IMG/VR virus record: IMGVR_UViG_3300047440_000298
Location: 1 to 44,181 of that record
Length of the DNA: 44,181 bases
Reading direction: 5' to 3' (one strand)
Source of the DNA: a virus
Below, one piece after another: positions 1-44,181 of this stretch (the stretch's first letter is position 1; every line of letters begins with the position of its first letter). The notes beneath the pieces are model-generated. The model made no database searches. It was given only the letters and a program-made list of their open reading frames with translations, and was not told where the DNA came from. Position numbers and translations under genes: made by a program.

Positions 1-14
1 TGCCGTCGGCGGAC

Positions 15-380
15 TTGACCGCCGACCTCCGCACGAACTGCCTGATCGCTGGCGGCCTCGCGCTCAAGGCGACGCCGCGGGCGGTCGAGCTGGTCAGCTT
101 CCTCGTTGATCGGTATCCGAGGTGGACGCCGTTCGACGATCTGTTCAGCGGCGTCCTGGGCGAGCAGGCGACCTCGCGCAACCAGATTCAACATGCGTTG
201 AAGACGTCGCGCCTCTCGCTCGGCAAACTCGGGTGGGCGATCGAGAACGAGCCGTCGCGGGGCTACAGAATCAAAAGGGCGGAGCTTTCGGCCCCGCCCT
301 TGTCTCCTTCGATCTCCGCTCAGTATTCAGAGGGGAGCATGATGACGGTCGACCCCGCCGGTCCGCCCTCCGCGACGTAG
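15..380 (+). CDS. Winged-helix DNA-binding protein, 5' end not certain (possibly partial)
   Basis: The ORF stays open to the left edge of the window, so the TTG at 15 may not be the true start. Residues about 20-87 look like an OmpR/trans_reg_C-type winged helix: an ELVSFLVDRYP helix, a middle NQIQHALKTSRLSLG recognition-helix region, and a closing SRGYRI beta-wing. A transcriptional regulator is the likely role. The last ~35 residues (Pro/Ser-rich) run antisense over a terminator and the end of the minus-strand gene at 320-685, so the true functional protein may end near residue 88. No receiver domain is visible in what is present. Confidence 0.5.
   Translation: MTADLRTNCLIAGGLALKATPRAVELVSFLVDRYPRWTPFDDLFSGVLGEQATSRNQIQHALKTSRLSLGKLGWAIENEPSRGYRIKRAELSAPPLSPSISAQYSEGSMMTVDPAGPPSAT
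273..301 (-). terminator. Rho-independent terminator for the 848-320 minus-strand pair
   Basis: Read on the minus strand, an 11-bp GC-rich stem (one G-U pair) with a GAAA loop is followed directly by TTTT (276-273). It lies about 20 bases after the stop of the DUF6876-type gene. Stem, tetraloop and U-run together make a textbook intrinsic terminator. Confidence 0.75.
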
Positions 381-685
381 AACTTCCACTCCCCCTCGGG
401 GCAGTCGGTGAAGTCGATCCGCCGCCTCCAGAGCAGGGGCTCGCCGCCGTCGCGCACCGCCGACAACTCTGCGCTCGAGCCCTCGACCTTGCAGGTCACG
501 AACAGCATCCCGTCCGCCTGCTTGAGCGGGGCGGCGAGCTCGGTCGCGAAGATGTCGAGCAGCCAATAGGCCTTCGCCTGCTCGGCGAAGAACGCGACGC
601 CGTCGGTGTAGGTGAAGCGCCGGTTCAGAGGATGCCGATGCCATAGTTCGGTCCCGGTGAATTGGCTCAGGTCAGACGGTTGCAT
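320..685 (-). CDS. DUF6876 family protein
   Basis: A 121-residue protein with the pattern of the DUF6876 family: FTGTELWHRHPLN near the N terminus, a YTDGV segment, then AYWLLDIFA and a C-terminal beta-rich part with EGEWKFYVAEG. The family is common on phages and plasmids and has no known biochemical role. The ATG at 685 is chosen because a GGAGG ribosome site lies 6-10 bases upstream and the conserved region starts at once. The ORF is open to 919, but that extension overlaps the next minus-strand gene in another frame and has no family similarity. Its start overlaps the 58-residue gene upstream by 14 bases, so the two are co-transcribed. Confidence 0.75.
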   Translation of the reverse strand: MQPSDLSQFTGTELWHRHPLNRRFTYTDGVAFFAEQAKAYWLLDIFATELAAPLKQADGMLFVTCKVEGSSAELSAVRDGGEPLLWRRRIDFTDCPEGEWKFYVAEGGPAGSTVIMLPSEY

Positions 686-848
686 CGAGGTCCTCCATTC
701 TGAACACAACGATTCCAACGTCGCTTTTGGTCTCCAGATAGGCATCGACAACCCGTTCCGGGACGATGTCGATGCCTTGAGTGTCCCACCACTCTCGCGG
801 CGCGACCTCAACGAAACGTCCGTCTGTAGTTTCGCGTTTTTCAACCAT
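672..848 (-). CDS. Small hypothetical protein, 58 aa
   Basis: ATG at 848 preceded by GGGAGA. The product begins MVEKRETTDGRFVEVAP and ends in an acidic RMEDLDATV tail; there is no recognisable domain. It overlaps the start of the DUF6876-type gene by 14 bases, which suggests translational coupling. An upstream extension to 992 is possible in frame but would run through the palindrome-rich divergent gap, so the short form is preferred. Function unknown. Confidence 0.6.
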   Translation of the reverse strand: MVEKRETTDGRFVEVAPREWWDTQGIDIVPERVVDAYLETKSDVGIVVFRMEDLDATV

Positions 849-1031
849 CTTGAATCTCCCATTTTTGCTACCCCGGAACTGTGCGGTGCGCCCTCTATAG
901 AGTCCACGGAATCGGGCATGGCCGAGGGTCATGGGTCGAGCACTGCCCATGCCCGAAATAGTGTTCCCGCGTGGACAACTTTCCACGCGCACGACAGGAA
1001 TAGGCGCATCGAAACCCTAAAGGAGCGACTT
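849..1031. promoter_or_regulatory. Divergent intergenic region with palindromes
   Basis: This gap separates the minus-strand pair (start 848) from the plus-strand operon (start 1032). It holds a perfect 10-bp palindrome CTCTATAGAG (893-902), a 9-bp inverted repeat CGGGCATGG/CCATGCCCG (913-921 and 947-955), and an 8-bp inverted repeat CGCGTGGA/TCCACGCG (968-975 and 982-989). The centre of the last resembles sequences at 16593 and 18155. A divergent control region with operators is the likely reading; I could not place a convincing -35/-10 pair. Confidence 0.5.
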
Positions 1032-1493
1032 ATGGACCTGAAACAATTCCGCGCGATCGCGCCCCTGCTCGACAAGGAGATCGAGGAGGTCTGCAAAAAG
1101 TTCGGTCTGAAGACCGGCAAGCGCAGCGCGACGGTCGACCCGATCAACGGGACGATCTCTTATCGCCTCACCTTGATCGACGAGAACCTGAAGGACGCGA
1201 GCGGAAACAAGACGACGCCCGAGGCGCTGTTCTACTCGAACAACGCGGAGTACCTCGGGATGAAGGCTGAGTGGCTGAACAAGCCGGTCACGTTCGGAGG
1301 GCGCGTCCTGACGATCGTCGGGCTGAAGAACAGCCGCTCGCAGAAGCCGGTCCTCTTCAAGATCGAGGGGCGGAACGGGACCTTCATCGCCTCGACCGGC
1401 GACGCTCGCACTTGGTTCGGTTTGAAGCGCGACTTGTCGGCGGAAGACTTCCGCCTCGTCGAGGTCGCCCCTCCCGTCAAGGGTGCTGCGTGA
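1032..1493 (+). CDS. Hypothetical protein, 153 aa
   Basis: First gene of the left plus-strand operon. The ATG at 1032 has AGGAG six bases upstream, which fixes the start inside a much longer open frame. The product starts MDLKQFRAIAPLLDKEIEEV and has a lysine-rich early region, then a beta-rich part (GTISYRLTLIDENL) and a possible basic surface (NSRSQKPVLFKIEGRNGTF). No family is recognised and there is no signal peptide or membrane segment. Its stop overlaps the GTG of the next gene. The early position and divergent promoter suggest a host-takeover or accessory function, but that is only positional inference. Confidence 0.7.
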   Translation: MDLKQFRAIAPLLDKEIEEVCKKFGLKTGKRSATVDPINGTISYRLTLIDENLKDASGNKTTPEALFYSNNAEYLGMKAEWLNKPVTFGGRVLTIVGLKNSRSQKPVLFKIEGRNGTFIASTGDARTWFGLKRDLSAEDFRLVEVAPPVKGAA

Positions 1494-1729
1494 GCTGGGT
1501 CAGAACGAACGCCGGCGCGAAACCCCCGGAAAATTTCCGGGGGCCGCCTCCCGCCTACACCATCTCGAACGGGCGAATCCTGATGGGTCAACTCCTGATC
1601 GCCTACGTCAAGCCGCGCCGTGATCGGCTCGACGTTTACTCAGCGCGCGGGCCTTACCTCGGCCCCGCCTTATCGCCCGCGGAGGCTCTTCTCCTCGCGG
1701 CGCATGACAGGGAAAGACCGCGCAGATGA
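1490..1729 (+). CDS. Hypothetical protein, 79 aa
   Basis: GTG start at 1490 overlaps the preceding TGA (GTGA), and AAGGG lies just upstream. The product has a hydrophobic MGQLLIAYVKPRRDRLDVY segment and ends in a helical alanine-rich stretch. A shorter form from the internal ATG near 1583 is possible. Function not recognised. The stop overlaps the next ATG, so this is one link of a coupled chain. Confidence 0.5.
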   Translation: MSWVRTNAGAKPPENFRGPPPAYTISNGRILMGQLLIAYVKPRRDRLDVYSARGPYLGPALSPAEALLLAAHDRERPRR

Positions 1730-1896
1730 CGGGACGAACTGCATCCGAAACCGCCGACCACATGATCGAGCGATACGGACGCGACGCCGAGATTCACTGC
1801 GTCTTCGCGCGGATGAACAACGAACGAACGCCGGCTGGCGCGTTTTGGAAGGAAGTCCAGCGACTCATCATCGAAAAACGGAAGGCTCGCAGATGA
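1726..1896 (+). CDS. Small hypothetical protein, 56 aa
   Basis: A short gene held by ATGA overlaps at both ends: its ATG overlaps the stop at 1729 and its TGA overlaps the ATG at 1893. It encodes a basic, largely helical peptide beginning MTGRTASETADHMIERYG and ending EKRKARR. The tight coupling on both sides and protein-like composition support a real gene. Function unknown. Confidence 0.6.
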   Translation: MTGRTASETADHMIERYGRDAEIHCVFARMNNERTPAGAFWKEVQRLIIEKRKARR

Positions 1897-2384
1897 AGTT
1901 CGTCGAGAACGACTCAGACATCGAGAAAGTGCGCCAGCAGATGCTCGACAACATCGAGCGAACCGGGCGCGCGCTGGTCGGCGTGTTCCCCGGCGATCCG
2001 TCGTCGGACCCGGTGAACGACGCCTTCGTCTACACCATCGGGAACGGCGACCGGAACTTGCCGGAGCTGCTCATCGTCGGACTCTACGACGACGAGTACA
2101 TCCTCAACGCGCTGTCGAAGATGATGCTCGAGCGCGGCAAGCCGTTCGAGGACGGCGAGCTGGTCGAGATGGGCGGCAAGTGCCCGGCCTGCGTCGTCGA
2201 CGCCGCCGAGAGCGTGAAGAAACGCTACACGATCCAGGCGACGAGCTACCACCGCGCGAAGCGCCAGAAGTACCGCGTGATGCAGGTCGTCCTGCCCGAC
2301 CGCGAGGGGTTGTTCCCTTGGCAGAGGGGCTGCGCGAAGCCGTACTCGAAGGTCAAGGTTCACCGCGCGAAGGCGCTCAACTAA
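1893..2384 (+). CDS. DUF4262 family protein
   Basis: 163 residues. The N-terminal two thirds match the DUF4262 pattern: an early acidic helix, then FVYTIGNGDRNLPELLIVG followed by a helix containing LSKMMLERGKPF. DUF4262 proteins occur in bacteria and phages and have no established activity. The C-terminal part ends in FPWQRGCAKPYSKV. The ATG at 1893 is chosen because it overlaps the preceding stop; the open frame upstream is the shadow of the two small genes. Confidence 0.75.
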   Translation: MKFVENDSDIEKVRQQMLDNIERTGRALVGVFPGDPSSDPVNDAFVYTIGNGDRNLPELLIVGLYDDEYILNALSKMMLERGKPFEDGELVEMGGKCPACVVDAAESVKKRYTIQATSYHRAKRQKYRVMQVVLPDREGLFPWQRGCAKPYSKVKVHRAKALN

Positions 2385-2394
2385 GGAGGAGGAA

Positions 2395-2610
2395 ATGGCA
2401 CGAAAGACGGAAGGCCGATGGGTCGTCGTTAAGGACTACGTCACGGACGTCGGCGACAACTGCACCGACACTTGGTGCGTCGTTTACGGCACGAAAGCCG
2501 ACGCCGAGCAGGCGAAGACCAGACTTGAGGCCGGGCAGGATCGGTCGTGGTTTGACCCAGCCAATAACGCCTTTCTGTACGTCGATTACATGGAGGGCTT
2601 TTCGGCATGA
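2395..2610 (+). CDS. Small hypothetical protein, 71 aa
   Basis: Preceded by an unusually strong ribosome site (AAGGAGGAGG, 2383-2392). The protein is compact, with a WVVVKDYVTDVGDN strand region, CVVYGTKADAEQAKTRL (a strand then a helix) and an acidic aromatic tail. No family recognised. Its stop overlaps the next ATG by four bases. Confidence 0.65.
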   Translation: MARKTEGRWVVVKDYVTDVGDNCTDTWCVVYGTKADAEQAKTRLEAGQDRSWFDPANNAFLYVDYMEGFSA

Positions 2611-3077
2611 AGACGCTGTCTGAGCTGTTCGAGCAGGCGAAGAAGACCGCGAGGCGGTCGTTCGACGCGAGGGGCGAACACATCCCGGTGTTCCTGATCC
2701 AGTGCCCCGACGGGGTGATCCCGGTCGGCGCGCCGTGGGGCGGGCAGGCCCAGAAGGAGATCGCGATCCTCGCGGTGAGGAACATCTGCCGGGCGCGAAG
2801 CGCCAGCCGCGTCGTCGTCATCACCGAGGGCTGGATGGTCGTCCGCCCGGTCGGGACGAACACCGACAAGCTGGTCCCGTCGAAGGAGGCAGACCGCAAG
2901 GAGGTCCTCTGGATCACGGCGCAGAGCGCCCTGCCGAGCGAGGCCGAGATCGCCGGATTCTACGACATCGTCCGCGACGCGAGGGGCAAGGCGAAGGTCG
3001 GCCGGTGGCATCAAAAGGAGCTGAGCCTGGGCGTGTCGATCTTCGACGGGCTCGTCGGGGGGAGGGTGCTGCAATGA
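2607..3077 (+). CDS. Hypothetical protein, 156 aa
   Basis: ATG overlaps the previous stop (ATGA). The product starts with a basic amphipathic helix (MKTLSELFEQAKKTARRSF), continues with an alternating strand-helix part (HIPVFLIQCPDGVIPV, ASRVVVITEGWMVV) and ends near a KELSLGVSIFDG segment. The overall look is an alpha/beta domain of the type found as an uncharacterised phage or plasmid protein. No catalytic motif recognised. Confidence 0.65.
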   Translation: MKTLSELFEQAKKTARRSFDARGEHIPVFLIQCPDGVIPVGAPWGGQAQKEIAILAVRNICRARSASRVVVITEGWMVVRPVGTNTDKLVPSKEADRKEVLWITAQSALPSEAEIAGFYDIVRDARGKAKVGRWHQKELSLGVSIFDGLVGGRVLQ

Positions 3078-3505
3078 AGCTCGGGCCGAAGGCTCAGCGC
3101 CTCCGCGAGCTGCGGGAGCGCAACTACGAACTGACCGCGGGCAAGCCCGCGAAGCCCGTCATCACCGCGCCGGTCAAGGCTTCGGCGCCCAAACAGGAGA
3201 GCACGATGAAGAAGCGGAAGAAGACGGTCGCCAAGGCGAAGGCCAACAAGCCGAAGGCGAAAGCGGCCCCGAAGGCGAAGGCCGCGCCGGCGAAGAAGGG
3301 CGGCCCGGTCCCCGCGCTGGACGTCGCGACGTTCATGTCCGGCCCCGAGGGCGCGTCGATGGCGGAGCTCGTCGAGAAGTTCGGGATCGAGGCGCACCCG
3401 ATGCGGGCGAAGGTCCACTACGTCCGCCACAGCATGCCGGGCTGGTCGGTCGAAACCCGCGACGGGCGCTACTACTCGCGCTTCGTCGCGCCGCAGGAGG
3501 CGTGA
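3074..3505 (+). CDS. Lys/Ala-rich linker protein with small C-terminal winged-helix-like domain
   Basis: 143 residues in three parts: a basic N terminus; a low-complexity KAKA/PKAKAAP linker at about residues 45-75, like the tails of histone H1-like proteins; and a C-terminal domain (SMAELVEKFGIEAHPMRAKVHYV, then a DGRYYSRF strand pair) that resembles small DUF3489-type winged helices. DNA binding is the natural inference from the basic tail plus wing. The start overlaps the preceding stop (ATGA). Assignment to DUF3489 is tentative. Confidence 0.6.
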   Translation: MKLGPKAQRLRELRERNYELTAGKPAKPVITAPVKASAPKQESTMKKRKKTVAKAKANKPKAKAAPKAKAAPAKKGGPVPALDVATFMSGPEGASMAELVEKFGIEAHPMRAKVHYVRHSMPGWSVETRDGRYYSRFVAPQEA

Positions 3506-3508
3506 ACC

Positions 3509-3796
3509 GTGGGCGCGCACACCTGCAGCCACGTCGTCTGCGCCAAGACCTGGACGGAGGCCGTGAAGAAGGCGGAGGACTACCAGGCGGCCGAGCGGCA
3601 CGAGAACGGCCACGGCCCCTACACCGGGCACCTCGGGACCGCGGGCATCGGCGTGGTCAAGTGCGACCGGAAGTTCGCCAGCGACATCGAGGCCGCCGAG
3701 TGGATCTTCGAGAACCACCACGACAAATGGTCGCTCCCGATGCTCGCGCGGTGCGGCGAGGATCGCTGGATCCTCGCCGGCTGGTGCGCCTCGTGA
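3509..3796 (+). CDS. Hypothetical protein, 95 aa
   Basis: GTG start with GGAGG eight bases upstream. The product contains several His and Cys residues near the N terminus (HTCSHVVCAKTW) and a later EWIFENHHDKW segment, so metal binding is conceivable but not shown. No family recognised. The stop overlaps the GTG of the UDG-like gene. Confidence 0.6.
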   Translation: MGAHTCSHVVCAKTWTEAVKKAEDYQAAERHENGHGPYTGHLGTAGIGVVKCDRKFASDIEAAEWIFENHHDKWSLPMLARCGEDRWILAGWCAS

Positions 3797-4254
3797 GGAG
3801 ACCGCTGATCGTCGGCCAAGCGCCGGGTCCCAACACGGATCCGGCGCGGCCGCTTTCGGGGCGGTGCGGAAGGCGGCTGGCCGAGCTTTGCGGCCTCGGG
3901 CCCGACGACTTCGCGCTCCTGTTCGAGCGCGTGAACGTGATCTCCGACTTCCCCGGGAAGGCGGGGAAGGGCGACCTCTTCCCGCTCCGCGAGGCGCAGG
4001 AGATCGCCGGCGGCATGATGATGAACGGCGACCTCTCCGACCGCCCGGTGGTGCTGCTCGGCGACCACGTCGCGCGGGCGTTCTTCCTGCCGCGCGCGCT
4101 GAAGCCGTTCGTCTGGATTCCCGGGTTGGCCTTCAGGATCGCGATCTGCCCGCACCCTTCCGGCGTGAACCGCTGGTGGAACGAGGAGGCGAACGTCCGG
4201 CGGGCGCGGCGCTTCTGGCGGCGGCTCGCGCGGGAAGCAACACCCGGTCCCTGA
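3793..4254 (+). CDS. Uracil-DNA-glycosylase-superfamily-like protein
   Basis: 153 residues. The N-terminal LIVGQAPGPNTDP segment fits the UDG-superfamily motif 1 (GxxPG with a following loop), followed by SGRCGRRLAELCGL. The C-terminal HPSGVNRWWN fits motif 2 (HPS). Family members remove uracil or sense modified bases; here the protein may act on phage DNA or may lack activity. The GTG at 3793 overlaps the previous stop. The final 40 codons run over the end of the minus-strand cytosine methylase gene, so the two operons converge and overlap by about 120 bases. Confidence 0.65.
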   Translation: MRRPLIVGQAPGPNTDPARPLSGRCGRRLAELCGLGPDDFALLFERVNVISDFPGKAGKGDLFPLREAQEIAGGMMMNGDLSDRPVVLLGDHVARAFFLPRALKPFVWIPGLAFRIAICPHPSGVNRWWNEEANVRRARRFWRRLAREATPGP

Positions 4255-6211
4255 CCGCCTCCGCGATGTGCCGCATCATGACCGGCGGCACCGAGTTGCC
4301 CAGGCGCTCCCACCTCTGCCCGTAGGTGCCGACCAGGACGAAGTCGTCCGGGAAGGCGCAGATCCGCTTCAGCTCCTCGATCGTGAACTTGCGCTTCTCG
4401 GTCGGGTGCGTGACGGCGGCGGTCCCGCCGGGCGATCCCTGGTTGACGCTGCCGACGCCCATCGCCGTGATGGTCGGGCAAGGCTTCCCCGCGTCGGGCC
4501 GCACCAGCGAGAAGAACTTGTCGGACTGCTGGCCCGGGTTGAGCTTGTCCCACTCCTCCCCGACGGCGTAGCCCTCCAGCGTCGCCGCGACGTTGTCCGG
4601 GACGGTGTCGCCGTTGGCGATCTTGCGGACCTCGACCTCCAGATGGTTCGACGACTTCGCCCGCCCGTGGGTGCCGACGGTGAGCGCGGGCCCGTCCGTC
4701 ACGTCGACCTGCTTGTCGTAGCGCGAGTTCTGGACGACGCGCTCCTCGACGTGGACTTGGTGCTTCGCCGCCGCTCCGTAGCCATGCGAGGAGATCGCCG
4801 CGCTTGGCTCGTCGACGGACCTTCGGCGCTCGCCGTAGTCCTTGCCGCCGTTCTGCCCCCGGTAGACGATCTCCGCATCGAAGTTCGACCGCCGCGCCAT
4901 CACAGTCGGCGCCGGTTCGTCCTCGGGGTACTCCTGGCCCTTGCCGCGGTGCGCGGCGTTCTTGTTCTTCACGATCTTGAAGTGGTTGCGCGGGCCGCCG
5001 CCGCTGCCGTCGCCGGGGCCCGCGGTGACCGTCGGGGCCGGGAGGTCGGTGATGTCCCGCGGCGGCTGCCCGTTGGCGTACTGCACCATGAACTGCGAGC
5101 TGTTCTTCCGCCCGCCGTCGGCCAGCACCGACATGCTCGGCTCGTCCGCGCTCAACGGCTCGCCGCTCTCGCGCCTGCGCCTGCTGCCGCGCCCGACCAC
5201 GATCTCGGCCTCGACCTTCATGTGGTGCGACGTCGAGGAGATGATCGTCGGCGCCGGGCGGTTGGTCACGTCGCCGCCGCCGGCGGGCTTGAAGCTGCCG
5301 CCCATGTCGAGCGTCGCCCGCCCGATCCACGGCAGCGCGTCGCGGACGCTGTAGCGGTACGGCAGCGGCGCCGGGAACGCGGGCTCGAGCCCGAGGTCCT
5401 CGCGCGCGCCGACGAAGATGATCCGCTGGCGCTGCTGCGGGACGCCGAGCCACTGCGCGTCGAGCAGCCGCGCCTCGACCCGGTAGCCGACCTTCAGCCG
5501 CCGCAGGATCTCCAGGAAGTAGCCCTTGGCCGCGCCCTTCACGAGGCCCGACACGTTCTCGGCCACGAACGCCCGCGGCTGCAGGCCGTCGCGCAGCCGG
5601 CAGAACTCGAAGAACAGGTCCTCGTTCTTCTGCTTGGCCCCGTGGGCGTACTGGCGCTCCTCGCCCCATCCCCGCTCGCGCTTGCCCGCGGTCGAGAACG
5701 CCTGGCACGGCGGCGAGCCGTCGAACAGGTCCAGCTCGCCGACCTTCAGCTTCGCGGCCTTCAGGATCTCCGCGGCCTCGATCTCGCGCACGTCGCGGCC
5801 GTCCAGCACGGTCCCCGCCGCCATGTTGGCCCGGTAGCTCTCCTGGGCGACCGGCACGAACTCGTTCGCCCAGACCACGCGGAAGCCCGCCATCCGGTAG
5901 CCGAGGCTCGAGCCGCCGCAGCCCGCGAAGGTGGTCGCGACCGTCATCCCGTTCCAGGGCATCGCCGCGATCTCCGAGACCAGCGGCACGCGGTACTCCG
6001 GCTTGCCGCCGTCGAACAACTGCTTCTCCCCGCGCCTGGGCGCGGTCGGCGATTTGGGAATCATGCTCTCACCCGTTTCCTCGATCCAATACTCGCCAGC
6101 GAAGGCGTCGCCGGTCCCCTGCGCGCATATCGTGAACGACGGATGCAAGTCGAGCGACCGGCGTTTGATCGCTCCCGTCCGCCCGTCGCGTTGGCAGAAC
6201 CACGCGGTCAT
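4133..6211 (-). CDS. DNA C5-cytosine methyltransferase with expanded recognition region
   Basis: 692 residues. It carries the C5-methylase motifs in order: FAGCGGSSLG (residues 95-104, SAM binding), SPPCQAFS (166-173, catalytic Cys 169), ENV (218-220), QQRQR (259-263) and RLGNSVPP (636-643). Between motifs VIII and X lie about 370 residues, far more than in small enzymes of the family. This stretch holds some eight degenerate blocks around a P-x-T-[IV] core (near residues 320, 359, 392, 435, 469, 509, 543 and 579). The ATG at 6211 overlaps the stop of the ParB-like gene; a second candidate start lies at residue 50. The basic C terminus runs antisense to the UDG-like gene. It would methylate cytosine in phage DNA to evade restriction. 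Confidence 0.9.
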   Translation of the reverse strand: MTAWFCQRDGRTGAIKRRSLDLHPSFTICAQGTGDAFAGEYWIEETGESMIPKSPTAPRRGEKQLFDGGKPEYRVPLVSEIAAMPWNGMTVATTFAGCGGSSLGYRMAGFRVVWANEFVPVAQESYRANMAAGTVLDGRDVREIEAAEILKAAKLKVGELDLFDGSPPCQAFSTAGKRERGWGEERQYAHGAKQKNEDLFFEFCRLRDGLQPRAFVAENVSGLVKGAAKGYFLEILRRLKVGYRVEARLLDAQWLGVPQQRQRIIFVGAREDLGLEPAFPAPLPYRYSVRDALPWIGRATLDMGGSFKPAGGGDVTNRPAPTIISSTSHHMKVEAEIVVGRGSRRRRESGEPLSADEPSMSVLADGGRKNSSQFMVQYANGQPPRDITDLPAPTVTAGPGDGSGGGPRNHFKIVKNKNAAHRGKGQEYPEDEPAPTVMARRSNFDAEIVYRGQNGGKDYGERRRSVDEPSAAISSHGYGAAAKHQVHVEERVVQNSRYDKQVDVTDGPALTVGTHGRAKSSNHLEVEVRKIANGDTVPDNVAATLEGYAVGEEWDKLNPGQQSDKFFSLVRPDAGKPCPTITAMGVGSVNQGSPGGTAAVTHPTEKRKFTIEELKRICAFPDDFVLVGTYGQRWERLGNSVPPVMMRHIAEAVRDRVLLPARAAARSAAPAGRSPPRSTSGSRRKGAGRSRS

Positions 6212-6822
6212 TCGTCGTCCGTCGCCTTGCCCGGCGCGGCGGAGCCCGACCACTTGTACCCGCACTTCGGGCAGCAGAACGCCGTCGGGATGTCCTCCCC
6301 GAACGCCGGGAACTCGCCGGGCGGCCCCGGCAGCGTCTCGAACTGCACGAGCTGGGTGTCGCCGAAGCCGAGCAGCTTCACGTCGAAGCCGTCCGCCCGC
6401 AGCGCGCCGATCTGGCCGCGCAGGAGGTCGCGGTCCCAGCCCGAGAGCAGGGCGACCTGGTTGTCCTGGATCCGCATCGCGGTCTTGTCGGCCTCCGACA
6501 GGCCGGTCCGGCGCGTGACCGGGAACTCGCGCAGCCCGGCGAGCGTCGCGGCGAGGAGCCGCCCGTGGCCCTTGAGGATCACGCCGTCCTCGTCGACGAC
6601 GATGTCCTGGTCGGGGCCGTACCGCTTGATCAGCTCGGCGAGGAGCGCGACCTGGGCCGGCGGGTGGGTCCGCGGATTGTCAGGCCAGGGGTAGATCTTC
6701 GAGAGCGGGAGCGAGACCCGCTCCATCCGCGGCGGAGCCTCGCCGGCGCGTTTTTTGGCCCGGCCCCTCCCGTTCCTCCGCTTCCGCCCCGGAATCGAAC
6801 CGGCGGCCTGTTTCTCGGTCAC
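6208..6822 (-). CDS. ParB/Srx-type nuclease-like domain protein
   Basis: 204 residues. A basic tail (1-33) precedes the ParB N-terminal fold: a SLPLSKIYPWPDNPRTHP entry strand, then ELIKRYG, DEDGVILKGHGRLLAA (the GHxR box) and EFPVTRR. Phage proteins with this fold commonly sit beside DNA methylases. There is no HTH or CTPase partner region, so it is not a partition ParB. The C terminus has a zinc-ribbon half, CCPKCGYKW. The GTG at 6822 has a strong GGGAGG site, which fixes the start inside the previous gene's reading frame. Its stop overlaps the methylase ATG. Confidence 0.8.
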   Translation of the reverse strand: MTEKQAAGSIPGRKRRNGRGRAKKRAGEAPPRMERVSLPLSKIYPWPDNPRTHPPAQVALLAELIKRYGPDQDIVVDEDGVILKGHGRLLAATLAGLREFPVTRRTGLSEADKTAMRIQDNQVALLSGWDRDLLRGQIGALRADGFDVKLLGFGDTQLVQFETLPGPPGEFPAFGEDIPTAFCCPKCGYKWSGSAAPGKATDDE

Positions 6823-7369
6823 GGCTTTCCTCCCTCATCGGCGCCCAAAGGTGCAGTTTTCCCCGGACGATCTGCCCGCGCTCCCAGCCCGCCATCAGGT
6901 AGCAGTATCCGGGATTCGCGGACTTGACCTTCGCAACCTCGACCTCGGTCCGCAACCGCTCGGGCGGGACCGTCCCGTACCTCCGCGCCCATTGCCGATA
7001 GGTCTCCTCGACCGCCGACCGGATCAGGTCCGACGACAGCCCGGCGCCGAGGTTGCGAAACATCATGTTCCTGAAGAGGAAGCCCGGCTTGCTCGGCGGC
7101 CCTGGCTCGCGGCGCTTCAGCTCCCGGAACAGGTCGCCGTGCCTGGAGCGCCATCCGGTGAAGGCCGGGGCCGGCAGCTCGTTGCGAACGGCGGCCCACA
7201 CCGCGCGGCCGCAGTCGGTCACGAGCACGATCTCCTGGCCGACGCCGGTGAAGCTCGGGGCGCCGGGCGTGCGGCGCGAGTAGTGCGGCCCGGCCTCGGC
7301 GCAGCAGCCGAGGCCGTCGACCACGTCCAGCGCGCGGCGATCGTGCCCGGAGGCCAGCGTCCAGGTCAT
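6680..7369 (-). CDS. Conserved phage-type protein, 229 aa, function unknown
   Basis: The ATG overlaps the stop of the SPPY methylase. Residues 1-180 look like one domain: HYSRRTPGAPSF, VLVTDCGRAVWAAV, FRNLGAGLSSDLIRSAV and a closing NPGYCYLMAGWERG segment. I recall this layout from unnamed phage proteins next to methylases; no activity is assigned. The last ~45 residues are low-complexity and are read out of frame over the first 143 bases of the ParB-like gene. That overlap is unusual for this genome and the true end may be earlier. Function not recognised. Confidence 0.65.
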   Translation of the reverse strand: MTWTLASGHDRRALDVVDGLGCCAEAGPHYSRRTPGAPSFTGVGQEIVLVTDCGRAVWAAVRNELPAPAFTGWRSRHGDLFRELKRREPGPPSKPGFLFRNMMFRNLGAGLSSDLIRSAVEETYRQWARRYGTVPPERLRTEVEVAKVKSANPGYCYLMAGWERGQIVRGKLHLWAPMREESRDRETGRRFDSGAEAEEREGPGQKTRRRGSAADGAGLAPALEDLPLA

Positions 7370-8643
7370 TCGGCCGCCACGCTGGCGAACAGGCCGGCGT
7401 CCTTCTCGATGCGGCGTTGCGCCATGTCGGCGTACTCCGGATTGATCTCGATCAGGACCGCGTCGCGGCCGAGCCGATCGGCGACCAGGCCGGTAGTCCC
7501 GGCGCCGCCGAACGGGTCTAGCACTGTGCAGGGCGTCACGCCCGCGCCGCACTCGCAGCTTGCCGCCCATCCCGCGTCGGCCTTCCTGACGACGCCGTTC
7601 TTGGCGGCGAACGAGCCGCGCTCCGTCTCGTCCTGCGTGAAGGCGTTGTCGCCCATCAGCGGAGCGCCGTCGGGGCGCCGCGCGAACCTCTCCTGCGCCG
7701 GCACCGTCACGCTCACGCCGCCGACGGTTCGTTCCTGGAGCCGCGCCCAGGGCGAGCCGCACCTCGCGCAGCATCCCTTCTCGCTCGTCCCCGCCTTGAC
7801 GCACGGCTCGATCAGCGCGGGCGGAAAGGTCGCGAAGTGCGCCTCGGAGAACGGGATCGTCGTCACGGTCCAGACCGAACGCTTGTTCCGGACGCCCTCC
7901 TGCGCGTTGCCGCTCCGGCTCACCGCCTTCATCGGCCCGTTGATCTTGCCCGGGACGCGGAGCGAGCCGAGCTGCTCCTCCAGCGCCGGCTGCGAGAGCC
8001 GCTCGACCGTCGCCGCCGAGATCGGCTCGAGGATCGCCTCCTGGTCGAAATGGTACCTTTGACTCTTGGAAAGCAGGAAAAGGTACTCGTGCGACTTCGT
8101 GCAGCGGTCGGTGACGCTCTCCGGCATCGGGTTCGGCTTCGCCCACACGATGTCCTGGCGCAGCCACCAGCCGTCGTCCTGCAGAGCGAACGCCACGCGC
8201 CACGGGATGCCCATGAGGTCCTTCGGCTTCAGCCCGCGCTGCGGCATCCGGTTCGGCTGCGTCATCGGCCCGACGCCTCCGTTGTTTTCGCCGTAGGCAT
8301 GCTTCCCTTCTGATCCGTTTCGCCCGCCGCGATAACCGGCCCAGGCATCGCCCTGCGCGCCGCCGCCAGGCCTGGCACCGACGCCGCCGGCGCCCGTCGC
8401 GTAGCTGTCCCCGAGGTTGAGCCACAGCGTCCCGTCCGAGCGCAGCGCGCGGCGGACCTCGCGGAAGACCTCGACCAGCCTCGCGACGTAGTCGCGGAAG
8501 TCCGGCTCCAGACCGATCTGGCCCGCCGCGCCGTAGTCTCGCAGGCCGTAGTACGGCGGACTCGTCACGACGCAGTGGACGCTCTCGGGCGGCATCTTGC
8601 GAAGCTCCGCCAGGCAGTCCCCGGCGATGATCCTGACGCTCAT
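7366..8643 (-). CDS. SPPY-type DNA methyltransferase (N4-cytosine or N6-adenine)
   Basis: 425 residues, beta-class order. The catalytic TSPPYYGLRDYG is at residues 27-38 and the SAM-binding DPFGGAGTTG is near 376-385. SPPY is most often seen in N4-cytosine methylases, but N6-adenine cannot be excluded. Between them, residues about 280-365 carry paired cysteines (CCARCGSPW and CECG), a likely structural zinc site. ATG at 8643 overlaps the stop of the 67-residue gene, and its own stop overlaps the next ATG. It belongs to the modification block of the long minus-strand operon. Confidence 0.85.
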   Translation of the reverse strand: MSVRIIAGDCLAELRKMPPESVHCVVTSPPYYGLRDYGAAGQIGLEPDFRDYVARLVEVFREVRRALRSDGTLWLNLGDSYATGAGGVGARPGGGAQGDAWAGYRGGRNGSEGKHAYGENNGGVGPMTQPNRMPQRGLKPKDLMGIPWRVAFALQDDGWWLRQDIVWAKPNPMPESVTDRCTKSHEYLFLLSKSQRYHFDQEAILEPISAATVERLSQPALEEQLGSLRVPGKINGPMKAVSRSGNAQEGVRNKRSVWTVTTIPFSEAHFATFPPALIEPCVKAGTSEKGCCARCGSPWARLQERTVGGVSVTVPAQERFARRPDGAPLMGDNAFTQDETERGSFAAKNGVVRKADAGWAASCECGAGVTPCTVLDPFGGAGTTGLVADRLGRDAVLIEINPEYADMAQRRIEKDAGLFASVAAE

Positions 8644-8843
8644 GCCCGCTCCGATTCGGTCCGCGACACCTCCGGGCGCAGCAGCCAAACCATGTTGACC
8701 AGCATCTGGCCGTCGAAGTGGAGCGCGGCGACGTTGCTCTTGAGCGGGCGGTAGCGCCCCGCTGTGTCTTCGCAGATCGCGCCGCGGTGGTTCATGCCGC
8801 GGATCAGAAGCTTGTCGTCGTCGCTCAGTTGGTCCGGCGTCAT
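8640..8843 (-). CDS. Small hypothetical protein, 67 aa
   Basis: Begins MTPDQLSDDDKLLIRGM and contains a FDGQMLVNMVWLLRPE strand-helix segment. ATGA overlaps on both sides place it between the transporter and the SPPY methylase. A longer open frame upstream is the shadow of the transporter gene. Function unknown. Confidence 0.6.
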   Translation of the reverse strand: MTPDQLSDDDKLLIRGMNHRGAICEDTAGRYRPLKSNVAALHFDGQMLVNMVWLLRPEVSRTESERA

Positions 8844-9355
8844 CGCGTCTTCTCCGTGCCCCATCTTGCGGGGCTGATGATCGCGAATGCCGCAACCGCA
8901 TAGACCTTGCCGATGATCTGCCCGGCCAGGTGGTCTAGGCTGCCGAACGCGAGCCATAGGAACAACGCGCTGTCGACGACGGCGCCAGCTAGGCAGCTTA
9001 GAGCGAGAGCCGCGATCAGCCGCCGCCGGTAGAGCGGCGTGAATACCGCGAAGTCGGTCAGCTCGGACAGGGCGAAGGCGATTCCAGATGCCGCCGCGAG
9101 CGCCGGCGGCGCGACCAGGAGCGACGCCGCCGTCCCCGCCGCGACGCAACCGAGCGACCACGCCGCGCCGAGGCGGCGTTGCACGAGGTCGCGGAGCAGC
9201 AAGGCGACCCCGATCATCAACACGCCGCTGGGCGCCAGGACGCCCGGCAGAACCGGAATCAGGCATGGGCCGTTGGGGATGCAGACCGTGCCGACGTGGC
9301 CGATCATGTAATTCGCCGCGGGGATGGTCGCGACGTAGAGCAGGATCAAGAGCAT
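8840..9355 (-). CDS. VUT family (YhhQ-like) membrane transporter, likely queuosine-precursor uptake
   Basis: 171 residues, almost all in hydrophobic helices; I count about six membrane segments. It shows the VUT/YhhQ layout: an N-terminal TIPAANYMIGHVG, a middle LLLRDLVQRRLG, then FALSELTDFAVFTPL and a final AGQIIGKVYAVAAFAII. Known YhhQ proteins import preQ0 and preQ1. The ATG at 9355 lies inside the last codons of QueC (10-base overlap), so the two are translationally coupled. This strongly suggests the transporter feeds the DpdA/QueC deazaguanine pathway encoded just upstream. Confidence 0.85.
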   Translation of the reverse strand: MLLILLYVATIPAANYMIGHVGTVCIPNGPCLIPVLPGVLAPSGVLMIGVALLLRDLVQRRLGAAWSLGCVAAGTAASLLVAPPALAAASGIAFALSELTDFAVFTPLYRRRLIAALALSCLAGAVVDSALFLWLAFGSLDHLAGQIIGKVYAVAAFAIISPARWGTEKTR

Positions 9356-9894
9356 AGGGCTGCCTTTCGCAGTTTGCAGGCGAGACATTCTCCGCAGGGT
9401 TCTCCGCCCCGCGGTTCGTAGCATGACCATGTTTGCTCGACGGGAACGCCGAGGGCCTTGGCCCGCCTCACGATCGCGCGTTTACTCGACCGCAAGAGCG
9501 GCGCGCTGATGCCGACGTCGTAGGCCCGCGCCGCCCTTCGCATGGCTGACCAGAAGTCGCGGCGGCAGTCGCGGAAGCGGCGATGGTCGTCGGCATTGCA
9601 GCCGAGGGCGATCCGGTCGAACCCCCTGGCGTGGGCGATCGAGATGGCCGCCGCCGCCATCACCATGTTGCGGCCGGCGAACACCACGTCGTCGGCCAGC
9701 GGCATCGCGGGAAGTTCGACCTCCTCGTAGGGAACGTTCATGCCGCGCGCGATGAAGGCGGCGCGGTCGAGCTCGATCGCATGCGGCTGACCGTAGTCGA
9801 AGCCGACTGCGAGAACCTCGTCGCCCGCCGCGACGCAGGAGGCGAGCACGACGGCGCTATCCAGGCCACCGGAGAATAGCACGAGCGTTTTCAC
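9346..9894 (-). CDS. queC: 7-cyano-7-deazaguanine synthase (QueC)
   Basis: 182 residues, somewhat shorter than the roughly 230 of E. coli QueC. The ATP PP-loop is SGGLDS (8-13). A GRNMVMAAAA helix and a CNADDHRRFRDCRRDFW segment follow, as in the family. The zinc site is C158, C167, C170 and C173 (TWSCYEP...CGECLAC). QueC makes preQ0 from 7-carboxy-7-deazaguanine, ATP and ammonia. GTG start at 9894 lies one base after the stop of the DpdA-like gene. FolE, QueD and QueE are not in the window, so the substrate would come from the host or from genes outside it. Confidence 0.9.
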   Translation of the reverse strand: MKTLVLFSGGLDSAVVLASCVAAGDEVLAVGFDYGQPHAIELDRAAFIARGMNVPYEEVELPAMPLADDVVFAGRNMVMAAAAISIAHARGFDRIALGCNADDHRRFRDCRRDFWSAMRRAARAYDVGISAPLLRSSKRAIVRRAKALGVPVEQTWSCYEPRGGEPCGECLACKLRKAALCS

Positions 9895-9895
9895 C

Positions 9896-10522
9896 TTAGA
9901 ATCCCTTCGGCAGCAGCGGCTGGGCGTGGAGCTTGTCCAGCCATCGGCCGAGCCTTACGGAGTTCTGGCGCGGGCCGAATCTGAGGAACGTGCCGTCGGC
10001 CGATTGGCAACCGATCGCCGCCGCCACGCGCAGGCGTTTGTAGGAGTTGGCCCGCCCCATGTGCACCCACTTGCCCCGCGATCTGGCCTCCGAAACGATT
10101 CCAGGCACTGCGGCCCCGAGCTTGAAGGCGTTGGTCCCGCCCAGGAACAGGCAGTCGAACTTGTCCCACGGCGCCGTGTCGAATCCGTCTTGCGCCACGA
10201 AGGCGACCTTGAAGCCGAACGCCCTGATTAGCGGCATGATCGGGTCTGACATCGCGAGCGTCGCCGCATGGTCGCCGAGCACGTCCGGGGCCGTCGCGAA
10301 CAGGCACTGCGTCGGCTCGAACGTAGAAAGCCATCCGAGATACTTCTCGTCCGCATAGCTTTTCGGGTCTGAGAATCGCCCGCTGTCTGCGGCCCAGCTC
10401 CGCGGCGAATCCGCGCCCTTGCGCGGCGGCCAATGCTTCCATTTCTTCTCGCTGTTCGGCGTAAGCATGAACCCGACTGCGGCCGGAAGATCTTCGACGA
10501 CGCGTCCGGACAGATAGATCAT
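9896..10522 (-). CDS. dpdA: DpdA-like transglycosylase (DNA 7-deazaguanine insertion)
   Basis: 208 residues with features of the short, phage-type TGT/DpdA group: AADSGRF (44-50, conserved Asp 46), FATAPDVLGD (75-84), FVAQDG (108-113), FLGGTNAFKLG (126-136), KWVHMGRANSYKRL (151-164) and SADGTFLRFGP (174-184, likely catalytic Asp 176). These parallel the TGT boxes for base binding, the VQG loop, the GG loop and the nucleophile segment. Established DpdA enzymes swap guanine in DNA for a 7-deazaguanine. QueC starts one base after its stop and the transporter follows, which supports the role. Confidence 0.8.
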   Translation of the reverse strand: MIYLSGRVVEDLPAAVGFMLTPNSEKKWKHWPPRKGADSPRSWAADSGRFSDPKSYADEKYLGWLSTFEPTQCLFATAPDVLGDHAATLAMSDPIMPLIRAFGFKVAFVAQDGFDTAPWDKFDCLFLGGTNAFKLGAAVPGIVSEARSRGKWVHMGRANSYKRLRVAAAIGCQSADGTFLRFGPRQNSVRLGRWLDKLHAQPLLPKGF

Positions 10523-10888
10523 TCATGACTGCTCCCTCTCATAATGCTCGCGGCCGCGCCGCGGTCCAGGATCGGGCGGCGTCGGCGGCTTGACCAGGAC
10601 GCGCCGGCCCTCGACCTCCTCGATCGTCCAGCCGAGCGAAAGCAGCAGCCCGAGCGAGACCCGCGTGTACTGCGGCGGTTCGACCCCGGCCTTGCGGTAC
10701 TCCGCGAGCCGGGTCCGCTCGTTGGTCTCGGCCAGGAACTCCCGCGCCCTCTGCCGGCGCTTCGCCTCGATCTCGGCCTCCCGCGCGCTGCGCTCCACGT
10801 TGCGCTCGATCATCGCCGCGCGATCGTCGCGGCGGCGCTTCGCCTCCTCGGGGGCGAACAGGTTGTCGAGCTCGTCGGTCTTGCCCAT
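10523..10888 (-). CDS. Charged helical protein, 121 aa
   Basis: Highly charged: the first 65 residues are an Arg/Glu-rich predicted coiled coil (RRRDDRAAMIERNVERS). They are followed by a small SLGLLLSLGWTIEEVEGRRVLV fold and a Pro/Arg tail. No family recognised. It sits between the radical SAM gene (TGATG overlap) and the DpdA-like gene (stop directly abutting the ATG), so it may be an accessory to the modification enzymes. That is positional inference only. Confidence 0.6.
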   Translation of the reverse strand: MGKTDELDNLFAPEEAKRRRDDRAAMIERNVERSAREAEIEAKRRQRAREFLAETNERTRLAEYRKAGVEPPQYTRVSLGLLLSLGWTIEEVEGRRVLVKPPTPPDPGPRRGREHYEREQS

Positions 10889-11712
10889 CAAGCTGCCCTC
10901 GAATGAATTATTGCCGGTCGCATCCAGCGGCGCTTGAAGGCGTGCCATTCTGGACCCGGCATGTGCTTCTCCTGCGCCGAGTTGTCCGGGCGCCACAGCA
11001 TCGCGAACGGCGTGAAGCCGACGTCGACGAGCTGGAGCAGTCGCTTCTCCGCCGCCGCGAGCGTGTCCTTCGGGTAGCCGATCATGCAGTACGACCGCAG
11101 CCGGTGGGATTGCTTCGTGAAGCCCGCGGCGAGGAGCCGGCGCGCGGCGCTCTCCAGCGTCTCGAACTCGTCCTGCGGATCGTAGGCGAAGAACATATTC
11201 GGTCGAGGCTTCAGGCTGGCGAGAAGGTCGACTTGGTAGTCCTGCAACGACAGGGCCTCGAGCCCGCCGGTGAACTCCACGCGGCGGTCCTGCTCGCGAA
11301 GCATCTCGAACACGGCCTCGACGTGCGGCCGCGGGCAAGCCAGCAGGTTGTCGTCGAGCACGTTCCAGCCCGGCACGATCGGGAGGACGTTCGGCTCCGG
11401 CCATTTCTTCCAGACCGCGCAGAACCAGCAGCGGCGCGGGCAACCGCGCGATGTGATCGTGTAGCCCGGCTTGATGTAGCGCCCCGGGATGAACTCCAGG
11501 CTGTCGTCGCCGTAGGCCACGCCGCCGATCTTGACCGGCGCGACGTGCCGCCATTGCTCCGCGAGGTCTTCGGCCACGGGCTTGTCGTAGGTGAACGTCA
11601 CCGAGACGTGAACCTCGTCGGCCTCGTCGAACATCCCGGGAGGACCGAACCGAACGAGGTCGTCGTCCGGGGTCGCCCTGGTCTTTCGTGGGAAGACGCG
11701 GATCAAGCGCAT
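10888..11712 (-). CDS. Radical SAM protein in the deazaguanine cluster
   Basis: 274 residues. The [4Fe-4S] motif is CX3CX2C: C91, C95 and C98 in SRGCPRRCWFC. A preceding VAPVKIGGVAYGD strand region resembles the cobalamin-domain/radical SAM border of MiaB-like proteins, but no complete B12 domain is present. After the cluster come FTGGLEALSLQDYQVDL and a YCMIGYPKDTLAAAEKRL segment, typical of the AdoMet barrel. It lacks the QueE signature, so it is not simply QueE. It may modify the deazaguanine base, a nucleotide, or a protein. TGATG overlaps on both sides put it in the same operon as the DpdA-like gene. Confidence 0.75.
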   Translation of the reverse strand: MRLIRVFPRKTRATPDDDLVRFGPPGMFDEADEVHVSVTFTYDKPVAEDLAEQWRHVAPVKIGGVAYGDDSLEFIPGRYIKPGYTITSRGCPRRCWFCAVWKKWPEPNVLPIVPGWNVLDDNLLACPRPHVEAVFEMLREQDRRVEFTGGLEALSLQDYQVDLLASLKPRPNMFFAYDPQDEFETLESAARRLLAAGFTKQSHRLRSYCMIGYPKDTLAAAEKRLLQLVDVGFTPFAMLWRPDNSAQEKHMPGPEWHAFKRRWMRPAIIHSRAA

Positions 11713-12308
11713 CACATCCTCCGCAGCGTCGGCAGGCCCGGCTCCGCCGGCCGCGGCTCCGGGTTCATCGCCTCGTCGATCGGCAGCGCCGCGAGCAGGT
11801 TGCGAAGCATCTCGACGTAGCGGCGCGGCAGGTCGAGGTCGCTCTGCGCCAGCCGCCGCAGCACCGCCGGCGCCGGGGGAAACTCGAACCTCGGACTCTC
11901 GCAGATCTCCGGCGGGCACGAACCGCGCGCCCACCGCTTGATCGCCTCCGCGACCGCCCACGCCGGCAGGTCCTCGATCGCGTCCGCGTACATCTCGATC
12001 TTCGCCGTCGCCGCCGTCTCGCTCTGGTTCGCCGCGCCGCCGAGCCCGTGGATCATCTTCGCGAGCAGCGCGCCCTTCGCCGAGTGCCCGTCCTCACCGC
12101 CGAAAGACGCCGTCGGGTCCAGCGCGGAGCTCAAGGTCGAAAGCAGGCTCGCCGCCTCCTGGCGCTCCATCCCGCTCATCGCCATCCCCTCCGGCATGTT
12201 GTACCGGACCGGCTGCCCCGGGTGCCGCACGGTGCCGACCGCCCCCGCCAAAGCGGCGAGCCGCGGCGGCAGCGATGTGATCGGTCGCCGCGCCAGTTGT
12301 TTTCCCAC
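11712..12308 (-). CDS. Replication-associated protein (helicase-loader-like context), 198 aa
   Basis: GTG start at 12308 with GGAGG six bases upstream; the ORF is open further but without a ribosome site. The central part MYADAIEDLPAWAVAEAIKRWARG followed by FPPAPAVLRRLAQ is a pattern I associate with small phage proteins beside replication initiators and loaders. No ATPase motif is visible, so it is not a DnaC homologue. The gene starts within the reading frame of the replication protein upstream (215-base overlap with that ORF as drawn). Confidence 0.55.
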   Translation of the reverse strand: MGKQLARRPITSLPPRLAALAGAVGTVRHPGQPVRYNMPEGMAMSGMERQEAASLLSTLSSALDPTASFGGEDGHSAKGALLAKMIHGLGGAANQSETAATAKIEMYADAIEDLPAWAVAEAIKRWARGSCPPEICESPRFEFPPAPAVLRRLAQSDLDLPRRYVEMLRNLLAALPIDEAMNPEPRPAEPGLPTLRRM

Positions 12309-12867
12309 GTGATCCTCCGTCCCTGTAAATGCCCATCCACCGCTGCCCTCGCAGCCACGGCAGCGGAGCCTTCGCGAACTCGCCCGGATTCGACGCCGCG
12401 TACCGCAGCACGCCGTCGAACAACACAACCCACTCCACCGACTTCTCGCGCCGCGCCTTCGCCAACCACGCCATCACCTGCGGCTTGTCGTATCTGCGCT
12501 GCTCCGGGAAGTTCTGCCAGAACAGCGCCTCGTAGTCCGCCGGCCATCCGGAGTTGTCCCCCCTGTCCCCCGGGGACGGGGGGACACGCGACTCTTTCTT
12601 TCTGTCTTTCTTAATTGGATTCTGAATCTTAGGAGAGTCAGTAAGTATAGAGTCCAGCTTTCGTGTCCCCCCGCTGTCCCCCCTCTTCGCGGCGCGTTGC
12701 CGAGCCTTCTTCAACCGCCACCGCTTGCGCTTCTCCTCTACGGAGACCCATTCCTTGGTGCCTGAGACCTCCAAAACCCGAGCGGCGTCTATGGCCTTCT
12801 CGGGGGACGTCCCCCTGGACAGGAGGGACTCGATCAGATCGCAAACTGGGGTGGTCGATCGGCTCAT
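12094..12867 (-). CDS. Phage replication protein (O-like C-terminal domain)
   Basis: 257 residues as drawn. After an N-terminal helical part and a basic linker (EKRKRWRLKKARQRAAKR), the region from about residue 108 matches phage replication/primosomal proteins: YEALFWQNFPEQRRYDKPQVMAWLAKA, then VLFDGVLRYAASNPGEF and the closing PWLRGQRW. Such proteins usually end soon after that motif; here ~80 further residues, rich in Gly and Ala, lie antiphase over the next gene, so the functional end may be near residue 190. The ATG overlaps the stop of the 69-residue gene. The linker-coding DNA (about 12590-12660) is AT-rich and is flanked by TGTCCCCC repeats. Confidence 0.65.
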   Translation of the reverse strand: MSRSTTPVCDLIESLLSRGTSPEKAIDAARVLEVSGTKEWVSVEEKRKRWRLKKARQRAAKRGDSGGTRKLDSILTDSPKIQNPIKKDRKKESRVPPSPGDRGDNSGWPADYEALFWQNFPEQRRYDKPQVMAWLAKARREKSVEWVVLFDGVLRYAASNPGEFAKAPLPWLRGQRWMGIYRDGGSRGKTTGAATDHIAAAAARRFGGGGRHRAAPGAAGPVQHAGGDGDERDGAPGGGEPAFDLELRAGPDGVFRR

Positions 12868-12889
12868 TTTGTCCCCCCCTGTCCCCCCC
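12555..12889. other. Putative replication origin: TGTCCCCC iteron-like repeats flanking an AT-rich segment
   Basis: Seven copies of TGTCCCCC(C) occur in 335 bp: 12555, 12564, 12578 (inverted), 12664, 12675, 12870 and 12880. A perfect 14-bp palindrome, GGGGGACGTCCCCC, lies at 12802-12815. The DNA between the first two groups (12590-12660) is strikingly AT-rich for this genome, with runs such as TTTCTTAATTGGATT. Lambda-type phages carry their origin inside the initiator gene with iterons next to an AT-rich stretch, and the gene here is the replication protein. Origin function is inferred. Confidence 0.55.
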
Positions 12890-13073
12890 GCCGCTGGGCG
12901 AGGAACGCCTCGATCGCCGCGGCGTCCGGGTTGACCTTCACCGCCATCGCGGTCGGCGAGGCGGCGTTCGCGCGAAGCTCCGGCTCCCCGCGGAGCTCGA
13001 ACCGCTCCAGCGCGTAGCTGCGCCGGACCTTGGCGCGCTTCTCGTTCTCGCGTCGGTTCATGTTGCGGGGCAT
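12864..13073 (-). CDS. Small basic protein, 69 aa
   Basis: Starts [20 protein letters not shown], is strongly basic, and ends in a Gly-rich tail. The ATG at 13073 has a strong GAGGAGG site, which excludes the longer open frame. Two TGTCCCCCCC iteron-like repeats overlap its stop region. Function unknown; nucleic-acid binding is possible from composition. Confidence 0.55.
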   Translation of the reverse strand: MPRNMNRRENEKRAKVRRSYALERFELRGEPELRANAASPTAMAVKVNPDAAAIEAFLAQRRGGQGGTK

Positions 13074-13606
13074 GACGCCTCCTCTTCGACCGGAAACCGC
13101 CAGCAAGGGATGGCCGCCCTGACGCTCTCGATAGGAACGACGCGGCCGGCGGATCGGTTGAGCGTGGCGAGCGGACCGAACGTCGGGAAGTCCCGCTCGC
13201 ACTTCCAGAACCACTCCTGCAGCTTGGGGAAGTCGATCAGGTGGCAGTCGAGGCCGCCGGCGGCGGTCTCGAAGGCGTAGAGCAGGTAGTCAGCCTCGCC
13301 GTACCACATCCATCCAGGTGCCTCCCGCCCCGGTACCGTGCAGCTCTTCGTCTCCAATGAAAACGCCGTGTAGGGCGTTCCGCGCTTGGCCGGCCAGCGT
13401 ACGATCTTCTCCTCGACGCAGATCGCCTCGCCGTCGCCGCCTTGCAGGATCGTGTCGACCGCGTAGAGCCGCTGCAGCTTCGAGGCGATCTTGCCCTTGT
13501 CGATGAAGACGTATCGCCCGCCGGTCGCGCGCTTGGCGTAGAACGGCGCCAGCAGGCGGTCCCGAACTCCGCGCTGCCACGCGTCGTCGCGGGCGAAGTC
13601 GTTCAT
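13058..13606 (-). CDS. Nuclease-like hypothetical protein, 182 aa
   Basis: The segment [24 protein letters not shown] has an Asp followed by an E-x-K motif, as in PD-(D/E)XK nucleases. [11 protein letters not shown] and [14 protein letters not shown] follow, and the order of strands fits that fold. Assignment is by pattern only. ATG at 13606 overlaps the stop of the MT-A70 gene and its stop overlaps the basic 69-residue gene. In the replication/modification operon a role in DNA processing is plausible. Confidence 0.5.
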
Positions 13607-14583
13607 GCCGCCGCTGCCTTCGGCTGGTAAAGGTTGATGAAGTCCGGGCGTTCCTGGCGCTGGAATAACTCGCCGTACGGGCCATGCGAGGCCGCTCGGA
13701 CGATCTCGTAGAACTTCTCCGGCTTCTCGCTGTGCTCGCCCATCGGCGCCTCGAAGTGCGTGCGGATCGAATCCGATCGCGTCCGCAGCTCGCCGCGGAC
13801 CCCGAACAGGACGTGCTCCGTCGTGTTGCGGAAGTACGAGCCGAGCCCAATCTTCGGCTTCACCCAGGTGAGGACCGTTTTGTGCGCGAAACCCCATCGG
13901 GCCATCAGCTCGACCGCCCGCGTCATGAAGTTGTTGGTCGTCCAGAGGTAGAGGTGGCTGTTCTCTTCGGCCCACGCCGCCACGTCGAGCGCGAGAAGCT
14001 GCTCGTGGCTCATGGTGGCGTAGCCCGGCTTCGCGCGTCCCGCGACCGACAGCCACTCGTAGTCCCACGGCGGGTCGATCACCAGCGCGCGAAACTTGCC
14101 GGCGATGGGCGCGAGCGCGGCGACGCGCCGCTCGTCCTCGGCCCGCATCTCTTGGCGGTCCCGCTTCGCCGTGCCGTCCAGCGCGTTGACGGCCTTCCGC
14201 TTGGCGGCGCCGACCTTGTTCTCGAAATCCTTTTCGGGGAGTTTGGCGAGCCGCTGCCAGTTCGCGGATTGCGATTTGCTGATGCCGATCTCGGCGAGTT
14301 TTGGCGTTACATCACGCGGTTGTTTAAGACGACCGCGTGGCGCGTCTTTTTTGCCCCCGCCTCGCGCCCCTTTGTTCTTTTCCATCGCCAGCAACAGTTC
14401 GCCGGCACGACGTTCCGCACGAAGCCGGATGTCGGTGGCATGGTCGATAAGCTGCGTATCCTTGGCTTGTTTGGCGTAGGCCGCGACTGCGACGGCTTTG
14501 TCCCGGATGGTCTTGACCTCGTCGACGCGCCTCGCCTCCGCCAACGCCTTGCGCGCCGCGTCATATTTGATCAGTTGAGTCAT
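13603..14583 (-). CDS. MT-A70 family N6-adenine methyltransferase
   Basis: 326 residues. The N-terminal ~160 residues are helical and basic (coiled coil, then [10 protein letters not shown]), as in phage MT-A70 proteins with a DNA-binding front part. The methylase domain carries the catalytic DPPW at residues 170-173, then [36 protein letters not shown] and [13 protein letters not shown]. The enzyme would methylate adenine in DNA; target site unknown. ATG at 14583 has GGGAG upstream. It is the third methyltransferase of this operon. Confidence 0.85.
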
Positions 14584-14639
14584 CGCCGCTCCCGGTCAAA
14601 AGAATCGAGCGCGCTGCGCCCGTGGGGAATCTTCTCCAT
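14580..14639 (-). CDS. Possible 19-aa coupling peptide upstream of the MT-A70 gene
   Basis: In the 137-base gap between the RusA-type and MT-A70 genes there is an ATG (14639) with GGAGAAGG just before it. It encodes [19 protein letters not shown] and its stop overlaps the MT-A70 ATG as CGATGA. The overlap and ribosome site match the coupling style of the operon, but the ORF is very short, so this may be a leader or chance. Confidence 0.3.
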
Positions 14640-14709
14640 CCTTCTCCGAGTCGCCGGTCTAAGTCCACCGGACGGTCCCGCCGCCGTCCCCGCTATTCCC
14701 AACCTTGAA

Positions 14710-14727
14710 AACTTGAATTTTCAAGTT
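14710..14727. repeat. Small perfect palindrome at the end of the RusA-type gene
   Basis: AACTTGAA-TT-TTCAAGTT is an AT-rich perfect inverted repeat that overlaps the stop codon of the resolvase gene. It could be an operator or weak stem; no U-run follows on the minus strand. Confidence 0.4.
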
Positions 14728-15281
14728 GATTCCGGCTCGACGAACTCGCGCAGCTCGATCCGGAGCGCCGGCTGGTCCGAGTAGACCTTGAGGCACCGCT
14801 CGTCGACGACCTGGGCGTCGTCGCGGTAGACGACCTCGTTCATCGCGTCCTTCACGAGCTTCATGTAGTTGTCGGCGTCGGGCCGCGGCGTCGGCAGCAG
14901 CGCGCCGGCGAGCGCGTCCTCGCGCTCCCGCCGCGAGTAGCTCTCCGGGATCGGCCGGAAGACGTGGAGCAGCAGCGCCAGCGGGCGCGTCGACGGCTCG
15001 CGCCCCCGCATCAGCAGCGCGGCGTACTCCCGGATCGCCGCCTCGTGCTTCTCGGTGTCGGGGTCGCCGTAGGGCTGGACCCAGATCTGCTTGACGCCGG
15101 CCTCGGTCATGAACCTCGGCGCGCGCGGATCCCGCGGGTAGCTCCAGGCGCTCTTCGGGATCACGATTCGGAAGCGGTGCCGCGCCTTGTGCGGCGGCTT
15201 GCCGGTCCACTCGAACGAAAGAAAGACCGGCCCCGGGACCAGGGCCGGCCTTCGCAGGATGGGGAAGGTCGCCTGCTCCAC
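14721..15281 (-). CDS. RusA family Holliday-junction resolvase
   Basis: 186 residues. The RusA pattern is clear: an N-terminal FLSFEWTGKPPHKARHRFR strand, RPLALLLHVFRPIPESYS, and the metal-binding core PRPDADNYMKLVKDAMNEVVYRDDAQVVD (conserved acidic residues). It cuts four-way junctions during phage recombination and replication. No ATG precedes the domain; the GTG at 15281, next to the stop of the previous gene, is the best start. A terminator-like hairpin lies inside the first codons. Confidence 0.85.
   Translation of the reverse strand: MEQATFPILRRPALVPGPVFLSFEWTGKPPHKARHRFRIVIPKSAWSYPRDPRAPRFMTEAGVKQIWVQPYGDPDTEKHEAAIREYAALLMRGREPSTRPLALLLHVFRPIPESYSRREREDALAGALLPTPRPDADNYMKLVKDAMNEVVYRDDAQVVDERCLKVYSDQPALRIELREFVEPEST
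15223..15252 (-). terminator. Terminator-like hairpin inside the RusA-type N-terminal codons
   Basis: Minus-strand AAGGCCGGCCC/GGGCCGGTCTT (11 pairs, one G-U) with a short loop is followed by a T-rich run (TCTTTCG). Position and form suggest an intrinsic terminator or attenuator for the upstream 149-residue gene, yet it lies within the resolvase reading frame. Confidence 0.45.
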
Positions 15282-15283
15282 GT

Positions 15284-15733
15284 TCAGTCCGACGCGAGCG
15301 TCGCCCCGGCGGCCTCCGCGACCTGGCGGGCGGCGCGGCCGATCCGCTTCGTGGTCGAGTGCTCGTCGCCGTCGTCTTCGTCGCCGAGCTTCGGCCCGGT
15401 CTCGCCGGCGGAGAACATCTCCTCCTGGGCGGTCGCGCGCTTGGTGACGCCGAGCTCCTCCAGGTAGTGCAGCAGGTGGAAGTAGCGGACGTGGAGGGTG
15501 TCGTCCTGCATCTCCGCCATCTTGCTCGCCGTGGCCCACGCCCATGTGTCGAGGTGGTCCTTCTCCTTCGCGGTGCCGACCGCCTGCCGATAGACGCCGG
15601 TCGCGTTGCTCGCGCGCTTGAGCTGCGTTCCCTTCGTGTCGAGCAGGCTCGTGAGGGTCTTCGTCTTCGGCAGCATCAAGGTCGTGGCCATCGCCTCGCT
15701 CGCCTTGCCGTTCTTCGCTGGTGTCCGCGCCAT
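15284..15733 (-). CDS. Hypothetical protein, 149 aa
   Basis: Begins MARTPAKNGKASEAMATT and continues with a helical middle (ATGVYRQAVGTAKEKDHLDTWAWATASKMAEM, HVRYFHLLHYLEELG) and an acidic GDEDDGDEHSTTKR stretch. The layout is like small uncharacterised proteins of alphaproteobacterial phages and genetic islands. No motif tied to an activity. ATG at 15733 follows GGAG at a long spacing. Its stop lies next to the GTG of the resolvase. Confidence 0.6.
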   Translation of the reverse strand: MARTPAKNGKASEAMATTLMLPKTKTLTSLLDTKGTQLKRASNATGVYRQAVGTAKEKDHLDTWAWATASKMAEMQDDTLHVRYFHLLHYLEELGVTKRATAQEEMFSAGETGPKLGDEDDGDEHSTTKRIGRAARQVAEAAGATLASD

Positions 15734-15761
15734 CAAAGTGTTCTCCGGTTGGGGGTTTTGC

Positions 15762-15908
15762 CTAGTCTTGCCGTTCGGCGGTCTTCAACGAGCACAGCGC
15801 GTTCGCAGAGTTGAGCGCGGCTTGTGCGTATTTCATGGCCTCGTCGGCCGAGTTGGCCTTCGCCGCCTTGTCGATCATCGCTTCGACTTCTTTTCGCTTT
15901 TCAGACAT
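15762..15908 (-). CDS. Small helical protein, 48 aa
   Basis: Read MSEKRKEVEAMIDKAAKANS then DEAMKYAQAALNSANALC. The periodicity is one or two amphipathic helices. GGAG lies about 12 bases before the ATG. I recall proteins of this form (a short helix with an AQAALNAANAL-like end) as common in rhizobial phages. Function unknown. Confidence 0.6.
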   Translation of the reverse strand: MSEKRKEVEAMIDKAAKANSADEAMKYAQAALNSANALCSLKTAERQD

Positions 15909-15965
15909 CGGGTTCTAGCTCCGAATGATGCCACCACTTAATTCCGGCGTGGCGGCGTGGGCCGG

Positions 15966-16199
15966 TTAATGCAGCTTGCCTTGCGCGCCTTTGATCTTAG
16001 ACGCGATCTCGTCCGAGGCGTTGCCGTTGGCCTCCGCCTCGTCGCGCAGCAGCTCGTCGAGCAGCGACGCGAGGAGGATCTGCGGCGGCGTCTTGGTCGC
16101 CTTGGCCAGCGCGAGGAGCCGCTCGACGGCGTCGTCGTTCAGCGGCACCTCGAAGGTGGTCAGGGGCTCGTCGTCGTGGTTGGTCATGGCGGCGCTCAT
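15966..16199 (-). CDS. Ribbon-helix-helix-like small protein, 77 aa
   Basis: The core TTFEVPLNDDAVERLLALAKATKTPPQILLASLLDELL has a short strand followed by two helices, as in CopG/Arc-type DNA-binding proteins. The next ATG (residue 5) is an alternative start. Position just after the HTH-like gene suggests a regulator or partner. DNA binding is inferred, not shown. Confidence 0.55.
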   Translation of the reverse strand: MSAAMTNHDDEPLTTFEVPLNDDAVERLLALAKATKTPPQILLASLLDELLRDEAEANGNASDEIASKIKGAQGKLH

Positions 16200-16211
16200 C
16201 GCGCCGCGGTT

Positions 16212-16535
16212 TTAGGCGATTCGCTCGGCCGGCGCACTAGCGTCGAGCGATCGGGTGGATTCTTTTCCACCGTTCTTTCGCGGCCGGCGCTCCATCGTCA
16301 CCGGGGCGGTTTCCGGCCACGGCAAGCCCTCCGGCCAGCGGTCGGAGAAGGCTTGCAAAAGGCCGTCCAGCTTCGGGGGCGTTATCGAGATCCCATCCCG
16401 CTTCCGCAACGTCACGAAGAACGACTGGTTCCCGTAAAACTGCCGCCCGACCGTGCTTAGACTCAGCTTCTGCCGCCTGGCGTAGGCCCTCGCGATGGCG
16501 AGCAGGTTCGAGCGGATCGTCTGGTCGATCGTCAT
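16212..16535 (-). CDS. HTH-like putative regulator, first gene of the long minus-strand operon
   Basis: 107 residues. The first 70 residues (MTIDQTIRSNLLAIARAYA, LSLSTVGRQFYGNQSFFVTLRK) have the helical spacing of a phage XRE-like HTH domain, then a PPKLDGLLQAFSDRWPEGLPWP segment I recall from similar small rhizobial-phage proteins. Its basic C-terminal tail is variable. It is divergent from the 16649 gene, with an operator-like sequence in the gap; autoregulation is a reasonable inference. Confidence 0.55.
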   Translation of the reverse strand: MTIDQTIRSNLLAIARAYARRQKLSLSTVGRQFYGNQSFFVTLRKRDGISITPPKLDGLLQAFSDRWPEGLPWPETAPVTMERRPRKNGGKESTRSLDASAPAERIA

Positions 16536-16648
16536 GGGGACTCTATATCCCCCAAAAACCGCGCCCGCACAAGCCGACCCCTCTTTACTCTGTGGAAACT
16601 TTTCCCTAATACGGTCTCACGGCGCAACCGAACCAGGGGCGGACGGAA
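16536..16648. promoter_or_regulatory. Divergent promoter/operator region
   Basis: For the plus strand, TTTACT (16584-16589), a 17-base spacer and TAATAC (16607-16612) form a candidate promoter. The spacer contains an imperfect palindrome TGGAAACTTTTCCC (16593-16606). Related sequences lie at 971-986 and 18155-18168. On the minus side GGACTCTATA (16538-16547) sits just before the HTH-like gene. This is probably the switch between the two early operons. Confidence 0.5.
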
Positions 16649-16789
16649 ATGACCAAACCCAGCAATAACCACGGCTTCAACCTCCCGCGGATCGAGCGGG
16701 AGGATCGGCGCACCTACGCGACGGTCGCCTGGTCGCTGGCGTTCGCGACCGCCGTCGCCGCCCTCCTCGTCGTCGCCGCCGCATCCTGA
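16649..16789 (+). CDS. Small single-pass membrane protein, 46 aa
   Basis: First gene of the right plus-strand operon: a charged N terminus (NLPRIEREDRRTYATVAW) followed by one hydrophobic helix (LAFATAVAALLVVAAAS). GGACGGA lies before the ATG. Function unknown; a membrane role is inferred from the helix. Confidence 0.6.
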   Translation: MTKPSNNHGFNLPRIEREDRRTYATVAWSLAFATAVAALLVVAAAS

Positions 16790-16801
16790 AAGGAAGAGAC
16801 C

Positions 16802-17749
16802 ATGAACGAACTTGCGAACCCCCGCGCCGGGATCGGCGACAACACCGGCGTCGACTACGCCCGGATCGAGACCGAGCGGCTCAACGACGAATATGCCGGG
16901 CTGAAGACCACGCTCGAAAACCTCGCCAGCGTGGCGGCGTTGCGGGTCGGTGACCCGGTCGAGGACGACGCGACCGCGCTCCAGGTCGGCGCGCTGATCA
17001 AGCGGTTCCGCGACCTCGACGCGCGGATGGAGCAGACCCGCGTCGTCGAGGTCGAGCCGCACCTCCGCCGCCAAAACGCGATCAACTCGTTCTTCAAGGG
17101 TTTGCAGAAGATCATCCAGCCCGCCGACAAGCAGGAGCGCCGAACGACCCCGGGGTGGATCGACCAACTGCAGCGGCTGATCGACGACCACCAAGCCCGC
17201 AAGGAGGCCGCCGAGCGCGAGCGGCTCCGGCTGGCCGAGCTGGAGCGGCAGCGCGTCGCCCGGGAGGCCGAGGAGAAGGCGCGCAGGGAGCGGGCCGCGG
17301 CCGAGCGGCTCGCCCGGGAGGCCGAGGAGGCGCAGCGCGCCGCCGAGCGCGCCCGCAACGCCGAGAAGATCGCCGAGAAGCAGGCCGCCGCCCAGGCCGC
17401 GGCGCAAGCCGCCGACGAGGCCGCCGCCCGTGCCGCCGCCTCCGCGGTCCAGTCGCAAGCCTCCGCCGAGGACGCGACCGACGCCCGCATCGCCACGCTG
17501 GCGAAGCCCGCCGACCTCGTGCGGACCCGCGGCGTCACCGAGGAGGGCGCCGGCGTCCTGCTCACCACCGCGAAGGAGCCCTACGCCTACGTCGTCGACC
17601 GCCGGCTGCTGTCGGCCGCGAAGCTGTTCCCGTTCTTCAACGACGGCGAGGTCGAGAAGGCGGTCCGCGCCTTCGCCCGCTCGACCCACCACGACGAGCC
17701 GATGGAGGGCGCGGAGATCGGCTGGAAACGAAAAGGGGTGACTCGGTGA
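16802..17749 (+). CDS. Long coiled-coil protein, 315 aa
   Basis: Residues 120-225 are a nearly continuous Glu/Arg/Ala coiled coil (ARKEAAERERLRLAELERQ and onward), flanked by an N-terminal helical part and a C-terminal part with a small globular YVVDRRLLSAAKLFPFF segment. Proteins of this type sit next to ERF-type recombinases in many phages, and the ERF gene lies three genes downstream. Its function is unsettled; a structural or scaffold role in recombination is inference. It starts after AGGAAGAG. Confidence 0.65.
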   Translation: MNELANPRAGIGDNTGVDYARIETERLNDEYAGLKTTLENLASVAALRVGDPVEDDATALQVGALIKRFRDLDARMEQTRVVEVEPHLRRQNAINSFFKGLQKIIQPADKQERRTTPGWIDQLQRLIDDHQARKEAAERERLRLAELERQRVAREAEEKARRERAAAERLAREAEEAQRAAERARNAEKIAEKQAAAQAAAQAADEAAARAAASAVQSQASAEDATDARIATLAKPADLVRTRGVTEEGAGVLLTTAKEPYAYVVDRRLLSAAKLFPFFNDGEVEKAVRAFARSTHHDEPMEGAEIGWKRKGVTR

Positions 17750-17805
17750 ACAGCCGCTCGCCGTACCTTTGGAAGACGTCGTCCGATGGAGGGATCACGC
17801 TATGA
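17746..17805 (+). CDS. Possible 19-aa coupling peptide
   Basis: GTG at 17746 overlaps the previous stop (GTGA) and its own TGA overlaps the HIRAN ATG at 17802. The peptide reads NSRSPYLWKTSSDGGITL after the initiating residue. The precise overlap on both sides is like the genuine genes here, but the length leaves it doubtful. It may only serve reinitiation. Confidence 0.35.
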   Translation: MNSRSPYLWKTSSDGGITL

Positions 17806-18158
17806 CGGAGAGAACGCTGCGCTACGCGCTCGTCGGCATGAAGCACCGCGGCACGATAGGGCTCGTCTCCGACCTGCCGAACAACGAACCGCTGACGCTG
17901 GTCCGCGAACCGAGCAACCAATTCGACACGAACGCCGTCCAGGTCTGGGCGCGCGGGACGCACCTCGGCTACGTCTCCAGCAAGCAGAACGCGACGCTCG
18001 CGCGGTTCATCGACGTCAACGGCAAGCTCGTCTCCGTCATGGGGTTCGACGAGGGCGGCGGCAACGCCCAGCAGACGCAGGGGCTCTCGATCGACGCCCG
18101 ACTTCACAAGGGGAGTAACAACTGGCCGCTCGTGGAGATCGGCCCGCCGGTAGGGTAA
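17802..18158 (+). CDS. HIRAN domain protein, 118 aa
   Basis: A single HIRAN domain: GMKHRGTIG, LTLVREPSNQFDTNAVQVW and LGYVSSKQNATLARFID. In other proteins HIRAN domains bind stalled forks or DNA ends; standalone forms occur in phages. GGAGGG precedes the ATG. It lies just before the ERF and YqaJ genes, in line with a recombination module. Direct function untested. Confidence 0.75.
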   Translation: MTERTLRYALVGMKHRGTIGLVSDLPNNEPLTLVREPSNQFDTNAVQVWARGTHLGYVSSKQNATLARFIDVNGKLVSVMGFDEGGGNAQQTQGLSIDARLHKGSNNWPLVEIGPPVG

Positions 18159-18168
18159 ACTTTTCCAC
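18155..18168 (+). promoter_or_regulatory. Operator-like site before the ERF gene
   Basis: GTAAACTTTTCCAC overlaps the HIRAN stop and shares the AACTTTTCC core with 16593-16606 and, less exactly, 971-986. It lies in the 29-base gap before the ERF gene. A shared regulator site is inferred. Confidence 0.4.
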
Positions 18169-18187
18169 TCAAACAGGGAGATTCGAA

Positions 18188-19081
18188 ATGGCTCGCAAGA
18201 CCGCCACCGCCACCGCCGAAAAGCAACCAGACCTGCTCGGAGGTCACCAACCCGAACCGGGACCGAAGCCGCGGCGACCGACGACCGGGAGCGGCGTGGC
18301 GCAGCCAGCCGTCAACAAGGGACAGCTCGCCAAGGTCGAGCGGGTGCCCGCGCCGAACGCGCTGATCGACCAGCTCCGCCAGATCAAGGACGGCAAGGAC
18401 GTCGCGATCGCCAAGGAGATTCTGGCGATGATCCGCGAGGAGCAGGACCGCGTCGCCGCCCACGCCTTCAACGCCTCGATGCTGAAGGCGCAGCAGCAGA
18501 TCAGCGCGATCTCGATCAAGCGCAAGTCCTACAACAAGCACACGAAGTCGTGGTGGGCGAAGCTGGAGGACATCAGCAAGCAGGTCGACCCGTTCATCCG
18601 CGGCAACGGCTTCACGCTCTCCTACGGCGGCGGCGCCTCGAAGCTGCCCGAGCACTACCTCGTCGTCTGCGACGTCTCGCACGCCGACGGCCAAACGCGG
18701 CGCTACGAGATGGACGTCGGCATGGACCACAAAGGCCCGAAGGGCGAGGGGACGAAGACGCTGGCGCAGGGCTCCGGGTCGAGCGTCACCTACGCGCGGC
18801 GCTTCCTCAAGTGCATGATCTTCGACATCCAGATCGAGGGCATGGACAACGACGGCAACCGCGCGACGGTCGTCGATGGCACGGTCGTCGAGGGCGACGT
18901 CCCGCTGATCTCGCAGAAGCAGCAGGACGAGATCGTCGAGGCGCTCGAAGCTCTCGGCAAGAGCAGCCTCGCGTTCTGCAAGCCGTGGAAGATCGAGAAG
19001 ATCGCCGACCTGCCGGCGGTCGACTTCGGCAGGGCGATCACCACGCTCAAGCGGCTGATCAAGGAGCAGGCAGGTGGCTAG
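18188..19081 (+). CDS. ERF family single-strand annealing protein
   Basis: 297 residues. The core follows the ERF family: AFNASMLKAQQQIS, KLEDISKQVDPFIRGNGFTLSY, GTKTLAQGSGSSVTYARRFL and the C-terminal helical part. ERF proteins anneal complementary strands in phage recombination. A Pro/Gly-rich N terminus of about 55 residues is variable. AGGGAG lies before the ATG. It overlaps the YqaJ GTG, forming the usual annealer plus exonuclease pair. Confidence 0.85.
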   Translation: MARKTATATAEKQPDLLGGHQPEPGPKPRRPTTGSGVAQPAVNKGQLAKVERVPAPNALIDQLRQIKDGKDVAIAKEILAMIREEQDRVAAHAFNASMLKAQQQISAISIKRKSYNKHTKSWWAKLEDISKQVDPFIRGNGFTLSYGGGASKLPEHYLVVCDVSHADGQTRRYEMDVGMDHKGPKGEGTKTLAQGSGSSVTYARRFLKCMIFDIQIEGMDNDGNRATVVDGTVVEGDVPLISQKQQDEIVEALEALGKSSLAFCKPWKIEKIADLPAVDFGRAITTLKRLIKEQAGG

Positions 19082-19733
19082 AGCCGCGCTGAAAAAGAAG
19101 CCGCCGCCCGAGGTCGAGTTCTTCGACGAGGTCGAACAGGGCTCGCCGGATTGGTACGAGCTCCGGCTCGGAACGCCCACCGCCTCGTGCGCCGCGATGG
19201 TGCTCCGCGACGCCGACGCGAAGACCCGCGTCGAGTACATGCGGAAGCTCGCCGGCGAGCTGATGACCGGCAAGCCCGCCGAGGGCAAGATCGTCACCGC
19301 GGCGATGCAGCGCGGCAACGACATGGAGCCGCTCGCCCGCGAGCACTACGAGCGATCGTACTTGATCACCGTCGAGCGCGTCGGCTTCGTCCGCCGGCGG
19401 CTTCCCTCCGGGCGCTTCGTCGGGTGCAGTCCGGACGGCCTGCTCTCGCGGCGTTCGCGCGGGCTCGAGATCAAGACCGTCGCGCCGCACCTGTTGATCC
19501 CGCTGCTGGAGCCGACCGCCTCGATCCCGTCGGAGCATCTGGCGCAGGTCCGCTGGACGCAGTGGGTCTGCGACCTCGACGCGGTCGACCTCCTGCTGTT
19601 CTACGAGGGGATGCCGCCGCGCAGTTTCACCGTGAAGCGCAACGAGGCCGCGATCGCCGAGGTCGCCGCCGCCGCGGAGGTCTTCGACCACGAGCTGCAC
19701 CGGCTCTACGCAAAGCTGCGGGGGATGCTGTGA
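19074..19733 (+). CDS. YqaJ-type viral recombinase (exonuclease)
   Basis: 219 residues. YqaJ/lambda-exo features: QGSPDWYELRLGTPTAS near the N terminus, GNDMEPLAREHYE, CSPDGLLS...GLEIKTV (the metal-binding D...ExK core) and EHLAQVRWTQWV. It would resect duplex ends for the ERF protein. GTG start at 19074 lies eight bases before the ERF stop. Its stop overlaps the next GTG. Confidence 0.85.
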   Translation: MARAALKKKPPPEVEFFDEVEQGSPDWYELRLGTPTASCAAMVLRDADAKTRVEYMRKLAGELMTGKPAEGKIVTAAMQRGNDMEPLAREHYERSYLITVERVGFVRRRLPSGRFVGCSPDGLLSRRSRGLEIKTVAPHLLIPLLEPTASIPSEHLAQVRWTQWVCDLDAVDLLLFYEGMPPRSFTVKRNEAAIAEVAAAAEVFDHELHRLYAKLRGML

Positions 19734-20302
19734 AGATTCGCCCGGTCGTCTTCGTCTGGACCGACGCCGGCTCGATGGTGCCGCTGCCGCGCTTCCTGCC
19801 GCTGTGCGAGCGGCAGTTCGCCGTCGGCGAGGAGTACCCGCTGACGCTCGTCGAGCAGCGGTCGATGCGCTCGCACAACCACTACTTCGCCTCCGTCGCC
19901 GGCGGCTGGGACAACCTCCCGGAGAACGTCGCGAAGATATTCCCGACGGCGGACCATCTTCGCCGGTGGTGCTTGGTCGAGTGCAATTACTGCAGCCACA
20001 CGCACTACGGCTTCGACACGCCGAAGGACGCCAAGGTCTTCGCGAAGGCGCTGCGGCGATTCGACGAGTACGCCCGGATCACCGTCTCCGGTCGCCACGT
20101 CCACGTCCGCGTCGCCAAGTCCCAGGCGCTCAGTTCCATGCTCCGCGACGAGTTCGAGCAGAGCAAGCGCGACGTGCTCGACCTGATCGCGGCGATGATC
20201 GGGCTCGCCCGCGAGGATCTTGAGCGCGAGGCCGCGATCGAGGCTCCGCCGCGCCGCCGCGCTTTGCCCGCACCGAAAAAGGAGAACGTTGATGCAGGAT
20301 GA
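19730..20302 (+). CDS. Hypothetical phage protein, 190 aa
   Basis: GTGA overlap fixes the start. I recall this arrangement from unnamed alphaproteobacterial phage proteins: FPTADHLRRWCLVECNYCS, a fold with a KVFAKALRRFDEYARITV segment, HVHVRVAKSQALSSM and an LDLIAAMIGLAREDLERE end. No catalytic motif is obvious. Always found near recombination genes in my recollection; function unknown. Confidence 0.6.
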   Translation: MKIRPVVFVWTDAGSMVPLPRFLPLCERQFAVGEEYPLTLVEQRSMRSHNHYFASVAGGWDNLPENVAKIFPTADHLRRWCLVECNYCSHTHYGFDTPKDAKVFAKALRRFDEYARITVSGRHVHVRVAKSQALSSMLRDEFEQSKRDVLDLIAAMIGLAREDLEREAAIEAPPRRRALPAPKKENVDAG

Positions 20303-20618
20303 CCTGAAGGCGCTACCGGGTATCAAGGAGAAGCAGCTCGTCGCGCTCGGGGCTTGTGCCGTCTGCGGCAAGGCCCAGCTCGCTCATGGCGACGTCTCGT
20401 TCTACGAGATCACGATCCGACGCGGAGGGTTCGTACTCGACGCGCTGAAACGCCGAGCCGGCCTTGGGGTGGCGTTAGGTTCCGATCCGCTCGCTGCGAT
20501 CATGGGTCCCGATGAAGACCTCGCGAAGGTTCTCGCTGGCCCGAAGACCGTTTTCGTCTCGGAAAGCTGCGCCGCGCTGGTCCCCCATCTCGTTTTGCTG
20601 TTCGGGGACGAGGCATGA
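20292..20618 (+). CDS. Hypothetical protein with CxxC pair, 108 aa
   Basis: Begins MQDDLKALPGIKEKQLVALG and has a CAVCGK pair near residue 22-27, compatible with a zinc-binding site. The middle is strand-rich (YEITIRRGGFVLD) and the end is hydrophobic. GGAG precedes the ATG. The start overlaps the previous gene by 11 bases, and the stop overlaps the next ATG. Confidence 0.55.
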   Translation: MQDDLKALPGIKEKQLVALGACAVCGKAQLAHGDVSFYEITIRRGGFVLDALKRRAGLGVALGSDPLAAIMGPDEDLAKVLAGPKTVFVSESCAALVPHLVLLFGDEA

Positions 20619-21016
20619 CGCTGCACGTCTTCACCATTCAGGAGAAGCTCGAAGCGGTCGAGAACCTGATCGCGCTCTGGCGTCGCACCGGCGCCGCTGC
20701 CGTCGATCTCGACCTCCTGAAGGCGATCGCCGCCGACCTCCGCGCGAGGCTCGACCACGTCCCGTCCGCCGCGCTCGTCTCGCTGGAGCAGCGCGTCGTC
20801 GCGATGAAGCGGACGCGGTCCACGCTCGGCTATCACACCGGCGCGATGATCGGACTCTCGCAGGAGGTCGCCGCGCGCTGGCCCGTCGTCCGGCAGGCGC
20901 TGGAGCGGTTCGGCGCGGAGGTCGAGACCAAGCAGGCGTCCTGGCCGGCGCTGATCGGCTCCGGCAACCCGGAGGCGCATGATTACGCCGCAGGTCACAA
21001 GCCGAGGAAGCCATGA
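20615..21016 (+). CDS. Helical hypothetical protein, 133 aa
   Basis: Mainly alpha-helical (TIQEKLEAVENLIALWRRTG, LKAIAADLRARLD, ALVSLEQRVVAMKRTR). No motif recognised. Coupled to neighbours by ATGA overlaps on both sides. Confidence 0.6.
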   Translation: MTLHVFTIQEKLEAVENLIALWRRTGAAAVDLDLLKAIAADLRARLDHVPSAALVSLEQRVVAMKRTRSTLGYHTGAMIGLSQEVAARWPVVRQALERFGAEVETKQASWPALIGSGNPEAHDYAAGHKPRKP

Positions 21017-21342
21017 CCGAAGCCCTCCGCCAGCGCGAGCCGCGCGAGACGTCCCCGGCGTTCCTCAACTACGTCAGGCGGCAGCCGTGCTGCGTCTGCG
21101 GCGGCCCGCCGCTCTCCGAGGCCGCGCACGTCAAGATGGGGTCGCTGCCCCACGGCAAGCGCCCGGCGGGCGGAAACGAGCGGCCGAGCGACCGCTGGGC
21201 CGTCCCGCTCTGCGCCGACTGCCACCGCGAGGGACCGGAGGCGCAGCACCGCGTCGGCGAGCGTCAATTCTGGGAGGCGGCCGGGCTCGACCCGTTCGCG
21301 CTCGCGATCCGGCTCTGGAACAACTTCAACAGGAGCAAGTGA
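21013..21342 (+). CDS. Ref-like (DUF968) HNH nuclease
   Basis: 109 residues with the DUF968 signature: a CCVCGGPPLSEAAHV metal/His segment (Cys 26, 27 and 29), then PLCADCHREGPEAQH and a closing FWEAAGLDPFALA. P1 Ref, a characterised relative, is a RecA-dependent nuclease. Here it sits in the recombination operon downstream of ERF and YqaJ. Start by ATGA overlap. Confidence 0.8.
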   Translation: MTEALRQREPRETSPAFLNYVRRQPCCVCGGPPLSEAAHVKMGSLPHGKRPAGGNERPSDRWAVPLCADCHREGPEAQHRVGERQFWEAAGLDPFALAIRLWNNFNRSK

Positions 21343-21536
21343 TGGAACGTCGTCAGTATTCGCTGGACGACCTCGAGCGCATGCGCCGCGCGATCCGTTT
21401 GAAGCTCGACGGGATTCCCGCCGGCTGCGGGTTCGAGATCGAGCAGATCGCGAAGCGCACGCAAAGCTCCATCGTCGAGCAGGAACTTCGCACCGCCATT
21501 TTCGCCGGGATAGCTCCGGAGGAGTTTGAATCATGA
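21342..21536 (+). CDS. Small hypothetical protein, 64 aa
   Basis: TGATG overlap with the Ref-like gene. Highly charged N terminus (RQYSLDDLERMRRAIRLKLD) and a helical part that includes IEQIAKRTQSSIVEQELRTAIF. No family recognised. Confidence 0.55.
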   Translation: MERRQYSLDDLERMRRAIRLKLDGIPAGCGFEIEQIAKRTQSSIVEQELRTAIFAGIAPEEFES

Positions 21537-21706
21537 CGCTCGAATGGACCTCGGTCGTGATCCTCGGCCCGAAGATCGCCGTCGACGGCCGGACGCTCGA
21601 CGCCTGCACGGTCGCCATGCGCCGGCGCGCGTCCTCGGGCGAGTGGCAGTACCGCGCTCCGACGCGCGAGGAGGAAGCAACCTACGTCAGCGACGAGGCG
21701 TGGTGA
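21533..21706 (+). CDS. Small hypothetical protein, 57 aa
   Basis: ATGA overlap at its start. Strand-rich first half (WTSVVILGPKIAVDGRT) and a charged second half (YRAPTREEEATYVSDEAW). No family recognised, but coupled placement and composition support a gene. Confidence 0.5.
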   Translation: MTLEWTSVVILGPKIAVDGRTLDACTVAMRRRASSGEWQYRAPTREEEATYVSDEAW

Positions 21707-21709
21707 ACC

Positions 21710-21892
21710 ATGATCGACCGGCAGGGCGGGAAAATTCTGATCGAGTGCGATTCGTGCGACGAGGTCTTCGAGGGCGACCCGGGCGCGGAGTTCGCCGAGG
21801 TCTGGAGCGCCGCGAAGCGCGACGGCTGGCGCACCCGAAAGATCGCCGGCGAGTGGCTGCACGGTTGTCCGAAATGCGGAGTTCCGACATGA
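21710..21892 (+). CDS. Small zinc-ribbon-like protein, 60 aa
   Basis: Two CxxC pairs, CDSCDEV near the start and CPKCGVPT at the end, with a helix between (FAEVWSAAKRDGW). This spacing fits a small zinc ribbon. Function unknown. The stop overlaps the next ATG. Confidence 0.6.
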   Translation: MIDRQGGKILIECDSCDEVFEGDPGAEFAEVWSAAKRDGWRTRKIAGEWLHGCPKCGVPT

Positions 21893-22077
21893 GCGTATCC
21901 GTCAAGTCCCAGATCGCCGAGGTCGAATACGAGCTCAAGATGCGCCGCCGGGTTTATCCGCACCAAGTCGCGCGAAGAAACATGACGCAGGGGGTCGCCG
22001 ACCTGCACATGCAGCACATGGAGGCGGTGCTGGCGACGCTGCAACAACTCGAAGCGAAGGAAGGAAAAGTCGAATGA
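21889..22077 (+). CDS. Small helical protein, 62 aa
   Basis: Reads as two helices: VKSQIAEVEYELKMRRRVYP and HMQHMEAVLATLQQLEAKE. The spacing resembles a small protein I associate with rhizobial phages. Function unknown. The stop overlaps the next ATG. Confidence 0.55.
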   Translation: MSVSVKSQIAEVEYELKMRRRVYPHQVARRNMTQGVADLHMQHMEAVLATLQQLEAKEGKVE

Positions 22078-22514
22078 ACCTGATCGCGTTGATTCTGATG
22101 TGGCTGGTCGTGCCGATGATGCTCGTCCCGGCGATGTCGGCGAAGGCCGAGGAGGCCGCGCCGAAGGGCATCAACTTCCAGGCCCAGCTCGTCGATCCCT
22201 CGACCGGCGACCCGCTGCGCGAGTGCGGCGACTTCGACCCCGGCCCGCCGCCGAAGTGCAAGCGGGAATTCCCGGTGACGCTCGGCCGGCTCGCGCTCGG
22301 CTCGCTGCTGCAGCCGGAGCAGAACCTCGACGCCACCGAGCAGCTCAAGCGGTGGACGCTCGCGCAGAAGGTCTTCAAGGCGGTTTATCCCGTGGAGCTC
22401 TCCGCCGACGAGATCGAGCTGATCAAGAAGCAGATCGCCAAGCGCGGGCATCCGGAGTGGACCGGGCAGGCGGTCGAGCTGCTCGACCCGGTCGCGGCGC
22501 GGAAGGCGAAATGA
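22074..22514 (+). CDS. Signal-peptide-bearing hypothetical protein, 146 aa
   Basis: The N terminus MNLIALILMWLVVPMMLVPAMSAKA looks like a signal peptide or anchor; the rest is soluble with a CGDF...CKREF cysteine pair and a helical end. It could act at the membrane or periplasm. No family recognised. ATGA overlap with the gene before; a perfect hairpin follows its stop. Confidence 0.55.
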   Translation: MNLIALILMWLVVPMMLVPAMSAKAEEAAPKGINFQAQLVDPSTGDPLRECGDFDPGPPPKCKREFPVTLGRLALGSLLQPEQNLDATEQLKRWTLAQKVFKAVYPVELSADEIELIKKQIAKRGHPEWTGQAVELLDPVAARKAK

Positions 22515-22517
22515 GAA

Positions 22518-22546
22518 ACGGCGCCGGTGGGCAGGACCGGCGCCGT
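22518..22546 (+). terminator. Hairpin after the plus-strand operon, terminator-like
   Basis: Perfect 11-bp stem ACGGCGCCGGT/ACCGGCGCCGT with a seven-base loop, just after the stop at 22514. No clear U-run follows, so it may pause or protect the transcript rather than stop it completely. Confidence 0.5.
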
Positions 22547-22609
22547 CGCCTCTTCAAACGGGGGAATGACTGAAGAAGTCGAAGCCAAGGGAAAGCCTCG
22601 ATGCCGTTT

Positions 22610-22615
22610 TATAAT
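22610..22615 (+). promoter_or_regulatory. Possible -10 box TATAAT
   Basis: A consensus TATAAT in a short AT-rich patch after the hairpin and 40 bases before the chosen ATG at 22655. No good -35 is visible. The hexamer is rare in this GC-rich sequence, so a promoter for the next two genes is plausible. Confidence 0.35.
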
Positions 22616-22654
22616 CTGAACGCTGTTGCTTCGCAAACGGAAAGGGAAAACCAA

Positions 22655-23095
22655 ATGTCGATGACTGTGGACGACTTCAAAGCGACGACCGAGCCGGTCG
22701 TGGACCTGGACAACCTCGCCCGCGAGATCAAGGTCGTAGAGCCCGAGGCGCCGGTGCCGGACGGCGAACTCGTCTCCGGGAGCGTGAAGCAGCTCGACGC
22801 GCTGCTCGACGAGATCGTCGCCGCGATCAAGAAGGACCGCGCGATGCCGCAGGTCGGAGTCCTGTCGGGCAAGGGATTCCTCCAGGGCTTCAACGTCATC
22901 GCCGACGACGTCGTCAAGATCGCCAACGACCACGTCCGCCGCGCCGAGCAGACGCGCGAGGAGGCGGTGGCGTTCGCCGACGAGATCAGGCGGTGCGGGA
23001 CGGTCTTCTGCCGCCGCGTCGAGGAGGAGGCCGTCCGCGGCTACCAGGTCTCCCGCATCCTCCGCGAGGCGCGGAAGGTGATCGGCGAGTCGTGA
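22655..23095 (+). CDS. Hypothetical protein, 146 aa
   Basis: Acidic N terminus (SMTVDDFKATTEPVVDLDN), then a helical part with DALLDEIVAAIKKDRAMPQ and a C-terminal helix. The ATG at 22655 is chosen because the 54 bases before it are AT-rich, contain TATAAT and look non-coding, although the frame is open to 22601. AAAGGG lies upstream. Function unknown; coupled to the RlpA-like gene by GTGA. Confidence 0.55.
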   Translation: MSMTVDDFKATTEPVVDLDNLAREIKVVEPEAPVPDGELVSGSVKQLDALLDEIVAAIKKDRAMPQVGVLSGKGFLQGFNVIADDVVKIANDHVRRAEQTREEAVAFADEIRRCGTVFCRRVEEEAVRGYQVSRILREARKVIGES

Positions 23096-23487
23096 AAGTA
23101 CCGTTAGGCGGCATGGTGGGGCTTCTCCTGGCCGCCGCTCCGGCGGCGGCCGAGACCGGCGTCGCCTCGACCTACGTCGACTACGCCGTGGCGTGCCCGG
23201 GGAAACGGTTTTCCCCGGTCGCGATGCTGGCGGCCCATCCCTCGCTCCCCTGCGGCTCGTTGGCGAGGGTCGAGAACCTCGCCAACGGGCGGAGCGTCGT
23301 CGTCGAGATCGTCGACCGGAGTCCCCACCTCCCCCGGGGGCGGGTGATCGACCTGACCCCGGCGGCGGCGAAGGCGATCGGGTCGAACGGTTTGGCCCGC
23401 GTCCGGGTGGGTCCCGTTCTCGAAATAAGCCCCGTACGCTCGCTTTCCGGCTTCCAGGCCCTATGGGCGTACCGGATCGGGCTTTAG
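23092..23487 (+). CDS. Secreted RlpA-like double-psi beta-barrel protein
   Basis: 131 residues with an N-terminal signal peptide ending in AAPAAAE. The mature part fits the RlpA barrel: GVASTYVDY, AAHPSLPCGSLARVENLANG, VVVEIVDRSPH and RVIDLTPAAAKAIG. RlpA proteins can be lytic transglycosylases. Here a role in cell-wall degradation during lysis, or in modifying the wall, is likely. It ends the plus-strand operon and converges on the minus-strand late genes. Confidence 0.75.
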   Translation: MKVPLGGMVGLLLAAAPAAAETGVASTYVDYAVACPGKRFSPVAMLAAHPSLPCGSLARVENLANGRSVVVEIVDRSPHLPRGRVIDLTPAAAKAIGSNGLARVRVGPVLEISPVRSLSGFQALWAYRIGL

Positions 23488-23526
23488 GCGCGTCCTGGCG
23501 AGGCTGCCACCCCAAGGCGCGCGCCC

Positions 23527-23913
23527 TTAGCGCGGCGGGACGCTCGCGTTCGGCGGCGGCTGGATCAGCGACCGCGAGATCAGCAGGTCGATCTGCCGCT
23601 GCATCGCGTCGAGCCGCCCGACCAGCGCCGCCCGCGTCGCGTCGTCGGTGTGCGCGTGGGACTCTGTTTCGACCTTCGTCGCCAGCTCTTTTCGCTGCTC
23701 GACGCTTTCCGCTTCGAGCCGCCGGAAGCCGTCGGTCATCCGCGTCACGAGGTCGTTGTGCTCGCGCAGCGTGACGTAGTTGTTCTTGATGTCCTTGATG
23801 TCGGAGCGCGGGTCGGCCAGCGACCAGAACATGCCGATCAGGCCGATGCCCACCGCCAACGCGACAGACACGATGATCTGCCACATTCCCATCCAGGAAT
23901 TGTTGAGCGGCAT
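23527..23913 (-). CDS. Single-pass membrane coiled-coil protein, 128 aa
   Basis: One membrane helix near the N terminus (MGMWQIIVSVALAVGIGLIGMFW) followed by a long charged coiled coil (DIKDIKNNYVTLREHNDLVTRM and on). This is the form of spanin-like or anchored accessory proteins. ATG at 23913 chosen as the start nearest the membrane helix. It is the last gene of the late operon. Function inferred only from shape. Confidence 0.55.
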   Translation of the reverse strand: MPLNNSWMGMWQIIVSVALAVGIGLIGMFWSLADPRSDIKDIKNNYVTLREHNDLVTRMTDGFRRLEAESVEQRKELATKVETESHAHTDDATRAALVGRLDAMQRQIDLLISRSLIQPPPNASVPPR

Positions 23914-23956
23914 TTTTGAACACCCCCCCGAGGGCGCGTTCAAATACCACGATTCT

Positions 23957-24376
23957 TCATCGGGCCTTGGGCTGGAGGGCGGTGCCGATCTGGCCGAGGA
24001 CTCGCTCGAGCTTCTCGTCGCTGGCCTTCTGGCGCTCCTGCGTCACCGCCGTCAGCGTCGTGAGCTGCCCGATGCTGTCGGCGATCTTCTGGTTGCTCTT
24101 GATGAACTCCTGGGCGAGCGCCTGGCGCTTCTCCTCCTGGTCCCGCGCGACGGTCTGCAGGGTGATCAGCGAGGACGCCTGGGTCGTCTTGATGTCGGAG
24201 ACGTCCTTGCTCGTCGAGGTCTGGTTCCAGACCATGAAGGCGTAGCCGACGGCGACCACGAAGATGCCCGCGCCGAACAAGCCGACCTGCGTCAGGGACA
24301 TTCGCACCCCGGTGTCGGGGGTCAGGACGCCGTCGTCGCGACGCCTGGGCCTGCCGGAGGAGCGCCGCGCGGACAT
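23957..24376 (-). CDS. Membrane-anchored coiled-coil protein, 139 aa
   Basis: A basic tail, a membrane helix (VGLFGAGIFVVAVGYAFMVW), then a coiled coil (EEKRQALAQEFIKSNQKIADSI). The general shape is spanin-like but no lipobox partner is identified. AGGTGAG precedes the ATG. It follows the signal-peptide gene directly in the operon. Confidence 0.6.
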   Translation of the reverse strand: MSARRSSGRPRRRDDGVLTPDTGVRMSLTQVGLFGAGIFVVAVGYAFMVWNQTSTSKDVSDIKTTQASSLITLQTVARDQEEKRQALAQEFIKSNQKIADSIGQLTTLTAVTQERQKASDEKLERVLGQIGTALQPKAR

Positions 24377-24380
24377 CGGC

Positions 24381-24920
24381 TCACCTGATCGGCAGCAGGT
24401 TCAGCACGGGCAACGCCGGCAGCAGCCCGCCGGCGAGGCCCGGGATCGCCGGGGCCGCGAGGCCGCCGGTCCCGACCGTGACGCCGACCATCGCCGCGAG
24501 GCGGACGAACAGCAGCGTCTCATCCTGCACGAGCGGCGCGCAGCCGATCCGCAGGTAGGTCGGGAGCCCGGCCTGCGCCGTCAGGCGGGCGAGGCGGACG
24601 CGCTCGAAGATCACCGCGGGCCCCGGCGGCTGGCTGTCCGGCTTCGGCAGTTTGCCGATGAACTTGATCATCGCGACGAAGCAAGTGTGCGCGATCTCGT
24701 CGCGCATCTGCCCGGTGTCGGGGTCGATCGCCGCGGCGAGGGAGTCCGCGGCCTCGATGTCCGCGGTGCCCTTCGCCGCGATCCGCGTCAGGACGTCGCC
24801 GACGTCGTTGCTCGCCGGCGCGGCGAGCGGCGAGACCGCCCTCTTGACCTGGGCGAGCGCGACGCCGGGCAGCAAGAGCGCGATCAGGAGCGCGGCACAA
24901 AAGTGTTTCACGTGAAACAT
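24381..24920 (-). CDS. Secreted hypothetical protein, 179 aa; start codons contain a parS site
   Basis: Begins MFHVKHFCAALLIALLLPGVALAQ, a clear signal peptide with a likely cleavage after ALA. The mature part is helical with a CFVAMIKFIGKL segment and a hydrophobic C terminus. No family recognised. The first codons (FHVKH) spell a perfect parS palindrome, so the DNA constrains the protein here. The gene lies directly after the holin-like gene. Function unknown. Confidence 0.65.
   Translation of the reverse strand: MFHVKHFCAALLIALLLPGVALAQVKRAVSPLAAPASNDVGDVLTRIAAKGTADIEAADSLAAAIDPDTGQMRDEIAHTCFVAMIKFIGKLPKPDSQPPGPAVIFERVRLARLTAQAGLPTYLRIGCAPLVQDETLLFVRLAAMVGVTVGTGGLAAPAIPGLAGGLLPALPVLNLLPIR
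24904..24919. other. parS: parS-like partition site (perfect consensus)
   Basis: TGTTTCACGTGAAACA is a perfect 16-bp palindrome and equals the widely conserved bacterial parS consensus, which ParB recognises. It sits inside the start of the secreted protein gene and is AT-rich in a GC-rich context. I see one copy in the window. The phage has no partition ParA/ParB here, so a host ParB would be the ligand. Confidence 0.8.
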
Positions 24921-24922
24921 TT

Positions 24923-25237
24923 TCACTTTTCCTGCGGCGGCGTCGGCGTTACCGCGATCGCCGAGATCACGTCGTCCTTCTTCGCCGAGCCCGAGCTCGA
25001 ACCGAAGAAGTAGCTGTAGACGTCCTTGAGGCAGCCGGTCATCACGCCGAGCAGCGTCATGAACGCGCCCGCGACCTTGTCGTCCATCGCGCTGCTCTTG
25101 AAAAGCAGCATGACCGCGAGGAACGAGACGACGATGATGATCGCCATCGCGAGGAAGCCCTGCGTGTCCGGGAGCCAGATCGGCCTCGACGGCTTCACCG
25201 TCGGGACGCTCGTCGGGGGTGATGTTTCTTCGGCCAT
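24923..25237 (-). CDS. Holin-like small membrane protein, 104 aa
   Basis: Two hydrophobic segments (LAMAIIIVVSFLAVMLLF and VAGAFMTLLGVMTGCL), a Pro-rich N-terminal tail and a short charged end. The size and place directly after the endolysin in the operon fit a holin. AGGAGGGG precedes the ATG. Assignment is by topology and context. Confidence 0.6.
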   Translation of the reverse strand: MAEETSPPTSVPTVKPSRPIWLPDTQGFLAMAIIIVVSFLAVMLLFKSSAMDDKVAGAFMTLLGVMTGCLKDVYSYFFGSSSGSAKKDDVISAIAVTPTPPQEK

Positions 25238-25246
25238 TTTCCCCTC

Positions 25247-26119
25247 CTACGTGGCCGGCCGATTCGCGGCAAGGGCGGCGTCCATCGCCGCGCAGAACGC
25301 CTCGTCGACGTAGCCGGTGTCCGGCATGCCGTGCTCCTGCTGGAATTTCCGCACCGCGGCGCGGGTCAGCCGGCCGAAGCTGCCGTCGACCGTGAGCGGC
25401 GCGTCGAGGTTCTCCACCACGTTGAGCGAGGCCTGCACCCACTTGACCCCGGTCAGGTGCGCGCCGACCGCGGGCGGGGCCGCCGCGACCTCCGGCTCCG
25501 CGGGCTCGGCCGCGGGCTCGACCGCCTCGCCGAACGCCAGCCGCGGCTCCAGCTCGATCATCCGCATGGCGATCGGCAGGCAGCCGAGCTGCTGGTCCAT
25601 CGCGGTCGGGTCCCAGTTGTGGTCGCTGACGTACTTGCCGCGCTGCTGGAGGTTCGTGCCGCCGACGACGTAGGGCGTGCGGATGCCGTGCGCCCGGCTG
25701 CCGCCGCCGTTGTAGTATTCCCACTTCCAGCAGGCGTAGGGCAGCGACCACGGCGCGCTGTTGACGTTGAGCCGGTCGCAGACCGTGAAAGCGTCGAGCG
25801 CCGCGACCTCCCAGGTGACCGGCCAGTGGTCGCTCGGCGGCCGCCCCGCCGGGACGTGCGTCGAGGGGTGCGTCAGGGGATCGCCCTGCGCCGGGTTGCG
25901 GTTGAACATCGCGCCGTTCTCGCCGTACTCGCGGTGGCAGATCGTCGCCATGACGACGACCGGGATGCCGGTCTCCGCCGCGATCGCGTCGAAGTGCTGG
26001 AGCCCGCGCAAGAGCCCGCGGGCGACCTGGTCGATCTCGTGCTCGCGCTCCGGCCTCGGCCGGCAGTTCGCCACCCAGGATTCGTACTCCGCCGCGAGCT
26101 CTTGGTACGGATGTGCCAT
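25247..26119 (-). CDS. Endolysin-like protein with C-terminal peptidoglycan-binding domain
   Basis: 290 residues. The first part follows a phage lysozyme-like layout (IAAETGIPVVVMATICHREYGENG, FNRNPAQGDPLTHPSTHVPAGRPP, WEVAALDAFTVCDRL, with His and acidic residues). The last ~70 residues are a PG_binding_1 domain (VKWVQASLNVVENL, TVDGSFGRLTRAAVRKFQQEHG). It would cut the host cell wall. GGAGGG precedes the ATG at 26119. Confidence 0.8.
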   Translation of the reverse strand: MAHPYQELAAEYESWVANCRPRPEREHEIDQVARGLLRGLQHFDAIAAETGIPVVVMATICHREYGENGAMFNRNPAQGDPLTHPSTHVPAGRPPSDHWPVTWEVAALDAFTVCDRLNVNSAPWSLPYACWKWEYYNGGGSRAHGIRTPYVVGGTNLQQRGKYVSDHNWDPTAMDQQLGCLPIAMRMIELEPRLAFGEAVEPAAEPAEPEVAAAPPAVGAHLTGVKWVQASLNVVENLDAPLTVDGSFGRLTRAAVRKFQQEHGMPDTGYVDEAFCAAMDAALAANRPAT

Positions 26120-26352
26120 CACTTTCCCTCCGGTGGTATGACGCATTTGACGAGGAGTTGCTGCACCTCGCGCTGCGCCTCGAAGATCATCTTCATCTGG
26201 GCCTGCCGGGTCTCGTCGGCCTTGGTGTAAACCTTCCACATCAGGCCCATCAAGCAGATGTTCATCACCACGAGCGCGAGGCTCAGCGGCTGGCCCTTCA
26301 TCGCCTCCATGAACCCGGAGGCGGCCTTCGCGGTTTCCTCGGTCGCGCCCAT
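26119..26352 (-). CDS. Small membrane protein, 77 aa
   Basis: A membrane helix (LSLALVVMNICLMGLMWKV) followed by a charged helix (KADETRQAQMKMIFEAQREVQQ). Between the fibre genes and the endolysin, it could be a second holin or spanin component. TGATG overlaps on both sides. Confidence 0.6.
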   Translation of the reverse strand: MGATEETAKAASGFMEAMKGQPLSLALVVMNICLMGLMWKVYTKADETRQAQMKMIFEAQREVQQLLVKCVIPPEGK

Positions 26353-27452
26353 CAGGCCGCCCTCGCCAGCTCGAAGTTGTCGTTCGCCGAGATCGGCGTG
26401 ATGACGATCAGGCCCGGGGCGCCAGCGCCGCTGGTCGCCGTGCCGGCGCCGCCGCGGCTTGAGCCGCCGCCGCCGGCGCCGCCGTAATTGGCACCCGGCC
26501 CGCCGTTGGTGCTTCCGGTCCCGCTGATGAAAATGCCGGCTCCGCCGCCGCCGCCGCCGCCGCCGTGGCTGCCGTCGAACTCGGTGCCGCCGCCGCCGGC
26601 GCAGCCGACGTTCACGCCAGAGTTTGATCCGCCGCCCGAGCCGCCGCCGCCGTTGCTGCCCGCCCCGCAGGTCGTGCCGGTGCCGACGCCGTGCCCGGTG
26701 GCTCCGGAGTTGTCGCCGCCGTTGCCGCCCGTGGTCCCGGCGGTCGGCCCGGCTCCTGCCGAGCCGCCGCCGTTGCCGCCGCCGCCGCCGCCCGCCGTCA
26801 GGACGGTGCTGCCGCCGCCCGCGCCGCCCGTGCCGTTCGGCCCGCCCGCGCCGCCCCCTCCGCCGCCTTGGTTGTTCGAGACCGAACTGGAAGTGCCACC
26901 CTGACCGCCCGCTTTGGCGAACGACGCGCCGGGGTTGAGGGTGCCGCCGCCCGCGCCGCCGTACGCGGCGGTCGCCGAGCCGCCGAGGCCTCCGGTGTCG
27001 CTGCTGTTGGCCGCCCCGCCTTTGGCCCCGCATTTGTTCGATCCGGCGGACGGGAACACCGTGTCGTTGAAGAAGGTGTCTCCGCCGACGTTGCCCGTGG
27101 TCCCGGTCGTGGCGCTGCCGCCCGTGGCGACGGTGTAGTTGACCGTCGCGCCGCCGAGTACCGTCACGCCGGTCGACTTGGTCCAGCCTCCGCCGCCGCC
27201 GCCGGGGCGACCGTTCGAGGCGGCGGGACCGCCGGCCCCCGATGCGCCGCCGCCGACGCAGTCGATCTGGAACGTCGCGCAGCCGGTGTTGTTGAGCCAG
27301 GTGTTCGCCCCGGTGGTCGTGAGGAACACCAGCGTGGTGTTGCAGGCGGTCGGAGCCCCGAGGCCCGGCCCCGGAAACGACACCGACTGCGGCGCGGCCG
27401 GCGCGGCCGCCAGGAGCGCGAGAGCCGCGGCGAGGGCGAGGCGTTTCGTCAT
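26352..27452 (-). CDS. Glycine-rich tail-adhesin-like protein with signal peptide
   Basis: 366 residues. An N-terminal signal-like sequence (RLALAAALALLAAAPAAPQ) precedes a beta-rich part and about 250 residues with many GGGG and GAGG runs. Glycine-rich repeats of this type form polyglycine-II bundles in some phage adhesins. The end is ITPISANDNFELARAA. It follows the fibre gene and is coupled by ATGA. Receptor binding is inferred; the signal peptide is odd for a virion protein. Confidence 0.65.
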   Translation of the reverse strand: MTKRLALAAALALLAAAPAAPQSVSFPGPGLGAPTACNTTLVFLTTTGANTWLNNTGCATFQIDCVGGGASGAGGPAASNGRPGGGGGGWTKSTGVTVLGGATVNYTVATGGSATTGTTGNVGGDTFFNDTVFPSAGSNKCGAKGGAANSSDTGGLGGSATAAYGGAGGGTLNPGASFAKAGGQGGTSSSVSNNQGGGGGGAGGPNGTGGAGGGSTVLTAGGGGGGNGGGSAGAGPTAGTTGGNGGDNSGATGHGVGTGTTCGAGSNGGGGSGGGSNSGVNVGCAGGGGTEFDGSHGGGGGGGGAGIFISGTGSTNGGPGANYGGAGGGGSSRGGAGTATSGAGAPGLIVITPISANDNFELARAA

Positions 27453-29458
27453 CGGAGCACGGCCCAGTTGAGCGTCACGGCCCCCGGCGTGATCGAGGAG
27501 CCGGTGTTGTTGCAGACCTTGAAGTTCACCGTGTCAGCCGTGGGGTAGGCCATGATCGTCAGCATGCCCGTCGTCGCCGCCTGGTAGCCGACCGTCCCGG
27601 TCGGGTCGGCGCTGAACGTCGCTTCGATCGCGTCGCTCGTCAGCGTTCCGGTCGCGCTCGCGGTCTGCGCCGACGTGCAGGTCGCCGACGAGATCGCGCC
27701 GGTCGCGAGCGCCTTCGCGCCGCTCGCCACGGTCCGCGGGATCGTCGCCGAGACGCTCGGGAACGTCATCGTCGTCGAGTCGGTGCCGTCGAGGGTGATC
27801 GACTTGTTGACCGTGAACGTCTTGCCGTTGAGGATCGTCAGGGTCGAGCCGGCGGCCGGCTGGGTGATGGTGACCAAGTTGACCGACGTTCCGAAAAACC
27901 GGATTCCCGTCACGTCCCCGGCCGTGGTGTTAGTCGGGGCCGACAAGCTGCCGAAGCGGGCGTAGCCGTTGGTGTTGAACGCCGTGCTGGTGAGCTGCAG
28001 GGCCGGGGTGAGGGTGTTGGCCTGGATCACGTCGACCTGGAACTGCGCGGATCGGTTTCCGGCGGCGGCCCAGGTGTCGGTGGACGGGAAGTAGAGGCGC
28101 CCGGCGGTGCCCGTGGCCACGCCGCCCGTCCCGTACTCGAAGTTGATGGTCGCGCCCTGTCCCGCGGCCAAGACGCCGTTGTTCTGTATCTGCTGCATGA
28201 TGTGCAGCGCGCTGTCGTCGTATCGAAACTGCGACGCGGTGACCGCGCCCGCGCTCTGCGTGAACTGCGTGTAGCGCGACGTGGACGTGCCGATCAGGAA
28301 CGTGCCGGTGGCGCTCAGGCTCATCCATTCGGTCGCGTTCGTCATGAACGTGAGGTTGTGGTTGCTGCTCGTGCCGAAGGTCACCGTGCCTCCGCCGCCA
28401 GCGCTTCTCTGGACCACAAAGTTGATGCCGGTCGCGTTGTCAGGCCGGACGATCAACGCCGCCACGCCGCTGCCTGCCGGCCCTGTGATGTCCACCACGC
28501 CTGCCGACGTGATTTGTGTTTTGGTTACCCCGTTGACCTGGAACAGCGCGACCGGAAGCGCCTGCGCCCCGTTGTCCGCGATCAGGCCGGCCGACACGGT
28601 CGGCACGGTGGTCTGGTTCAGCGAGAACCAGCCGCCGACCATGACCGGGCTCGAGCCGGTGTTGATCGCGCTGCCTACCACGCCGATGTTGGTCGCGGAG
28701 TTCTTGGCGTTTTGAGCGAGGCCGAGCAGGCCGACGTTGATGTTGCCGCCGCTCGCGATGCCGTCGACGCCGACGTTGAGGCCGGTCGTCGTGCTGCCGG
28801 TGTTGCCGACTATGCCCATGTTGCCGAGCGCGTTGACGCTCCCGGCGGCGGGGATCAGCGTCGAAGCCGTTCCGGCCACGGAGTTCAAAACGCCGAGCCC
28901 CTGCGAGTTGGTCGATCCGGTGTAGCCGGCGGCCAGCGTTATGAGCATTCCGCGTTGGGTCTGCGCCGCCGTTCCGGCGCTCGTGATGGTGAAGTTGACG
29001 CCGTTCTGCTGGTTGGTCGGAACCGCCGGCAACGTCGACGTGATCACCAGCGCGCTCTGCTGGTCGGCGAGCGCCCCGCTGATCGTGACCGTCGGCGTGA
29101 ACGTCGGCGCGGCGGTGGTGGAGAGCGGGCCGACCGTCACGCCGTTGATCTGGACGTAGAGCCCGGTCGTCGTCGTCCAGAGGTCGCCGTTGACCGGCGC
29201 GGACGGCGCCGCGCCGTGCGGGATGTTGAAGCCCGCCGCGAGCGTCGTCGAGGCCGTCGTCACCAGGCGGCCGACCATGACGTCGCCGGCCTTGTTGACC
29301 GGCGTGTAGCCGAGTGCGTTCTGCTTGGCGTCGAAGCACGCCTGCCACTGGCCCGCCGTCAGGACGAGGCCGAAGGTGAAGGTCGGGCACGTGACCTGCG
29401 CGGCGGCGGGAAGCCCCGCCCACAGGAGGGTCGCGAGCGCCAGGAGGATCCGCTTCAT
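27449..29458 (-). CDS. Large tail-fibre-like protein with signal peptide, 669 aa
   Basis: Starts MKRILLALATLLWAGLPAAAQ, a signal peptide form, then a repetitive Thr/Ser/Gly-rich beta protein with motifs typical of phage side fibres (AGDVMVGRLVTTASTT, NGDLWTTTTGLYVQING). The C-terminal ~120 residues have the strand pattern of a tip domain. GAGGACG precedes the ATG. It probably binds the host surface; the signal peptide is not typical of fibres. Confidence 0.75.
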   Translation of the reverse strand: MKRILLALATLLWAGLPAAAQVTCPTFTFGLVLTAGQWQACFDAKQNALGYTPVNKAGDVMVGRLVTTASTTLAAGFNIPHGAAPSAPVNGDLWTTTTGLYVQINGVTVGPLSTTAAPTFTPTVTISGALADQQSALVITSTLPAVPTNQQNGVNFTITSAGTAAQTQRGMLITLAAGYTGSTNSQGLGVLNSVAGTASTLIPAAGSVNALGNMGIVGNTGSTTTGLNVGVDGIASGGNINVGLLGLAQNAKNSATNIGVVGSAINTGSSPVMVGGWFSLNQTTVPTVSAGLIADNGAQALPVALFQVNGVTKTQITSAGVVDITGPAGSGVAALIVRPDNATGINFVVQRSAGGGGTVTFGTSSNHNLTFMTNATEWMSLSATGTFLIGTSTSRYTQFTQSAGAVTASQFRYDDSALHIMQQIQNNGVLAAGQGATINFEYGTGGVATGTAGRLYFPSTDTWAAAGNRSAQFQVDVIQANTLTPALQLTSTAFNTNGYARFGSLSAPTNTTAGDVTGIRFFGTSVNLVTITQPAAGSTLTILNGKTFTVNKSITLDGTDSTTMTFPSVSATIPRTVASGAKALATGAISSATCTSAQTASATGTLTSDAIEATFSADPTGTVGYQAATTGMLTIMAYPTADTVNFKVCNNTGSSITPGAVTLNWAVLR

Positions 29459-29466
29459 GGTCGTCC

Positions 29467-30393
29467 TCACAGTTTGATCATCGCGTTCCAGAACGTCGAC
29501 GGCTGCATGTTGTTGTGCGGCTGGTCGTTGCCGGTCGAGCCGGTGGTGCCCGTGGTCGCGAGGTTGACCGGCGTGCTCGGGGTGCCGAAGTTCAGGGTGA
29601 TGATGGCGAGCGACGGGTGGGTGTGCGCGGCGAGCTCGGGGATGGTCAGTTGGTGCGCCTCCTCGCCGAGGAACTGCGCCGCGACGCGGCTGGTCAGCCC
29701 GGAGCCGGCCCCGGCGGCGGCGAACGCCCGCCCGAGCTGGATCGGCAGGGAGATCCGCTTCAGGGCCGAGAAGTCCGCCGCCGCGGAGCCGCCGCGGGTC
29801 GAGGCCCCGCCGCCGCTGGTGAAGATCAGGACGTAGGTCGCGTTGAGCCCCCACAGCAGGTTGAACAGCGCCGACGCGTTGGCGTTGGCGTAGCCCGCCC
29901 CGCTCCCGGCGTTGCCGACCGTGCCGTCGTTGAGCATCAGCCAGCCGTAGTCGGCGGCGGCCTTCAGCGTCAGCCTCACGTCCCCCGTCGAGGGGCCGTA
30001 GGCGCTCCAGCCCGCGCCGCCGGCGTCGGGGTTGGTCACGTTGTCGTCGGCGGTCGAGATCCACGAGCTCGCCGGGATCGTCAGCGAGCGCACGATCGCG
30101 CCGAGCGGGTAGCCGCCGATCGCGGCCGAGAAGCCTGAGTCCCACGCGACCGGGCCGCCGGCCGAAAACCAGCGGTCCCAGGCGGTCGACTGGTTGAACA
30201 GGCCGTTGAAGTCGCGGCCGTCGGGCGCGGCCCCTCCGGCGCCGACCGGCGTGAACGTCGGCGGCGGGAAGCCCGCCTGCAGCGACGCCGCGTTCGGGTC
30301 CGCCGTGGTCAGCGGGATCGCGCGGATGTCCGCGCCGAGCGCGCTGTTGCCGAACGGGACCTGGAATTTCGACGGGATGTCCGACGCCTTCAT
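29467..30393 (-). CDS. Tail fibre / collar-domain-like protein, 308 aa
   Basis: The N terminus attaches to the baseplate region in the usual layout: FTPVGAGGAAPDGRDFNGLFNQSTAWDRW, then IGGYPLGAIVRS. The C-terminal part is collar-like (QLTIPELAAHTHPS, HNNMQPSTFWNAMIKL). It probably links the baseplate to the fibres. Coupled to the DUF2612-like gene on its 5' side. Confidence 0.75.
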   Translation of the reverse strand: MKASDIPSKFQVPFGNSALGADIRAIPLTTADPNAASLQAGFPPPTFTPVGAGGAAPDGRDFNGLFNQSTAWDRWFSAGGPVAWDSGFSAAIGGYPLGAIVRSLTIPASSWISTADDNVTNPDAGGAGWSAYGPSTGDVRLTLKAAADYGWLMLNDGTVGNAGSGAGYANANASALFNLLWGLNATYVLIFTSGGGASTRGGSAAADFSALKRISLPIQLGRAFAAAGAGSGLTSRVAAQFLGEEAHQLTIPELAAHTHPSLAIITLNFGTPSTPVNLATTGTTGSTGNDQPHNNMQPSTFWNAMIKL

Positions 30394-30403
30394 CGCTTTC
30401 CCC

Positions 30404-31072
30404 TCACGACTGCACGACGGTCGAGAACACGCCGACCGGCTTCGGGATCACCCCGCTCTGCGTGATGATCGCGGCCTCGACCGGCGACAGGATGAACACG
30501 AATCGATAGATCAGCGCCATCCCCCCGCTGTCTATCACGTAAGCGTTTCCCCGGTTCGGAAACAGGTTCAGCAGGAGCTGGTTGATCGACGGGATCGAGC
30601 CGTCGATGACGTTGGCGAACGCCTTCGCGAACAGCAGCGTCCGGTACGCCTGGTCGGTCAGGTTGAAGTTCGAGGTCGCCGACGTCCCCGAGAAGAACGT
30701 GCCGAGGCCCTGCGGCCCCCACGTGTCGACCGTCGGGACCTGCTGCTCGAAGCCGAAGAACGGCGTCGAGACGACGGTCAGCGTCCGGCTCACGCCGAGG
30801 ATGCGCCCGAGCACGTCGAGGCCGTGGCCGACCGCCGTGTCGATGTTCCAGATGTTGTCATAGAAGTCGTCGAAGTTCTTGGTCTGGTCGAAGTACGCCG
30901 CGAGGTTGACGACGAGCTGATCCAGGATCGGCGAGTTGGCGTACTGGCTGATGACCGTCGTCCAGACGTCGAACGGGTTGATCGTCCCGATCGGCGAGAC
31001 GCCGATGACGAACGAGCCGATCGCGTTGCTGCCCGGCGCCGGGCTCGGGTGCGGGTACGGGGGGCCGCTCAC
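30404..31072 (-). CDS. DUF2612-like baseplate protein
   Basis: 222 residues with an AYFDQTKNFDDFYDNIWNIDTA segment, HGLDVLGRILGVSRTL and an AYRTLLFAKAFANVIDGSIPSIN helix, as in DUF2612 tail proteins that sit beside baseplate J proteins in contractile tails. GTG start by GTGA overlap with the J gene. Likely connects the baseplate wedge with fibres. Confidence 0.75.
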   Translation of the reverse strand: MSGPPYPHPSPAPGSNAIGSFVIGVSPIGTINPFDVWTTVISQYANSPILDQLVVNLAAYFDQTKNFDDFYDNIWNIDTAVGHGLDVLGRILGVSRTLTVVSTPFFGFEQQVPTVDTWGPQGLGTFFSGTSATSNFNLTDQAYRTLLFAKAFANVIDGSIPSINQLLLNLFPNRGNAYVIDSGGMALIYRFVFILSPVEAAIITQSGVIPKPVGVFSTVVQS

Positions 31073-32484
31073 GTCAGCGTCACCTGGATGTCGACGGCGT
31101 CGACGACCGGCGCCTGGTTGATCTGGACCTGCACCGAGGTCGCGGTCGCGACCGCGCCCTGCATCGCCTCGGAGCCGACGGTCTGCGAGATGCTGACCGT
31201 CCAGGTCGTGCCGGAGCCGCTCAGGATCACCGTCCCCGGCAGCACGTTGCCGGTCGCGTCGATCACGGTCTGCCCGATCGCCACGACCCCGGTCACGCCG
31301 CTGACCGTGAGCGTCGTCCCGGCGATCGCGCCCGTGAACGAGGCCGCCGCGGTGTTGGCCGAGCCGAGCAGGATCGAGATGATCTCCGCCCAGGAGCCGA
31401 GCGCGATGACCGGCGCGTAGAACCGGCTCGCCAGGATCTTCGACCCGATCCGCGCCCGCTGGCCGCCGTCGCCGCCGACGAAGGCGGACGAGATCGCGTT
31501 CTGGATCTGCGTCACCGCGTCGGCCGGCACCAGCGAGCTGTTGAGGATGTTCACCGCGAACAGCACCCGGAGCTGCGGCGGCCGCGTGAACTTCACCGAG
31601 TAGGTCGGCAGCGGCGGGTTGTAGCCGGAGTTGCTGTCGGTCACGACCACCGTCGTGTTGCCGTTGTAGTCGCAGCCCGGCGCCTTCTTTCGCCAGATCG
31701 CCGTCGCGACGTCGAGGTCGGTGCCGCCGAGCGCCGCGACGTAGATCGAGTGCGCGACGAGGGTCTGCCCGAAGATCGTGACCGGCGAGCCGCTGACGTT
31801 CTCGATCGCGTAGGCGTCGGTGACGCCGGCGACGTTGAGCACCGAGCCGAGGATCGACGACAGCATCCCGACCGAGTTCTGCGCCACCGACTGCTGGCGG
31901 CGCTCCTCGAACGACGACCGGCTCTCGGCGTCGCTGCCGATCGTTCCGGAGACCACGGTCGCCGTGTCCCACCCGGGGATCGTCTGGTAGATCGAGACCG
32001 TGCCGGGCACCGAGGTCGGCCCGGCGACGAGGTTGTTGAACTGCAGCGTGACCGTGCCGGCCGCCGGGATCGTCCCGCCGACGGTCGCCGCGTAGACGTT
32101 GCCGGAGGCGTCCTGGACCGTCGCGCCGCCGGGGATCGCGAGGCCGACCGTTCCGACGCAGGCGACCTGCAGCGCGGTCGAGGTCGCGCCGAGCCGCTCC
32201 AGGAAGTAGATGCGGCCGATGGCGTCCTGCATCCGCCCGCTGGCGTAGGCCGGGTCGACCTGGTTCGTGTAGTAGACGAAGGTCGAGTTGAAGTTGTTGA
32301 TCAGCGCCGCCTCGCTCGATGCGATCTGGCCCTGCGGCGTGTTGAGCGAGTAGTTCAGCGTCGCGCCGAACGCCGCGCTGATGTCGGCCTGGACGCCGGC
32401 GAGGACGTCCGGCCCGGGCGGCATCTGGAAGCCGTTCGTTCCCCACGTGACGGCCGGGACGTTGGTGCCGGGAATGTTCGCCAT
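31069..32484 (-). CDS. Baseplate J-like protein with inserted repeat module
   Basis: 471 residues. The J-like architecture is clear: an N-terminal QADISAAFGATLNYSLNTPQGQI, AIPGGATVQDASGNVYAA and the SDAESRSSFEERRQQSVAQNS helix. It forms the contractile-tail baseplate wedge. Near the C terminus (about residues 381-441) there is a beta-rich insert that recurs in four other proteins of this window. Confidence 0.85.
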   Translation of the reverse strand: MANIPGTNVPAVTWGTNGFQMPPGPDVLAGVQADISAAFGATLNYSLNTPQGQIASSEAALINNFNSTFVYYTNQVDPAYASGRMQDAIGRIYFLERLGATSTALQVACVGTVGLAIPGGATVQDASGNVYAATVGGTIPAAGTVTLQFNNLVAGPTSVPGTVSIYQTIPGWDTATVVSGTIGSDAESRSSFEERRQQSVAQNSVGMLSSILGSVLNVAGVTDAYAIENVSGSPVTIFGQTLVAHSIYVAALGGTDLDVATAIWRKKAPGCDYNGNTTVVVTDSNSGYNPPLPTYSVKFTRPPQLRVLFAVNILNSSLVPADAVTQIQNAISSAFVGGDGGQRARIGSKILASRFYAPVIALGSWAEIISILLGSANTAAASFTGAIAGTTLTVSGVTGVVAIGQTVIDATGNVLPGTVILSGSGTTWTVSISQTVGSEAMQGAVATATSVQVQINQAPVVDAVDIQVTLT

Positions 32485-32485
32485 C

Positions 32486-32869
32486 TCAGGCTCCCGTCTG
32501 CGGGTTGATGGTCTGGAACTGCGCGGTCGAGGTTTGCATGTTCGCCACCGCCCGGACCTGGATCTGCCCGGAGATGCCGCGGTCGTTGACCGATTCGATG
32601 AAGCACGTCGCCGCGCCGACCCCCGGGACCGTCAGCGCCGCGTCCTCGAAGAGCTGCTTGATCAGCGCCAGCGGGTTCGACTGCGCGAGGATCTGCGTCA
32701 TGTAGGGGACGCCGACCGTCGTGTCCCAGTAGCACTCGCCGGCGAACGTCTTGATCGCCGAGGCGGCGTCCTGCGCCAGCGAGTACGGCTCCTTCGCGTG
32801 CGCGATGTTGCCGTTCGCGTCGAGGACCAGGTCCCATGTCACGGTGTCGAGGAGAATCGTTTCTGCCAT
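32486..32869 (-). CDS. Baseplate assembly protein W (gp25)-like, 127 aa
   Basis: MAETILLDTVTWDLVLDANGNIA, then AQDAASAIKTFAGECYWDTTVGVPYM, as in phage baseplate wedge proteins of the gp46/gp25 type. Helps anchor the sheath and wedge. GAGGGTG precedes the ATG at 32869; GTG at 32872 is the alternative. Confidence 0.7.
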   Translation of the reverse strand: MAETILLDTVTWDLVLDANGNIAHAKEPYSLAQDAASAIKTFAGECYWDTTVGVPYMTQILAQSNPLALIKQLFEDAALTVPGVGAATCFIESVNDRGISGQIQVRAVANMQTSTAQFQTINPQTGA

Positions 32870-32876
32870 CACACCC

Positions 32877-33851
32877 TCACGTCGTCCCGATGACTATCAC
32901 ATTGTACGTTGAGGTGCTGACCGGGAGCGATGACGCCCCGAAGTATGGGTTGCCGAGCCCGAGCGTGACCGTGTCGTTCGATGACACCCAGGCGTAAAGC
33001 GTCATGAGCCCGTTGCCGGGACCTCCGTTGAGGCCGACCGCGACGTAGTCGCCGGCCCTGGCCCCGGTCACCGTCAGAGTCGTGGTCGTGTTGGTCCCGG
33101 TGGTGATGGCGCCGCCGAAGTTGGTAGTCTTGGTCCCGGTCAGGATGCGCGTGATCGTCGCTCCGGTGCCGATCTCGAACGAGCCGACCGTGGCCTTCCC
33201 GGTCACGCCGAGCGCGCCGTCTAGCGTCACGTTGCCGACGATGTGCCCGGTGCCGTCGACGGTCAGGTTGCCGGTGACCACCTCGTCGCCGTGGATCGTC
33301 ACGGGCTGGCCCGTCTTCGGCGTGACGTCCAGCCCGGACGACGACCCGAGGATCGTGTTGCCGTTGCGGTCCAGGAACTTCATGCCGCTGTCGTCGAACA
33401 GCGCGTACTGCGTCGGCGCCGCCCCGAACAGGCCGCCGACGTAGACGCCGTCGGCGAGGTCGTAGCTCCGCCACGAGCCGGGGTTCGACGGCTTCTTGGT
33501 CTTCTTGATCGTGGACATGTCGCGGTCCGACACCGCGACGTAGCCGACGTCGTCGACCTTCGGGTCGATCACGATCGCCGAGTCGCCGCCCTGGATCCGG
33601 AGCACCGGGATCCCGTGGACCGTGCCGTGCGGCTGCGGGTTGCCGTTGCCGTCGACCTGGTTGACCAGCGGCTGGACGTCGACCGTCGGCGGGGCCGCCG
33701 CCGCTCCTCCCCCGGTCACGGCCTTGACCACGACCGGGACCATCGTCCGCATCCGCAGCATCATCTGCCGGACGAGGAACGTGGTGATGTTGAAGTCGTC
33801 CGCGGCGTCGCCCGGACCCTGCTGGCCGTAGCCGAAGGCGTCGTTGCTCAC
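32877..33851 (-). CDS. Gp138-like baseplate spike protein, 324 aa
   Basis: The N-terminal part has the OB-fold layout of gp138/gp5-type spikes (VNQVDGNGNPQPHGTVHGIPVLRIQGGDSAIVIDPKVDDVGYVAVSDRD). The middle has SYDLADGVYVGGLFG. The C-terminal ~90 residues are strand-rich, like phage-fibre tips (TLTVTGARAGDYVAVGLNG). It pierces the host envelope at the tail tip. GTGA overlap with the hub gene. Confidence 0.75.
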   Translation of the reverse strand: MSNDAFGYGQQGPGDAADDFNITTFLVRQMMLRMRTMVPVVVKAVTGGGAAAAPPTVDVQPLVNQVDGNGNPQPHGTVHGIPVLRIQGGDSAIVIDPKVDDVGYVAVSDRDMSTIKKTKKPSNPGSWRSYDLADGVYVGGLFGAAPTQYALFDDSGMKFLDRNGNTILGSSSGLDVTPKTGQPVTIHGDEVVTGNLTVDGTGHIVGNVTLDGALGVTGKATVGSFEIGTGATITRILTGTKTTNFGGAITTGTNTTTTLTVTGARAGDYVAVGLNGGPGNGLMTLYAWVSSNDTVTLGLGNPYFGASSLPVSTSTYNVIVIGTT

Positions 33852-34873
33852 GACAGCACCGGGCCGGGCACCGTCGGCCTCGGGTACTTCGGGTTGTAGC
33901 CGTAGACCGTGCTCATCCACTGGCCGCCCGGCATGAAGGCGTCGAGCGCGTGGTCGATCTTGTAGATCGCCCAGTTGCCGTCCTGCGGCAGCACCTGGGA
34001 GGCGTTCGCCGACTTCGACTGCGCCGCCGCCGAGAACAGCGTCGAGGTGACGTGGACGAGCCCGCCGAACGAGATCTTCGGGGAGAAGATCGTCTTCACG
34101 ATCATGCCGTTCTGCGTGTAGGCCGGGTAGCCGATCATCCCGGTCGCCGCGCCGATCTCCGGCACCGTCGTCGTGTTGCGGTTGCCGCCCTTCGGCCAGA
34201 TGCAGAGCTTGCCTTCGATCACCTCGGCGTTGACGTTGGCGGCCTCGGCGGCGTCGCGGACCTGCTCGCGGACGTTGCCCCAGAAGTAGGGGGCCGACAG
34301 CTTGACGTTGACGCCGTTGTTCTCGAACCCGACGTTCATCTGCTTCGCGAAGCTCGACATGATGGTCGCGACGTCGGTCGAGCCGGCGTAGCTCGTCGCC
34401 GCGGCCGGCGCGGTCGAGGCGCCGAGCCCGGAGTTGCAGTCGAACCGGCAGGCGACGTCCGGGGCCTGGTCGAACTGCGTGTAGGCCGCGACCACCGTCC
34501 CGGAGAACACCGGGCTCATGCCCGCGGTCGCGTCGCCGGCGAGCAGCGTCAGCTCGTTCTTCTCGACGATGTTGTAGACCATCCCGAGCGTCGCGAGCTG
34601 GTTCATCAGGCTCGGGCTCATGCCCCAGACCTGGATCGTCGCGCTCGCCCCCGACGGCGCCCCCGAGTTCTGGATCCGCGCCGAGGTCCGCAGCCCCGAC
34701 AGCGTCACCGTGTCGGTGCCGCTCTCCGAGAACGTCGACGGCGTGTTGGTCTTCCCGCCGCCGCCGAGCTTGACCGAAACCTCCAGGAGCCGGCGGACGA
34801 ACGACGCCTGCGGCGCCGGCGTCGTGGGCAGCGCGTTCTTCGGCAGCGGGTTGACGGTGATCTTGGTGACCAT
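33848..34873 (-). CDS. Baseplate hub protein, 341 aa
   Basis: VTLSGLRTSARIQNSGAPSG, GDATAGMSPVFSGTVVAAYTQFDQAPD and a GMIGYPAYTQNGMIVKTIFSP region match phage hub proteins (gp27/gp44-like) that hold the spike. Location immediately before the spike gene supports this. The gene has an ATG start at 34873 one base from the stop of the plug protein. Confidence 0.7.
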   Translation of the reverse strand: MVTKITVNPLPKNALPTTPAPQASFVRRLLEVSVKLGGGGKTNTPSTFSESGTDTVTLSGLRTSARIQNSGAPSGASATIQVWGMSPSLMNQLATLGMVYNIVEKNELTLLAGDATAGMSPVFSGTVVAAYTQFDQAPDVACRFDCNSGLGASTAPAAATSYAGSTDVATIMSSFAKQMNVGFENNGVNVKLSAPYFWGNVREQVRDAAEAANVNAEVIEGKLCIWPKGGNRNTTTVPEIGAATGMIGYPAYTQNGMIVKTIFSPKISFGGLVHVTSTLFSAAAQSKSANASQVLPQDGNWAIYKIDHALDAFMPGGQWMSTVYGYNPKYPRPTVPGPVLS

Positions 34874-34874
34874 G

Positions 34875-35180
34875 TCACCCCGCGAGGTCGGCGGGCTCGA
34901 GCCACGCCAGCAGGAAGCGCGTCCCGAGGCCCGTGTAGACCGGGTCGGCGGCGCCCTGCGTGTCCTCGAACGCGAGGTCGCCGGAGAATCCGAGGTAGGC
35001 CGAGCGGACGATCCGGTTGCGGTTCTCGCAGATCACGCCGGCGATGATCAGCGCGCCGCCGACCGTGACGGTCATGAACAGCCCGTAGGCGAGCTGCTGG
35101 ATCCCGAGCGTGCAGGCCTGGTCGCCGAGCTGGACCTGCACGCTCTGGTTCGCGATCGGCTGGAGCGGGACGATCTGCAT
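34875..35180 (-). CDS. Baseplate plug protein (DUF6983-like), 101 aa
   Basis: IVPLQPIANQSVQVQLGDQACTLGIQQ, TVTVGGALIIAGVICENRNRI and LAFEDTQGAADPVYTGLG match the phage baseplate-plug family. It probably closes the tail tube at the baseplate. TGATG overlap with the gene before. Confidence 0.7.
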   Translation of the reverse strand: MQIVPLQPIANQSVQVQLGDQACTLGIQQLAYGLFMTVTVGGALIIAGVICENRNRIVRSAYLGFSGDLAFEDTQGAADPVYTGLGTRFLLAWLEPADLAG

Positions 35181-35788
35181 CACTGCACCCCGCCGACGAA
35201 CCCGGCCTCGTCGAAGCCGCCAGACGGCGCCTGCGGCTGGACGTTGCCGACGCCCTGCTGGCCCGAGTCGCCGGGCTGCTGCGTGTTGGTGAAGGTCGCC
35301 GTCGCCGTGACGCGGACCTCGACGAGCCAGAGGTCGACCACCAGGAGGCCGACGCCGTTCGTCGCGGTTCGCCGGTAGTCCATGTGGTGGACGTTGACCG
35401 AGGTGTAGACCCGCTCCGGCGTGACGACGTCGTAGAGGTCGAGCGAGTTCGCGATCTGGTCGAGGGCGGCGAGCAGCGCGGCGCGGTCGCCGCTCGACCC
35501 GCTCGACGTGATCCGGACCCGGCACTCGAACGGGAGCTGCACCTTGTCGTAGCTCTGGAAGCCGCCCTCCTCGACCGGGTAGTCCGAGATCGTCCAGTCC
35601 TGCTTGTACTCGAAGCTCGCGACCGACTTCGCCATCGGCAGCGCCGGGACGCCGTCGAGGAAGATGCCCCAGCGCGGCGCGAGGAACGACAGCGCGACGA
35701 ACGCCGCGTCGCTCAGCGCCAGGAGGATCGGCGCCGCCGAGTACGAGGTCAGCGTCGGCACCCCCGGCACGTTCGGCACGTTCGGCAT
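35180..35788 (-). CDS. Baseplate-associated protein, 202 aa
   Basis: Contains VASFEYKQDWTISDYPVEEGGFQSYDKVQLPFECRV, a strand-rich core seen in phage proteins that sit between the tape measure and the hub. The C-terminal Gly/Pro-rich tail is variable. Likely part of the hub assembly. The exact family is not recognised. Confidence 0.65.
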   Translation of the reverse strand: MPNVPNVPGVPTLTSYSAAPILLALSDAAFVALSFLAPRWGIFLDGVPALPMAKSVASFEYKQDWTISDYPVEEGGFQSYDKVQLPFECRVRITSSGSSGDRAALLAALDQIANSLDLYDVVTPERVYTSVNVHHMDYRRTATNGVGLLVVDLWLVEVRVTATATFTNTQQPGDSGQQGVGNVQPQAPSGGFDEAGFVGGVQ

Positions 35789-35789
35789 C

Positions 35790-35873
35790 TCACCACCCCG
35801 AGAGGAGCGCGACCAGGCAGAACACGATGATCGCGACGGTCCCGCAGATCATTAGCAAGAGAATCGCGTCCAT
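35790..35873 (-). CDS. Tiny single-pass membrane protein, 27 aa
   Basis: ATG at 35873 lies one base after the tape-measure stop, and its stop is one base before the next ATG. The peptide is MDAILLLMICGTVAII, then a short hydrophobic helix ending SGW. The packing between two virion genes supports translation. Function unknown. Confidence 0.5.
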   Translation of the reverse strand: MDAILLLMICGTVAIIVFCLVALLSGW

Positions 35874-35874
35874 G

Positions 35875-37269
35875 TCATCGCTGCCCATAGTTCGCCGACG
35901 CCCCGAACTTCATCCGCTCCAGGGTCGAGGCGAAGTCGCGCGCGGCGCGGTCGCCGTCGGTCGCCTGCGTGACGACCTCGACCTTGCCGATGTTGACGTT
36001 GGTCGTGCTGTGGCTCGTGTTGGTGTCGCCGCCCATCGGGTGCGCCCCGGCGAGCCCGGCGCGCGGCAGGCCGGTCCAGCCGTGCCACGGCCCCCAGCCG
36101 CCGCGGGCCGCCTCGTCGAGCGAGAAGCGGATCTGCGCCAGCGTCGTCGAGGGGTCGCGGGCGTCGAGCCCGGTCGTCGCCGTGAACTTGTCGCCGAGCC
36201 CTTTCGCCGCCATGCCGCCGGAGGCGACGCCGCCGTAGTGGAGCTGGAACGGGCCGAACGACGAGCCGCGGTCGCCGACGTAGCCGCCCTTGCCCTCCGA
36301 CTGCCAAACCCTCACGGCGATGTCGGGATCGATTCCGCGCGCGCGCGCCTCGGACCGGATGGCGGCCTCGATCTGGGCGTTGTTCATGGCGCCGCTGCTG
36401 GACACGCCGCCGGGGACGCCGGCCCCGCTCGGCGGCGGCGTCATCGGCCGCCCGCTTATCTTGTTGGCGAGCCAGTCCATCGCGAACTCGGCCAGGCCGG
36501 AGAACACCAGCATCATCGGCAGGAACTTGCGGCCGAACTCCTCGACGCGCGTGTAGATGCGCTGCCACGCCGCCTGCAGCTTGCCCGCCGCCTCCGCCGA
36601 CTGGTCGGTGGTTCCGCCGATCTGGCGCTGCGTCTCCAGCATGTCCTTCAGCGTCTTGGAGTTGGTCAGCAGCATGTTGACGGTCGCCGGGTCTGCGCCG
36701 GCCGCGAGCAGCAGCGACCGCGCCCGACTCGGGTTCATGCCTTGGATCGCGTCGTTGAGGTCGAGGAACAGTTGCCCCGCGGTCTTCAGTTGCCGGTTCG
36801 AGTCGTAGAGGCTGACGCCGAGCGCGTTGAAGACCTGGAGGAAGCCGCCGGTCTGCCCGGTCAAAAGGAATTGGCTGACCTGGTCGGTCAGGCCCTGCAT
36901 CGAGCCGGAGACGGTCTCGGCGGTGCCGCCGAACTGCCGCGCCACGCCCTGCCAGGCCGAGATCTCCCGGGTCGACTGCTGCGTCGTGTACGCGAGCCGC
37001 CCGACGTTGGCGTCGATGTGCGTCACGTACTCCGCGAACTGCTGGATCCCGCGGCCGCCCATGAACGCCGCGGTGAGCCCGAGCGCCTGGCGCTTCAGCG
37101 TGCCGAAGAAGTTCTCGATCTTCGAGCTCTGCGCGTCGACGTTCTTGCCGCCCTTCTCGACCTCCTCCTGGGTCTTCTTGAAGGCGGCGAGCGCCTCGCG
37201 CTGCCCCTCGGTGAACTTCGAGGGGTCGAGGCCGAGCTCCAGGACCAAGGTGTCGACGACCGTCGTCAT
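35875..37269 (-). CDS. Tape-measure protein with lytic transglycosylase domain, 464 aa
   Basis: The N-terminal 250 residues are helical and coiled-coil rich, with a hydrophobic segment (RKFLPMMLVFSGLAEFAMDW) typical of tape measures. Residues about 300-350 carry an SLT-like domain: QIEAAIRSEARARGIDPDIAVRVWQSEGKGG (Glu 325) and SSFGPFQLHYGG. Such domains open the cell wall for DNA entry. It lies directly after the frameshifted chaperone gene, as expected. Length predicts a tail of roughly 70 nm at about 1.5 Å per residue. Confidence 0.85.
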   Translation of the reverse strand: MTTVVDTLVLELGLDPSKFTEGQREALAAFKKTQEEVEKGGKNVDAQSSKIENFFGTLKRQALGLTAAFMGGRGIQQFAEYVTHIDANVGRLAYTTQQSTREISAWQGVARQFGGTAETVSGSMQGLTDQVSQFLLTGQTGGFLQVFNALGVSLYDSNRQLKTAGQLFLDLNDAIQGMNPSRARSLLLAAGADPATVNMLLTNSKTLKDMLETQRQIGGTTDQSAEAAGKLQAAWQRIYTRVEEFGRKFLPMMLVFSGLAEFAMDWLANKISGRPMTPPPSGAGVPGGVSSSGAMNNAQIEAAIRSEARARGIDPDIAVRVWQSEGKGGYVGDRGSSFGPFQLHYGGVASGGMAAKGLGDKFTATTGLDARDPSTTLAQIRFSLDEAARGGWGPWHGWTGLPRAGLAGAHPMGGDTNTSHSTTNVNIGKVEVVTQATDGDRAARDFASTLERMKFGASANYGQR

Positions 37270-37270
37270 C

Positions 37271-37498
37271 CTACTCCTCCTCGCGGCGCGCGATCACGCG
37301 CCTGTTGTGCGCGTCGACCTGGAGCACCTCCAGCACGTCGTACAGGTCCTCCAGCCCCATCGCCTGGGACAGCGGCAGCGCCAGCGACTTGTCGGCCGAG
37401 ATCGCGGCGCCGACGCTCGGCGGCACGTTCACGTAGCCGAGGAGCTTCCCGTCGTCGTGATCGCCGAGATCAACCGGGACAGTTGCTCGGCGAAGGAA
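37271..37498 (-). CDS. Tail-assembly chaperone, -1 frame extension (T part)
   Basis: Read after a -1 slip at the AAATTTT heptamer (37504-37498), it adds about 75 residues (FLRRATVPVDLGDHDDGKL and on to a C terminus rich in Glu/Arg) to the first 132 residues of the upstream protein, giving a fusion of about 207 residues. No separate ribosome site or start is seen. It is the counterpart of the lambda G-T extension, which recruits the tape measure. Confidence 0.7.
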   Translation of the reverse strand, partial: FLRRATVPVDLGDHDDGKLLGYVNVPPSVGAAISADKSLALPLSQAMGLEDLYDVLEVLQVDAHNRRVIARREEE

Positions 37499-37893
37499 AA
37501 ATTTGTGTGGACCCTCAAGACCTCGTTGCGGAGCCAGGTCACGGTCTGCGCCTCCTCGACGTCGTCCAGCCTCGTGAGGTCGGTCGCGAGCTCCGGGTGC
37601 GCCGGGTCGCGCACGACCTTCACGCACTCCATCATCTCGTCGAGCAGCGGCTCGATCTTGGCGAAGTCGACGTCGGCGGCGAGGAACGAGTTGATGCCGC
37701 GGATCGCGACGCCGACCATGCCGAGCTGCTCCAGCTCCGGCGGGATCTGCGCGGTCGTGCCCTTGACCGCGATGAAGAGCCGCCACGCCCACTTCTCCGC
37801 GGCGGTCGCCGGCTTCTCGGTGATCATGAACATCTTGCCGGCGTCGCGCCTGCCCCACTCCGCGGGCACCTTGACGACCTCGGACCTTCGCAT
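37429..37893 (-). CDS. Tail-assembly chaperone (G part), 154 aa
   Basis: RRSEVVKVPAEWGRRDAGKMFMITEKPATAAEKWAWRL is the usual N-terminal layout, followed by helical segments (VGVAIRGINSFLA, DVDFAKIEPLLDEMM). It precedes the tape measure and overlaps the -1 frame extension. The frame ends TTTGSSSAT after the slippery site. It folds and loads the tape measure during tail assembly. Confidence 0.8.
   Translation of the reverse strand: MRRSEVVKVPAEWGRRDAGKMFMITEKPATAAEKWAWRLFIAVKGTTAQIPPELEQLGMVGVAIRGINSFLAADVDFAKIEPLLDEMMECVKVVRDPAHPELATDLTRLDDVEEAQTVTWLRNEVLRVHTNFSFAEQLSRLISAITTTGSSSAT
37461..37504 (-). promoter_or_regulatory. Programmed -1 frameshift signal (slippery site and stem-loop)
   Basis: Minus strand A AAT TTT (37504-37498, read in the chaperone frame) is a classical slippery heptamer. 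A spacer of four bases leads to TCGCCGAG (37493-37486), which pairs with CTCGGCGA (37468-37461), plus an inner CAAC/GTTG stem. The frame changes exactly here, from the chaperone to its extension. Confidence 0.8.
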
Positions 37894-37896
37894 GCC

Positions 37897-38094
37897 TCAC
37901 CCCGCGGTTTTCTTCGGATACTCCGGCGGCGCGATCGGCTCCGCGTTGAAGTCGCGCGGCGAGAAGAACTCGACCCGCAGCACGGTCGCGCCGTCGTCCG
38001 CGAAGTCGAGCGCCTTCACCATCGGGCAGCGCGGCCCGTGGGTCAGCCCGCACCAACGGCAATTCACGTCGGCGAGGGGACGATCGATTCCCAT
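37897..38094 (-). CDS. Small Cys-rich protein, 65 aa
   Basis: CRWCGLTHGPRCPMVKALDF carries a likely zinc-binding CxxC...HxxxC arrangement. I recall this form in rhizobial phages between the tail tube and the chaperone. The start at 38094 overlaps the tube gene by 31 bases. Function unknown. Confidence 0.6.
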   Translation of the reverse strand: MGIDRPLADVNCRWCGLTHGPRCPMVKALDFADDGATVLRVEFFSPRDFNAEPIAPPEYPKKTAG

Positions 38095-38495
38095 GTGATC
38101 TCGAAGCGCCGCGGCTGCAGGATCTTCTTCGCGCCGGGCGTCGGCTTGTAGCCGGTGAGGAAGCCGTTGGTCATCACGAACTTGGTCCCGATCGAGCGCA
38201 GCGTCACCATGCCGAGCGCGACGTAGACGTCCTTCGCCGCCTGCATCTGCGTCCACCACGTGTCGAAGAAGTCGTTCGACAGCGAGTCGGCCTGCAGCGT
38301 GATCTGCTGCGGGATCGCGACGTAGACGAAGCCGCCCGAGAGCTTGCCGTCGACGCCCATCAGGGTCTCGACCGACTTGATCTCCGGGACGTCGAAGACG
38401 TCGTCGGCCGCGAAGCCCTGGAGCTGCTGCGGCACGACGAACAGCGGCGGCACCGACAGCGTTACGACGGCGTTGGCGGAAGTGATCGAGGCCAT
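38064..38495 (-). CDS. Tail tube protein, 143 aa
   Basis: Strand-rich protein between the sheath and the chaperone gene: SVPPLFVVPQQLQGFAADDVFDVPE, IPQQITLQADSLSNDFFDTWWTQM and PRRFEITWESIVP match phage tube proteins. It forms the inner tube of the contractile tail. ATG at 38495; ends inside the next gene's start. Confidence 0.75.
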   Translation of the reverse strand: MASITSANAVVTLSVPPLFVVPQQLQGFAADDVFDVPEIKSVETLMGVDGKLSGGFVYVAIPQQITLQADSLSNDFFDTWWTQMQAAKDVYVALGMVTLRSIGTKFVMTNGFLTGYKPTPGAKKILQPRRFEITWESIVPSPT

Positions 38496-38504
38496 GTTGC
38501 TCCC

Positions 38505-40265
38505 CTATTGGACCGCCACGCTGGCGAGGTTGATCGACTGCACCGAGCCGCGGTCGAGGTACCAGAACGTCGCCGGCGGCGTGGTCCGCGCCGCGCGCGC
38601 GCTGGAGCTCGCGTCGAGCACCTGGAGATACCAGCCTTGGGTCTGCAGCGGGCCCGAGACGTCGCTCCCGGCCTGCGCGTTGACCTCCGCGATCTGCGTC
38701 GCCGAGATCGAGCCCGGCCCGAACGCGCCGAAGTTGAGGCCCGCCTGGATCGTCGCCGCGAGCGAGTTCTCGATCAGCGCGTAGCCCGCCGTGCTGTAGG
38801 GCACCGACTTGGAGTTCTGCAGCAGGTTCAGCATCGCCGCCTTGAACGAGCTGTTGAGCCAGACCTGGTTGATGTAGCTGTCCAGCCAGAGGTAGGCGCC
38901 GGTGACGAAGCCGCGCTGGAGCCAGATCAACGCCGTCGCGTACACGCCGTAGAAGTTGTAGCCGTTGCCGCGGCTCGAGGTCTGCGGGTTGCCGCCGAGG
39001 TTGTCGGCGACGGTCTGCGTCGTCACCGTCGCGGCGAGTCCGTCCTGCGCCTTGTAGGCGAACGTGATGCGCCCGTTGTTCTGCTCGAAGTCGATCGAGC
39101 CGGCCGCGCCGCAGACGAACGCCGCGAGCGTCGCCCCCGCCGTCGCGTTCCAGCCCGAGGCCGCGTCGCCGTCGAGCAGGCAGGTCCCCGAGTCGGAGTT
39201 CGCCAGGAGGATCTGGCCGAGGCTCGCCGCCGCGGGCACCGAGGTCGTCGGCGAGGCGTCGAGGTCCCAGCAGACGTAGGCGAAGCGGTTGCCGCCGAGC
39301 GCGGTGTTCTTCCAGGCGGCGAACGCCTGCTTGTTGGTGTTGCCGCTCGGGTCAGGGTCGAACGTCGTCATGAACGTCACGAAGTTCGTCGTCTGCGCGA
39401 TGATCGCGTTCATGAACGCCGCCGGCGTCGCCGCCGCCGCGCCCTGCGAGGTCACGGCCCCGGTCGCCGAGGTCAGCTTGAGCGTCGCCGCGGTCGTCCC
39501 GGTCGCGAACGCGATGGTCGAGACCGCCCCGGTGATCCCCGAGGTGACGACGAACGCCGCGGAGACCGAGTCGTAGCTCACGACGACCGGCGTCGCCGCC
39601 GAGGTCATCGCCTCGCTGCCGACGCTCTGCGAGTTGTTGACGGCGTAGGTGCCCGCGCCGCCCGGCGTGCCGCCGATCTGCGACTGGATCACCGTCCCCG
39701 CCGCGACGCCGACGCCCGCGACGGTCTGGCCGGCCGCGATGGTGCCGGTCACGGCGGAGGTCGTCAGCGTGGTCGTCGAGATCACGCCGGTGAACGACGC
39801 CCCCGCGGGAGCGCCGCCGTTGAGCGCGGTCTGGATGATGGCCGCGGCCGACGACGGGCTCGTCGCCGCCGAGAGGTTGAGCGCGCCGGCGCTGAAGGAG
39901 AAGCCGTCGACGACGACGGCGAGCGTGCCGCTGACCGCCTGGAGCTGGACGAGCGTAAGGCCGTAGGCCGCGCCGCGGAGGTAGGCCGACACGGCGGCGG
40001 CGTTGTACTGCGCGAACAGGATCGAGGCCGGGATCTTGTTCTTGCCGTTGAAGCCCGCGAAGTAGACCGCGCCGAGCGCGGCCTCGAGCGAGGCGGCCCC
40101 GAAGTAGGTCGAGACGTCGGCGGCGGAGGAGAACGTCAGGATCGAGCCGACCGGCGGCCGCGTGCTGGAGGTCAGGAGCAGGCCGATGACGTCGACCGCG
40201 GTGCCGCCGGCCCCGATGACGCTGGGCGTGACTTGTACGAGTTCCGAGGCGGGAATCGTGGACAT
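38505..40265 (-). CDS. Tail sheath protein (DUF3383 type) with inserted module, 586 aa
   Basis: N terminus MSTIPASELVQVTPSVIGAGGTAVD, an N-terminal domain with SSAADVSTYFGAAS, then AFAAWKNTALGGNRFAYVCWDLDASP and a GYNFYGVYATALIWLQRGFVTG segment are typical of the DUF3383 sheath family. Residues about 155-220 hold the repeat module shared with four other proteins. GGAGGGG precedes the ATG. Confidence 0.85.
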   Translation of the reverse strand: MSTIPASELVQVTPSVIGAGGTAVDVIGLLLTSSTRPPVGSILTFSSAADVSTYFGAASLEAALGAVYFAGFNGKNKIPASILFAQYNAAAVSAYLRGAAYGLTLVQLQAVSGTLAVVVDGFSFSAGALNLSAATSPSSAAAIIQTALNGGAPAGASFTGVISTTTLTTSAVTGTIAAGQTVAGVGVAAGTVIQSQIGGTPGGAGTYAVNNSQSVGSEAMTSAATPVVVSYDSVSAAFVVTSGITGAVSTIAFATGTTAATLKLTSATGAVTSQGAAAATPAAFMNAIIAQTTNFVTFMTTFDPDPSGNTNKQAFAAWKNTALGGNRFAYVCWDLDASPTTSVPAAASLGQILLANSDSGTCLLDGDAASGWNATAGATLAAFVCGAAGSIDFEQNNGRITFAYKAQDGLAATVTTQTVADNLGGNPQTSSRGNGYNFYGVYATALIWLQRGFVTGAYLWLDSYINQVWLNSSFKAAMLNLLQNSKSVPYSTAGYALIENSLAATIQAGLNFGAFGPGSISATQIAEVNAQAGSDVSGPLQTQGWYLQVLDASSSARAARTTPPATFWYLDRGSVQSINLASVAVQ

Positions 40266-40319
40266 CTCTAACCCCTCCGTAGCGTCGTTTCGGTTCCTAA
40301 CACGATTCCGGCGAGAAGG

Positions 40320-41063
40320 TCACGCCGGCGGAAAAGCGGCGTCGACCGAGACGAGCTCGACCGACAGCGCGCCCGCGAACTGGACCGGAACGCCGGTGAC
40401 GGTCTGGTTCGCCTGCAGGTGAAGGTCGACCGTCCAGCGCGACTCGTACTGCTGCTCCGCGTCGAGGAACGGGCTCTGGCGCGGGTCGTCGGCGTAGAGC
40501 GGCGCGACGGCGGTCGCGTTGGCGGCGAAGAAGTCCGAGGCGTACGGGTCGCGGAACAGCGTCGCGATGGTCGCCGCGAGGTTGCCCGCGGTCGCGAGGT
40601 CGTCGGCGTGGACGTCGACCTGCATCACGATCTCCGTCTCCTGGGTCGCCAGCACCTGGCCGGTCGCCATCGGCCGCGAGGCGACGTTCTGCGGCGGCGA
40701 GACGGCGTAGGTCCCGGCGGCGCCCGGCGACCCGGTCGTCTGCGAGATCACCTTGCTCGCCGGGTCGAGGCCGACGCCGAACAGCGGCGAGCTCGCCGCG
40801 AGCACCGCGCCCTGCTCGACCGAGGTCACGGTCATGACGCCCGCCGCGATCGAGGCGGTGAACAGGTTGTCCTGGAAGGCGTCGGCGTTGGTCGCGAGCC
40901 GCGGCCGGCTGAGCGGCCACATCACGACGAAGCTGCCCGCCTGCGGTTCCGGGACGCGGTTCTGCTGGCCCTGGACGACGTCGACGCCGTCGGGGAGCGC
41001 CGCGACGAGGAAGCCGCGGAGCGCCGTGAAGACGTCGCCGTCGGTCGGGCTGATCTGGATCAT
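40320..41063 (-). CDS. Neck/tail terminator protein with inserted module, 247 aa
   Basis: The C-terminal part matches phage neck-terminator proteins: a QYESRWTVDLHLQANQTV segment and a final strand with VSVDAAFPP. The N terminus has a helix-loop (DVFTALRGFLVAAL) followed by residues about 66-132 that are the shared module. It would cap the tail at the neck. ATGA overlap with the next gene. Confidence 0.65.
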   Translation of the reverse strand: MIQISPTDGDVFTALRGFLVAALPDGVDVVQGQQNRVPEPQAGSFVVMWPLSRPRLATNADAFQDNLFTASIAAGVMTVTSVEQGAVLAASSPLFGVGLDPASKVISQTTGSPGAAGTYAVSPPQNVASRPMATGQVLATQETEIVMQVDVHADDLATAGNLAATIATLFRDPYASDFFAANATAVAPLYADDPRQSPFLDAEQQYESRWTVDLHLQANQTVTGVPVQFAGALSVELVSVDAAFPPA

Positions 41064-41683
41064 CGGTAGAAGGCGACGTTGAGCAGCGGGCTCCCGCTCG
41101 CCCCGATGAAGCGGATCTGCGAGAGCGTGCCGCGGTAGAACAGGCCCGGGAAGTTGGTCCCGATCGTGCCGCCGTGGATCAGGTTGCCGATCGCCGTCGT
41201 CGGGGCGCCGCCGTCGTCGCGCCAGCGGACGTCGGCGACCTCGCCCTGGAGGTACGCCATCGTCGCGCCGGGCGGGATGCCGCCCGAGGTCAGGCTCGCG
41301 CCGGACGAGGTCGTCGCGGCGCTCGTCACGTAGACGCCGGCGCCGCCGGCGGTCCCCGAGGTCTGCGACACGATCGTGGTGCCGGCAGGAACTCCGGTCC
41401 CCGAAACGGTGTCTCCCTTGAGGATCACGCCGGTCACCGACGTCGTCGTCAGGTTGGTGCCCGAGCCGGTGCCGGTGAACGCCGAGCGCGTGCAAACGGA
41501 GAGCCCGACCGAGGCCGAGAGCTGCGTCGCCGAAAGCTGGCAGTTGCCGAGCGGCACGACCGGCTCGCCGCGGACCACCGCGTCGCCGGCCCGCGTCGGG
41601 GACGCGAGCGCGAGGAAGGCGACGAGCAGCGCCAGGATCGCGAAGGTGAAGAAGGAGACCGTGAACTGTGCCAGCTTCGGCAT
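41060..41683 (-). CDS. Virion-associated protein with signal/anchor and module, 207 aa
   Basis: An N-terminal hydrophobic segment (FTVSFFTFAILALLVAFLALASPTRA) precedes a short domain and the shared module (about 66-131), then a strand-rich C terminus (GEVADVRWRDDGGAPTTA, GNLIHGGTIGTNFPGLFYRG). Because it lies in the neck gene block it is probably a virion component, but the membrane-type N terminus is odd. ATG at 41683 has GAGGG upstream; 41695 is an alternative overlapping the previous stop. Confidence 0.55.
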   Translation of the reverse strand: MPKLAQFTVSFFTFAILALLVAFLALASPTRAGDAVVRGEPVVPLGNCQLSATQLSASVGLSVCTRSAFTGTGSGTNLTTTSVTGVILKGDTVSGTGVPAGTTIVSQTSGTAGGAGVYVTSAATTSSGASLTSGGIPPGATMAYLQGEVADVRWRDDGGAPTTAIGNLIHGGTIGTNFPGLFYRGTLSQIRFIGASGSPLLNVAFYR

Positions 41684-41691
41684 GGTTGCCC

Positions 41692-42276
41692 TCATCCGTT
41701 GTTCTGCAGCGTCGCCGCGACCTTGCACCAGTCCGGCCAGCTTTCTAGCACGATCGCGACCAGCCACACGCTCCCGTCGGGGAACGTCGCGAGGTCGCCG
41801 CCCTTGCCGCCCGGGCGCACCAGCCCGTCGACCGCGCCGTAGAAGTAGATCGCCCGCCGCGTGCCCTGGAGGTTGAGGCTCTCGATCTGCGTGATGTCGC
41901 GGAACGTCAGCGCCTGGATCTGCGCCGGCACCGCGAGCGAGGTCGTCATCAGCTCCTCGGCGACGACCTGGCTGCCGCTCACCGAGTAAACCCCGACGCC
42001 GCCGGCGTTGCCGGAGATCTGCCCGAGGATCGTCGTCCCCGCCGCGACCGTCTCGCCGGCGAGCGCCTGGCCGCGCAGCAGCCTGCCCGCGCCGACCGCC
42101 GTGACCGTCAGGATCCCGCCCGCGATCGTGCCGGTGAACTCGCCCGGCGTCGCGAACAGCGGGACGCGCTTGCCGTCCGGCGAGGTCGCCTCCTGCCCGG
42201 TGCTGACGCGCAGGCCGACCGGGACCGTCGGGTTGACCGCGGTGATGTTGCCCTGGACGACGCCGTGGAGGTTCAC
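41692..42276 (-). CDS. Virion-associated protein with inserted module, 194 aa
   Basis: Begins NLHGVVQGNITAVNPTVPVG after the initiating residue; residues about 46-109 carry the shared module (FTGTIAGGILTVTAVGAG, then VYSVSGSQVV), followed by FRDITQIESLNLQGTRRAIYFYGAVDG and a C-terminal strand region. GTG by GTGA overlap with the 320-residue gene. Its position suggests a head-tail or neck protein. Function not known. Confidence 0.55.
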   Translation of the reverse strand: MNLHGVVQGNITAVNPTVPVGLRVSTGQEATSPDGKRVPLFATPGEFTGTIAGGILTVTAVGAGRLLRGQALAGETVAAGTTILGQISGNAGGVGVYSVSGSQVVAEELMTTSLAVPAQIQALTFRDITQIESLNLQGTRRAIYFYGAVDGLVRPGGKGGDLATFPDGSVWLVAIVLESWPDWCKVAATLQNNG

Positions 42277-43235
42277 GCCGCCCTCCTCGCCGCCCGGTAG
42301 AACTCGAGCGCCTGCCGCCGCTCGGCGCCGCGCCTCGCGCGGTCGATCCAGCGCAGCGTCCGGTCCGCGAGCCGCTGGTTGTCCGGGTCGGGCTCGCCGA
42401 CGAGCGTGATCTGCTGGGCGAACTGCCAGAAGTGCCGCGGCAGCGCGAACCGCCCCATCGAGACCGCCCAGGTCACGAGCGCGAGCGTGCCGATCCGGAT
42501 GTGTCCGCTGTCCCGCGTCCCCGGCACCGCGCGCGCGACCATCGCCATCTCGCGCGGATCCCGCGCGACGTGGATCTCCGCCTCCTCGAACTGCGAGGAG
42601 ATGTCGTAGTCGACCGTCGAGCCGCGGAACGTCAGGCCCTCGCGCTTGACGCAGAACGCCGGGTGGAGGTGGAAGCCGCGGAAGTCGATCCCGCCCCGGT
42701 GCTGGAAGTAGACGCACCACGGGAACAGCCCCTTGCCCGTGCCCCAGAACAGGTCGCGGCACATCGGCGCCAGGTTCGCCATCGACCAGGTCAGCAGCCC
42801 GGCCGAGTCCCGCAGCGGCGCGTCGGCGCTGACCCCGCTCGCCGCCGCGACGATCAGCTTCTTCTCGCCGGAGGCGAAGATCCTCTTGGCCGCCGCGAAG
42901 GCGTCGAGCGAGACCGTCATGTCGCCGCACATGAAGGCGACGCGGTCGCCCGGCCGCGCCGCGTCGATCGCGTGGCGGTGGCAGTTGCCGAAGATGTTGT
43001 ACTGCTCGTCGCTGCCGCGCTTGATCTCGGCCGGGACGCGCCAGAACTGGACCTCGTAGGGGCAGCCGCGCTCGAACTCCCGGAAGTGCCGCCAGTCGTC
43101 GGTGTTGATCAGGACCAGGCCGTCGGAGGCGATCCCGGCGCGGCGCATCGATTCGACCACGCTGCGGAGCGGGCCGCGGACCGCGCGGCGCGCGTACTCC
43201 TCCCCCCAGCAGGGAAACGACGCGATCCAGCGCAT
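42273..43235 (-). CDS. Possible glycosyltransferase-like protein, 320 aa
   Basis: The N terminus (MRWIASFPCWGEEYARRAVRG), CGDMTVSLDAFAAAKRIFASG (an acidic motif after a strand) and a DFRGFHLHPAFCVKREGLTFRGSTVDYDI region hint at a GT-A-like enzyme fold, but without a clean DXD signature. Among neck genes such an enzyme would be unexpected; it could act on DNA or a virion protein. Alternatively it is a structural protein of unknown type. Confidence 0.35.
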   Translation of the reverse strand: MRWIASFPCWGEEYARRAVRGPLRSVVESMRRAGIASDGLVLINTDDWRHFREFERGCPYEVQFWRVPAEIKRGSDEQYNIFGNCHRHAIDAARPGDRVAFMCGDMTVSLDAFAAAKRIFASGEKKLIVAAASGVSADAPLRDSAGLLTWSMANLAPMCRDLFWGTGKGLFPWCVYFQHRGGIDFRGFHLHPAFCVKREGLTFRGSTVDYDISSQFEEAEIHVARDPREMAMVARAVPGTRDSGHIRIGTLALVTWAVSMGRFALPRHFWQFAQQITLVGEPDPDNQRLADRTLRWIDRARRGAERRQALEFYRAARRAA

Positions 43236-43236
43236 C

Positions 43237-43512
43237 TCACTTCCAGTCGCCCCGGGTCGTGAGCAGCGAGACGATGGCGTTGACCGTGCTGAGCAGGGCG
43301 TTGAACTGCGCGCCGGTCTGGAAGCCGTAGGCGCTGGTCACCGTCACCCTGGTCGGCGGGGTCAGCGTGACCGGGGTCTGCGCCGCGGGCGGCGGGATCG
43401 GCGTGTTGCCGGAGAAGCCGATGGTGCCGCCCGACTTGGTTCCGAGCGTGTCGAACTTGTCCGACTGCAGCTCGCCCTTCGCGGTCTCCCAGAGAGTGTT
43501 CTTCGTGACCAT
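43237..43512 (-). CDS. Hypothetical virion-region protein, 91 aa
   Basis: N-terminal MVTKNTLWETAKGELQSDKF, a Pro-rich middle (TPIPPPAAQTPVTL), and a C-terminal helix (FQTGAQFNALLSTVNAIVSLL). Probably a small structural part. No family recognised. One base separates its stop from the next ATG. Confidence 0.55.
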   Translation of the reverse strand: MVTKNTLWETAKGELQSDKFDTLGTKSGGTIGFSGNTPIPPPAAQTPVTLTPPTRVTVTSAYGFQTGAQFNALLSTVNAIVSLLTTRGDWK

Positions 43513-43523
43513 CGTTTCGGCTC

Positions 43524-44039
43524 CTATCGTTCGACGACCGCGTGGTCGATCGAGTTGATCATGTGCGAGGTGTCGATCAGCGGCTTGCTGAATCCTTTAC
43601 GCGCTACGGTCGACGCCGCCAAGGGCGGCGAGTTGGTCTCGATGATGCTCTCGCGGAGCTGGCCCGCGATTCCCGCGCCGAGGATCTCCATCGAACGCGG
43701 TACGTCGTAGTCGGTGAGCCGAAGCTGGGTCGCGAACGCCGGACCCCACTCCGCGTTCTTCTCGCGGATCATGGTCCGGAAGAACGGCCGCGGCGGGATC
43801 GTCCCGGTGCCGAACTCCTGGAAGAACGCGACGCTGGCGACGTTGATCGTCCCGGGGCTGCCCTCGATGGCTCCCGCGGTCTTTTTCTTCGCGTACGCCT
43901 TCCGGAGCGCCGCCTTGGGCCGCGCCGGGTAGGTCGCTCCCTCCAGGAAGCCGACCCGGAGCGTCGACGCCCCGCCGGCGAGCTTCGACGCGATGTCGCG
44001 GATCGCCGCCTCGAACTTCTCGCCCCCGGAGAGCCGCAT
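43524..44039 (-). CDS. HK97 gp10-like / neck protein, 171 aa
   Basis: RLSGGEKFEAAIRDIASKLA, then VASVAFFQEFGTGTIPPRPFFRTM and a later IAGQLRESIIETNSPPLAASTVARKG segment match the phage head-tail joining (gp10-like) family, whose TIPPRPF motif is typical. ATG at 44039 has GGGAGG upstream; the two preceding GTG codons are alternatives. It connects the head to the tail. Confidence 0.8.
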   Translation of the reverse strand: MRLSGGEKFEAAIRDIASKLAGGASTLRVGFLEGATYPARPKAALRKAYAKKKTAGAIEGSPGTINVASVAFFQEFGTGTIPPRPFFRTMIREKNAEWGPAFATQLRLTDYDVPRSMEILGAGIAGQLRESIIETNSPPLAASTVARKGFSKPLIDTSHMINSIDHAVVER

Positions 44040-44181
44040 CACCACCTCCCGCCGCGGACGAAGCCCGGCCCCGGGAAGGCGACGTCGCCGACCACGGTCG
44101 GCCGCGCCTGGTAGCGCGCGGCGCGGTACTGCGCCGTCGCCTGCCAGAACTCCGCGCCGTACCGGGTCTGCAGGAACCAGG
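44039..44181 (-). CDS. C terminus of a minus-strand virion gene (cut by the window edge)
   Basis: Open to the right edge, ending in VAFPGPGFVRGGRW with a TGA that overlaps the ATG of the gp10-like gene (TGATG). The visible part includes WFLQTRYGAEFWQATAQYRA. A head-completion protein is expected here, but too little is visible to name it. Confidence 0.5.
   Translation of the reverse strand, partial: WFLQTRYGAEFWQATAQYRAARYQARPTVVGDVAFPGPGFVRGGRW

Follow-up and report, generated by a model that had tools for sequence, protein, structure and literature searches.

Why would a phage carry, among its late genes, the sequence on which bacteria load their own chromosome segregation protein? The question arises from a single 16-bp palindrome in the window, by which we mean the whole 44,181-nucleotide stretch of viral DNA analysed here (IMG/VR record IMGVR_UViG_3300047440_000298, positions 1 to 44,181). 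The palindrome, TGTTTCACGTGAAACA, lies at 24904-24919 (no strand assigned), has no mismatch to chromosomal-type parS and is the only match in the window at up to three mismatches, a threshold at which dinucleotide shuffles yielded 0.03 matches to the parS 16-mer. With the base composition of the window (68.6% G+C), about 6.5e-7 exact matches are expected per window; the corresponding figure for the whole phage is 1.1e-6. The original prediction, that this is a perfect parS palindrome and that a random perfect 16-mer would be very unlikely, therefore stands. Since the window contains four perfect 16-bp palindromes, what is notable is the exact identity with parS rather than the palindrome as such. 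These figures support the reading of the 16-mer as an exact host-type parS and not a chance match.

The same sequence serves the bacteria that such phages are likely to infect. Among bacterial genomes with relatives of the phage capsid protein, the closest are mostly Rhizobiales (Bosea, Xanthobacter, Methylobacterium, Mesorhizobium), and it is from these relatives that we infer the host of the window phage. Seventeen of 18 genomes with related prophages, again mostly Rhizobiales, carry one to four copies of the 16-mer, exact or with one mismatch and mostly clustered, while a reversed control pattern had no matches in the same 18 genomes. In the seven host clusters that we inspected, the sites adjoin mnmE, mnmG, rsmG, parA or parB. 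This clustering indicates that the phage site is the sequence that its likely hosts use as parS, which, together with the absence of mismatches, agrees with its earlier assignment to the chromosomal type. In hosts, parS frequently falls within coding sequence or at the start of a gene, as in the case of the residues VSRET in rsmG.

In the phage, the site lies within a lysis region encoded on the minus strand. An endolysin (25247-26119; PHROG endolysins) with a C-terminal peptidoglycan-binding domain (PF01471) is followed by a small, holin-like membrane gene (24923-25237; weak matches to PHROGs 9990 and 1544, of unknown function), by parS with an orphan gene (24381-24920), and by two Rz-like spanin candidates, at 23957-24376 (PHROG 739, a weak match at E 0.009) and 23527-23943 (PHROG 739, E 1.8e-4). 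The TGA of the membrane gene sits 2 nt ahead of the parS-bearing ATG, and a Shine-Dalgarno-like AGGA can be read at 24930-24933 on the minus strand, upstream of this start codon. The orphan gene begins ATG TTT CAC GTG AAA CAC. The palindrome had been described as forming codons 2-6; it does overlap the start of the gene, but it runs, on the minus strand, from the second base of the start codon to the second base of codon 6. The gene is probably real because its GC3 is 0.96. It would encode a 179-aa protein (MFHVKHFCAALLIALLLPGVALAQ...) whose N-terminus reads like a signal peptide, which has no PHROG or Pfam match and whose homologs are confined to records of the same phage among viral contigs, with none in INPHARED.

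A second phage carries parS in the same slot. In an uncultured Rhizobiales MAG we found two chromosomal sites and a third exact parS on a 68-kb phage contig (the C666 phage), the assignment of which to the MAG depends on binning. Here, parS lies 1 nt past the stop codon of the membrane gene that follows the endolysin. The C666 endolysin shares 60% identity with the window endolysin, the membrane genes in the two slots are weakly similar, and few other genes of the two phages match. Beyond parS the C666 sequence diverges from the window, and the site is outside any long gene. Since the overlapping gene is missing from the C666 phage whereas the 16-mer is present there, exact and in the same slot, it seems to be the DNA of this slot that has been kept and not the peptide, a conservation that extends to this one other phage. 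This is the opposite of the pattern expected if the peptide mattered, FHVKH retained through other codons with the palindrome lost, and that pattern was not seen. We therefore rejected peptide selection as the cause of the 16-mer, the protein also having no homolog in relatives or INPHARED. An RNA hairpin that controls translation would account for a palindrome overlapping an ATG, but the predicted folding is no better than that of shuffled sequences (z = 0.07), the C666 copy is off the start of any long gene, and the exact identity with parS would be left unexplained; we rejected this explanation as highly improbable.

Nearer relatives give a different picture. Apart from the same phage itself, the capsid relatives all lack an exact parS, several of these relatives being fragments, and three carry versions with two or three mismatches; gene 24381-24920 is absent from all of them. 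The lack of an exact copy argues against a lineage-wide trait. Around the endolysin of L338 there was likewise no parS, and the part of Bradyrhizobium phage ppBjS10J-1 that was examined had none either. In one capsid relative (G003, L154:2974-2989), a near-parS, AGTTTCACATGAAACG, covers the start codon of another secreted lysis-region gene; it has 13 of the 14 core bases and, at three mismatches, may be due to chance. The absence of exact sites from close capsid relatives and the orphan status of the overlapping gene are what could be expected if the 16-mer were a functionless accident of an AT-rich gene start, or a functionless passenger that had arrived with host DNA. We regard such an origin as quite unlikely given an expectation of about 1e-6, the occupation of the same slot in the distant C666 phage and the strong enrichment of the site in viral DNA described below. 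Beyond the site and one to four flanking bases, moreover, the adjoining DNA shows no match to host parS loci, and we rejected acquisition of a host parS together with its flanks.

The phage itself has no detected partition system of its own. Two IMG/VR records have the same DNA as the window. The ends of record IMGVR_UViG_3300046723_000260 (72,242 bp) match over ~127 bp, which indicates that the genome closes circularly at ~72,115 bp, so that the window represents ~61% of a ~72.1 kb myovirus genome in which parS occurs once. The phage encodes portal, head, DUF3383, baseplate and tail proteins of E217-like contractile phages, as well as several DNA methylases, QueC, and ERF and YqaJ recombination proteins; the QueC-like 7-deazaguanine gene (PF06508, 9346-9894) could, alongside the methylases, belong to a DNA modification pathway. 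Neither ParA (PF13614) nor ParB (PF02195) has a match in the whole 72-kb genome, and the ParA and parS-binding ParB that make a ParABS system of the P1 or RedRock type self-sufficient were not detected. The original statement that the window has no partition ParA or ParB holds for these families genome-wide, but it overlooked a protein with a ParB-like fold at 6208-6822 (minus strand), which matches PHROG 620, 'ParB-like partition protein', with a best E of 2.3e-36. This protein has no match to a Pfam family and hence none to an HTH family, and is probably not the parS reader. A C5 DNA methylase lies beside it at 4133-6265, and the otherwise distant C666 phage keeps the pair at ~50-57% identity (~57% for the ParB-like homolog). 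Phage proteins with a ParB-CTPase fold that are linked to methyltransferases are known (PMC12704722); the 6208-6822 protein resembles them in adjoining a methylase and differs in having no recognised DNA-binding HTH family and in being unlinked to the parS site.

No tyrosine (PF00589) or serine (PF00239) recombinase was detected in the phage genome, a feature shared with phage-plasmids. The idea that the phage could persist as a plasmid-like prophage fits the missing integrase, but no plasmid replication or lysogeny module was recognised among the top 25 Pfam/PHROG families listed, and a plasmid-like state is thus without direct support.

Orphan sites of this kind are not peculiar to the window phage. 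The parS sequence was found in at least 120 stretches of IMG/VR viral contigs, mostly non-redundant and falling into at least 100 clusters, whereas two scrambled palindromes (same bases, other order) had 11 and 10 matches, in 4 and 5 clusters, in the whole collection. Relative to these scrambled palindromes, parS is over-represented at least about 100-fold. A narrower pattern had 11 loci in common with the first set among the matches listed, and the total of ~1,300 parS stretches obtained from it is an extrapolation that assumes that this pattern samples sites evenly. Among the matches listed, viral parS sites avoid open reading frames (77 of 177 inside, against 138 expected) and their flanking genes include those for terminase, portal, endolysin and scaffold. 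ParB_N scored above the cut-off in 4 of ~81 parS-bearing viral records, and ParA in 1 of 50. We rejected a general preference of viral parS for lysis cassettes, since only ~4 of 57 long loci lie next to endolysins, too few to support it.

Several records contain more than one site. A viral contig without ParB_N has four perfect parS at an exact 30-bp spacing within coding sequence, as a repeated VSRET (L226:2833-2938). Seven exact or one-mismatch sites are distributed over 8 kb at L246:1145-9220, one of them where a small membrane gene ends, directly before a GH25 endolysin. The 96-kb record behind L276 (G106), also without ParB_N, has twelve exact or one-mismatch sites at ~1.3-11 kb, and a human-gut phage scaffold in INPHARED combines two exact sites with two near ones. 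The orphan sites that numerous phages carry, in some cases as arrays (7 in G094, 12 in G106 and 4 at 30-bp spacing in G083), could serve as decoys, with replicated phage genomes titrating host ParB off the chromosome and disturbing host segregation during infection. We consider this unlikely for the window phage, whose single site fits a decoy less well than the arrays of other phages do, and the gain from blocking segregation in a cell that is about to lyse is uncertain. The far higher frequency of viral parS than expected by chance suggests that many phages draw on the host chromosome segregation protein, ParB. On balance, we favor the view that orphan host-type parS is a widespread phage trait and that many phages without ParA and ParB load host ParB-CTP clamps, and perhaps SMC.

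A family of marine phages (L351-L429), unrelated to the window phage, allowed us to ask whether phage-borne parS is conserved at 80 loci that were picked by terminase and not by parS. Among the 75 loci with enough upstream sequence, 55 have an exact parS and 2 a one-mismatch version, none has a version with two to four mismatches, and 18 are without the site. The site lies ~108 nt upstream of the terminase gene, at a distance that varies. In 40 distinct sequences, aligned from rows with at most four mismatches only, the parS columns are 99.7% conserved, compared with 71% in both flanks; the gap between one and five mismatches makes the constraint clear despite this row filter. The pattern of conservation in the marine family shows that parS can be maintained by selection in phage genomes. 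For the nearest isolated relative of the family, the 50 kb read contain no annotated integrase, which points to a function in lytic growth rather than in the segregation of a prophage; isolated pelagiphages have no parS near terminase. For the window phage, too, parS is quite probably maintained by selection.

What such selection would act on is a separate question, and the position of the window site, overlapping a start codon in a lysis cassette, invites an explanation by transcription control. Host ParB spreading from parS would dampen premature expression of the overlapping gene and of the downstream spanin genes, with no role in segregation. In P. aeruginosa, ParB at the intergenic sites parS3 and parS4 represses the adjacent genes, and a test promoter gives less expression when parS is put upstream of it, whereas loss of Spo0J in B. 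subtilis leaves the genes adjoining parS unchanged (PMC7022226). Another phage has three parS just upstream of an amidase endolysin, but elsewhere phage parS sites lie by terminase, scaffold and other genes, so that lysis genes are just one location, and their small excess beside endolysins (~4 of 57 long loci) may be chance. We therefore see transcription control as the sole function of the site as rather unlikely.

We instead favor an account in which the phage 16-mer is a working copy of the host chromosomal parS. Clamps of host ParB with bound CTP would be loaded at this site and spread into the neighboring lysis region, so that the host ParA/ParB (and SMC) machinery would have each phage genome as a client. 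That host ParB binds the phage site is very likely; the account as a whole, of host ParB clamps loaded on phage DNA that becomes a client of host segregation, we judge to be probable. The benefit would most likely lie in keeping an extrachromosomal genome in the cell and in position, which the missing integrase would fit, although we put this forward only tentatively as the main advantage. The location of the site in late genes, presumably silent until lysis, may be where a ParB coat is least harmful, or the coat may keep the lysis genes quiet.

This arrangement would have parallels in known systems. Phages of the CTXphi type use host XerCD at a dif-like site and, like the window phage, bring only a cis site to a host chromosome-maintenance protein; there the outcome is recombination for integration, whereas here it would be ParB loading. 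The chromosomal ParABS of alphaproteobacteria, with parS near mnmG, rsmG and parAB, has the identical 16 bp and, often, the same placement at gene starts or in coding sequence, but the window parS belongs to a phage that has neither parA nor a partition parB. The mycobacteriophage RedRock, an extrachromosomal prophage, carries its own parABS with parA, parB and repeated 8-bp parS motifs (PMC7157519). It resembles the window phage in having a centromere-like element on a phage genome and no integrase detected, while the window phage has the host-type site only. Phage-encoded parABS is thus already known, and what would be new is a known cis element on a virus that relies on the protein of its host. 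In the open-access literature searched, to which most subscription papers and preprints do not belong, we found no description of phages with an orphan host parS.

ParB, a CTP-dependent DNA clamp, is central to the way in which bacteria segregate their chromosomes. Should it be common for phages to bring only the site at which ParB loads, then viruses that have no partition protein of their own could exploit or disturb segregation, the positioning of origins and the loading of SMC. Such phages would be missed by searches for ParA and ParB genes, and their parS could provide a sequence-based hint of host compatibility.
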